Shown here: positions 1-39,359 of the stretch, one piece after another
Position numbering within the stretch: the first letter of the stretch is position 1
How the letters are laid out: each line of letters starts with the position of its first letter
Assembly: GCA_017448975.1 (NCBI GenBank)
Contig: JAFSKN010000048.1
Location: forward strand, 1-39,359
Direction: 5' to 3'
Length of the DNA: 39,359 bases
From: Clostridia bacterium
GTDB taxonomy: Bacteria > Bacillota > Clostridia > Christensenellales > Aristaeellaceae
The notes under the pieces: generated by a model
The model's database searches: none
What the model was told of the DNA's origin: nothing
Seen by the model: only the letters and a program-made list of their open reading frames with translations
Position numbers and translations under genes: made by a program

Positions 1-1
1 A

Positions 2-361
2 GCCTGCGCCCATTGCGGACAATGCGCCGGGCAAAAGGAAAAAACGCTGGTGAAGCTCCCCGGTAACGTGCCGGTGGGCCGCTGGATCGATGTGGATATG
101 CCGGAGGCGCAGGTGCTGAAAGCCTCCGTGCTGGCTTATGTATTGCCCCTGGTGATGCTGCTGGGCGGTTTGGCCCTGGGCAGCCTGCTGTTTTCCCAGG
201 AAGCCCTGTGGGCCGTCACCGGTATTTTATGCATGGGCCTTGCCTGGCTGATCCTGCGCCTGATCGAAAAGCACATGAAGCGCCGGGATGTGTGGCAGCC
301 CAAAATTGTGAATGTTTATGGGGACGGGGAAGAACCCGGCTGCACGGCTTCCGGGAACTGA
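2..361 (+). CDS. rseC: SoxR-reducing/RseC family membrane protein, 5' end outside window
   Basis: The reading frame is open to the left edge, so the start lies outside the window. The visible part opens with a cysteine cluster (A-C-A-H-C-G-Q-C-A-G), then a short soluble stretch ending PVGRWIDVDMP. Two transmembrane helices follow (about VLAYVLPLVMLLGGLALG and ALWAVTGILCMGLAWLILRL), then a basic tail. Cys cluster, short domain and two helices are the layout of the RseC/MucC family, which in many anaerobes sits beside rnf electron-transport genes. An internal ATG-like start at about 50 would lose the Cys cluster and is not used. A strong terminator follows within 25 bases. The family assignment is fairly secure. 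The role in Firmicutes, probably redox or Rnf-linked, is inference. Confidence 0.75.
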   Translation, partial: ACAHCGQCAGQKEKTLVKLPGNVPVGRWIDVDMPEAQVLKASVLAYVLPLVMLLGGLALGSLLFSQEALWAVTGILCMGLAWLILRLIEKHMKRRDVWQPKIVNVYGDGEEPGCTASGN

Positions 362-384
362 AACGACGCCCGAAGACGCTTGAT

Positions 385-409
385 CCGGCGCAGCGCTGCG
401 CCGGTTTTT
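385..409 (+). terminator. Intrinsic terminator after rseC
   Basis: A perfect GC-rich hairpin (CCGGCGCA, loop, TGCGCCGG) is followed directly by TTTTTG. It ends the rseC transcript ahead of the MerR-type promoter that starts at 429. Confidence 0.85.
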
Positions 410-428
410 GTATGAATCATTTTATTCC

Positions 429-459
429 TTGACTTAGAGTAAACTTTAAGGTATATGAT
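429..459 (+). promoter_or_regulatory. MerR-type promoter/operator of the aldo/keto reductase
   Basis: TTGACT (429-434) and TATGAT (454-459) are separated by 19 bp, the over-long spacing typical of promoters activated by MerR-family regulators. The spacer holds the near-palindrome CTTAGAGTAAACTTTAAG (433-450). The 23 bases 429-451 recur without a mismatch at 4590-4612, next to the MerR gene of this window. The motif resembles operators of the AdhR/NmlR subgroup (established knowledge). Control by the MerR protein encoded at 4180-4569 is inferred. Confidence 0.8.
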
Positions 460-517
460 GTTTACGATATCCAAATCTGGAAATATCTTGCTGATGACAG
501 AAGGAGGTAAGGAAGGA

Positions 518-1498
518 ATGAATCAAAGGATATTGGGAAAAACCGGCCGCGCCGTCAGTGAAATCGGCTTGGGCACGTGGCAGCTGGGCACGCGCTGGGG
601 CGATCCCTTCAACCATGCGGAAGCCATCAAAATCCTGGAAACGGCGGAGGAAAACGGCATCACCTTCATCGACACGGCGGACGTGTACAACGGCGGCAAA
701 AGCGAGGAAACCATCGGCGAATACATCGCCGCCCATCCCGGCCGTTTCTTCATCACGACCAAATGCGGGCGGCGGCTGAACCCGCACACCACGGACATGT
801 ACACCCCCGAAGCCATCGCGGGCTTTATTGAGGGGAGCCTCCGCCGCATGAAGCTGGACCGGCTGGACCTGATCCTGCTGCATTGTCCGCCCACCTCCGT
901 CTTCCGTCGGGACGATATTTTCGGGGAGCTGGAAAAGCAGAAAAAAGCGGGAAAGCTGGCCGATTATGGCGTGAGCATCGAGAAGGTGGAGGAAGGCGTC
1001 CAGGCCATGGAATACGGTATCGCCGCTATGGAGGTCATCTTCAATATGTTCCGCCTGAAGCCCCTGGACCGGCTGTTCCCCCTGGCGGCGGAAAAGAACG
1101 TGGGCATTATTGCCCGGGTGCCCCTGGCCAGCGGCTTGCTGACGGGACGGTATACCAAGGACACGGTGTTCGGCCCCCAGGATCACCGCTCCTACAACCG
1201 GGACGGCGCGGCCTTTGACAAGGGCGAAACCTTCTCCGGCATCCCCTACGATCTGGGGCTGGAGGCCGCCGAAGCGCTGAAAGCAGTGTTCGGCACGCCC
1301 GACCTTGCGCCTTACGCCATCCGCTGGATTTTGATGCATCCCCAAGTCAGCGTGGTGATCCCCGGCGCCAGCAAAGCCAGCCAGGTGGCCTCCAACGTGA
1401 AAGCGGCGGAGCTGCCCGCCCTGACCGAAGAACAAATGAACGCCGTCAAAGAAATTTACGACCGATATCTGCGAGAAACCATTCACCCGCAGTGGTAA
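518..1498 (+). CDS. Aldo/keto reductase
   Basis: This 326-residue TIM-barrel oxidoreductase starts at the ATG after AAGGAGG (501-507). An upstream in-frame ATG at 455 overlaps the -10 box and is rejected. The opening MNQRILGKTGRAVSEIGLGTW is typical of aldo/keto reductases. The catalytic tetrad can be placed: Asp and Tyr in FIDTADVY, Lys in ITTKCG and His in LLHCPP. A C-terminal NADP-binding segment is visible near VVIPGASKASQV. The enzyme should reduce aldehydes or ketones with NAD(P)H in the cytoplasm. Its 19-bp-spacer promoter carries the same operator as the MerR gene at 4180-4569, so induction by reactive aldehydes or similar electrophiles is plausible. The natural substrate cannot be read from the sequence. 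Confidence 0.9.
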   Translation: MNQRILGKTGRAVSEIGLGTWQLGTRWGDPFNHAEAIKILETAEENGITFIDTADVYNGGKSEETIGEYIAAHPGRFFITTKCGRRLNPHTTDMYTPEAIAGFIEGSLRRMKLDRLDLILLHCPPTSVFRRDDIFGELEKQKKAGKLADYGVSIEKVEEGVQAMEYGIAAMEVIFNMFRLKPLDRLFPLAAEKNVGIIARVPLASGLLTGRYTKDTVFGPQDHRSYNRDGAAFDKGETFSGIPYDLGLEAAEALKAVFGTPDLAPYAIRWILMHPQVSVVIPGASKASQVASNVKAAELPALTEEQMNAVKEIYDRYLRETIHPQW

Positions 1499-1510
1499 CG
1501 GGGGGCACTG

Positions 1511-1680
1511 GGGACGCTGGGCGCTCCGCGCGCCCAGTTCCGCAGGCTCAATAGTCGCAAGTCCGCTTCATGCGGACATTGCTCCTTTTCGCCTGATCTC
1601 ACCGCCGATGAGATTCCCGCCACAGGCGGTCATCGGCGGTTCGTCCTGCGCCAGGGGCGTGACGCCCCTGGACCCCCACT
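1511..1680 (-). repeat. Dispersed hairpin cassette, partial copy D
   Basis: This non-coding stretch holds a GC-rich palindrome (1511-1537) and, at 1651-1671, a 21-base hairpin of the form CCAGGGG-loop-CCCCTGG next to GACCCCC. Read on the minus strand, that hairpin and its GGGGGTCC edge match the same module at 1968-1988, 3769-3789 and 11829-11849. The palindrome at 1511-1537 recurs inverted at 4109-4136. No open frame here looks like protein. Together with copy A it fills the gene-free gap 1499-2066. Confidence 0.6.
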
Positions 1681-1748
1681 CGGCGAAATAACTTGTACAA
1701 ATATATCAGACGAACGCCGCCTGCCGCGCTGGGATTTACGAAACCATG

Positions 1749-2031
1749 ACGGCTTCTGGCCCAAGAAAGCCGGGAAAATCCCAGGGAAAAAGCTCGCTTT
1801 TTCCTAAGGGATTTTTCCCCGGCTTTCCCCGGATGCAAGGCATCCGGGTTGGCGGCTTTCAGCCGCCGGGCCAGAAGCACAAGGTCGTCAAGCTGGGCTG
1901 TTCTCTTCAAGCAGCAGCGGGAGCTTGCTTGTTCTCCCGCATCAAGCTATTTCCGCAGGAGTGGGGTCCAGGGGATTCAATCCCCTGGTGGGGCGCGGGG
2001 CAAAGCCCCGCCGGTTCTTCTCCGCTATGGC
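1749..2031 (+). repeat. Dispersed hairpin cassette, copy A
   Basis: An outer stem GCTTCTGGCC (1752-1761) / GGCCAGAAGC (1869-1878) encloses three inner hairpins. These are a long one built on AAGCCGGGAAAA and its complement, CCGGATGC-GCATCCGG, and GGCGGCT-AGCCGCC. Downstream come a conserved linker containing TTCTCCCGCATCAAGC, the CCAGGGG hairpin (1968-1988) and a GGCGGGGC-type hairpin. The same order of parts is found inverted at 3738-4042, and with changed stem sequences at 11563-11884. The long frame running through here into the EamA gene is not treated as coding. Confidence 0.7.
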
Positions 2032-2066
2032 AGGATGAAACCCGGAAAAAGGAGGAAAAAAACATC

Positions 2067-2930
2067 GTGGAACGGCGCAAGTCCATGGGCATGTTTATTT
2101 CCTCCATGCTGATTTTCGGCACCATCGGCGTTTTCCGGCGATATATTCCCCTTCCCTCCGCTTTTTTGGCCTTCGCGCGGGGCGTCTTAGGCGGCCTGTT
2201 TCTGCTGGTGTTTATGCGGGTGCGCAAAAAAGGCGCCGGCGCGAAGCTGCCGCCCCGTGTTCTCCCGCGGCTGATCCTTACAGGTGCCCTGATCGGGATC
2301 AACTGGATTTTGCTTTTTAAGGCGTACAACCACACCACCGTGGCCGCCGCCACCCTTTGCTACTATATGGAACCCACCATCGTGATGCTCCTGTCGCCGC
2401 TCATTTTCCATGAAAAGCTGACGGGAAAGAAAGCCTTATGTGCCGCCGTTTCCGTCCTCGGCATGGCGCTGGTTTCCGGCGTGATCGGGGGTGGGCTTGG
2501 CGGCGGCAGCGTCCGGGGGATTCTGTTCGGGCTTGGCGCGGCGGTGCTTTATGCCGCCGTGGTCATCATGAACAAAAAGACGCCGAGGATCGACGCGTAC
2601 CGGAAAACCACGGTGCAACTCCTGTCCGCCGGGCTGGTCATGGCGCCCTACCTGCTTTTGACCGACGGCTTCACCGGCGAAGGGTTCAGCGTATCCGCCG
2701 CGCTCCTGCTGCTGGCGGTGGGCATCATCCACACGGGCATCGCCTATGCCCTGTATTTTGGCAGCATGGAGGGCCTGAGCGTGCAAACCATCGCCGTGTT
2801 CAGCTACATCGATCCCGTGTCCGCCCTGCTGTTTTCCGCCCTGCTGCTCCGAGAGCCTCTGGGCGCGCCGCAGGTGATCGGCGCGGTGCTGATTATCGGT
2901 TCCGCCATGGTCAGTGAAATCAAAACATAA
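2067..2930 (+). CDS. EamA/DMT family transporter
   Basis: This 287-residue integral membrane protein has about ten hydrophobic helices in two homologous halves, the normal size for EamA (drug/metabolite transporter) permeases. The chosen start is GTG 2067, with GGAGG at 2051-2055; an ATG at 2085 is the alternative. The frame stays open upstream to 1746, but that part lies in a hairpin repeat. Recognisable segments are a GTIGVFRRY start, a central NHTTVAAATLCYYMEP and a second-half IAYALYFGSMEGLSVQTIAVFSYIDPVSALLF-like region around residues 220-255. Such proteins export amino acids, metabolites or drugs by proton exchange. The substrate is unknown. It sits alone between two inverted hairpin cassettes. 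Confidence 0.85.
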   Translation: MERRKSMGMFISSMLIFGTIGVFRRYIPLPSAFLAFARGVLGGLFLLVFMRVRKKGAGAKLPPRVLPRLILTGALIGINWILLFKAYNHTTVAAATLCYYMEPTIVMLLSPLIFHEKLTGKKALCAAVSVLGMALVSGVIGGGLGGGSVRGILFGLGAAVLYAAVVIMNKKTPRIDAYRKTTVQLLSAGLVMAPYLLLTDGFTGEGFSVSAALLLLAVGIIHTGIAYALYFGSMEGLSVQTIAVFSYIDPVSALLFSALLLREPLGAPQVIGAVLIIGSAMVSEIKT

Positions 2931-2951
2931 GCCTGTTTCAATCATTCCCGG

Positions 2952-2983
2952 AGGATGCGTGCAGAATGCCCGCGTCCTTTTTT
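2952..2983 (+). terminator. Probable terminator after the EamA gene
   Basis: AGGATGCG and CGCGTCCT pair imperfectly around a short loop and are followed by TTTTTT. It begins about 20 bases after the EamA stop. Confidence 0.6.
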
Positions 2984-3079
2984 CTTTATACTTTCTTTAT
3001 ACCGTCCGCGGGATCGTTAATGTCACGCTTATTTTTTTCCCCGTATAATGTCCCCAAACAGGAAAGGAGAACGCATGGA

Positions 3080-3571
3080 ATGAAATCCGTTCTTTTGATC
3101 GGGCTGGGGCGGTTTGGGCAGAGCGTGGCGGAAAAGCTGAACGAGCTGCATCACCAGGTCATGGCGATTGATAAAAACGAAGAAAGGATCAACGAAATTC
3201 TGCCCATGGTGACGGACGCGCAGATCGGGGACGCCACCAATATGGCTTTTTTGAAAACGCTGGGGGTGGACAATTATGACGTATGCTTCGTAGCCATCGG
3301 CGAGGATTTTCAAAGCTCCCTGGAAACCACGGCGCTGCTGAAGGAATTGGGCGCGAAGAAGGTGGTTTCCCGCGCGTCCCGGGAGATGCAGAAAAAATTT
3401 CTGCTCAGAAACGGCGCGGACGAGGTGGTTTACCTGGAAGGACAATTGGCGTCCTGGGCGGCCATCCGGCACACCACGGATCACATTCTGGATTATATCG
3501 CCCTGGACGGCGAATACGCCATTTACGATTTTTGCCTTTACATTGCCCAGGGACGAGGTGAACCTGCATGA
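3080..3571 (+). pseudogene. trkA: TrkA/KtrA potassium-uptake subunit, truncated
   Basis: The first about 150 residues are a clear RCK N-terminal (Rossmann) domain. MKSVLLIGLGRFGQSVAEKL gives the GxGxxG nucleotide-binding loop, and AIDKNEERIN, DATN and KVVSRA motifs follow. Normal TrkA/KtrA proteins continue into an RCK C-terminal domain (about 220 residues in all). Here homology stops after DGEYAIYDF (about 3533), and the last dozen residues are a foreign frame. That foreign sequence is the end of a kdpD gene read out of frame, so the gene was fused to kdpD by an internal deletion. AAAGGAG precedes the ATG. Without the C-terminal ligand-binding domain, normal gating of a Ktr/Trk channel is unlikely. 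Confidence 0.8.
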
Positions 3572-3575
3572 ATAA
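3534..3575 (+). pseudogene. C-terminal remnant of a KdpD-type sensor kinase
   Basis: In the +1 frame relative to the TrkA remnant, 3534-3575 encodes AFTLPRDEVNLHE and a stop. FTLP followed by a short charged tail is how KdpD-type histidine kinases end. The stop overlaps the ATG of the kdpE remnant (3568), as in intact kdpDE operons. Only these 13 codons remain; everything upstream has been deleted up to codon about 151 of trkA. Confidence 0.6.
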
Positions 3576-3717
3576 ACCGCTGATCCTGATCGTGGAGGAC
3601 GACGCGCCCATCCGCAATTTGATTTCCGTTACCCTGGAAGCCCACGAATACCGCCACATCGCCGCGCCCAACGCGGGCACGGCCATTTTGGAAGCCTCCT
3701 CCCACAACCCGGATATG
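3568..3717 (+). pseudogene. kdpE: KdpE-type response regulator, N-terminal 50 residues only
   Basis: The opening MNKPLILIVEDDAPIRNL is a receiver domain with its acidic pocket (VEDD). The frame follows KdpE closely up to SSHNPDM, just before the expected phosphoacceptor segment (usually VLLDLGLPD). From about 3718 the sequence turns into the hairpin cassette starting at 3738. The phosphorylated Asp, the rest of the receiver and the DNA-binding domain are gone, so this is a dead fragment. Confidence 0.8.
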
Positions 3718-3737
3718 AATAGGACGATCAAGGAGGG

Positions 3738-4042
3738 GGACGTTGGAGGCTTTGCCTCCAAACCTCCACCAGGGAGGTGACCTCCCTGGACCCTGCACTT
3801 GCGGAAGCGGCTTGATGCGGAGAAAAAAACAATTTCCCGCTGTTGCTGGAAGGAGTGGCCAAACATGTCGCGGTTATGCTTCTGGCCCGGCGGCTGAAAG
3901 CCGCCTGACCGGATGCTTCGCATCCGGGGAAAGCCGTGGAATAATGCCCAGGGGAAAACGAGCTTTCCCCTGGGCATTTTCCCGGCTTTCCATGGGCCAG
4001 AAGCCCTCTATCGTTCGTATCTCACGGCAACAGGCGGAAGTT
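3738..4042 (-). repeat. Dispersed hairpin cassette, copy B (inverted)
   Basis: On the minus strand this copy shows the parts of copy A in the same order. These are the outer stem (3995-4004 / 3878-3887, identical bases to copy A), the long AAGCCGGGAAAA-type stem, CCGGATGC-GCATCCGG, GGCGGCT-AGCCGCC, the linker with CGCATCAAGC, and the CCAGGG hairpin (3769-3789). It abuts the broken kdpE and fills most of the gene-free gap 3718-4179. Confidence 0.7.
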
Positions 4043-4108
4043 GTTTGCTTTTCCATTCAAGCCGATTCGCCTAATGGAGTCCAGAGGCCGAAGGCCTTTG
4101 GCGCAGGT

Positions 4109-4136
4109 CTGGGCGCGCGGAGCGCCCAGCGTTCCC
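4109..4136. repeat. Inverted copy of the palindrome at 1511-1537
   Basis: The GC palindrome around GCGCGCGGAGCGCCC followed by AGCGTTCCC is the reverse complement of 1511-1537. Together with copies A and B it places an inverted pair of repeats around the EamA and potassium-remnant segment (1.5-4.1 kb). Confidence 0.55.
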
Positions 4137-4179
4137 ACCTGTCGCATGGAATGGCAGCAGGGACGAAAGCCGCAGCCGC

Positions 4180-4569
4180 TTATCCTTCCCCCTTCTGCTT
4201 CTTTTCTTCATAGGCCCGCAGCTTTTCCGAGAAAAAGTTCACCTTCCAGGTGACCTTGTCCAAATACTTCTGCATTTCCGCCATGCGGGCAATCATGTTT
4301 TCCCGGTGCTTCCGCAGCAGCTCCACCCGCTCTTTCAGCGTCTGTTCCCCTTCGTGGGTCAGCGCCACAAAGCGGGTGATTTCCTGCAAAGACATGCCGG
4401 TGTTTTTCAGGCAGCAGATCAGACCCAGCGCTTCCAGATCCTCATCCGTATATTGGCGAAAACCGCCCGGGCTGCGCTCCACGTGGGTAAGCAGCCCTTC
4501 TTTTTCGTAAAAACGCAGGGTGTGGGCGGATAAGCCCGTTTTTTTGCTGACATCCTGAATCGAATACAT
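4180..4569 (-). CDS. MerR family transcriptional regulator (AdhR/NmlR-like)
   Basis: This 129-residue regulator starts at the ATG behind GGAGG. A longer frame to 4626 would run through the operator and is rejected. Residues about 1-70 form the MerR winged helix-turn-helix: MYSIQDVSKKTGLSAHTLRFYEKEG, then GFRQY. A dimerisation coiled coil fills about 75-120. The segment LICCLKNTGMSLQEI matches the AdhR/NmlR subgroup, in which a Cys here senses electrophiles; two adjacent Cys are present. These proteins twist over-long promoter spacers to activate transcription. The identical 23-base site upstream of this gene (4590-4612) and of the aldo/keto reductase (429-451) points to autoregulation plus control of the reductase. 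The same site also forms a plus-strand promoter facing the xylanase gene. Confidence 0.9.
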   Translation of the reverse strand: MYSIQDVSKKTGLSAHTLRFYEKEGLLTHVERSPGGFRQYTDEDLEALGLICCLKNTGMSLQEITRFVALTHEGEQTLKERVELLRKHRENMIARMAEMQKYLDKVTWKVNFFSEKLRAYEEKKQKGEG

Positions 4570-4589
4570 TATTTTTCCTCCTGTAACTA

Positions 4590-4620
4590 TTGACTTAGAG
4601 TAAACTTTAAGGATTAAGAT
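4590..4620 (+). promoter_or_regulatory. MerR operator between merR and the xylanase gene
   Basis: CTTAGAGTAAACTTTAAG occupies 4594-4611. Read on the plus strand, TTGACT (4590-4595) and TAAGAT (4615-4620) are again 19 bp apart, giving a MerR-type promoter that faces the GH10 gene at 4752. On the minus strand the near-palindrome lies just upstream of the merR ribosome binding site, as expected for autoregulation; the minus-strand boxes are less clear. Confidence 0.7.
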
Positions 4621-4751
4621 AATCATAGCAGGAATGCATCAAAATGTCAATGCTCATTTTGAGCCCTGCCGGTTCTCCCCCCGATAATTCCAATTTGTAA
4701 CTCATGCGTAACCCTGTGTACCCTGCCGCACCATGAAACGGAGGAAATGCA

Positions 4752-5969
4752 ATGGATCAGCTGAAACACCGCAAGGCGGACGCCCGCCTGCACATCCTGA
4801 ACCCCGACGGCACGCCTTTCGCCAGCCGCCCCGTACAGATCGACCAGGTTTCCCATCAATTTCTTTTCGGCTGCGGCGCGTTCGACGCCGTGGCGCTGAT
4901 GAAGGTTCCCAACGAACAGTGGAAAGCGTTCCTCCGCCAGCGCATGGAAAAATGGCTGGCCCTGTTCAATTACGGCACCCTGCCCTTCTACTGGGGCCGG
5001 TACGAGCCGGAAGAAGGGAAAACCGCCTATACCGAAACCATGGCCGCCGCAAAATGGCTGCGGGAGAGGGGCGTGCGGGTGAAGGGCCACCCCCTGTGCT
5101 GGCACACGGCCTGCGCTCCCTGGCTGATGAATTATTCCAATGAAGAAATCCTGCGCCGCCAGCTCGAGCGCATCCATCGGGACGTGACGGCCTACAAGGG
5201 CGTGATCGACCTGTGGGATGTGATCAACGAAGTGGTCATCATGCCGGTGTTCGATAAGTATGATAACGCCATCACCCGCATCTGCAAGGAAAAGGGCCGC
5301 ATCCGGCTGGTGAAGGAAGTGTTCGCCGCCGCCAAGGAAAGCAACCCGGACGCCGTGCTGCTCATCAACGATTTCAACGTGAGCGTGTCCTATGAGATCC
5401 TGCTGGAAGGGCTGCTGGAGGCGGGGGTGCCCATCAGCGCCATCGGCATCCAAAGCCATCAGCACCAGGGCTATTGGGGCCTGGACAAGCTGAACAACGT
5501 ATTGGAACGCTTCTCCCGTTTCGGCCTGCCCATCCACTTTACGGAAAACACCCTGATTTCCGGCGCGATCATGCCCGCCCATATCGAAGACCTGAACGAC
5601 TGGCAGGTGGATAGTTGGCCCAGCACCCCGGTCGGGGAGGAACGGCAGGCCCGGGAAATCACGGAAATGTATTCCGTGCTGTTCGCCCATCCCCTGGTGG
5701 AGGCCATCACCACCTGGGATTTCAACGACGGCTGCTGGCTGAAAGCCCCCTCCGGCTTCGTGCGGGAGGACAACAGCGAAAAGCCCAGCTATTACGCCCT
5801 GCAAAAGCTGATCCACGGGGATTGGGAGACCCACGAAACCCTGACCACCGACGAAAACGGGTATCTTGATTTCACCGGCTTCAAGGGCGGCTATGCCCTG
5901 AAAGCGGACGGAAGGACCGCCAAACTGGATTTGAACGGTTCCGTCCCCGCGACCCTGACCCTCATCTGA
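4752..5969 (+). CDS. Glycoside hydrolase family 10 endo-1,4-beta-xylanase, intracellular
   Basis: This 405-residue protein has the GH10 barrel. GHPLCWH is the conserved strand-3 motif. WDVINEV carries the acid/base Glu. AIGIQSHQH is the strand-6 motif. PIHFTEN holds the position of the nucleophile Glu, usually TELD. WDFNDG follows near the C-terminus. No signal peptide precedes the domain, so it should act in the cytoplasm on imported xylo-oligosaccharides. A C-terminal extension of about 60 residues (from THETLTTDENG) resembles a small beta-rich add-on. The start has GGAGG nine bases upstream. It may be read from the MerR-type promoter at 4590-4620. Enzyme class is secure; regulation is inferred. 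Confidence 0.88.
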   Translation: MDQLKHRKADARLHILNPDGTPFASRPVQIDQVSHQFLFGCGAFDAVALMKVPNEQWKAFLRQRMEKWLALFNYGTLPFYWGRYEPEEGKTAYTETMAAAKWLRERGVRVKGHPLCWHTACAPWLMNYSNEEILRRQLERIHRDVTAYKGVIDLWDVINEVVIMPVFDKYDNAITRICKEKGRIRLVKEVFAAAKESNPDAVLLINDFNVSVSYEILLEGLLEAGVPISAIGIQSHQHQGYWGLDKLNNVLERFSRFGLPIHFTENTLISGAIMPAHIEDLNDWQVDSWPSTPVGEERQAREITEMYSVLFAHPLVEAITTWDFNDGCWLKAPSGFVREDNSEKPSYYALQKLIHGDWETHETLTTDENGYLDFTGFKGGYALKADGRTAKLDLNGSVPATLTLI

Positions 5970-6020
5970 CCCTTAATTAAGCGCAACAAGCGGGCTTTCC
6001 GCCCGCAGGAGAGAGAAAAC

Positions 6021-7763
6021 ATGCGCAATCAAATCAAATGGCTGTGGGAGAACATGGACGCTCCCTACCGCCGCCGCCACATCATCGCCCTGTGCCTCAG
6101 CGTGTTTACCTGCATGCTGCTGCTGGTGAACCCGGCCCTGTCCCAGCGTCTCATAGACGACGTGATCGTGGCCCAGAATCCCGAGCCCCTGCTTTCCATC
6201 CTGGCCATCATGCTGGTGGTGAAGCTGGGCCGGGAAGGGCTTCGGTACCTCATGGTGATCTTTCTGGAATCCGACAGCCAGAACGTGATCTTTAATCTGC
6301 GCCGCCGCCTGTTTGAAAAGCTGCAGTTCAACGACATGCGCTTTTTTGACGATCACCGCACCGGCGATCTCATGACCCGCATGAGCGCCGATTTGGACTG
6401 GTGCCGCCATTTCCTGGCATACATCGATTACCGCATCATCGACGCGGCCTGCACCTTCCTGTTCGCCACCGTGTACCTGTTCTTTGTGAACTGGAAGCTG
6501 ACGCTGCTGCTGATCGTCATCACGCCCATCCTGCTTCTGATCACCAAATTCTTTTCCAAGCACGTGCGGCCCCGGTTCGTGTTCATGCGGGAAAAACTCA
6601 GCGAAATGAACACCGCCGCTCAGGAAAACATCGCGGGCAACCGGGTGGTAAAGGCCTTCGCCCGGGAGGAATACGAAAAGCAGCGGTTTGAGGAAAAGAG
6701 CCGGGCCTTCATGAACAGCCACCTGCGCATCAACAAGCTGTGGCTCACCTTCTTCCCCATGATCGAGCTGCTGGTGAACGCCATTCAATTGGTGACGGTG
6801 TTCGTGGGCGGCCTGTTCATCATTTCCGGCGAGCTGACCCCCGGCCAGCTGGCGATTTTCACGGGCCTGAGCTGGGCGGTTTCCAACCCCATGCGGGAGC
6901 TTGGCAACCTGATCAACGATTTACAGCGCTTTTCCACCTCCGCCGCCAAGGTGATGGAGCTGCACTATGGCAAGCCCGAGATCGTGGACGCCCCCGACGC
7001 CGTGGAGCACGGCCGCATGGAGGGAAAGATCGAGTTCCGCCATGTTTCCTTTAAGATCGACACCAAGGATATTTTGACGGATGTGAGCTTTTCCGTTGAG
7101 CCGGGCCAGACGGTGGCCGTTATGGGCCCCACCGGCGGCGGGAAAACCACCCTGATCCATCTGCTGTCCCGCTTCTATGACGCCACGGAGGGCGAAGTGC
7201 TGGTGGACGATTGCGACGTGAAGCAATGGAAGCTCCAGCAGCTGCGCGGCGGCATCGGCACTGCCACCCAGGACGTGTTCCTGTTTTCCGATACGGTGGA
7301 AGGCAATATCGCCTTCGGCAATCAGGAATTGACCCTGGACGAAGTGAAGGATTTCGCCCGCCGGGCGGACGCCGCCGAATTTGTGGAGCATCTGCCAGAA
7401 GGGTACGACACCATCATCGGCGAGCGCGGCGTGGGCCTCTCCGGCGGCCAAAGGCAGCGCATCGCCCTGGCCCGTGCCTTGGCCGTCAAGCCCAGCATCC
7501 TCATCATGGACGATACTACCTCCGCCGTGGACAGCGAAACGGAGCAGTATATCCAGAACCAGCTGCGCAATCTGCCCTTCCCGTGCACCAAGTTCATCAT
7601 CGCCCAGCGCATTTCTTCCATGCGGGACGCCGACCTGATCCTGGTGGTGCAGAACGGCAGGATCGCCGAGCAGGGCACCCACAAAGAGCTGCTGGAAAAA
7701 CGGGGCTATTACTGGCAGACCTACTGCCTGCAATACGGCATCCCCATGGAGGAGGCGGTATAA
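6021..7763 (+). CDS. ABC exporter half-transporter with degenerate ATPase site
   Basis: At 580 residues this is a full-length ABC half-exporter: a six-helix domain (about 20-310) followed by a nucleotide-binding domain. Walker A is GPTGGGKTT and the signature is LSGGQRQR. Walker B is ILIMDDTTSAVD, with Asp where the catalytic Glu is expected, and the H-loop is AQRISS with Gln for His. These changes mark the non-catalytic partner of heterodimeric exporters such as BmrCD or TM287/288. The partner gene begins one base after the stop. A short hairpin (5990-6006) and GGAGAG precede the ATG. Such pairs export drugs, lipids or peptides; the substrate is unknown. Confidence 0.93.
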   Translation: MRNQIKWLWENMDAPYRRRHIIALCLSVFTCMLLLVNPALSQRLIDDVIVAQNPEPLLSILAIMLVVKLGREGLRYLMVIFLESDSQNVIFNLRRRLFEKLQFNDMRFFDDHRTGDLMTRMSADLDWCRHFLAYIDYRIIDAACTFLFATVYLFFVNWKLTLLLIVITPILLLITKFFSKHVRPRFVFMREKLSEMNTAAQENIAGNRVVKAFAREEYEKQRFEEKSRAFMNSHLRINKLWLTFFPMIELLVNAIQLVTVFVGGLFIISGELTPGQLAIFTGLSWAVSNPMRELGNLINDLQRFSTSAAKVMELHYGKPEIVDAPDAVEHGRMEGKIEFRHVSFKIDTKDILTDVSFSVEPGQTVAVMGPTGGGKTTLIHLLSRFYDATEGEVLVDDCDVKQWKLQQLRGGIGTATQDVFLFSDTVEGNIAFGNQELTLDEVKDFARRADAAEFVEHLPEGYDTIIGERGVGLSGGQRQRIALARALAVKPSILIMDDTTSAVDSETEQYIQNQLRNLPFPCTKFIIAQRISSMRDADLILVVQNGRIAEQGTHKELLEKRGYYWQTYCLQYGIPMEEAV

Positions 7764-7764
7764 G

Positions 7765-9564
7765 ATGGCGCGGAATAAATTCGACGTGGACGAGCGCTTG
7801 GAATCCCCCTTTCAATGGAAGCATCTGAAACGGGCGGGCCGGTATATCGCAAAACACAAATACAAGATGCTGCTGGCGCTTTTGCTCAGCGCCCTGTCCA
7901 GCGTCGCCACCCTGTATATCCCCAAGATCACCCAATGGGTGCTGGACGAGGCCGTGCCCAACAAGGACGCCGCCATGATCGGGCGGATGGCCCTTCTGTT
8001 CGTGGGCGTAATCGCGCTGAGCATCGTGTTCACCGTCATTCGCTCCCGCATGATGGCCCACGTGAGCCAGGAGATCATTTACGACATCCGTGCCGACCTG
8101 TTCGCCCACCTGCAAAAGCTGCCCTTCAGCTACTATGACAGCCGGCCGGCGGGCAAAATTCTGGTGCGGGTGATCAACTACGTCAACTCCGTATCGGATA
8201 TCCTGTCCAACGGCATCATCAATATGATCATCGACGTGATCAGTCTGGCGTTCATTGTGGTGTTCATGTACTCCACCGACGCCACATTGGCTACGGTGAT
8301 CGTGTCGGGTCTTCCCATTTTCGTCGCCATTATTTTCTTCATCAAGCCCCGGCAGCGGAAAGCCTGGCAGAACCAGAGCAACAAAAACAGCAACTACAAC
8401 GCTTATTTGGCCGAATCCATCGACGGCGTGCGGGTGAGCCAGTTCTTTGACCGGCAGGCGGTCAATATTTCCATCATGGAAAAGCTGGCCGCCGCCTGCC
8501 GACAGGCATGGCTGCGGGCGGTGAAGATCAGCAACACGGTATGGCTGTCCAGCGAAACCATGACACAATTGGTGCTCACCTTCCTGTACATCGCGGGCGT
8601 TTACTGGATGGGCGGCGGCAGCATGGTGTCCTTTGGCGTGATCCTCGCCATGGGCCAGTACGTCAGCCGCTTCTGGCAGCCCATCACCAACCTGGCAAAC
8701 ATCTACAATTCCTTCGTCAACAACATCGCCTATTTGGAGCGCATTTTTGAAACCATGGATGAGCCGGTGGTGGTGGACGACGCGCCCGGCGCGGAAACCC
8801 TGCCCGAAATCACCGGGGAAGTGGATTTTCAGGATGTGACCTTCGCCTACGAGGAAGGCACCAACGTGCTGGAGCACGTGAATCTGCACGTAAAAGCCGG
8901 GGAAAGCATCGCCCTGGTGGGCCCCACCGGCGCCGGCAAAAGCACCGTCATCAATCTGCTGTGCCGGTTCTATAATCTGAACGGCGGCAGAATTTTGCTC
9001 CACGACAAGGCGGGCAAGACCCACGATATCAGCCAGGTCACGCTTCATTCCCTGCGCTCCCAACTGGGCATCATGCTCCAGGACAGCTTCATTTTCTCCG
9101 GCACGCTCATGGACAACATCCGCTACGGGCGCTTGGACGCCACGGACAATGAAGTGAAGGAAGCGGCCCGGCGGGTGCGGGCGGACGAGCTGATCCGCAA
9201 AATGCCCATGGGCTATCAGACCGAGATCAAGGAGCGGGGCAACAACCTGAGCCAGGGCGAAAAGCAGTTGGTCGCCTTCGCCCGTACCCTGCTTTCCGAT
9301 CCCGCTATTCTGATTTTGGACGAAGCCACCTCCTCCATCGACACCCAGACGGAAAAGCTTTTGCAGGAGGGCATCCGGGAAATGCTCAAGGGCCGCACCA
9401 GCATCATCGTGGCCCACCGCTTAAGCACCATCAAAAACTGCGACCGCATCCTGTACATCGGCAACAAGGGCATCGCCGAAATGGGCAGCCATGAAGAACT
9501 GATGCGGAAGCGCGGGCTGTATTATCAGCTGTACACCGCCCAGACGGGGAATGAAGCCGCCTGA
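7765..9564 (+). CDS. ABC exporter half-transporter, catalytic partner
   Basis: This is the 599-residue second half of the heterodimer, one base downstream of its partner. It has six transmembrane helices (about 30-330) and an ATPase domain with Walker A GPTGAGKST, Walker B ILILDEATSSID (catalytic Glu present) and H-loop AHRLST. Its signature is degenerate, NLSQGEKQL instead of LSGGQ. The catalytic Glu and His therefore pair with the intact LSGGQ of the first gene, and the degenerate signature sits over the degenerate site. This is exactly the asymmetric arrangement of known heterodimeric exporters. Confidence 0.95.
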   Translation: MARNKFDVDERLESPFQWKHLKRAGRYIAKHKYKMLLALLLSALSSVATLYIPKITQWVLDEAVPNKDAAMIGRMALLFVGVIALSIVFTVIRSRMMAHVSQEIIYDIRADLFAHLQKLPFSYYDSRPAGKILVRVINYVNSVSDILSNGIINMIIDVISLAFIVVFMYSTDATLATVIVSGLPIFVAIIFFIKPRQRKAWQNQSNKNSNYNAYLAESIDGVRVSQFFDRQAVNISIMEKLAAACRQAWLRAVKISNTVWLSSETMTQLVLTFLYIAGVYWMGGGSMVSFGVILAMGQYVSRFWQPITNLANIYNSFVNNIAYLERIFETMDEPVVVDDAPGAETLPEITGEVDFQDVTFAYEEGTNVLEHVNLHVKAGESIALVGPTGAGKSTVINLLCRFYNLNGGRILLHDKAGKTHDISQVTLHSLRSQLGIMLQDSFIFSGTLMDNIRYGRLDATDNEVKEAARRVRADELIRKMPMGYQTEIKERGNNLSQGEKQLVAFARTLLSDPAILILDEATSSIDTQTEKLLQEGIREMLKGRTSIIVAHRLSTIKNCDRILYIGNKGIAEMGSHEELMRKRGLYYQLYTAQTGNEAA

Positions 9565-9579
9565 CGCCCGGAGCAAACC

Positions 9580-10251
9580 GTGAAGAAAGCGTTTATCAAA
9601 TCTGTGCCCGTCATGGCGGGCTATGTGGTCTTGGGCATCGGCTTCGGCATCCTGCTGCGGAATGCGGGCTACGGCCTGCCCTACGCCCTGGCGATGGCCG
9701 CGCTGATCTACGCCGGTTCCATGCAGTACGTGGGCGTCGGCCTCATTACGGGCGGCGCGTCGGTTCTGACCGCCCTGCTCACCACCGTCATGGTGAACGC
9801 CCGGCATCTGTTTTACAGCATTTCCATGATCGACCGCTACAAGGACGCCGGGAAATACAAGCCCTACATGATCTTCGCCCTGACGGACGAAACCTATTCC
9901 CTGCTGTGCGACGGCGAAACGCCCGCAGGAGAAAACCCCCACCGATACCGTTTCTTCGTGTCCCTGTTCAACCAGTGCTACTGGGTGGCCGGGTGCGTAT
10001 TGGGCAGCCTGCTGGGCGCGGTGCTGCCCTTTTCGGCGGCGGGCATCGAATTTTCCATGACGGCGCTGTTCATTGCCTCCTTCACGGAGCAATGGCTGCG
10101 CACCCGCGACCGGCTCCCGGCGCTGACGGGCCTGCTGGGCACGCTCCTGTGCCTGCTCCTGTTCGGCCCCGAACGTTTTCTCATTCCCGCCATGCTGCTG
10201 ATCACGGGCGTCCTTACCATCTTTCGCGGCAGGGAGGCGGAAAAGCAATGA
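9580..10251 (+). CDS. azlC: AzlC family branched-chain amino acid exporter, large subunit
   Basis: This 223-residue membrane protein starts at GTG. The opening VPVMAGYVVLGIGFGILLRNAGY, the IYAGSMQYVGVGL segment and the VNARHLFYSISM and TDETYSL motifs are hallmarks of AzlC. With the small AzlD subunit it forms an exporter of branched-chain amino acids or analogues. The stop overlaps the azlD start (ATGA at 10248-10251), which indicates translational coupling. It follows the ABC exporter by only 15 bases and could share its transcript. Confidence 0.93.
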   Translation: MKKAFIKSVPVMAGYVVLGIGFGILLRNAGYGLPYALAMAALIYAGSMQYVGVGLITGGASVLTALLTTVMVNARHLFYSISMIDRYKDAGKYKPYMIFALTDETYSLLCDGETPAGENPHRYRFFVSLFNQCYWVAGCVLGSLLGAVLPFSAAGIEFSMTALFIASFTEQWLRTRDRLPALTGLLGTLLCLLLFGPERFLIPAMLLITGVLTIFRGREAEKQ

Positions 10252-10565
10252 ACGCCGCCGTTTTGATCGGGGTCATGGCCCTGGCCACCGCCCTGCTGCG
10301 CTTTCTGCCCTTTCTCGTGTTCAAGAAGCAGACGCCGCCCTATATCGCCTATCTGGGCCGCGTGCTGCCCAGCGCCACCATCGGCATGCTGGTGATCTAT
10401 TGCCTGAAGGACGTGAACGTGCTTTCCGCGTCCCACGGGCTGCCCGAACTGATCGCGGGCGGCTGCGTGGTGGGCCTCCAGGCATGGAAACGCAATTCCC
10501 TGCTCAGCATTTTAGCGGGCACGGCCATCTATATGCTGCTGATTCAGGCGGTATTTTCGCTGTGA
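10248..10565 (+). CDS. azlD: AzlD family branched-chain amino acid exporter, small subunit
   Basis: This 105-residue protein has four hydrophobic segments. MNAAVLIGVMALATALLRFLPF and YLGRVLPSATIGMLVIYCLKD are typical AzlD stretches. The start is the ATG that overlaps the azlC stop. Size and position next to azlC make the call secure; the AzlCD complex sits in the cytoplasmic membrane. Confidence 0.93.
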   Translation: MNAAVLIGVMALATALLRFLPFLVFKKQTPPYIAYLGRVLPSATIGMLVIYCLKDVNVLSASHGLPELIAGGCVVGLQAWKRNSLLSILAGTAIYMLLIQAVFSL

Positions 10566-10588
10566 CATGCAAAAGGAGGTACAAAAAC

Positions 10589-11551
10589 ATGGCAAACGTC
10601 AAATGGGGCGTGCTGGGCACGGCGGACATTGCCCGAGGCCAGACCATTCCCGCCATGAAGCTGGCAGGAAACTGCGATCTGTACGCCGTGGCGGGCCGCA
10701 GCTTAGAAAAGGCCCAGGCATTCCAGCAGGAATTCGGCTTTGAAAAGGCTTACGGCAGCTATGACGAACTGCTCAGCGACCCGGAAGTGGAAGCGGTCTA
10801 CATCCCGCTGCCCAACGATCTGCACTGTGCATGGACCATCCGCGCCCTGAACGCGAAAAAGCACGTGCTGTGCGAAAAGCCCCTGGCCGTCTCCAGGGCC
10901 CAGGAGGAAAGCATGTTCCGGGCGGCGGAGGAAAACGGCGTGCATCTCATGGAGGCCTTCGCCTATCTTCACAGCCCCATCATTGCCGCCATCCAAAAAG
11001 AGCTGGATTCCATTGGAGAAATCCGCTATTTGGAATCGGCGTTCATCACCCCCCGCCGCGCCGACACGGACATTCGCCTGCGGAAGGAAACCTTCGGCGG
11101 GGCTCTGTACGATTTGGGCTGCTATTCCCTGAGCATGGCGCTTTGGATGATGGGCCGGGACCCGGCCTGCGTCCGCGCCTCCGCCCAGTTTTCCGAAAAA
11201 CACATTGATCTGTACACCACCGCCCTGCTGCTTTATGAAAACGGCGCGGTGGCCAAGCTGGACTGCGGCATGCTGCTGCCAAACGGGCGGCTGGACCGGC
11301 TGCACATCTACGGCACCAAAGGCGAAATCCATTCCCCGGTCCAGTTCAACCAGTCCGGCGAAATCCCCTATACCGTCATCCGGGACGGAAAACAGGAAAC
11401 CAAAACCGTGACCGCCGCCAACAATTATCAGCTGGAAATCGAGCAATTGGGCCGCTGCATCCGCGACGGGGAAACGCCCTGGGTCAACAAAGCGTTCTCC
11501 CTCCGCTGCGCGGGGGTAATGGACAGTATCCTGTCCGAAATCGGGTATTAA
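10589..11551 (+). CDS. Gfo/Idh/MocA family oxidoreductase
   Basis: This 320-residue NAD(P)-dependent dehydrogenase starts at the ATG after AAAGGAGG (10572-10579). It has a Rossmann fold at the N-terminus (WGVLGTADIARGQTIPA), the VYIPLPNDLHCAWTIRAL segment, and the family motif CEKPLAV carrying the Lys that contacts the nicotinamide. GGALYDLGCYSLSMA lies in the C-terminal substrate-binding domain and has the conserved Asp-x-x-Cys/His arrangement. Members oxidise sugars, inositols or trans-dihydrodiols. The substrate cannot be told from the sequence. Confidence 0.92.
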   Translation: MANVKWGVLGTADIARGQTIPAMKLAGNCDLYAVAGRSLEKAQAFQQEFGFEKAYGSYDELLSDPEVEAVYIPLPNDLHCAWTIRALNAKKHVLCEKPLAVSRAQEESMFRAAEENGVHLMEAFAYLHSPIIAAIQKELDSIGEIRYLESAFITPRRADTDIRLRKETFGGALYDLGCYSLSMALWMMGRDPACVRASAQFSEKHIDLYTTALLLYENGAVAKLDCGMLLPNGRLDRLHIYGTKGEIHSPVQFNQSGEIPYTVIRDGKQETKTVTAANNYQLEIEQLGRCIRDGETPWVNKAFSLRCAGVMDSILSEIGY

Positions 11552-11562
11552 GAAAAATCATG

Positions 11563-11884
11563 CAGGGGCCTGCGCGGCCCCTGAAACCCTGCGGCAGGGG
11601 ATGATCCCCTGCACCTCACCCGGCGATCAGCAAACGCAAAAAGCAAACAATGTGCGCCTGTTTGGGAAAGGTCTAAAAAATGCTCCTGGGCAAAAGAAAA
11701 CGCGGATACAGCCAGGAAAAAGCGAGCTTTTCCCTGGCTGTATCCATCGTTTTCCCGGTGCGCTTCGCGCACCGCAAGGCGGCTTCGCCGCCTGCCCAGG
11801 AGCGATTGCCGGCAGTGTGATTGTGGGTCCAGGGAGGTCACCTCCCTGGTTCAGGGGTGTGGGGGCTGAAGAAGCCCCCACAGC
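11563..11884 (+). repeat. Dispersed hairpin cassette, copy C
   Basis: This gene-free stretch opens with two perfect hairpins (GGGGCC-GGCCCC at 11565-11580 and GCAGGGGA-TCCCCTGC at 11594-11612). The first may also terminate the oxidoreductase transcript. The architecture of copy A follows: outer stem GCTCCTGGGCA (11682-11692) / TGCCCAGGAGC (11793-11803), a long inner stem, GGTGCGC-GCGCACC, GGCGGC-GCCGCC, then the CCAGGGAGG hairpin (11829-11849) and GGGGGCT-AGCCCCC. The stems differ in sequence from copies A and B, but the order, spacing and pairing are kept. Confidence 0.65.
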
Positions 11885-11926
11885 GTTCTCTTGATAGATC
11901 GTAAAGGAAAGCACAAGGAGATTATC

Positions 11927-12265
11927 GTGCGCAATATCGGCATCTTCGCCCACGTGGACGCGGGCAAAACCACGCTGTCCGAACAGCTGCTGCTGAAAGC
12001 GGAGGCCATCCGCACCCTGGGCAGCGTGGACAGCGGAACGGCCCACACCGACACCCTGCCTGTGGAACAGCGGCGGGGCATCCCGGTGCGGGCCGCTTGC
12101 GTGCGCCTGAACTGGAAGGGAGAAACCATCAACCTGATCGATACCACCGGCCACACGGACTTTTCCGCCGAGATCGAGCGTTCCCTCTGGGCGCTGGACG
12201 GGACGGTGATCGTGGTCAGCGGGGCGTCGATCCCTTCCGCGAATTATTCTTCCGTCATCATATAG
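11927..12265 (+). pseudogene. Tet(M)/EF-G-like translational GTPase, truncated after about 100 residues
   Basis: GTG 11927 lies seven bases after AAGGAG. The product opens RNIGIFAHVDAGKTTLSEQLL (G1 loop) and continues through RGIPVRAAC and the G3 motif DTTGHTDF to TVIVVSG. This is the start of a ribosomal-protection-type GTPase, normally about 640 residues or more. At about 12222 homology stops and the frame ends in unrelated codons. The G4 motif and domains II-V are missing, so it cannot act on ribosomes or confer resistance. The hairpin cassette directly upstream suggests the region is prone to rearrangement. Confidence 0.8.
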
Positions 12266-12384
12266 GTCAGCGCCAGATTATATTTCTTCTCAATTCGCAG
12301 GTGATGCGGTTCCATTCCCTGTTTTTCATGCTTCCCAATGCTCCAGGCTGCCGCAGCCTGTCTTCCGTGGATTTCTCTCCTTTT
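12244..12384 (-). other. Possible short ORF or C-terminal remnant
   Basis: Directly downstream of the editing-protein stop, and in the same frame, the minus strand stays open for 46 codons to a stop at 12244. The end reads MEPHHLRIEKKYNLALTY and then MMTEE. It has no ribosome binding site at its only convincing Met, and the protein is not recognised. It may be a remnant of a gene cut by the same event that truncated the GTPase. Confidence 0.25.
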
Positions 12385-12945
12385 CTATTCTTTCCCTTCC
12401 AAGTGCACGATGACCGGCTTGATTTGCAGCGCCGGCAGGATCACGTCCGTCAGGTCCCTTGTGGCGAAGCGGACGGAGCTTGTGTTTTCGCAGGGATGGC
12501 ACCCGAAGAATTCTTCCTTCAGCACGTCCTCGTCGATCACCAACTGGACCCGGCGCTCCCTGTCGTTCATGAGCCCCAGCACAGAAACGCTGCCCGGATG
12601 GATGTCCAGGAATTGCGCCATGTAGTCCTCATTGGCAAAGGAAAGGCGGCTGACGCCCATTTGCTTGGACAGTTCCTTGGTTTTAAAGGGCTTGTCCCCG
12701 GGCATTACCAGCAAATAAAAGTTGGTCTGCTGGCGGTTGCAGAGGAATAGATTTTTGCAGATATGCACGTGCAGGATCGCGTCCACATCCGCGCACACCT
12801 CCATGGTGGTGGCGGGCCGGTCCGGATGATCCGTCCGGTCAAAGGCAACGCCCAGCCTGTCCAGCAGCGCGTAAGCCCTGATTTCTCTTTCGCTCCGGCC
12901 CGCCATATCGGCGGGAGAACCGTGAATCAATTTCAATTGGATCAC
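12385..12945 (-). CDS. Prolyl-tRNA editing protein of the ProXp-ala/PrdX (YbaK-fold) family
   Basis: This 186-residue protein has the YbaK/aminoacyl-tRNA deacylase fold. HICKNLFLCNRQQTNFYLLV has the conserved Lys of the active site. MPGDKPFKTKELSKQMG and DIHPGSVSVLGLMND (with the GxxxPG-like loop) follow, then VIDEDVLKEEFFGCHPCEN. This pattern fits the ProXp-ala/PrdX group, which hydrolyses Ala-tRNA(Pro) formed by prolyl-tRNA synthetase. The start is uncertain: GTG 12945 gives the longest form, and ATG 12906 lacks an obvious ribosome binding site. It stands alone on the minus strand. Confidence 0.85.
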   Translation of the reverse strand: MIQLKLIHGSPADMAGRSEREIRAYALLDRLGVAFDRTDHPDRPATTMEVCADVDAILHVHICKNLFLCNRQQTNFYLLVMPGDKPFKTKELSKQMGVSRLSFANEDYMAQFLDIHPGSVSVLGLMNDRERRVQLVIDEDVLKEEFFGCHPCENTSSVRFATRDLTDVILPALQIKPVIVHLEGKE

Positions 12946-12952
12946 ACCCCTT

Positions 12953-12972
12953 GCCCCAAGGCGGGGCTTTTT
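12953..12972 (+). terminator. Possible short intrinsic terminator
   Basis: GCCCC-loop-GGGGC is followed by TTTTT on the plus strand. It overlaps the 5' end of the minus-strand editing gene and would stop read-through from the truncated GTPase. Confidence 0.35.
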
Positions 12973-13086
12973 GATGAAACGCCTGGAATTTTATGGCTTC
13001 TCCGCGCTTATTATATCGGAACGCCGGACGAATTACAAGGCCGAAACGCAATACTTGAATATTATCTTCAAATTCAAAATTTTTTC

Positions 13087-13115
13087 TTGCCCCCGGAAAA
13101 CACTTATGCTATAAT
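13087..13115 (+). promoter_or_regulatory. Promoter of pfkA
   Basis: TTGCCC (13087-13092), a 17-base spacer and a perfect TATAAT (13110-13115) lie 79 bases upstream of the pfkA start. Confidence 0.7.
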
Positions 13116-13193
13116 TTTTTATGAGTTCAGAACCATTCCCTGGCGGAAGAAAAACAAAAACTTCCCAACGCATATGAAGGAAGGAATGAAAAA

Positions 13194-14198
13194 ATGGAAA
13201 AGACGGAAAAAAAGATCAGGCGGATTGGCGTTTTGACGAGCGGCGGCGACGCGCCGGGCATGAACGCGGCTGTCCGTGCGGTTGTTCGCACGGCTATCGC
13301 CAATAACATTGAGTGTGTGGGCATCCGCCGTGGCTGGCAGGGCCTGATCAACTGCGATTTCGTTCCCCTCACCCGCGCCAGCGTGGGCCATTTGCTTTCC
13401 CGGGGCGGCACCGTTTTGTATACCGCGCGCAGCGAGGAATTCATGACCGAGGAAGGCCGCAAAAAGGCCGTGACCACCTGCAAAATGCTGGGTTTGGACG
13501 GCGTTGTGGCCATCGGCGGCGACGGTACCTTCCGCGGCGCGCTGGAGCTGAGCCGTTTGGGCGTGCCGGTGGTTGGCATCCCCGCCACCATCGACAACGA
13601 CGTGGGCTGCACCAATTACACCATCGGCTTTGACTCCGCCTGCAATACCGCCATCGAGTGCATCGACAAGCTGCGCGACACCATGCAGTCCCATGAGCGC
13701 TGCTCCATCGTGGAGGTTATGGGCCGCAACGCGGGCTTCCTGGCCCTGTATGTGGGCACCGCCGTGGGCGCTACCGCCGTGTTGGTGCCGGAGCATCCCC
13801 TTGATTTTGAAAAAGACGTGGTGGAGCGCATCCGGGCCTCCCGTCTGGCGGGCTACACCCATTTCATGATCGTGCTGGCCGAGGGCGCGGGCAAAGCCAC
13901 CGAAGTGGGCGCGAAGATCAAGGAAATGGTCGGCCTGAAGCCCACCATCACCGTTATCGGCCATATCCAGCGCGGCGGCGCGCCCACCGGACGCGACCGT
14001 GAAACCGCCACCCGCATGGGCTACTACGCCGTGCAGGCTTTCGCGGAAGGCCGCGGCGACTGCATCATCGCCACCCAGGAGGGCGGCATTGTGGAAATCC
14101 CCATCGAAGAAGCGCTCACCCGCAAAAAGCATTTGCAGATGGAACGCTACAAGATCATGGAGATCATGCAGTTCGGCACCAACATGGACCAGCTGTAA
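13194..14198 (+). CDS. pfkA: ATP-dependent 6-phosphofructokinase
   Basis: This 334-residue glycolytic kinase converts fructose 6-phosphate to fructose 1,6-bisphosphate. IGVLTSGGDAPGMNAAVRA and IGGDGTFRGA form the nucleotide site, with GGDG where PPi-dependent enzymes have GGDD, so ATP is the likely donor. PATIDNDV carries the catalytic Asp. EVMGRNAGFLAL and IGHIQRGGAPTGRDR bind the sugar phosphate and effector. Length and motifs match the bacterial PfkA group. AAGGAAGG precedes the ATG, a clear promoter lies upstream, and a hairpin lies 20 bases after the stop. It appears to be a single-gene unit. Confidence 0.97.
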   Translation: MEKTEKKIRRIGVLTSGGDAPGMNAAVRAVVRTAIANNIECVGIRRGWQGLINCDFVPLTRASVGHLLSRGGTVLYTARSEEFMTEEGRKKAVTTCKMLGLDGVVAIGGDGTFRGALELSRLGVPVVGIPATIDNDVGCTNYTIGFDSACNTAIECIDKLRDTMQSHERCSIVEVMGRNAGFLALYVGTAVGATAVLVPEHPLDFEKDVVERIRASRLAGYTHFMIVLAEGAGKATEVGAKIKEMVGLKPTITVIGHIQRGGAPTGRDRETATRMGYYAVQAFAEGRGDCIIATQEGGIVEIPIEEALTRKKHLQMERYKIMEIMQFGTNMDQL

Positions 14199-14219
14199 TC
14201 CATCGAAAAGCGGCATATC

Positions 14220-14253
14220 AAAGCGCCTTCGGACACGCTTCCGAGGGCGCTTT
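14220..14253 (+). terminator. Hairpin after pfkA
   Basis: AAAGCGCC-TCGG pairs with CCGA-GGCGCTTT around a short loop, 22 bases after the pfkA stop. The T-run is short, so it may be a weak terminator or an mRNA end stabiliser. Confidence 0.5.
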
Positions 14254-14475
14254 GCAATCGGCGCAAGCCTGCCTCTTTTCAATCTGGCTTTCAAAGAATT
14301 GCATGTAATTTTTTTCACGCCCCATTCCCTGCAATCCCTGTTCTCACCGCCGTCTGTCAAAAAAATACAATGTAAATACAAATAATCCTGCATATTCTCC
14401 CGGTTATTTGCACTTTTTGGCATTTCAAAAAGCAACAAATGAGAAGTATCCCCTGAAAAAAATGCCAAAATATGC

Positions 14476-14504
14476 TTGACTGCGCAAACAATAGCAAGTA
14501 TAAT
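14476..14504 (+). promoter_or_regulatory. Strong promoter of the pilin gene
   Basis: TTGACT (14476-14481), a 17-base spacer and a perfect TATAAT (14499-14504). The predicted transcript start near 14511 leaves a leader of about 320 bases before the pilin ATG. Confidence 0.85.
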
Positions 14505-14510
14505 AAAGAC

Positions 14511-14833
14511 CGTGGAGGAATATCCGGCGCACTGCAATGGATTTCTTCCCCTTCAAGCGCCTGTTCCATAAACAGGCAGAATGCCAACCGCAAGCGAACC
14601 CCCGCGGAACGCTTGTTGAGATTTGGGCGCAAACGGTAGAAGGGAGGTTGGGGGCCTTTTCGTTACTACCCGAGCGATAAGCTCCGGCGGGCCGCCAGGG
14701 GGGGACGGCTTCAAACGGAGGTGCGGCCGATTCGGCGAAAAAGCCGCATGAATTCCCTCATTGCTATCTCGGCCCAACCGGCAACGGTTGGAACTTGAAC
14801 GAAATACCCAATAATGAAAGGATGAAGAAGAAC
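14511..14833 (+). other. Long structured 5' leader of the pilin gene
   Basis: No protein-like frame is seen in this stretch. It contains perfect hairpins GCCTGTT/AACAGGC (14559-14577), CAAGCG/CGCTTG (14591-14615) and CCAACCG-GCAA-CGGTTGG (14774-14791), and a GC-rich GGCGGGCCGCC palindrome near 14687. The last hairpin ends about 25 bases before the ribosome binding site. I do not recognise a known riboswitch consensus. It may stabilise the mRNA or control translation. Confidence 0.55.
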
Positions 14834-16471
14834 ATGAAAAAGGTTCTGGCTCTGGTTCTGGCGGCTGTGATGGTCATGGCGCTGTGCGGCGTGGCGTTTG
14901 CGGCTGAAGGTGACACCGTTCTGAGCGTCACTGGTCTTGAGGCTGCTGGAAGCGTAAAGTACTACAAGATTATTGAATGGGATGAGACAGTTGGATGGAA
15001 GTGGGCAGCGCCTTATGCCTCTACTACCGGCTTTACTTCTGCTGTTCTCGCTGAAATCACTGGTACTCCTGCACACGAGGAGAACGGTCAAACAGTTGCG
15101 GCCGTCGCTGGCAAGATCACGACAGATACTGCTGATTTGATTGCTGGTGTACCCAATACCGCAATTGCGTCTCCTACTGGTACACTGGAAAACGGCACTT
15201 GGTCTGTCACTGTTAATGGGCAAGCCGCAAGGGGTTTGTACATGGTAGTTCCCACTGCTAACGCAGGATCTGATATCATCTACAATCCTGTTTTCATTGC
15301 TGCCAATCATGGCGCTGATACGAACACTATTGGTACTGATTCTACTTATGCTGCTGGCACCACCATCACTTCCATGGCTAAGAAAACCACTGAAACCGTT
15401 ACCAAGACTGCTGACAAGTATACTCATCAGGGCTTCACTGGTTTGACCTATGATGAGGGAAGCGTCACGCCTGGCGATACGATCGCATTTACTGTTGTTA
15501 CAACTCTTCCGGTTTATGCTGACAATTACACTGATCCCGTCTTCAAGATTTCTGATCAGGTTTCCACCGGTCTGAAGATCACAAAGAATACGATTACTAT
15601 TGCAGAACTTGAAGCCACTGATTGGGAGATTACTTCCTTCGATGATACTAATAAAGACGATTTTGTGGTCAGTATTAAGGCAACCAAACTGAAGGCCCTC
15701 ACTGCTCCCCTCAAAATCACTCTGACCTATTCGGCTGAAGTTACGGATGCTGCTCCCAAGACTGTCAATGAGCAGGACAATAAGGTGAAGATCAACTTCA
15801 GCAACAGCCCCGATGATACCGAAGGTCACGGTGAGAAGCGCGACAAGACCCGTCACTGGACTTTCTCCATCGATGCTAATGTTTTGGGTAATGAATCTCA
15901 TCATACCTCTGAAATCGTCAAGGTCGGCTTGAATCCCGATGGTACCGAGATGACCGAGACCCATACCTACGACAACTCGACCAAGGCTCATCCCTTGGCT
16001 GGTGCCAAGTTCCAGTTGAAGCAAGGTAACACAGTTGTCCGCGAAGTGACCACTGCGGCAGATGGTTATATCCACTTCGAAGGTCTGAATGTAGGCACTT
16101 ACACCCTTGTTGAGACTGTAGCTCCCGAAGGCTTTATCCGCGACATGAACGAACATACTGTGGTAATTGAAGCTGAAGTTGCGCATGACCTTGAGGAGAC
16201 CGACGAAGATGGTTACACCTACACGACGGATCGCCTTGTGTCCTATAGTATCACTGTCGATGGTACGAAATCCTCCTACACCTTCGATAATGGTACTAAG
16301 GTTCAGAATATTACGAATGGTGACAAAACCTCCAAGATCAATAACACCCAGGGTCTTGAACTCCCCTCCACCGGCGGCATCGGTACCACGATCTTCTACG
16401 TGACCGGTCTGCTGATGGTTCTGGGCGCTGCCGTCATCCTGGTGGCCCGCCGCCGCGCCGACGCGGAATAA
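14834..16471 (+). CDS. LPxTG-anchored backbone pilin (SpaA/isopeptide family)
   Basis: This roughly 545-residue surface protein begins MKKVLALVLAAVMVMALCGVAFA, a Sec signal peptide split here by its AAE cleavage region. AAAGGA lies about 12 bases upstream; an in-frame ATG at 14822 is too close to that site. A D2-type fimbrial domain follows (around YTDPVFKISDQVSTGLKI, about residues 230-330). Next is a SpaA/Cna-B domain (AHPLAGAKFQLKQG to ETVAPEGF), then LPSTGG, a hydrophobic helix and an RRRADAE tail for sortase anchoring. GCT/ACT-rich codons and lower GC separate it from its neighbours and suggest strong expression or transfer. No sortase gene lies in the window. Two orphan copies of its 3' end lie downstream. 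Confidence 0.9.
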   Translation: MKKVLALVLAAVMVMALCGVAFAAEGDTVLSVTGLEAAGSVKYYKIIEWDETVGWKWAAPYASTTGFTSAVLAEITGTPAHEENGQTVAAVAGKITTDTADLIAGVPNTAIASPTGTLENGTWSVTVNGQAARGLYMVVPTANAGSDIIYNPVFIAANHGADTNTIGTDSTYAAGTTITSMAKKTTETVTKTADKYTHQGFTGLTYDEGSVTPGDTIAFTVVTTLPVYADNYTDPVFKISDQVSTGLKITKNTITIAELEATDWEITSFDDTNKDDFVVSIKATKLKALTAPLKITLTYSAEVTDAAPKTVNEQDNKVKINFSNSPDDTEGHGEKRDKTRHWTFSIDANVLGNESHHTSEIVKVGLNPDGTEMTETHTYDNSTKAHPLAGAKFQLKQGNTVVREVTTAADGYIHFEGLNVGTYTLVETVAPEGFIRDMNEHTVVIEAEVAHDLEETDEDGYTYTTDRLVSYSITVDGTKSSYTFDNGTKVQNITNGDKTSKINNTQGLELPSTGGIGTTIFYVTGLLMVLGAAVILVARRRADAE

Positions 16472-16515
16472 TTCCCTGTCAACCCTGAACCATAACCCTG
16501 ACAACTGAACCCCGT

Positions 16516-16547
16516 CCCCCTGTCGCCCCGGCGATAGGGGGATTTTT
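16516..16547 (+). terminator. Terminator of the pilin gene
   Basis: CCCCCT-GTCGCC pairs with GGCGA-AGGGGG, followed by ATTTTT. The same hairpin recurs at 17339-17370, also 45 bases after a sorting-tail stop codon. Confidence 0.9.
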
Positions 16548-16687
16548 CACAAAATGGATTTGTGTTTTATCCATTTGCACATTTTCTTTCTCTTGACGTA
16601 AACTGCAAAAGAACAGACCCGATCTCGATTTACATTGTGTTGTTATAAAAAGGAATCCAATGCCGGAAAAGTCGGAGGAGAACAAAT

Positions 16688-17150
16688 ATGTCTGATACAA
16701 CCGCTATGAGTGCAGTGCAAGCAAATCAATACGATTTGCTTCTTGAATCCATCAATCAGTCGTTGCTGCATGGGCGAGAACAGATAGCTTCTGCCGTAAG
16801 CCAAACGATCCTCCGTACATATTGGGAGATTGGCAGAAATATTGTTGAGTTTGAGCAACAGGGACAGGCAAAAGCGGATTACGGTTCCGAACTGCTGAAA
16901 CAGTTGTCTCGGGATTTAACGGCACGCCATGGAACGGGGTTTAGTAAAAGCAACGTTTTTTCTATGCGGCGCATCTACTTGCTCTATCCAAAATTCCAGA
17001 CGCTGTCTGGAATTTTGACCTGGAGCCATTATGTGGAATTGCTAAAACTGGACGATCCGCTGGAGCGTTCCTTTTATGAGCATGCTTGCGTTCAGGAGCA
17101 TTGGGGCGTGCGTGAATTAAGGCGGCAAATGAATAGTATGCTGTTCCAAC
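16688..17150 (+). pseudogene. DUF1016 (YhcG-like) N-terminal fragment
   Basis: The ATG follows GGAGGAG. The frame gives about 154 residues of the DUF1016 N-terminal domain: LLESINQSLLHGREQIASAV, LRTYWEIGRNIVEFEQQG, LSRDLTARHGTGFSKSNV, LTWSHYVELL and WGVRELRRQMNSMLFQR. Complete members continue into a PDDEXK-type nuclease domain of similar size. Here the sequence switches at about 17150 to a pilin sorting tail in another frame, so the nuclease half is missing. Members are often linked to restriction or defence loci. Confidence 0.8.
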
Positions 17151-17294
17151 GTCGGAAACATAGGGACCGGTTCTGTGTATTCTCCCCCCTCCACCGGCGG
17201 CGTCGGTACCACGATCTTTTCCGTCTCCGGTCTGATGATGGTCCTCGGCGCTTCCGTCATCCTGGTGGCCCGCCGCCGCGCTGACGCGGAATAA
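17151..17294 (+). pseudogene. Orphan LPxTG-type sorting tail, copy 2
   Basis: In frame, 17151-17294 reads GNIGTGSVYSPPSTGGVGTT, then the hydrophobic helix and ARRRADAE and a stop. It is nearly identical in DNA to the 3' end of the pilin gene, including 45 bases of 3' UTR and the terminator. No start codon or signal peptide precedes it, and it is joined to the broken DUF1016 gene. PPSTG replaces LPSTG. Confidence 0.8.
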
Positions 17295-17338
17295 TCCCCC
17301 GTCACCCCTGAACCCTAATCCCAACAATTGAACTCCGT

Positions 17339-17370
17339 CCCCCTGTCGCCCCGGCGATAGGGGGATTTTT
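17339..17370 (+). terminator. Terminator copy behind the orphan sorting tail
   Basis: This has the same CCCCCT...AGGGGG hairpin and ATTTTT as at 16516-16547. Confidence 0.88.
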
Positions 17371-17390
17371 CTCTCTTCCATACAATTTGC

Positions 17391-17418
17391 TTGACATTTC
17401 CTCAAATTCGGGTATAAT
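17391..17418 (+). promoter_or_regulatory. Promoter of small RNA, copy 1
   Basis: Perfect TTGACA (17391-17396), a 16-base spacer and perfect TATAAT (17413-17418). The start should fall near 17425. Confidence 0.85.
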
Positions 17419-17453
17419 AAAAAACGAAGAGCGAACCACGCACGCGGTTGCTC
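17416..17453 (-). terminator. Minus-strand terminator of the peptide mRNA, copy 1
   Basis: Read on the minus strand, GAGCAACC and GGTTCGCTC pair (17453-17429), followed by TTCGTTTTTTATT. It would end the peptide mRNA just inside the small-RNA promoter, so the two transcripts converge and overlap. Confidence 0.75.
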
Positions 17454-17531
17454 CTCAAATTAGGACAATCGTTGTGATCTTACGACCACAGAGACAGCCG
17501 TCACTTGCCAGAGTGGCGGTTGTTCTTTTTT
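17425..17531 (+). ncRNA. Candidate antisense small RNA (type I antitoxin-like), copy 1
   Basis: A strong promoter and an intrinsic terminator define an RNA of about 105 bases. Stem 1 is GAGCGAACC/GGTTGCTC (17429-17453). Stem 2 is around TGTGATC-TTAC-GACCACA (17473-17490). The terminator is CCGTCACT-AGTGGCGG (17498-17519), followed by TTGTTCTTTTTT. The RNA is complementary to the 3' end of the minus-strand peptide gene (its last 31 bases) and to its whole 3' UTR. This is the layout of antitoxin RNAs such as RatA or SR4. No expression evidence is available. Confidence 0.7.
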
Positions 17532-17599
17532 CGCTGCGTTTCACGAATGATGATCGTCACCGTGTACTTCCAAATATGGAAAGTAAGACGCATACGCAT
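17501..17599 (-). CDS. 32-residue peptide, candidate type I toxin, copy 1
   Basis: The minus-strand ATG follows AAAGGGGGTG. The peptide starts MRMRLTFHIWKYTVTIII and ends TQRKKNNRHSGK. The first half is rich in beta-branched and aromatic residues and the tail is strongly basic. The stop codon lies inside the terminator hairpin of the plus-strand small RNA. A perfect promoter lies upstream, and the ribosome binding site is in a hairpin. The second copy keeps frame and length with few changes (Leu to Ile, Trp to Gly, Arg to Cys), which supports a real gene. I do not recognise a named family. A membrane- or nucleic-acid-active toxin is inference from gene layout. Confidence 0.7.
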   Translation of the reverse strand: MRMRLTFHIWKYTVTIIIRETQRKKNNRHSGK

Positions 17600-17618
17600 C
17601 ACCCCCTTTCGGGAGGAT
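17598..17618 (-). promoter_or_regulatory. Hairpin hiding the peptide ribosome binding site, copy 1
   Basis: On the minus strand ATCCTCCC pairs with GGGGG(T)GAT around a GAAA loop, burying the Shine-Dalgarno and the A and T of the start codon. Type I toxin mRNAs commonly mask their ribosome binding site this way. It is conserved in copy 2. Confidence 0.6.
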
Positions 17619-17674
17619 GGAGCAATCGCCTGCGCGTTTGTTGTTCACTCTTCGGCCCCTTTCGAGACATTTTT

Positions 17675-17703
17675 ATTGTATATGATATGTCGAATACTGT
17701 CAA
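17675..17703 (-). promoter_or_regulatory. Promoter of the peptide mRNA, copy 1
   Basis: On the minus strand: TTGACA (17703-17698), 17 bases, TACAAT (17680-17675). The start near 17668 leaves a leader of about 70 bases. The -35 box has no counterpart beside copy 2. Confidence 0.75.
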
Positions 17704-17761
17704 TCATTTTGTATATAAAAATGGCGGAGTTCATTTATGGAGATTTTGGGCTAATTCTCTA

Positions 17762-17790
17762 TTGACAAATAGATACTTTTAAGTTATTAT
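17762..17790 (+). promoter_or_regulatory. Promoter of the HigBA-like pair
   Basis: TTGACA (17762-17767), 17 bases, TATTAT (17785-17790), followed by GGAAGGAGG and the toxin ATG at 17813. Confidence 0.75.
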
Positions 17791-17812
17791 GGTAAAGGAA
17801 GGAGGTTGAAAA

Positions 17813-18180
17813 ATGTACAAGATACTTTTTTATAAAGATAAGAATGGAAAAGAAATTGTGCTTGAATACATGAAAACGCTGGCAGCGCAAAATACGAAAG
17901 ATGAAAAATAAAACTCCATAAAATCCAGGACTATATTAACGTTCTGTCAGCATTTGGAACACGGGCTGGCGAACCTTATGTCAAGAAAATTGATGACAAG
18001 TGTGATATCTGGGAATTAAGACCAACAAGTGACAGGATATTATTTGTAGCGTGGGTCAATAATAGTTTTGTGCTGCTTCATTCCTTCCAGAAGAAAACGC
18101 AGAAAACGCCGAAAAAGGAAATTGAACGGGCAAGAAACGAATATAAGGATTTATTAGAAAGGGGAATTGAAAATGAATAA
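17813..18180 (+). pseudogene. HigB/Gp49-like toxin, interrupted by a one-base frameshift
   Basis: The start MYKILFYKDKNGKEIVLEYM and the downstream HKIQDYINVLSAFGTRAGEP, IWELRPTSDRILFVAWVNN and FVLLHSFQKKTQKTP together make a complete RelE/HigB-type (Gp49 family) toxin of about 122 residues. They lie in two frames. At 17902-17906 the run GAAAAATAA gives a stop after residue 32, and one extra A would restore KDEKIKLHKIQ. The run of A could be a sequencing error, a true mutation or a transcript-slippage site. The second part ends at 18180 and overlaps the antitoxin ATG by eight bases. A perfect promoter and GGAAGGAGG precede it. Confidence 0.82.
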
Positions 18181-18463
18181 AAGCGCGATCGGCAGCAGTT
18201 GGGACGAAGTGCAGAAAAAGTTATTCTCCTCGGAAGAAATCGCGGAAAGTAATCTGCGTGTTCAGCTCATAGGCGAATTGATAAAGGCACGACAAGAACA
18301 AGGCATTTCTCAAAAGAAACTGGAGGAATTAAGCGGTGTAAAACAACCTATTATTGCAAGAATGGAAAAAGGATATACAAGCCCACAAATTGATACGCTC
18401 TTAAAAGTGCTTGCTCCACTCGGAAAAACAATCGCTATTGTACCAATTGACACACGATCGTAA
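18173..18463 (+). CDS. HigA-like XRE-family antitoxin
   Basis: This 96-residue protein has a helix-turn-helix of the Xre type in about residues 30-85 (IGELIKARQEQGISQKKLEEL, KQPIIARMEKGY, IDTLLKVLAPLGKTIAIVP). ATG 18173 overlaps the toxin frame; TTG 18167 is also in frame. In HigBA pairs the antitoxin binds the toxin and represses the shared promoter, here probably at 17762-17790. It remains intact while the toxin frame is broken. Confidence 0.88.
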   Translation: MNKSAIGSSWDEVQKKLFSSEEIAESNLRVQLIGELIKARQEQGISQKKLEELSGVKQPIIARMEKGYTSPQIDTLLKVLAPLGKTIAIVPIDTRS

Positions 18464-18466
18464 TTG

Positions 18467-18529
18467 CAGAGATTAGGCGCAGGAATGGGCATGAACCTGA
18501 AAATCGAATTTATGCCCGCGAAACAATAA
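18467..18529 (+). pseudogene. C-terminal remnant of a second antitoxin
   Basis: Directly after the antitoxin stop, and in the same frame, 21 codons read QRLGAGMGMNLKIEFMPAKQ and a stop. This resembles the C-terminal end of other Xre/HigA antitoxins. It has no start of its own, so it is either a leftover of a related gene or an old extension cut off by the TAA at 18461. Confidence 0.5.
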
Positions 18530-18570
18530 AACTGGAAAAAGGGGATTGAGTGTTGTTGTAAAGCGTTCAG

Positions 18571-18696
18571 CAGTCCGGCGGCATCGGTACCACCATTTTT
18601 TCCGTCTCCGGCCTGCTGATGGCTCCGGGCGCTTCCGTCATCCTGGTGGCCAGCTGCCGCGCTGACGCGGAATCATCCCATAACCTCATGGCTTGA
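18571..18696 (+). pseudogene. Orphan sorting tail, copy 3 (decayed)
   Basis: The frame reads QSGGIGTTIFSVSGLLMAPG, then ASVILVASCRADAE. It matches the pilin 3' end, but the LP(S)T part is lost, RRR has become SCR, and the original stop TAA is now TCA, so the frame runs on to 18696. It has no start. Confidence 0.75.
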
Positions 18697-18710
18697 ATGA
18701 GCCATAACCC

Positions 18711-18749
18711 AAATCCCCGTGCCTGCTTCCCGCTTGCACGGGGATTTTG
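18711..18749 (+). terminator. Terminator behind sorting tail copy 3
   Basis: AAATCCCCGTGC (18711-18722) and GCACGGGGATTT (18736-18747) form a perfect stem, followed by TTG. Its sequence differs from the terminator of copies 1 and 2. Confidence 0.75.
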
Positions 18750-18770
18750 TAAAAGCCCTTATAAACGCTC

Positions 18771-18798
18771 TTGACATTTCCCCAAATTCGGCTATAAT
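18771..18798 (+). promoter_or_regulatory. Promoter of small RNA, copy 2
   Basis: Perfect TTGACA (18771-18776), 16 bases, TATAAT (18793-18798). Confidence 0.85.
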
Positions 18799-18804
18799 AA
18801 AAAA

Positions 18805-18910
18805 CGAAGAGCGAACCACGCACGCGGTTGCTCCTCAAACCTGACTTGCTAAATGTGGCTTACGGCCACACCCAACCGTCACTTGCCAGAGTGGCGGTTG
18901 TTCTTTTTTC
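18805..18910 (+). ncRNA. Candidate antisense small RNA, copy 2
   Basis: The layout matches copy 1: stem 1 unchanged, terminator CCGTCACT-AGTGGCGG (18876-18897) and T-run unchanged. Stem 2 is re-sequenced to TGTGGC/GCCACA (18854-18870) but still pairs. The promoter is intact, so this copy could be made even if the facing peptide gene is silent. Confidence 0.68.
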
Positions 18911-18977
18911 GCTGCGTTTCACAGATGATGATTGTCACTGTGTACTTTCCAATATGGAATGTAATACGCATACGCAT
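18879..18977 (-). CDS. 32-residue peptide, candidate type I toxin, copy 2
   Basis: The peptide starts MRMRITFHIGKYTVTIII and ends with the same TQRKKNNRHSGK as copy 1. AAAGGGGGTG and the masking hairpin are conserved. The upstream promoter is not: the region matching the -10 reads AACAAT and no -35 is seen at the right distance. The gene is probably weakly expressed or silent. Confidence 0.62.
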   Translation of the reverse strand: MRMRITFHIGKYTVTIIICETQRKKNNRHSGK

Positions 18978-19126
18978 CACCCCCTTTCGGGAGGATGGAG
19001 CAATCGCCTGCGCGTTTGTTGTTCGCTCTTCGGCCTCTTTCAAGGTAATTCTATTGTTGTTGTCTGGTCGGCGGCTATACGGGATGGTGGCTGACGCAAA
19101 TCAGGCATTTCCGTCAGATCACAATG

Positions 19127-19294
19127 CTATCCCCAACGCTCAAATAATGAAGGTTCCTCATACCGCGCGAACAAATCCGTCTGCCCCATATCGAACAGGA
19201 ATTTATGCTCCGCCGTTTCCACAAACAGGCTGAGGCCGTGTTCCGTGGGAAGGCCGCGGGCGGAGGTATTCTCAATCAAAGCTGTGATTTTCAT
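19127..19294 (-). pseudogene. MBL-fold metallohydrolase, N-terminal fragment
   Basis: The start is the ATG two bases after the stop of the ArsR-NifX gene. [20 protein letters not shown] and [25 protein letters not shown] are the opening of the MBL-fold family related to dihydropterin-phosphate synthases. The metal-binding HxHxDH motif should come next, but after ARYEE the frame ends. The active site is therefore missing. In other Firmicutes this gene commonly neighbours NifX-like proteins, so an operon has lost its 3' part here, next to the duplicated module. Confidence 0.8.
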
Positions 19295-19296
19295 GT

Positions 19297-20064
19297 TCAG
19301 TTCCCTTGGCAGTGATGCTCCGCGCAATGGTCGTGGCCGCAATCGCCGTCATGATGATGCTGTCCGTGATGGGTGCATTCCGGGTTCGTCTCGTAGTTCA
19401 GCGTCCCCGCCAGCAATTTTTCCACCGCTTCGTCGGCGCTGCCCTCGCAGCCCGCATAGAGCTTGATGCCACCCTCCGCTAATGCGTTCTGAGCGCCTGC
19501 GCCGATTCCTCCGCAAATCAGGCAATCCACGTGCTGCCTGAGAAGAAAGCCTGCCAATGCGCCGTGTCCAAATCCTTCGGCGCTGACGATTTGGGCGCTT
19601 TCCACAGCGCTGTCCTTAATATCGTAAAACATAAACTGTTCTGTGTGTCCAAAGTGCTGAAAGATGGTTCCGTCCTGCTCATAGGTTACCGCGATTCTCA
19701 TGATTTCCTTCTCCTTTTCCATCGTTTCGATCACGATCTGGTTTTCCGCCTCCCGGCGGCTTCGGCAATCACATTGCAGCGGGTCACGGTTCATTGCGCG
19801 GGACAGCGCCCGCATCTCCGCAAACTGCTCCGCGAGGAAATCCAGAGCTTCCTGGCTGGGCAGGTAATGCACATGATACCCGTACTTTTGCCGATAGACA
19901 AGCCCGGCTTCCCGCAGCACCTTCAAGTGCTGGGAAACCCCGGGTTCGCTGATCTCCGTTTTCCAGGCCAGCGCGCGGGTACAGTGCTTCTGATGCACGA
20001 TTTCCTGGAATATCCTGAACCGCATGGGATCGCCCAGTGCTTTGATCATCGCCGCTAAATCCAA
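19297..20064 (-). CDS. ArsR-type regulator fused to a NifX/NifB-like cofactor domain
   Basis: This is a 255-residue two-domain protein. Residues 1-100 form an ArsR winged helix: [40 protein letters not shown] and an [11 protein letters not shown] wing. From about residue 121 a dinitrogenase iron-molybdenum cofactor (NifX/NifB C-terminal) domain follows: [20 protein letters not shown] and [15 protein letters not shown]. It ends in a His/Cys-rich tail ([20 protein letters not shown]) likely to bind metal. The two parts are usually separate genes. TTG 20064 with AGGGGG upstream is the chosen start; ATG 20049 is the alternative. A metal- or iron-sulfur-responsive repressor is inferred. Confidence 0.85.
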
Positions 20065-20083
20065 AGCTTCATCCCCCTATCCA

Positions 20084-20123
20084 TGAGAAAACCCCTCCTT
20101 CGGATCACGCGCCAAAGGAGGGG
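20084..20123 (-). terminator. Minus-strand terminator of the FMN/rhodanese gene
   Basis: On the minus strand CCCCTCCTT pairs with AAGGAGGGG and is followed by TTTTCTC. It lies between the two minus-strand genes, so they are probably transcribed separately. Confidence 0.8.
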
Positions 20124-20139
20124 CAAAAGCTGTAACGGT

Positions 20140-21474
20140 TTACTTGGGCGCGATCCGGGTCAGTCCTTCAAAGGAATAGGTGGCGTTGATGGCGATTTCC
20201 GGCGTATCGGTCACGATGTCCCGGTATTCCGCCCCAGCGTAATGGGCCATGCCGCCGATGTTGTAGATCTTGCTCATATCCCAGCCCCGGGCGGAAAGCA
20301 GCTTCATCATGTTGTTGACGCGGCCGCCGCTCTGACACATGAGGAAAATGGTCTGTCCCTTGGGGAACAGGGCTTCCAGCAGTTCGTCGGATTCCGCGTA
20401 GACGGGAATGGGATCGTCCACCGTGCCGCCGTACAGCTGGGGCAGGGAAGCGTCGTTGCAGGCTTCCGCGTTGAAGATCAGGGCGAAGTAAGGAATGCAC
20501 TCGAAGTTGCGCAGGTGCTTTTTCGCGTAGTCGGCATAGTCGCGCAGGTCGATGTATTTCACATCCGTGCGGCCCAGGTACTGGCGCAGGTTTTCGCTGT
20601 TGATGGCAGAGCAGGTGGGGCCGAAGTTGCCGGGCTCACAGACGGTTTCCACCGTGTCGTCCTTATTGGCCTTGTAGGTCTTGGTGGTGTCCACGGGCGC
20701 GGGAAGCTCCACTTCACCGGCAGCCACAGCGGCGGCGGCAGAGGAGGCCACTACTTCTTTCTTGGCCTCAAAAACCTGGCGCAGCTCCGCGGCCTTGGCG
20801 TCACCGTCAAAGAAGGAATCCGTGGCGTGGTAGGCATACAGCGCCTGGACAATGCGCAGGATGTTATTGCTGGACACAGTAGCGCCTGTGAAGGCGTCCA
20901 CCTTCAAATCCGCCCGGCCTTCGCCTTCGGAATAATCGGTGAAATCGTCAATGGTGCTGTATCCCATCAGCTGGCCGTAGGTCTTGCCGATGTAGTAGGG
21001 GATCATTTCAGCCTTTACTTTTTCATAGGTGGCGTTGGGCGCGGTGGGCGGCGGGTTGCTGTCGCCCCAGAAGCCGCCCAGGTAATGTCCGGTGGAATCT
21101 GCGTCGAAGCTCAGGGTGCGGATGGCGGAATCCTCGATCTTGCCGGAGGAGGGCAGGGTCAGTTCCACATACGCGGTGGACCACACGTTCACGTCCGCGC
21201 TGCGGCAGGTGCAGGAAATGAAGGTGACCTGGTACTTGATGTAGCTGCGGGCCACGTACTTGAAGGGAACGAAGGCGTAGAACAGGTCTTCATCCTTGGG
21301 GCCGTCGATGTGGTCGAAGGGGATCACGGCGACCTGATTCGCCTTGCTTCCTTCGCCCAGCTTCGCGGAGTTGTTGAGGAAGTCGTTCACGTCCCCGACG
21401 GACAGCCCGTCCGCCAGCGCAACCGGAACGACCAGGAGCAGGCAAAGCAGAATAGCCAGGAACCTTTTGAACAT
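20140..21474 (-). CDS. Secreted FMN-binding domain / rhodanese fusion protein
   Basis: This 444-residue protein opens with a signal peptide (MFKRFLAILLCLLLVVPVALA, split before DG). An N-terminal beta-rich region is unassigned. At about residues 150-240 an FMN-binding-type domain appears, with DAFTGATVSSNNI resembling the covalent flavinylation motif D-x-x-[ST]-GA-[ST]. An Ala-rich linker leads to a rhodanese domain (about 300-430): YIDLRDYADYAKKHLRNF and the active-site loop MCQSGGRVNNM with a Cys-Gln-Ser-Gly-Gly-Arg cradle. An exported sulfur-transfer or redox protein that takes electrons from flavin is plausible. ApbE flavinylation is inferred. AAAGGAGGG and a strong promoter precede it. 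Confidence 0.82.
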   Translation of the reverse strand: MFKRFLAILLCLLLVVPVALADGLSVGDVNDFLNNSAKLGEGSKANQVAVIPFDHIDGPKDEDLFYAFVPFKYVARSYIKYQVTFISCTCRSADVNVWSTAYVELTLPSSGKIEDSAIRTLSFDADSTGHYLGGFWGDSNPPPTAPNATYEKVKAEMIPYYIGKTYGQLMGYSTIDDFTDYSEGEGRADLKVDAFTGATVSSNNILRIVQALYAYHATDSFFDGDAKAAELRQVFEAKKEVVASSAAAAVAAGEVELPAPVDTTKTYKANKDDTVETVCEPGNFGPTCSAINSENLRQYLGRTDVKYIDLRDYADYAKKHLRNFECIPYFALIFNAEACNDASLPQLYGGTVDDPIPVYAESDELLEALFPKGQTIFLMCQSGGRVNNMMKLLSARGWDMSKIYNIGGMAHYAGAEYRDIVTDTPEIAINATYSFEGLTRIAPK

Positions 21475-21507
21475 GGGGCACCCTCCTTTTGCGGTTTATT
21501 TGTTTTG

Positions 21508-21536
21508 ATTATATATGGAAATTACCAAATTGTCAA
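21508..21536 (-). promoter_or_regulatory. Promoter of the FMN/rhodanese gene
   Basis: On the minus strand: TTGACA (21536-21531), 17 bases, TATAAT (21513-21508). Confidence 0.88.
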
Positions 21537-21705
21537 TAATTTAATTAAGTATATACTGATTTAAAATCGTCCTATATGCTGTGCCGCCACCCCTTCCTGA
21601 ATTAGCGCGTATGTAGGGAAAAAAGAAGGGGACGTCGCTATCATGGCGGCGTCTCTTTTTGGCTGCGCGGAGTGCCCCCTGAACTGCCCTTGCCCAGCAG
21701 TTGTG

Positions 21706-22195
21706 GGTCGCGCGGGTGACTGCCGCTTTACGGCGGTAAAGAAGACATCCACACCGGGGACTTCGCCCGTGGGCTGTCCCGTGACCGTTGCTGGATGGCT
21801 TTTCCGCCACCGTAGACGGCCCCTCTATCGGTAGAGCCGGAGGATAGTAGAATGCTTCCTGGGGCTGCGCGTGTGAGATGTTCGCCGCTTCACGGCGGTA
21901 AAGACCGCTGTGGATATCCACGCCGGGGGGGCTTCGCTTGCCAGGCTGCCCTGGCTCGCCGCTGGATGGCTTTTCGGGTACCGTAGGCGCTTCCGGGGCG
22001 TGGGCCTCCTCTCCCTTCAAAGGCGAAGCCGAAGGACAGCAGAGAGCGTCCTGGGGGCGCTTCTCCCCCTTTAGGATGCCGCAGGTGGGTGAGATGCCAC
22101 CTTCGCCGCATTAAAGCAGTAAAGAGAGATGCGGTTGTCCACATGGGGCCTTCGCCCGCTCATGTGAGCGGCTGTGGGATGTCACTGGATAGGAA
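21706..22195. repeat. Three degenerate direct repeats in a non-coding tract
   Basis: Within the gene-free gap 21537-22316, three units begin near 21714, 21872 and 22088. Each shows GGGTGA, CGCC-rich bases, GGCGGTAAAGA (or a variant), ATCCACACCGGGG-like bases, CTTCGCCCG, GGCTG and a TGCTGGATGG end. Units are about 160-215 bases apart. GC is high and no reading frame is conserved among the units. The function is unknown. Confidence 0.55.
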
Positions 22196-22316
22196 GTTGT
22201 AACAGATGGGTCAGTTTTTTTGTCATAGTAGCGTTTTTCACGAAAATTAACCGACTATAAATTCCCGGATGGGACAATTCAACTTGATAATTTCTAAGGA
22301 GATCCGTCAATAGACC

Positions 22317-24842
22317 TCAATAAAACATGGTGATCGCACCGTATGGCCTGACATTGTCACAGCGCATAAAAGCGTTCTGGGGGATAAGAGGAATGTGATT
22401 TTTGAAGTTGACGCGCTCAAGGCTGCGGCAGTTGCAGAAGGTCAAAGACTCAATGCGCTTGACGCCCATGGGGATGACGAAGTCTTCCAGGCTGTGGCAG
22501 TCAATAAACGTACCCTTTCCCATCTCCTTCACGCTGTCCGGGAGTTCGATGTGCCTGAGTTGATAGCAGCTTCCAAAAGCCCACCTGCCGATGCCTTCGA
22601 CGCCATTTGGGAGCCTGAGGCATGTCAGTCCATAACAGTGCTGGAACGAGCCGTTCCCAATGCTTTTCAGGCGGCTGGGAAGCGTGATCCGCGTCAAACT
22701 GCGGCAGTCCGCGAAGGCGTTGTCGCTGATAGTCGCCAGAGCATCGGGGAGGACCACGTCATCCAGGCTCTGGCAGGCCTTGAATGCGTCGGTTCCTATG
22801 GCGGTGATACCCCCGTGGAGCCTTACGCGCGCCAGCCTCCTGCAGTTCTGGAAGGTTCCTTCGTTGATGGTGGTCACACCGTCAGGAATCGCGACCTCTG
22901 ACAAGCCGGTGCAACCGCGGAAAGCGAATCTTCCGATTTCAGTCACACTGCCGGGGATTTCAATTGCCGTCAAGCAGGCGCATCGCTCAAAGGCATAGTC
23001 TCCGATGGACATCAGGCTTCCGGGGAACTCGAGCCTCGACAGGCTCTTGCAGTTACAGAAGGTTTCTTCGCCAATGATTTTATCGTGTGCCGCAATCGAT
23101 ATTTCCGACAGGCTGGCGCAGTTGTAAAATGCATATGTCCCAATGCGCTCAACTGATTCCGGGAGCCGAATCTCCTTTAGGCTGCGGCAGCCCCAAAAAG
23201 CACCATTACCAATGCTTACTAAACCCCTCGGAAGAACGACGCGCTCTAGGCAGGTGCAATCCTTGAAGGTAAACGCCTCGAGTTCCGTCATGCCCTCGGG
23301 CAGCGTGACGCTTGTCAGACCGCTACAATCCTCAAACGCCTCCCTGGAGATGTGCTTCACGCTCGACGGCAACGTAAAGGCACCCTTGAAACCTGGTGGA
23401 CACCTGATCAGAGTCTGCCTCGACTTGTCATACAATATGCCATTTGAACTGCTGAATGATTTGTTTTTCACGTACACATCGATAGCGGATAGGCCGTTGA
23501 TTTTGGAAAACGCCCCGGGACTGATTTCGCAAACGGCCCCCGGAATATCGATTCGCGCCAGGGCCTCACATTCAGAAAACGCTTCTCTTGCAATGTATTT
23601 CAGGCTGTGCGGCAAGCGTATTTCCGAAAGGGCTTTACATCTGCTGAAAGCGCCACATTCGATGCGCTCTAGTCCTTTCGGCAGGCAAATGCTTTCAAGG
23701 CGCTCGCAACCTGCGAAAGCATTTTTTCCGATGCGTTTCACGCTTGTGGGGATATGAACGTACGTTAATTGCTTGCAGTTATAGAAGGAATCCTCGGGAA
23801 TTTCGGCCGGTCCCTCCAGGATTTCGACGCATGCCAGGAGCTCACAGCCGGCAAAAACGTTTCTGTCAATCGTTGAAAGGCCCTTCGGAAGCGTGACTCC
23901 GCTTATAACGCTGCCTGAGAACGCGCCGTAAGCGATTTCCGTTACGCCGTTCGGGATTGCGTATTCTCCGGTACGGCTGCCCGGATATCTGATCAGCCTG
24001 CGCCTTAATTTGTCGAACAAAACGCCGTTTTTGCTGCTGTAGACCGGGTTTTCGTCCGCGACGTCGTATGAGTTCAGGTTGGCGAAGAACTGAACCACGC
24101 CCTCCTCCACACTGGCAGGAAAACGTATGCGCGTCAGTCTGCATTTTTCGGAGAAGGCGTCGTGTTGAATGCGCTTCACACCTTCGGGAATTTCATAGTA
24201 CTCGTCCGGCTTGCTGCCCGGATAGGTGAGCAGTGTTTTCATGGACTTGTCGAATAGCACGCCGTCAATGCTGCAAAAGTTCAGATTGTTTTCGGCGACA
24301 TCGATGGCCGTAAGGCTTTCGCAGCCGCGAAAAGCAAAATCCCTGCGGAAAGCTGGATCATTGCCTTCGTCAAACCTTTCAAAGGATGCAGGGAGCACGA
24401 TGCGCTTAAGATTGCGGGAGTTCAGGAATGCGAGTTTCTCGATGATGCGCACGCCCTCTGGAATTTGAAGTTCCGTCAGGCGAATGCAGTCCATAAAGGC
24501 ATTTTTCCTGATTCGATAGCAGCGCGATCGGATCTCGCAGGGGCCTGGCCGCATGGGCGGATAAAAGATTAGCGTGCTCCCGGACTTGTCATACAGTACG
24601 CCGTTGTAGCTCGACAGGGATTTGTTGTACTCCGAAACGATGATGGATTCCAGGCCGCAACGATAGGGTACTTCAAAATGGTAGGTACTGCGGGGCAGCG
24701 TGAGGGTCTTTACATGAGGGCAGTCGCTAAACGCGGAATAACGGATTATTCGGACGCCCTCGGGAATCACCACATCCGGGCCGGAGCCGTTGTATTTCAC
24801 CAATTCGCCCATCATGATGACGAATTCTTTTTTGCCTGACAT
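22317..24842 (-). CDS. Large cytoplasmic BspA-like leucine-rich-repeat protein
   Basis: About 841 residues are built almost wholly of LRR_5 (BspA/TpLRR) repeats of about 23 residues with the pattern I-x-x-x-A-F-x-x-C-x-x-L-x-x-I-x-L-P. An example is IGNGAFWGCRSLKEIRLP. Several insertions carry YDKS-type hairpins (NGVLYDKSRQTLIRCP). No signal peptide, transmembrane helix or anchor is visible, unlike typical surface BspA proteins. ATG 24842 has GGGGAGG nine bases upstream; the in-frame GTG 24860 lies over that site. Such scaffolds bind proteins. The partner is unknown. Confidence 0.85.
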   Translation of the reverse strand: MSGKKEFVIMMGELVKYNGSGPDVVIPEGVRIIRYSAFSDCPHVKTLTLPRSTYHFEVPYRCGLESIIVSEYNKSLSSYNGVLYDKSGSTLIFYPPMRPGPCEIRSRCYRIRKNAFMDCIRLTELQIPEGVRIIEKLAFLNSRNLKRIVLPASFERFDEGNDPAFRRDFAFRGCESLTAIDVAENNLNFCSIDGVLFDKSMKTLLTYPGSKPDEYYEIPEGVKRIQHDAFSEKCRLTRIRFPASVEEGVVQFFANLNSYDVADENPVYSSKNGVLFDKLRRRLIRYPGSRTGEYAIPNGVTEIAYGAFSGSVISGVTLPKGLSTIDRNVFAGCELLACVEILEGPAEIPEDSFYNCKQLTYVHIPTSVKRIGKNAFAGCERLESICLPKGLERIECGAFSRCKALSEIRLPHSLKYIAREAFSECEALARIDIPGAVCEISPGAFSKINGLSAIDVYVKNKSFSSSNGILYDKSRQTLIRCPPGFKGAFTLPSSVKHISREAFEDCSGLTSVTLPEGMTELEAFTFKDCTCLERVVLPRGLVSIGNGAFWGCRSLKEIRLPESVERIGTYAFYNCASLSEISIAAHDKIIGEETFCNCKSLSRLEFPGSLMSIGDYAFERCACLTAIEIPGSVTEIGRFAFRGCTGLSEVAIPDGVTTINEGTFQNCRRLARVRLHGGITAIGTDAFKACQSLDDVVLPDALATISDNAFADCRSLTRITLPSRLKSIGNGSFQHCYGLTCLRLPNGVEGIGRWAFGSCYQLRHIELPDSVKEMGKGTFIDCHSLEDFVIPMGVKRIESLTFCNCRSLERVNFKNHIPLIPQNAFMRCDNVRPYGAITMFY

Positions 24843-24998
24843 TCTACTATGCCTCCCCACAATGTCAAATTAACAATAATGTAGAATCGTGGTTTCAAAC
24901 TCAATATTACAGTTTTGACGTGCAAAAAAGCTACAGATTCTCGGCTCTTCCCTAGAAAGTGTGGGTGACCAAAGGATATAGAAGTAAGGAGATAAAAG

Positions 24999-25151
24999 GA
25001 TTTGCAGGGTTGACATGGAGCCTCTGACATATGTGATGTACGCCAGCTGTCGAGCCAGCATTTTTCCCGCCATCTGTATAGGCGGGAATTGATGGCTGAC
25101 TCGCCAGACAGGCTATCACATATGTCTGCTCCATGTAAACCCATGCAAATC
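24999..25151. repeat. MITE-like imperfect palindrome
   Basis: In the gene-free gap 24843-25184 two arms of about 60 bases (from 25001 and back from 25148) pair almost throughout. They include TTTGCA-GGGTT-ACATGGAGC against its complement, and GACATATGTGAT (25025-25036) against ATCACATATGTC (25115-25126). The centre holds CCCGCC-GGCGGG. No transposase is encoded. It resembles a non-autonomous miniature element or a long structured RNA. Confidence 0.6.
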
Positions 25152-25184
25152 ATCAGTTAGTCTTCGACAATTTACCCACATCTT

Positions 25185-27083
25185 CTAGTGAAGCCTCACA
25201 TTTTCAAAACATTCTGGCGCGTGGAACGCTATCAGCATCTTCATAAAGGGCGCGATATAAAAACGGCCCTTCAGATAAACAATATAATTGGAAGCACTTG
25301 GTTTCGTATCATTGATGGAACCGTATTTTCCGACGATCAATGTCTCATCTAACAGCGCTTTCGCATCTTCCTCTGCTTCCGGCCACCAATCTTCCCATTC
25401 TTCCTGGAGGTCGACTACCGCACCTATCAGCGCCTTGCTCCTCTCTCTTTGCGTATGGAGCGCGTACAGCGTCAGGTAGTTGCTTGGCCCCGTCCTGCAT
25501 TCACCGCCGTCATATACTTCATAGAAACGGATAAAGTCATCCGGAGGGTTCAGGCGCAGAATATCATCCGGAATGATTCTGACATTGTCCCACCCGTCAA
25601 CAAAAGCAGGCTTGAGATGCATTCCTTTTTCCCAGTCGCCAGGTTTATGTTTTGGGTCGTCTCCAGGAAAGTCAACTGCGTTTCCCAGGGCAGTATCCGA
25701 ATTGTATGGTACCTCTTTCCTGCAAACCGTCTGTCGTTTTGCCCGGACGGTTTCCGACGCCGCAGCAATCAGTTCGTTAAACTTTTTTGTATGATTCCGT
25801 TTGTCCAAACAGGAAAAAGAATGAATCCAATCGATTCCCGGTATCGCCTGAAGATTCTCGTCCAGATACCACCAATCGTAGTATTCTTCTCTGCCGAAGC
25901 CGTCCTCATCCGGCCCCTCCTCGCTCTCGTAAGAACTGACCTGTATCAATCCGGTGCCCGGCAGCGCTTCAAGCGAATACGATCTCTCCGGATCGAAAAA
26001 GGAGAAGCCGAGAGCATTCAGGCTCGCGCCGCTGGATAAACCGCTGATCCCCATGCGCACATAAACATCTTCCCTCAGCATAGCGGGAAGACGCTGTCCC
26101 GGATGCTCAGAAATCCAATGCTCGATCCATTGAACCGCCTCCGGCTGGCCTTTATTGTATGCGCGAAAATGCCAATAATTGGCCGCGCGCATATAAAAAG
26201 CCGACGCGCCGGGGTTCGCGCTCCAGCGTTCAAAGAATTCCGCCATTGCTTCCATGGCGTCCGCGTCTCCTTCTCCGCAAATCTTTGACAGAAGTTGGAA
26301 CCGTTCCTCCGATGTGTGTTCCAGATTCGCTTCGGGGAGTCGTCCATTCGCGTCCAAAAAGGGGATTCCCCGGAGATGGAAGTCCTGTATGACGGATTGT
26401 TTCCCTTCCCAACGGATTTTTTTCAGCGCGCCGCAGCTGATAAAAGCTCCGGACTGCACCCTGGCGTCGGGATTCAGAATGGTCACGGTCTCCAGAGACT
26501 CGCAGTTTGAGAATGCTTTTGAATCAATACTTCTAACCGAAGCGGGAATGGTCACCTCGCGCAAGCCGCAATCAACAAACGCCCGGCCCTGAATTCTCCG
26601 CAGGCTGTCAGGGAAACGGATTTCTTTCAGGTCTTTTTGAAGAAAAAAGGCGTCTGGTCCGATGCTCTTGATGCCGTCAGGGACGGAATAGCTCTCTCCC
26701 GTCAGATTCCCGGTCACGCCCACCAGGATCGTCTTTGATACGTTCGTCACCGGAGCGTCCAACCGCAGCCCTTGGAAAGCCTGCCCGTTGTATACCCGAA
26801 TACTGTCCGGGTATGTCAAGCTACGGATCTTTGTGCCGGAGAATGCGTTTCTTCCGATTTCCTCGATCCCTTCTTCCAGCAAAACCTCCTCCAGGTTTTC
26901 GCAATTGCTGAAAGCAAGTTCGCCGATCTTTTTTACTGTCCCCGGAATCACCACCGCGGTGATGCCTTTGTTGCCGGAAAAAAGCCTGTCTCGTATTTCT
27001 TCCATACATTCCGGGATCACAACTTTTCCGGTCATTGCTTTCGCCTGTTTCCAATCGATCTCTTTATCAAAACCATGTTCCAA
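25185..27083 (-). CDS. LRR_5 protein with a large uncharacterised C-terminal half
   Basis: This 632-residue protein has no signal peptide. Residues about 15-240 hold LRR_5 repeats (VVIPGTVKKIGELAFSNCEN, IEEIGRNAFSGTKI, IPASVRSIDSKAFSNCESL). A middle section (about 255-340) is helical and Sel1-like (FYMRAANYWHFRAYNKGQPE). The last about 290 residues are rich in Trp, Asp and Glu (EEYYDWWYLDENLQ, DLQEEWEDWWPEAEED) and are not recognised. It starts 20 bases after the kptA stop, behind AAAGGGGGC, so the two probably form an operon. The repeat scaffold suggests protein binding. No catalytic motif was found. Confidence 0.8.
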   Translation of the reverse strand: MEHGFDKEIDWKQAKAMTGKVVIPECMEEIRDRLFSGNKGITAVVIPGTVKKIGELAFSNCENLEEVLLEEGIEEIGRNAFSGTKIRSLTYPDSIRVYNGQAFQGLRLDAPVTNVSKTILVGVTGNLTGESYSVPDGIKSIGPDAFFLQKDLKEIRFPDSLRRIQGRAFVDCGLREVTIPASVRSIDSKAFSNCESLETVTILNPDARVQSGAFISCGALKKIRWEGKQSVIQDFHLRGIPFLDANGRLPEANLEHTSEERFQLLSKICGEGDADAMEAMAEFFERWSANPGASAFYMRAANYWHFRAYNKGQPEAVQWIEHWISEHPGQRLPAMLREDVYVRMGISGLSSGASLNALGFSFFDPERSYSLEALPGTGLIQVSSYESEEGPDEDGFGREEYYDWWYLDENLQAIPGIDWIHSFSCLDKRNHTKKFNELIAAASETVRAKRQTVCRKEVPYNSDTALGNAVDFPGDDPKHKPGDWEKGMHLKPAFVDGWDNVRIIPDDILRLNPPDDFIRFYEVYDGGECRTGPSNYLTLYALHTQRERSKALIGAVVDLQEEWEDWWPEAEEDAKALLDETLIVGKYGSINDTKPSASNYIVYLKGRFYIAPFMKMLIAFHAPECFENVRLH

Positions 27084-27102
27084 ATTTATTGCCCCCTTTT
27101 GA

Positions 27103-27639
27103 TTATGATAACCGTAGAAATTTTACAGGGACATGATCTGTCAGCCATACACCGTTCTCAGAACGATAGAAAGCATATCCTTCCTGCCACATGGCATGCG
27201 CGTCAACGGTATAAACGACAGGTTTTCCATGCCGTTTGCCAACGGTGATGGCGGTATCGTGATTGTCAGTCAGATGCACGTATTGCCTGCTCTGCTTCAA
27301 CAGTCCTTTTTGGTTGATGCTTTCCACATATTTTTCTCCGGTGCCATGCCAAAGAACAGTCGGGGGCTCCAGGGGGAGCAATTCCAGGTCAACGGGGATC
27401 GAGTGGCCCTGATTTGCGCGGATTTTGGTTTGATCCGCATTGAAAGAATAGCGCTGCTTATTATCCGTCCGCACGATCTCTTCCAGCATTTCCATGGTGA
27501 AGGGCTGCCGTTCATTCAGCTTTTCAATCAGATCCGCGGTAGATATCCAGCCATGCCCGTCCATGTACAGATTCAATGCTTCCGGTTTGTGGCGAAGTAC
27601 CAAAGCAATCAATTTGCTGACGCTTTCCAGAGATTGCAT
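27103..27639 (-). CDS. kptA: RNA 2'-phosphotransferase (Tpt1/KptA family)
   Basis: This 178-residue enzyme transfers an internal RNA 2'-phosphate to NAD+, giving ADP-ribose 1'',2''-cyclic phosphate. Family motifs are complete: LIALVLRHKPEALNL (Arg-His), the winged N-terminal half with WISTADLIEKLN, IRANQGHS, LWHGT and SRQYVHLT. The bacterial role is uncertain, since most bacteria lack 2'-phosphate tRNA splicing; RNA repair or stress roles are proposed. GAAGGAGG precedes the ATG and a 17-bp-spacer promoter lies upstream. It is co-directional with the LRR gene 20 bases downstream. Confidence 0.95.
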   Translation of the reverse strand: MQSLESVSKLIALVLRHKPEALNLYMDGHGWISTADLIEKLNERQPFTMEMLEEIVRTDNKQRYSFNADQTKIRANQGHSIPVDLELLPLEPPTVLWHGTGEKYVESINQKGLLKQSRQYVHLTDNHDTAITVGKRHGKPVVYTVDAHAMWQEGYAFYRSENGVWLTDHVPVKFLRLS

Positions 27640-27681
27640 GTTGTCGAGCCTCCTTCACTGTATGAAACTTTCCCTGCTTCA

Positions 27682-27710
27682 ATTATAGCAGAATTTTCCT
27701 GCTGTGGCAA
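27682..27710 (-). promoter_or_regulatory. Promoter of the kptA-LRR operon
   Basis: On the minus strand: TTGCCA (27710-27705), 17 bases, TATAAT (27687-27682). Confidence 0.75.
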
Positions 27711-27781
27711 TCTTAACACACCCGCGAATGGGAAATTGATTTTCATTTCCCGACTAATTTCCCAAATAGAAATAGTCTGTA

Positions 27782-27810
27782 TTGCTTCCTTTTTATAGAA
27801 ATGGTATAAT
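27782..27810 (+). promoter_or_regulatory. Promoter of the kinase-NACHT operon
   Basis: TTGCTT (27782-27787), 17 bases, TATAAT (27805-27810). It diverges from the kptA promoter, with 71 bases between the two -35 boxes. Confidence 0.72.
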
Positions 27811-27872
27811 AATTTCAGTTTATAATATGTATTGTTCGACATTCAGCGGATGATGAAAGGGGAAGATACTTC

Positions 27873-29021
27873 ATGCCAGAGGATATGACCGGCGGGATGA
27901 CCGTAATTTCCAAACGGGCCTTTGAAAACGCCGCGGCATTGGATTTGTCTGCCGGCAACGCGGCGCAGATATTAGCGACCATTCCTGCCCGGAGTTTTTC
28001 TGACATCCTGATGCGCTTCGCGCCGGAGGAAGCGGGCAGGGAGAAACTGGTGGACGGACTGTGCGGCAACGATCCGTCGCGCAGCCGCGCTTCCATGGAT
28101 AAAAAAGTGCGGGGCTGGCTGAGCGGGAAATACCAGCCGACAGCGCGGGAGGATTTACTGGAATTATGCTTCATCCTGAAGCTTTCTGTGGAGGAAGCAG
28201 ACGCCTTCCTGGCCGCCACCAGCGAGGAAGGGATGCATTGGCGTGACCCAAAGGAACTGACGTACGCCTTTGCACTGAGGAAGGGCATGACTTATCCCGA
28301 AGCAACAGCGCTTCTTACGCGCGTGATCCCGAAGGAAAACGTAAAAACAAAAGAAACAAGGGAAGCTTTCACGTCCGTGGTACAGCGTGAAGCGGCTGGG
28401 CTGGAAACAGAAGGGGAATTAAAACAGTATCTGCTGGATGCCGGAGAAAAATTAGGCACGTTTCACAACAGGGCGTATCAGCAGTTTACGGAGTTTCTGT
28501 CGCTGCTTGAGCAGCCCCATGCGGTGAGCGTTGAAAAAGAAGATAACTTCACTGTCCGCAGGATCGTGGAAACGTATCTGGACAACAGGTTTCCCTCCGA
28601 TTGGGATAAAAAGAAGCTGGATGACAAGCGGCGGGGGATTCTGGCGGGCTGGCCGGAGGAGGTGGCGCTTTCCCGTATGAAGACGGGAAAAATCGACGTG
28701 AACCGAAAGACGCTGATCCTGCTTTTCCTGGCCACGGACGGCGGGGAGGAGATCACCGACGACTGGCAGGAGGACGTTTACTGGGATGAGGACGGGGAGG
28801 AAAGCGACGCGGACGCGGATTTCCGTTCCTCCTACATCCGCATGAACCAGATGCTTTCTTCCTGCGGATATCGAATGCTCGATCCCAGAAGTCCTTTTGA
28901 CTGGGTGGTCATTTACTGCCTGCGGGTCAGCAGCGACCCGGACGCCATGGAAGGATTGAGCGAACGGCTGTCGGAAATGCTGGAGGTACTCTTTTCGGCT
29001 TCGTCCTTGGAAACGGAATGA
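27873..29021 (+). CDS. Putative HTH regulator of the kinase-NACHT operon
   Basis: This 382-residue soluble protein follows AAGGGGA. It is not recognised as a named family. Residues about 75-115 (KVRGWLSGKYQPTAREDLLE followed by LCFILKLSVEEADAFL) look like the second half of a Xre-type helix-turn-helix. A similar pattern recurs at about 250-285 (RRGILAGWPEEVALSRMKTG). The rest is helical, with an acidic stretch (DWQEDVYWDEDGEESDADAD). It lies 139 bases upstream of the kinase-NACHT gene, in the same direction and under the same promoter. A regulatory or sensing role is inferred from the fold hint and position only. Confidence 0.6.
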   Translation: MPEDMTGGMTVISKRAFENAAALDLSAGNAAQILATIPARSFSDILMRFAPEEAGREKLVDGLCGNDPSRSRASMDKKVRGWLSGKYQPTAREDLLELCFILKLSVEEADAFLAATSEEGMHWRDPKELTYAFALRKGMTYPEATALLTRVIPKENVKTKETREAFTSVVQREAAGLETEGELKQYLLDAGEKLGTFHNRAYQQFTEFLSLLEQPHAVSVEKEDNFTVRRIVETYLDNRFPSDWDKKKLDDKRRGILAGWPEEVALSRMKTGKIDVNRKTLILLFLATDGGEEITDDWQEDVYWDEDGEESDADADFRSSYIRMNQMLSSCGYRMLDPRSPFDWVVIYCLRVSSDPDAMEGLSERLSEMLEVLFSASSLETE

Positions 29022-29160
29022 AAAAAAGCGCAGGACGATATGCTACGATCAAGGTGATCCACTTTGAAATAGGAGATGAGCGCACAGGCCGAGCTGTGTC
29101 GCGTCCTGCCGCCTCCGAACGGAAAGGCGGCAGGCATCCAAGAGAAAGGAGGGAAACAAA

Positions 29161-32031
29161 ATGGACCATCGCGCAGCTTTGCCTGTGGGCAGCGAACTTT
29201 CATTTCCCGGTATGGCCTGCCGGATCGAGGGATACCTTGGCCGGGGGTCAAACGCGATCGTTTACGAAGCCAGCTATCAGGACACCACCAGCCAAAATCG
29301 AAAGCATCGTATTCTGGTGAAAGAGCTTTTTCCTTTCGATGGCCACGGCCATATCTGGCGCGGGGAAAACGGCGCGGTACGCAGGGACGCCGAGGGCGAG
29401 GAGCTTTGGCGGACGCATTTGCTCAGTTTTGAGAGGGGAAACGACGTTCACCTGCAATTGCTCGCCCTGCAGCCCGGACGGCTGGGCGGCAATATCAACA
29501 CCTTCCCGATGAACGATACGATTTATACGATCCTGGATGATTCGGGAAGCAGGAGCCTTGAGAAAGAGCTTGCAGGGAAACCGGCCCGTGATCTGCGCAC
29601 AGCCGTGATCCGGTGCATGCGGCTGCTGGACTGCCTTGAAATCTTTCACAGGCAGGATTTTTTACATTTGGACATCAGCCTGGACAATGCGCTCCTGATC
29701 GGAGAAGGAGAACAGGAACGGGTGATGCTGATCGACTATAACAGCGTTCACAGCCGAGCCGAAATACAAAACAAAGAGGCGCTCTATTTCAGCGCGAAGG
29801 AGGGCTTCACCGCTCCTGAGGTGCAGACGGGCATGTATCAGGGGATTTCCTTCTGTACGGATCTGTTTTCCGTAACGGCTGTTTTCTATGCGATGCTGCT
29901 GGGAAAGCCCCCTTCCGTGCTCCAACTGAACCGGAAAAACCCGCCCGACGCCCAGGACAGCCCGCTGCTTGCAGACGCGCCGTCCACCGTGCGGGAGCAG
30001 GTGAAAAAGATCACGCGGCGCGGCCTTTGCGCGTTGCCGGACAAGCGGTATCCCTCCTGCGCGGCCATGAAGAAAGACCTGGAGGAGCTTTTGAACCGTC
30101 TTACCGGCCTGGGCGTGTCCCACGCGGCGCTGTGGGAGGCGGGACGCAGGAGCGTGCAGCGGCTTGTGAAGCGCAATCCCTCGCTGACTTATCTGGAAAA
30201 GGAAGCGGAGCTGTACCCCCTGCGGGTCACATGGGAAGAAAACGGGGAAGCCCTCGGGCTGGACGCTTTTATGGAGGATGTTTCCACGCACCGGGGACTG
30301 CCCGTCCTGCTGGAAGGCGTCGGCGGTATCGGCAAATCCACCGCGTTGCTGCGGACGGTGCTTTCCACGCCGTCTGCTTATTCCGCCCGGAATCCCGCGA
30401 TCATGTATGTGCCGCTGTACGAATGGCGGGAAAGCGGCGGACATTTTATCCTCGACCAGATCCTGCGGGAGCTTCGCTTTGACGCGAATACGCGCACCGT
30501 GGAGGACGCGCGGCATGTGCTGACAGAGCAGCTCAGCAAACCGATTTCATATAAAAATGAAAGCTGCCCCGCCCTGCTGTTGCTGCTGGACGGGCTGAAC
30601 GAAGCCGCCGGGGATACGGCGGGCCTTCTGAGGGAAATCGAAAGGCTTTCACAGCTTTCTGGCTTGTCTATGGTGATTGCCAGCCGCGTCTGTCCCGATG
30701 GCCTCCCGGTCAGAAAAGCGCGTCTCGATCTTCTGACAGACGGTGATGTACAAACGGCATTGGGCCACCACGGTCTGCTTCTGCCGGAGAACGGGGAGAT
30801 GCGGGAACTGCTGAGAACCCCCCTTATGCTTTCCCTTTTTATCCAGACAGCCATCGGACAGAACGCCCAGGTACAGTGCGAAACGGAGAAGCAGCTCGTT
30901 GACGCTTATCTGTCCGTCCTGTGCGACAAGGCCGGACAGGACGGACAGCAGGCCCGCTATCAGGCGGAAGCCGCCGTGCGCCTCATACTGCCCGCCATCG
31001 CCCAGGCAGCGCGGAAGCAAGGCGCTTCTCTGAACGATCAAAGCCTGCTCAGTGCCGTGGTCAGATGCCGCAAAATGATCGATACCCGCACCCTTGCCCG
31101 GGCGTTTCCCGAGTGGATCGGCCATGGCGCGGAAATCACCGGAGATGTCAGCGATGAAGCGTGGTACGGGCTTATGGTACAGGACATTCTGTGGAAACGG
31201 CTCGGTTTGCTCATGCGGGACGAAACAGGTGCGTATCACATCCGCCACCAGATTTTACAGGAGCATCTGATCCAGTTGAATACAGCTAACCGGGCGTCCG
31301 TTCGGAAAGCCCGGTTCAGGACAGGCGCGGTATGCGCTATCGCGCTTTCTTGTCTTGCGTGTGTCCTTCTGCTCTGCTATGAGCTTTGGCTCAAGCCCAA
31401 GCCCTATGACGAAACCATGAGCGCCCTGGTACTGGATACGGCGCTAACACAATACACCTGCGCTGGTCTGCAATACGAGGCGATGGTTTCCCTACTGGAT
31501 GGAAAGATCAGCCCGGAAACCTGCGCTTCTGAAATTCGGCAATGGGGACTCCCTGCCAGCCTTTCCGCACAGACGGCGCTGAACGCCATGCAAGAGAGCG
31601 AGGGAACCGTCATTCCCTGGTCCAACGCGGCCTTTGATTTTGAACGCTGCCTTTCCCTCCTCGCGCTGCCGCAGATGCGGGCGGAAAGCTATCCCGCTTA
31701 TATCCGGGCGTATGGCCGCCTGCTGAAAGACAGCCGGGCGGAGGAAAAAGCCGAATTTGCCGCGGCGCTTTCCGAGCTCATCGAAGCGGACGCGGATTTG
31801 GCGTGGCTGCTGGACCGAGCGGTATCCTACCCACATATAACGGGTATGCAGGAGGAAAGGAAAATGGCGTATGAAATCGGTCTGCTATCGCTTCCTGCTG
31901 TCCAGGAAAGCCGATCTCCCGACCTGTCCAGAGGGCTTGATTACGCCATTCAGAAAGCGGAGGAGCGTTCACGGGAAGCCCAGAGAACCCTGGCGAAAAT
32001 GCCGGTCATTTATGAGGAGGGAACGGAATGA
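29161..32031 (+). CDS. Membrane-anchored protein kinase-NACHT fusion
   Basis: This 956-residue protein follows AAAGGAGGG. Residues about 20-315 form a eukaryotic-like kinase. YLGRGSNAIVYEA is the Gly-rich loop and LVKELFP has the ATP Lys. FLHLDISLDNALL (about 168-180) is the catalytic loop with HLD for HRD, and LIDYNS (about 190) replaces DFG but keeps the Asp. About 385-540 is a NACHT/STAND-type NTPase: GVGGIGKST Walker A, LLLLLDGLNEA Walker B and IASRVCPDG sensor. A helical region leads to one transmembrane helix (about 722-741). About 210 residues follow, presumably outside the membrane. The next gene overlaps its stop. A receptor-like signalling or defence ATPase is inferred. Confidence 0.82.
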   Translation: MDHRAALPVGSELSFPGMACRIEGYLGRGSNAIVYEASYQDTTSQNRKHRILVKELFPFDGHGHIWRGENGAVRRDAEGEELWRTHLLSFERGNDVHLQLLALQPGRLGGNINTFPMNDTIYTILDDSGSRSLEKELAGKPARDLRTAVIRCMRLLDCLEIFHRQDFLHLDISLDNALLIGEGEQERVMLIDYNSVHSRAEIQNKEALYFSAKEGFTAPEVQTGMYQGISFCTDLFSVTAVFYAMLLGKPPSVLQLNRKNPPDAQDSPLLADAPSTVREQVKKITRRGLCALPDKRYPSCAAMKKDLEELLNRLTGLGVSHAALWEAGRRSVQRLVKRNPSLTYLEKEAELYPLRVTWEENGEALGLDAFMEDVSTHRGLPVLLEGVGGIGKSTALLRTVLSTPSAYSARNPAIMYVPLYEWRESGGHFILDQILRELRFDANTRTVEDARHVLTEQLSKPISYKNESCPALLLLLDGLNEAAGDTAGLLREIERLSQLSGLSMVIASRVCPDGLPVRKARLDLLTDGDVQTALGHHGLLLPENGEMRELLRTPLMLSLFIQTAIGQNAQVQCETEKQLVDAYLSVLCDKAGQDGQQARYQAEAAVRLILPAIAQAARKQGASLNDQSLLSAVVRCRKMIDTRTLARAFPEWIGHGAEITGDVSDEAWYGLMVQDILWKRLGLLMRDETGAYHIRHQILQEHLIQLNTANRASVRKARFRTGAVCAIALSCLACVLLLCYELWLKPKPYDETMSALVLDTALTQYTCAGLQYEAMVSLLDGKISPETCASEIRQWGLPASLSAQTALNAMQESEGTVIPWSNAAFDFERCLSLLALPQMRAESYPAYIRAYGRLLKDSRAEEKAEFAAALSELIEADADLAWLLDRAVSYPHITGMQEERKMAYEIGLLSLPAVQESRSPDLSRGLDYAIQKAEERSREAQRTLAKMPVIYEEGTE

Positions 32032-33131
32032 AAAAGCTGCTATGTTTCGTTGCTGTGCTGCTGCTGACTTCCGCCGCTTTGCCCGCATGCGCGGAACAGG
32101 CGGAAGACGCTGTTAACCGTCTGCTGAACCAGCTTGCGGCGTACTTCGACGCGCGGGAGCAAATCTACTCTTTACTTTATGGCTGTTATCAGAAGGTCGG
32201 CGCTTTCTATGAGCGGGAGGACTACGCTTCCCTCGTGCGGGCAAGATTGGCTTGCAGCGAAGCTTCTGAGAAACTGCGGGAGGAAGAACCGCCGGAAATG
32301 TCTTTGGACGCGGCGGTTCTTCTTTCTTTGATGCAATCGGGCGTGGATACCAGCGGGCTGGAGGACAAAGCGCGGGAAATGCAGGATACGCTTCAATCCG
32401 CTGCGAAACGCCTGAATCTTCTGGAGGGCTTCCTGCACAGCGGCGCGATCTTTTTGAAGGATGGGCGAAAAACCGGGAACAGGCTGATTGACAGCATGGC
32501 GGAAGGGCTTTCTCTGGAAGCCGAGTACGACTGCTGCTGGCTGAACGACCTGCTGCTCCCGCTTGGGGACGACCCCCGTATTGCCGACTTCTGGAACAGG
32601 ATGCCCTTCCGGTGGCCGCTGATCGCGCAATACCGGGAGGCTTGGATCACCGCATCGGCACAGGTGACTGAAAAAGGCGCGAAGATACTGGAAGACATGG
32701 AAAAAGCGCTGGATGAAATATCGACTGCCTTTGGTATGAACGCGTATTCTATTCAACGGTATAACCAGAACAGCGAAGCGGTGGAAGCGGATTTCCAATG
32801 GATTGCGGGAATGCCCCCGGCGATTCCGCTGCCAGATTTCTGGTATTCGTCCGAAAACAGGAGCCTGCACCCCAACAGCGGCGACACAGGGGGAGAAGGG
32901 CTGCCGGATACGTTGATCTGGAGGATCCCGGACATTTCGGTGGAACAATTCCTGATGTATGTTCATCAGCTTTCTGAAATCGGCTTTGAAGGAGTATTGA
33001 CAGGCGCTGCGCAGGATGGGTGGAAAAATACATTGACTGTAAATGGTAATATATGTATAATAATGTACAGAACAGACAGTACAGTGATGATTGCCTATCA
33101 TCCGAATCAATTGACATTGGAAGCGAGATAG
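32028..33131 (+). CDS. Exported helical protein coupled to the kinase-NACHT gene
   Basis: The ATG overlaps the kinase-NACHT stop (ATGA), so translation is coupled. The 367 residues start with a signal peptide (MKKLLCFVAVLLLTSAALPA, then CAEQ). That context, LPAC, would also fit a lipobox. The next about 230 residues are predicted helical, with heptad-like Leu/Ala/Glu spacing (LEDKAREMQDTLQSAAKRLN, EKGAKILEDMEKALDEIST). The last about 110 residues look like a small alpha/beta domain (WRIPDISVEQFLMYVHQL). The family is not recognised. As an extracytoplasmic partner it could act as ligand, sensor or regulator of the membrane kinase; this is inferred from the overlap. Confidence 0.75.
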   Translation: MKKLLCFVAVLLLTSAALPACAEQAEDAVNRLLNQLAAYFDAREQIYSLLYGCYQKVGAFYEREDYASLVRARLACSEASEKLREEEPPEMSLDAAVLLSLMQSGVDTSGLEDKAREMQDTLQSAAKRLNLLEGFLHSGAIFLKDGRKTGNRLIDSMAEGLSLEAEYDCCWLNDLLLPLGDDPRIADFWNRMPFRWPLIAQYREAWITASAQVTEKGAKILEDMEKALDEISTAFGMNAYSIQRYNQNSEAVEADFQWIAGMPPAIPLPDFWYSSENRSLHPNSGDTGGEGLPDTLIWRIPDISVEQFLMYVHQLSEIGFEGVLTGAAQDGWKNTLTVNGNICIIMYRTDSTVMIAYHPNQLTLEAR

Positions 33132-33264
33132 CGTTTCAGGCATGATTCAGCCTTGGAAATCAGAATAAAAAACTTGACGGACAGCGTGTTATACTGCTCC
33201 CGTAATCAGGAAAACAAAGGTTTGACGAAGAAACGGCGAAAGTGAAGAGGAGGATTTGACCAGC

Positions 33265-33894
33265 ATGTGTGTGTTCAATGCGGAAAAGATGTATACCTAT
33301 ATTCGCGGCTTCGCGTCCGGGGCGAACATGCCGGAAACATTAAAGGCCCTGGCTTTTGCAAGGCAGAAGCACGAGGGGCAGAAGCGCAAGAGCGGTGATC
33401 CTTACATCATCCATCCCCTGACCATGGCGTGCAACGCCCTGAGCCTTGGCATCCGGGACGACGAAGTAATTGCCACGATCCTCCTGCACGATGTGTGCGA
33501 GGACTGCGATGTGGGGCTCCAGGAACTGCCGGTCAATGACCGCGTACGCCACAGCGTGGATCTGATGACCTTCCAGGTGATGTCCGGGGAGACGAAGGAA
33601 ATCGCCAAGAACCGCTATTACAACATGATCCTGAAGAACCGGGCCGCGACCATCACAAAACTGATTGACCGTTGCCACAATGTTTCCAGCATGGCAGGAA
33701 CCTTCTCGAAAGAAAAGCTGGTTGCTTATATCGACGAAACCCGGCAGTATGTTCTGCCCTTGCTTCGGAAGGCGAAAGATGCGTATCCGGAAGACGCCAG
33801 TATCCTGTTCGCGCTGAAATACCATATGACCAGCGTCGTAGATTCCATCGAGGCGACAATGCAGGTATATGAGAATCAAACGTCTGTGACATGA
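33265..33894 (+). CDS. Stand-alone RelA/SpoT-type HD hydrolase (small alarmone hydrolase-like)
   Basis: The protein has about 209 residues. ATG 33265 follows GAGGAGG by 11 bases; an in-frame TTG at 33256 is too close to that site. HEGQKRKSGDPYIIHPLTMA, ILLHDVCEDCD (HD motif) and KLIDRCHNVSSM reproduce the metal- and nucleotide-binding residues of the (p)ppGpp hydrolase half of RelA/SpoT. The synthetase, TGS and ACT domains are absent, so it should only degrade (p)ppGpp or a related nucleotide. It follows the kinase-NACHT operon by 133 bases. A functional link to it is possible but unproven. Confidence 0.85.
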   Translation: MCVFNAEKMYTYIRGFASGANMPETLKALAFARQKHEGQKRKSGDPYIIHPLTMACNALSLGIRDDEVIATILLHDVCEDCDVGLQELPVNDRVRHSVDLMTFQVMSGETKEIAKNRYYNMILKNRAATITKLIDRCHNVSSMAGTFSKEKLVAYIDETRQYVLPLLRKAKDAYPEDASILFALKYHMTSVVDSIEATMQVYENQTSVT

Positions 33895-34037
33895 ATTAAC
33901 GGATGGAAAAACAGCAAATACCGCCGCCAGTGGGAAAGGAGAAAGAGAGCAGGAAAAGCGCGGCAGGAAAGGAAACCGGAAAGGGTCATCACTTGATAAA
34001 AACTATCGACATAAGAAAACACAAGGAGGAAAAAACA

Positions 34038-35042
34038 ATGAACCGTACCCGTTTGATGGTGCTTGTGCTCATGCTTTCCCTGATAGTCTGCGGCGCGTCC
34101 GCCGAATCGATCTTACCCATTCTGACTTCCGCTCCTACAGCCGCGCCCACGCCCACGCCTGCGCCTACTCCCGCTTCCGCTCCATCCTATGGCATGATGG
34201 CAAACGTCGCGGCGGATGAGGTGACGCAGAACGCCCAGGGCGGAACAGTTGTTACCTACCGAAACGTATCGGCAGACGGCTTCAACAGCTTCGGCGTGTA
34301 TCTGGTCCAGCGCGGATTCTCCGTGACAGGCACCGAAACCCAGGGTGAACAAACGGCTTATGCCCTCACAAATGGCCAGACGGATTTTGTCATGTTCTAC
34401 CAAGTGACCGAGCAGGTCATGACGCTGGTTTATCCCCAGGGAACGGACTATGAACAGCCTTTGTTTCCAGGCTATCAACCGCTTTCGTATGGTGAAGAAG
34501 TCTTTATCCCTAATTTGGGAAAATTCAAGTCTGTCGATTTCCATTTAAACAGAGAAGCCAATATGACCGGAATGGTTGACAAGATTGGCAACTCCTTATA
34601 CTATTACGATATCAATCTTAACGAACTGTACGGCAATAAAGGGAAAGAAAAAATATACACGTACTTTGGATTCCAATTTTTCAACATAACAAACCATGAT
34701 CTCAATTTCTCCGCGAAGGCCAACGATGTGCTTGTAATGACGATTCATTATATTAACGATTATGGTACGTACAGCTATAAGCAGTATTCACAGGCGGCCT
34801 TCAAAACGGGTATCAGCATGTACGTTAACGGATACACACAGTTAATTGATGGCTTATATATGTCCTTTCCTATCAAGAGCATGACAGAGGGATACAAATA
34901 CGCGATTTTCAATCTGCCTTCCGGCGTACGTGAATCCACCGACGGTTCGATCTATGTCACCATTGAGTTTGCTGCGGGAGATAAATACGTGATGACGCTT
35001 CGCGAAAACGGCGTAAATTATTATGACACAAAAAATACATGA
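34038..35042 (+). CDS. Exported protein of a local paralogous family, member 1
   Basis: This 334-residue protein starts at the ATG after AAGGAGG; an upstream in-frame start at 33903 would bury the signal peptide. The signal peptide ends CGASA-ES. An Ala/Pro/Thr linker follows (APTAAPTPTPAPTPASAP), then a domain starting SYGMMANVAADEV with GGTVVTYRNVSADGFNSFG and VYPQGTDYEQ. This domain recurs in the genes at 36758 and 37983. The C-terminal half (about 160-334) is beta-rich and also matches the 36758 protein at its end (NLPSGVRESTDGSIYVTIEF against DLPDGLRASADGTIVLELSF). The function is unknown; secreted or wall-associated. Confidence 0.78.
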   Translation: MNRTRLMVLVLMLSLIVCGASAESILPILTSAPTAAPTPTPAPTPASAPSYGMMANVAADEVTQNAQGGTVVTYRNVSADGFNSFGVYLVQRGFSVTGTETQGEQTAYALTNGQTDFVMFYQVTEQVMTLVYPQGTDYEQPLFPGYQPLSYGEEVFIPNLGKFKSVDFHLNREANMTGMVDKIGNSLYYYDINLNELYGNKGKEKIYTYFGFQFFNITNHDLNFSAKANDVLVMTIHYINDYGTYSYKQYSQAAFKTGISMYVNGYTQLIDGLYMSFPIKSMTEGYKYAIFNLPSGVRESTDGSIYVTIEFAAGDKYVMTLRENGVNYYDTKNT

Positions 35043-35150
35043 GTTTCCCGCATGGCATAAAAGCATTGGAAATGAAACGCAAAAACCGGATGCGCACCAT
35101 GGTATGCTAAACGCACAAAAACATTCCCGAAGCGGAAAGGAGAAACGGCA

Positions 35151-36080
35151 ATGAAAAAGGTTTTGCGTATCATCATCATTCTGGTAAGTATTCTGGTGGT
35201 AGGGTTTCTCAGCCTCGTCGCGATCTACTTCATTCAAAAGAAGCCTTTGTATTACACGAGCTACGAAAACGCGAATGTGTACAGCGTTGGAAGCTTTTCC
35301 TATGACGCCCAGACGATTGATGAGGTCAACGTCACATGGATTTCAGGAACCGTGCAGTTCAAGCAAGCGTCCGGAAATGTTTTGAATGTGAAGGAAGAAG
35401 ATGGAAACCTGGCTGAAAAACAGCGGATGCGCTGGCAGCTGGACGGCAGAACGCTCCGCATTCAATACTGGGCCTCGAATTACGGAACAGATAAGGATTT
35501 GAATAAGACGCTGACTGTGGAAATCCCGGACGGAATCAATCTTCACGTGGAAGTGAAAAAAGGCGCGATCATGATGGGAAGCCATCACCTGAAACATTTG
35601 AACGCTCAGATCACTTCAACCGGTGATGTTGAGGCGGAAGCATTGGTGATTGAGCAAGAATGTATCCTGAACGATACCGCGGGCAACCTCCATATTCGCA
35701 GCGTAACCGCTCAGGAGGCGCGGGTTTCTTCCAAACTTGGTGAAACCAGGATTGACAATCTTGATATCCAGGGTCAGCTTGAAATGACATCCGTATGGGG
35801 AACGCTCAAACTTGGTACCGTGAAAGCTGAGGAAGTGAAAATCGAAAAATACGAGGATGTTCAAATGGGATTGGACAGTTGCAAGGCCGTGGATATAAAA
35901 ATGACAAAGGCCGATATCAATCTGACGCTCAAGCGGGGTTTAGGCGCTACGGTAGATTTCAGTACAGGCAGCGGTAAGCTGAACGGAAAAATTGTGCGTG
36001 ACTCCGATCAGACGGTTATTGGAGACGGTTCATGCAAGATCAAAGTAGATGTGAGCATGGGCAATTTGACTGTAAAATAA
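35151..36080 (+). CDS. Membrane-anchored DUF4097-like beta-strand repeat protein
   Basis: This 309-residue protein has one N-terminal helix (VLRIIIILVSILVVGFLSLV), acting as anchor or signal. A beta-helix-like domain of the DUF4097 type follows, with short repeats such as INLHVEVKKGAIMMGSHHLK, LHIRSVTAQEARVSSKLGE and LEMTSVWGTLKLGTVKAEEV. Related proteins (LiaG-like) sit in cell-envelope stress operons. AAAGGAG precedes the ATG. It lies in the run of exported proteins 34038-38855. Confidence 0.8.
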   Translation: MKKVLRIIIILVSILVVGFLSLVAIYFIQKKPLYYTSYENANVYSVGSFSYDAQTIDEVNVTWISGTVQFKQASGNVLNVKEEDGNLAEKQRMRWQLDGRTLRIQYWASNYGTDKDLNKTLTVEIPDGINLHVEVKKGAIMMGSHHLKHLNAQITSTGDVEAEALVIEQECILNDTAGNLHIRSVTAQEARVSSKLGETRIDNLDIQGQLEMTSVWGTLKLGTVKAEEVKIEKYEDVQMGLDSCKAVDIKMTKADINLTLKRGLGATVDFSTGSGKLNGKIVRDSDQTVIGDGSCKIKVDVSMGNLTVK

Positions 36081-36117
36081 TCGAAACGAAATGTTCCAAA
36101 TAAGGAGGATATAGAAA

Positions 36118-36645
36118 ATGAAAAAAACACTGTGTTTGATACTGGTTGTGGCCATATCCTGTTCTCTGCTGCTTCCTTCCCTAGGCATTTCGGAAGACAA
36201 ACCCTACACCATCACCTACACGACCATTTCAGGCTGGGGCATCCGCCTTGCCAGGCCGCTGGAATCTACCCTGTCTATGAAATCCAGCGACAACTTCCTG
36301 AAAATCTTCACGCAGGAATCCGGCTATATTCCCTATGTGATGGTGGAAATATACGGTTATGATACAGAAATGGAATTCATTAACGACCTAACCGATTATC
36401 TTCAAAGCGAACACAACGACCTGCAGATCGTATCACCCGCCGAAAAGAAAACCATTGGCGACAAGGAATGCTATGAAATCGTGTACGCCTTTGGCCTCCA
36501 AGGCTACACAGTGACAGACCGCCGCATCGTGATCGCCCACAACGGCCACACCTATGATTTCTGTGCAAAGGAGGTGGCAGAACTGGATCAACTGATTGGC
36601 AGTCTGTTGGATGAAATGGTAGAACTCAGCGAATTTGTGGATTAA
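36118..36645 (+). CDS. Small exported protein of unknown function
   Basis: The 175 residues begin with a signal peptide (MKKTLCLILVVAISCSLLLP, SLGIS-ED), behind AAGGAGG. The mature part is an alpha/beta fold (GWGIRLARPLESTLSMKSSD, EIVYAFGLQGYTVTDRRIVI, YDFCAKEVAELDQLIGSLLD). It resembles the PsbP/DUF1795-like group of exported proteins in outline only. It follows the DUF4097 gene by 37 bases and is probably in the same operon. Confidence 0.72.
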   Translation: MKKTLCLILVVAISCSLLLPSLGISEDKPYTITYTTISGWGIRLARPLESTLSMKSSDNFLKIFTQESGYIPYVMVEIYGYDTEMEFINDLTDYLQSEHNDLQIVSPAEKKTIGDKECYEIVYAFGLQGYTVTDRRIVIAHNGHTYDFCAKEVAELDQLIGSLLDEMVELSEFVD

Positions 36646-36654
36646 CAGAACGCA

Positions 36655-36689
36655 GGAAGGAACCTCGCCCAAGGCGCAAGGTTCCTTCC
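36655..36689 (+). terminator. Long hairpin after the small exported protein
   Basis: GGAAGGAACCT pairs perfectly with AGGTTCCTTCC and an inner GCC/GGC adds to the stem. No T-run follows, so termination is likely but not certain. Confidence 0.5.
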
Positions 36690-36757
36690 ATAACAGACTG
36701 CTGTATAGAAGAATGGACACACAAGAATGACCCAAATAAGAAATGGAGGTATCTTTA

Positions 36758-37735
36758 ATGAAAAAGCTGATGCTGATTTCCCTGACTCTTGCCCTCATGC
36801 TGGTCGTGTCCGGCTGCCTGGCGGAATCCATTTTCGCCCCGCTGGAAGTCATTCCAACGACAGCGCCTTCCCTCACTGCCCCTTCTTACGGCGCGTTGGC
36901 GAATGTCGCCGAAGACCAGGTGGAGCAGAACGCCGAAGGCGGCACGATCGTCACCTACCGCGGCGTGGACGCTTCCGGCTACAACAGCTTCGGTACCTAT
37001 CTGGGAGGCCTTGGCTACTCTGTAGCCAGCCAGGAAAAACGGGAGGGCCAGATCGCTTATGCCCTGACCGACGGACAGGTTGAGTTCGTGATGATCTACG
37101 ACCAACTGAATCAGATAATGACGCTCATCTATCCCAAAGGAACGGATTATGAACAGAGCGCGTTTCCAGGTTTTTCGTCAACGGATGTGGGCAATGAAAT
37201 CATCATTCCCGGCCTGGGCAAGTTTGTATTCCAAAACATGATGATGGATGAAAGCGGTGTTGTGTGCGGGTTTGCGTGTGTATACAATAATGGCAAAGCA
37301 ACCTATTACAACGAAAAAGGAGATTACTATCACAGGAATGTAAAAAGCTGGATTTCCTTCACCTATTATAACACCTCCACAACCGCTAAAACCTTCTCAC
37401 AGATGGGAAATGATTTGTTTGACGCTGTTCTTGTATATCAGAACAAGGACAACGAGTACAGATTTGAAATGAAGGAAGGCGGACGTTATCTGGAATCAAG
37501 GAAAATCATCAGCACAGCGCCGGATCGTTCCCCCTCCGAATATACGATCATTGAAAACAGGCCGTGCGATCCTCTCAGCACGTTGGAAGGAGCTGTGGTA
37601 TTCGACCTGCCTGACGGCCTTCGCGCCTCCGCAGACGGTACCATCGTCCTCGAGCTGAGCTTCAAGACTGGAGAAAAATATGTGATTTGTTACCGGATGG
37701 ACGGAGAGAATCTGGGAATCTCGGTTCCTCAGTAA
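36758..37735 (+). CDS. Lipoprotein of the local paralogous family, member 2
   Basis: This 325-residue protein starts at the ATG after GGAGG; an in-frame ATG at 36743 overlaps that site. MKKLMLISLTLALMLVVSGC shows a lipobox (VSG-C), so it should be a lipoprotein. The shared domain follows: SYGALANVAEDQVEQNAEGG, TYRGVDASGYNSFGTYLGGL and IYPKGTDYEQ, closely matching the protein at 34038. The C-terminal end aligns too. The middle (about 165-280) differs. A duplication with divergence is evident. The function is unknown. Confidence 0.8.
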   Translation: MKKLMLISLTLALMLVVSGCLAESIFAPLEVIPTTAPSLTAPSYGALANVAEDQVEQNAEGGTIVTYRGVDASGYNSFGTYLGGLGYSVASQEKREGQIAYALTDGQVEFVMIYDQLNQIMTLIYPKGTDYEQSAFPGFSSTDVGNEIIIPGLGKFVFQNMMMDESGVVCGFACVYNNGKATYYNEKGDYYHRNVKSWISFTYYNTSTTAKTFSQMGNDLFDAVLVYQNKDNEYRFEMKEGGRYLESRKIISTAPDRSPSEYTIIENRPCDPLSTLEGAVVFDLPDGLRASADGTIVLELSFKTGEKYVICYRMDGENLGISVPQ

Positions 37736-37788
37736 GAATCATTCCCTCCTTACCTGGATAGACCGAAAGAGCAGGTTGAGGAGAAATC

Positions 37789-37868
37789 AGAGTACAGCGC
37801 CAGATTGATGTCGCGTATCAATTCGGATTCCGAAGCGCATACACGATACTGTCTGCGCGCTGTACTCT
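37789..37868. repeat. Inverted repeat with a 56-base loop
   Basis: AGAGTACAGCGC (37789-37800) is perfectly complementary to GCGCTGTACTCT (37857-37868). It occupies the 247-base gap before the zinc-finger gene. It may be a structured leader, an operator pair or a small element. Confidence 0.45.
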
Positions 37869-37982
37869 ACATGTTTGCCGGGTGAAGCAACCGCTGAACC
37901 AGAATACGGCTGGAAATCAAAAGCAAAAAAATCGAACGCCCTGTGCTATCATTCAGCCATCGAAAAGAAGGAGGGAACCACA

Positions 37983-38855
37983 ATGAAGCTCAATCGAATC
38001 TTCATCCTGTTCATCATCATTTCTCTGGCTATTCCCAGCGCCGGCGCGGAAAGCTTGTTTTCCCTGCTGGCCACCTCAACGCCCGTTCCGGCTGTAACGC
38101 CCGGACCCGCAGTTACCCGCGAACCGGTGGTCTACACAGGCGGATTGTTCGATCAACTCGCGACAGCCGCTCCCATCGCAGCGCCTACATCGGCTCCCAC
38201 GCCGACTGCCACCTCTGCCCCCGCGCCAACTGAGGCGCCGAAGGACTCCGCCCTGTTTTTAGGACTCAGCTATGGAGATTATGCCGAAAAAGAAGCGGAC
38301 AGGACGGTTGAGAATCAAAAGGAAGGTACGCTTGAATTCGTCTATGAGCAGGTGTCCGCCAATGATTTCCAGGGCTATGGCGTATTCCTTGAATCCAAGG
38401 GATGCCAGGCCGAAAAAATGAATGCTGATTCTGAGACGGTTGTTTCTTACGCGATTTACAACCCCGAAATGGACTTTGGTTTCCTGCTGATTTATCAGTC
38501 TGATAAACAAACCCTGACGCTTGCGTATTTCCAGATAGATGGAGACGACACCGTTCAGCCGACGCCCGTTCACACCGATATTCCGAAAGTCTGTCCTGAC
38601 TGCAACCAAGGCAAGTGTACGTTCTGCGGCGGCCGGGGCTACAATGATTGTAAGCTTTGCCATGGCTTGCGCATTTGCACGGTCTGTTTCGGCAGGCCTC
38701 AAACATATGTCGGCTGGGGTGAATATGTCACTTGCAAAGGCTGCAATGGCTCGGGAAGATGCAGCTACTGCGAGGGCACGGGCAGGCAAACCTGCCAGTG
38801 GTGCGACAACGGTATCTGCCGGACCTGTCACGGAGACTACATGAATTACCGTTGA
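37983..38855 (+). CDS. Exported paralogous-family member 3 with DnaJ-type zinc-finger repeats
   Basis: This 290-residue protein follows AAGGAGGG; an upstream start at 37875 is not supported. It has a signal peptide (MKLNRIFILFIIISLAIPSA, GA-ES) and an Ala/Pro/Thr linker. A more distant copy of the shared domain follows (LSYGDYAEKEADRTVENQKE, VSANDFQGYGVFLESKG). The C-terminal about 85 residues hold eight CxxC motifs (CPDC, CTFC, CKLC, CTVC, CKGC, CSYC, CQWC, CRTC), several in CxxCxGxG context as in the DnaJ zinc-binding domain. Four zinc sites are possible. An exported zinc finger of this kind is unusual. The function is unknown. Confidence 0.8.
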   Translation: MKLNRIFILFIIISLAIPSAGAESLFSLLATSTPVPAVTPGPAVTREPVVYTGGLFDQLATAAPIAAPTSAPTPTATSAPAPTEAPKDSALFLGLSYGDYAEKEADRTVENQKEGTLEFVYEQVSANDFQGYGVFLESKGCQAEKMNADSETVVSYAIYNPEMDFGFLLIYQSDKQTLTLAYFQIDGDDTVQPTPVHTDIPKVCPDCNQGKCTFCGGRGYNDCKLCHGLRICTVCFGRPQTYVGWGEYVTCKGCNGSGRCSYCEGTGRQTCQWCDNGICRTCHGDYMNYR

Positions 38856-38924
38856 TTATCAGGGGGATATCATGTTTGATGGAATTCCATGCGCATAGAG
38901 GCAGCAAACGCCAAATAAAGGAGA

Positions 38925-39058
38925 TCACGACAGTCACGAAGAAAACACGAAATGTTTTTGTCCGTCATCAGGATTACTTTGATATGCTCGACCGTTTTGA
39001 AAGCCCAAATTACGAGGAATTCAACCTGTATGAAACTCCTAATCCTCCCGCCCCTTAG
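38925..39058 (+). other. Possible C-terminal remnant of an unknown gene
   Basis: The plus frame reads TKKTRNVFVRHQDYFDMLDR, then FESPNYEEFNLYETP, to a stop at 39058. GGAG lies upstream, but no convincing start codon does. Composition looks protein-like. It overlaps the edge of the transposase fragment, so it may be a gene cut by insertion or a chance frame. Confidence 0.25.
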
Positions 39059-39359
39059 TTCGTTGAACTCCGTGAGTTTGGCGTCGTCGATCATGGAAAG
39101 GAGTTTCTTTGAATCGACGATTTCTCCCGTTTCCTTGTGAACCAGTTCTTTCTTCATATATTTCTTCAGGCTTTTGCTTTGGGCTGCTGAAACGCGGAAG
39201 CCATTGGGATTGGCCTTCAGTTTTTCAATAAAGTCCAGGAAAGACTGATTTTCGTGCTTTTCCCGTTCATAGAACGCCCGGCTCCAATAGACAATGACTT
39301 TTTCCTTGATTTTCTTTTTGCTTCCGTCTTCGTCGGTCACGATCCTTTCAATAATGCGG
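39050..39359 (-). pseudogene. IS1634/IS4-type transposase, internal fragment
   Basis: The minus-strand frame is open to the right edge. It reads ERIVTDEDGSKKKIKEKVIV, YWSRAFYEREKHENQSFLDF, KANPNGFRVSAAQSKSLKKY and GEIVDSKKLLSMIDDAKLTE. This matches the mid-part of IS1634-like DDE transposases, where the YYQIVTSE segment should follow EFNEL. Instead, after FNELRGG at about 39050 the sequence is unrelated, so the C-terminal third is missing. The 5' part lies outside the window. Confidence 0.7.

Follow-up and report, generated by a model that had tools for sequence, protein, structure and literature searches.

The window, by which we mean the whole 39,359-nucleotide stretch of clostridial DNA analysed here, probably carries a type I toxin-antitoxin module, as judged from sequence, and the family to which this module belongs occurs in none of the libraries or papers searched. 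On comparison of homologues, the short peptide and the small antisense RNA (sRNA) encoded opposite to it are a real, conserved module in gut and rumen Clostridia. Two hallmarks of type I systems can be read from the DNA: a conserved peptide with its own predicted transcript (N/S ratio 0.107; mRNA promoter in 97 of 148 elements), and an antisense RNA with its own predicted promoter and terminator, which is complementary to the mRNA. The label “toxin-antitoxin” is one that we infer.

Anatomy of the two copies

Two predicted transcription units converge at the locus, each driven by a strong sigma-70-type promoter (Table 1). Both promoters lie where an earlier note on this DNA, which proposed a candidate type I system, had placed them. 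By number, promoter-like sites matching at least 9 of 12 consensus positions do not exceed chance (4 found, 3.3 expected from shuffles), and the two promoters are credible because they are conserved in homologues, not because of the site count. The predicted mRNA terminator is a hairpin of -19.0 kcal/mol followed by U6; it was claimed in the earlier note and emerges from folding, though it is absent from a simple terminator scan. The 32-codon minus-strand frame described there is likewise present from the upstream in-frame ATG 17599 (VMRMRLTFHIWKYTVTIIIRETQRKKNNRHSGK*); the start is more likely ATG 17593, which gives 30 codons and is better spaced behind the ribosome site. Folding also predicts the masking of that site, and the sRNA with its own terminator overlaps the 3' third of the mRNA, including the last 31 coding bases with the stop codon. 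Each terminator had been said to lie at the 5' side of the other transcript. This holds for the mRNA terminator, which sits over the 5' end of the sRNA, whereas the sRNA terminator covers the 3' end of the coding region and not the 5' side of the mRNA.

Table 1. Features of the two element copies, in positions of the window
Feature	Position	Strand	Basis
Antisense sRNA promoter TTGACA-16-TATAAT	17391-17418	+	12/12 consensus match
Predicted antisense sRNA, ~107 nt (putative antitoxin)	17425-17531	+	Promoter and terminator; fold -41.1 kcal/mol, z -4.0
sRNA hypervariable centre (putative cognate-specificity region)	17460-17492	+	Identity across element pairs
sRNA intrinsic terminator	17493-17531	+	Terminator scan; overlaps the peptide's last codons
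Peptide mRNA promoter TTGACA-17-TACAAT	17703-17675	-	11/12 consensus match
Predicted peptide mRNA, ~250 nt	17668-17419	-	Promoter to terminator; fold -103.9 kcal/mol, z -6.7
mRNA 5'-terminal hairpin	17655-17668	-	Fold; same-place hairpins of differing sequence in homologues (by eye)
5' arm of long-distance 5'-3' helix	17619-17654	-	Fold and covariation
3' arm of long-distance helix (mRNA terminator; complement of sRNA 5' head)	17425-17456	-	Fold and covariation
Predicted hairpin masking the ribosome binding site, CCUCCC-GAAA-GGGGG	17602-17615	-	Folds, RNAalifold
30-codon peptide MRLTFHIWKYTVTIIIRETQRKKNNRHSGK (putative toxin) and stop	17501-17593	-	Frame and coding constraint
Copy 2: antisense sRNA promoter, intact	18771-18798	+	12/12
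Copy 2: predicted antisense sRNA	18805-18909	+	Repeat comparison, promoter scan
Copy 2: peptide frame MRITFHIGKYTVTIIICETQRKKNNRHSGK, open	18879-18971	-	Translation

A second copy of the element, which the earlier note did not include, occupies positions 18770-19057, 1.38 kb from the first, and is 88% identical to it. The two copies share the sRNA head completely (identity 1.0) and the sRNA centre at an identity of 0.56. In 18700-19250 no minus-strand promoter matching at least 9 of 12 positions was found; the second copy has lost its mRNA promoter, and the window holds one complete copy and one without a peptide promoter. Only these two copies were found in the genome itself, which is 85% complete.

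The 3' end of an LPXTG pilin gene (14795-16471), together with the stretch that follows it (16404-16548), is repeated at 17227-17371 and 18608-18752 with 90% and 61% identity, each time slightly upstream of an element copy. A frame with a DUF1016 N-terminal domain (16688-17284) runs into the first of these repeats, and therefore the gene appears cut short. Between the two element copies (17813-18463), a Gp49/HigB-like toxin frame, apparently split near 17905, adjoins an open HTH antitoxin-like gene; together they make up a type II toxin-antitoxin system whose toxin appears to be broken.

Homologues, peptide constraint and linkage to the sRNA

Relatives of the element were found by DNA-level search in 11 of 100 related genomes and by protein-level search at E <=1 in 26 of 200 family genomes, 15 of them at E <=0.001 (own genome included in each count, the last being our own count). 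Within the genus the element is patchy and multi-copy, being present in 9 of 29 genomes (own included); genomes carry several copies, and tandem as well as inverted arrays occur. When 28 elements are aligned, most of the rows listed have in common the two promoters, the leader, the ribosome-site hairpin, the peptide and the terminator, but not the flanks. A DNA pattern made from the overlap of the last codons with the sRNA terminator retrieved 10 stretches in IMG/VR and at least 120 in named genome contigs. Most of the 80 labels listed are Oscillospiraceae, Ruminococcaceae, Lachnospiraceae, Clostridiales or Clostridia, and the matches listed include Evtepia gabavorous, Pseudoflavonifractor capillosus, and Blautia and Dysosmobacter metagenome-assembled genomes (MAGs), many host names being MAG labels. 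The element of Vescimonas fastidiosa, the sole match among plasmid-collection records, has two 12/12 promoters and lies unannotated between pnp and a regulator gene.

In evenly drawn genomes, profile matches at E <=0.01 were obtained in 10 of 396 genomes across the order (own family included), and profile matches in 4 of 391 across the class (own genome included); outside the own taxonomic family they were weak or partial only. For the exact C-terminal/terminator pattern the counts, with the own genome included in both, were 2 among 291 genomes of the class and 1 among 249 of the phylum. The large named set therefore stems from few families and not from the whole class.

Individual elements vary in their setting and structure. 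On a Lachnospiraceae MAG contig (L099, 398-1769) four tandem copies follow each other about 450 bases apart, the first without a peptide frame, and on an IMG/VR contig (L093) the element (8669-8933) and a phage integrase gene (7200-8402) are some 270 bases apart, among other phage-like genes. Four elements (L005, L018, L021) contain an extra leader segment of about 110-125 bases between the arm of the long helix and the ribosome site.

Conservation of the peptide frame in homologues had been set beforehand as a test of the earlier proposal, and the frame is conserved. Across 569 close pairs, codon positions 1, 2 and 3 differ 1233, 658 and 4003 times, respectively, and the N/S ratio of 0.107 (last 8 codons excluded) indicates that the peptide is under selection. 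This comparison used 117 aligned frames from 120 toxin-bearing elements, three without a clear start being left out. The peptides comprise 25-40 residues, the commonest of which read T[FL]H[IV]..[YF]T[VI]T[IV].[VI]K; the best-kept positions before the tail are T (116 of 117), H (114), T (105) and T (107). The ending RHS[AG]K is partly imposed by the search pattern, and members found through their start also end in RHSAQ, RHSDK, RRSAK or RHPGR.

Positive charge (median net +5) and low hydrophobicity (median GRAVY -0.22) mark the 108 distinct peptides; a 17-residue mean hydrophobicity of at least 1.6 is reached in a single case, and the window peptide has a GRAVY of -0.98 and a 17-residue value of 0.61. 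When the tail is left out and no pattern is presupposed, 104 of the 108 have a best beta-type moment larger than their best helix-type moment, compared with 48% of shuffled peptides. Low hydrophobicity and beta-type moments set the peptide apart from the membrane-type type I toxins described in PMC8309996, whose hydrophobic alpha-helical transmembrane segment is not a feature of these 108 peptides.

The earlier note had recognised no known toxin in the peptide, and the library searches agree: at E up to 10 the window peptide hit 0 families in Pfam, NCBIfam, PHROGs and PADLOC, and two or three further query peptides gave the same result. A profile search of the PDB returned one match (E 0.31) and phage records one match (E 8; none for a relative), both taken as chance. 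Rfam yielded nothing in the window at the gathering threshold; at E up to 10, five sub-threshold matches fell in 17380-17720, the best at E 0.12.

To compare the two promoters across the family, we used 148 elements with a distinct core, namely 31 from further genomes, 6 from IMG/VR and 111 from named contigs; elements with too little flank were left out. The antisense promoter (at least 10/12) is present in 137 of the 148, and 131 of these fall inside three adjacent 15-base bins, whereas the mRNA promoter reaches the same score in 97. Shuffles gave 2.0% (antisense) and 1.4% (mRNA), the opposite strands 25/148 and 19/148. Since this set had been gathered largely through the sRNA terminator, the test was repeated from the toxin start with a pattern of ribosome site and first codons, which matched 32 of 300 family genomes (own included) and gave 0 hits when reversed. 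It recovered 58 starts, 56 of them with enough flank (left out were L218 and the second window copy as cut in L223). An antisense promoter accompanies 55 of these 56 starts, an mRNA promoter 47 and an RHSxK-type ending 40. The proposal that the sRNA runs antisense to the 3' side of the peptide is thus borne out by elements found without using the sRNA; the exception (L224) has an mRNA promoter and lacks the sRNA head and promoter.

Decay of the element is one-sided. Of 28 elements first scored as peptide-less, two (L091, L168) looked intact on reading; among the remaining 26 remnants the sRNA promoter persists in 20 and the mRNA promoter in 5, compared with 117 and 92 of 122 peptide-bearing elements. 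The remnant count is biased towards sRNA retention, because its pattern spans the sRNA terminator; the reverse test is free of this bias. Clearly cut or shifted frames (L226, L235, L237, L242, L268) retain the antisense promoter in five of five cases, and all but L226 keep the mRNA promoter too, so decay also hits the frame itself. One-sided loss as seen in these sequences fits a toxin-antitoxin pair, since it would be expected if the peptide harms cells that lack the sRNA.

Sequence change in the sRNA centre is near saturation: over 119 element pairs the identity of this part is 0.53, against 0.84 for the coding region and 0.45 for a reversed-sequence control. From this variability a cognate-only action would follow, as PMC6563280 reports for most Clostridioides difficile type I pairs. 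A YUNR recognition loop in the centre was unenriched (28 of 85 elements, 23.3 expected; 91 tested, 6 without a hairpin).

A predicted long-distance helix in the peptide mRNA

The predicted mRNA of the window folds with an energy that 0 of 200 shuffles attain, and in this fold the leader is paired with its own terminator. Taken together, the 75-nucleotide leader and the last 45 nucleotides reach -48.2 kcal/mol, compared with -23.3 and -19.0 when folded singly. The pairing recurs in the 91 elements that possess the peptide and both promoters: at least 12 pairs between the first 70 and the last 50 nucleotides are predicted in 90 of them, and the 5'-3' duplex has a z below -3 in 84. A 22-row alignment keeps the 29-pair helix in 93.5% of its cells, and RNAalifold recovers most of the helix unprompted. 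Nine pairs have changed on both sides, against a shuffled mean of 3.4 (0 of 500 shuffles as high), and this covariation is specific to the register; pair types do not exceed shuffles (25 against 24.3; 208 of 500), and a single position of the helix is unpaired in 13 of the 22 rows. Median identity between 3' ends is only 0.59. In 90 of 91 elements the leader pairs better with the 3' end of its own mRNA than, on average, with those of other elements, and in 38 the own end is the best of all; that of the window ranks 7th of 91.

The 3' arm of the helix is complementary to the 5' head of the sRNA as well, and hence the head and the mRNA leader are almost identical in sequence. According to these predicted pairings, the sRNA head and the mRNA leader can both bind the mRNA 3' end. 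When the window mRNA is shortened, the predicted folds show a partly re-paired leader after removal of 25 to 40 nucleotides and a largely free one after removal of 45 or 60. The hairpin over the ribosome site stays closed throughout the range of 25-60 nucleotides, and trimming alone may therefore not switch translation on. An A-rich leader stretch (AACAACAAACG), which partly forms a bulge of the modelled helix, could be a ribosome standby site, a mechanism mentioned for tisB/IstR1 in PMC6562991.

Proposed mechanism, alternatives and known systems

The features described suggest a circuit in which the full-length mRNA would be inert: the 5'-3' helix would close the molecule and tie up the A-rich, standby-like leader, while the local hairpin would mask the ribosome site. 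Trimming of the 3' end by some tens of nucleotides would free the leader and lead to translation. As long as the sRNA is made, it would pair with the 3' third of the mRNA and direct RNase III cleavage before active mRNA accumulates, and its 5' head, a near copy of the mRNA leader, would compete for the same 3' end. Upon loss of the locus, or of the short-lived RNA, the peptide would be made and harm the cell, perhaps as an amphipathic cationic pair of beta-strands acting at the membrane. The hypervariable centre would prevent cross-reaction between copies in one genome. In this full form, as a so far undescribed family of type I systems in Clostridia of the gut and rumen, with a cationic amphipathic, beta-hairpin-like toxin, a leader-copy antitoxin competing for the 3' end and a copy-specific hypervariable centre, we hold the reading tentatively, at a little below an even chance.

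Three other readings have to be weighed. The same RNA circuit might silence a small peptide without toxic action, such as one with a role at the membrane or in stress. The modest hydrophobicity of the peptides, including that of the window, speaks for this reading, which we nevertheless consider unlikely, because peptide genes without an antisense promoter are nearly absent (1 of 56), and because a toxin would be expected to show one-sided decay, patchy multi-copy spread (in 9 of 29 genomes of the genus) and double locking. A selfish miniature repeat, with promoters at its inverted ends and an incidental peptide frame, would account for the presence of multiple copies in one genome, their tandem or inverted arrangement, unalignable flanks (0.46 identity, compared with 0.44 for reversed sequence) and TTGACA...TGTCAA at the edges. 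Yet the N/S ratio of 0.107 implies selection on the peptide, and this coding signature largely refutes an incidental frame; moreover, direct repeats at the edges, as left by target-site duplication, do not go beyond chance (4-mers at 7 of 78 flank pairs, 5.4 expected), which renders such an origin highly improbable.

Even less probable is a reading in which the plus-strand RNA, acting in trans as a regulator, is the product that matters and the peptide strand is secondary. In its favour, the sRNA promoter is better kept than the mRNA promoter (137 against 97 of 148) and survives without the peptide in 20 of 26 remnants; against it stand the strong protein-level constraint on the peptide and the hypervariability of the sRNA centre (0.53, coding 0.84), unlike a trans regulator with fixed targets. 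The type I toxin-antitoxin reading is accordingly preferred to all three.

Among known systems, aapA/IsoA of Helicobacter pylori comes close in design. As described in PMC6733600, it combines a short mRNA (225 nucleotides for aapA3), a 5'-3' helix and a masked ribosome site with a cis-encoded antisense RNA and several chromosomal copies, and of aapA3 only the mRNA form without the last 35 nucleotides is efficiently translated. A 5'-3' long-distance interaction is likewise indicated here, by structure prediction and covariation. In aapA3, however, it is the long helix that occludes the ribosome site, a task that a local hairpin is predicted to perform here, and AapA1 has an alpha-helical transmembrane segment (PMC8309996), whereas the present peptides match no Pfam or NCBIfam model. 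The hok/Sok system of plasmid R1 also has a stable full-length mRNA that requires 3'-end processing for translation (PMC6733600), but Sok works via a leader peptide in the 5' region (PMC6562991), and no peptide match was found here.

The Bacillus subtilis pairs bsrG/SR4, txpA/RatA, bsrE/SR5 and yonT/SR6 share the pairing of RNAs at the 3' ends, over 100-140 bp in their case; according to PMC6562991, their toxins have 30-59 residues, the txpA, bsrG and bsrE mRNAs 255-294 nucleotides, and RNase III cleaves the toxin/antitoxin RNA duplex. The peptides described here differ in matching no Pfam or NCBIfam model, and similarity to the TxpA/BsrG family was not seen in Rfam, where BsrG scored 10.8 bits (gathering score 55; E 2.7). 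The earlier note had compared the layout with txpA/RatA and bsrG/SR4; the overlap agrees with this, but the comparison omitted the predicted 5'-to-3' lock of the mRNA, as in aapA/IsoA. The module would join the locked-mRNA design of aapA/IsoA with the convergent 3' overlap of bsrG/SR4, and by sequence it is a member of neither. In C. difficile, the convergent, overlapping modules CD2517.1-RCd8, CD2907.1-RCd9 and CD0956.2-RCd10, two of which lie in prophages, are type I systems of Clostridia as well (PMC6563280); their toxins have 50-53 residues and a predicted transmembrane domain in that account, and they show no family match to the present peptides.

No description of the peptide or module was recognised in the literature searched; most subscription papers lie outside that scope, and absence from print is not established. 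The peptide may figure, with no function assigned, in catalogues of small proteins. A 2019 review names C. difficile as the only source of experimentally validated type I modules in Clostridia and states that homology searches found few elsewhere (PMC6563280). The module occurs in gut and rumen Clostridia, many of them uncultured and some of them named, and would extend the locked-mRNA design to bacteria only distantly related to Helicobacter and E. coli. If the toxin is indeed non-helical, it would depart from the usual view that small type I toxins are membrane helices. The family also provides a ready set of natural variants for testing.
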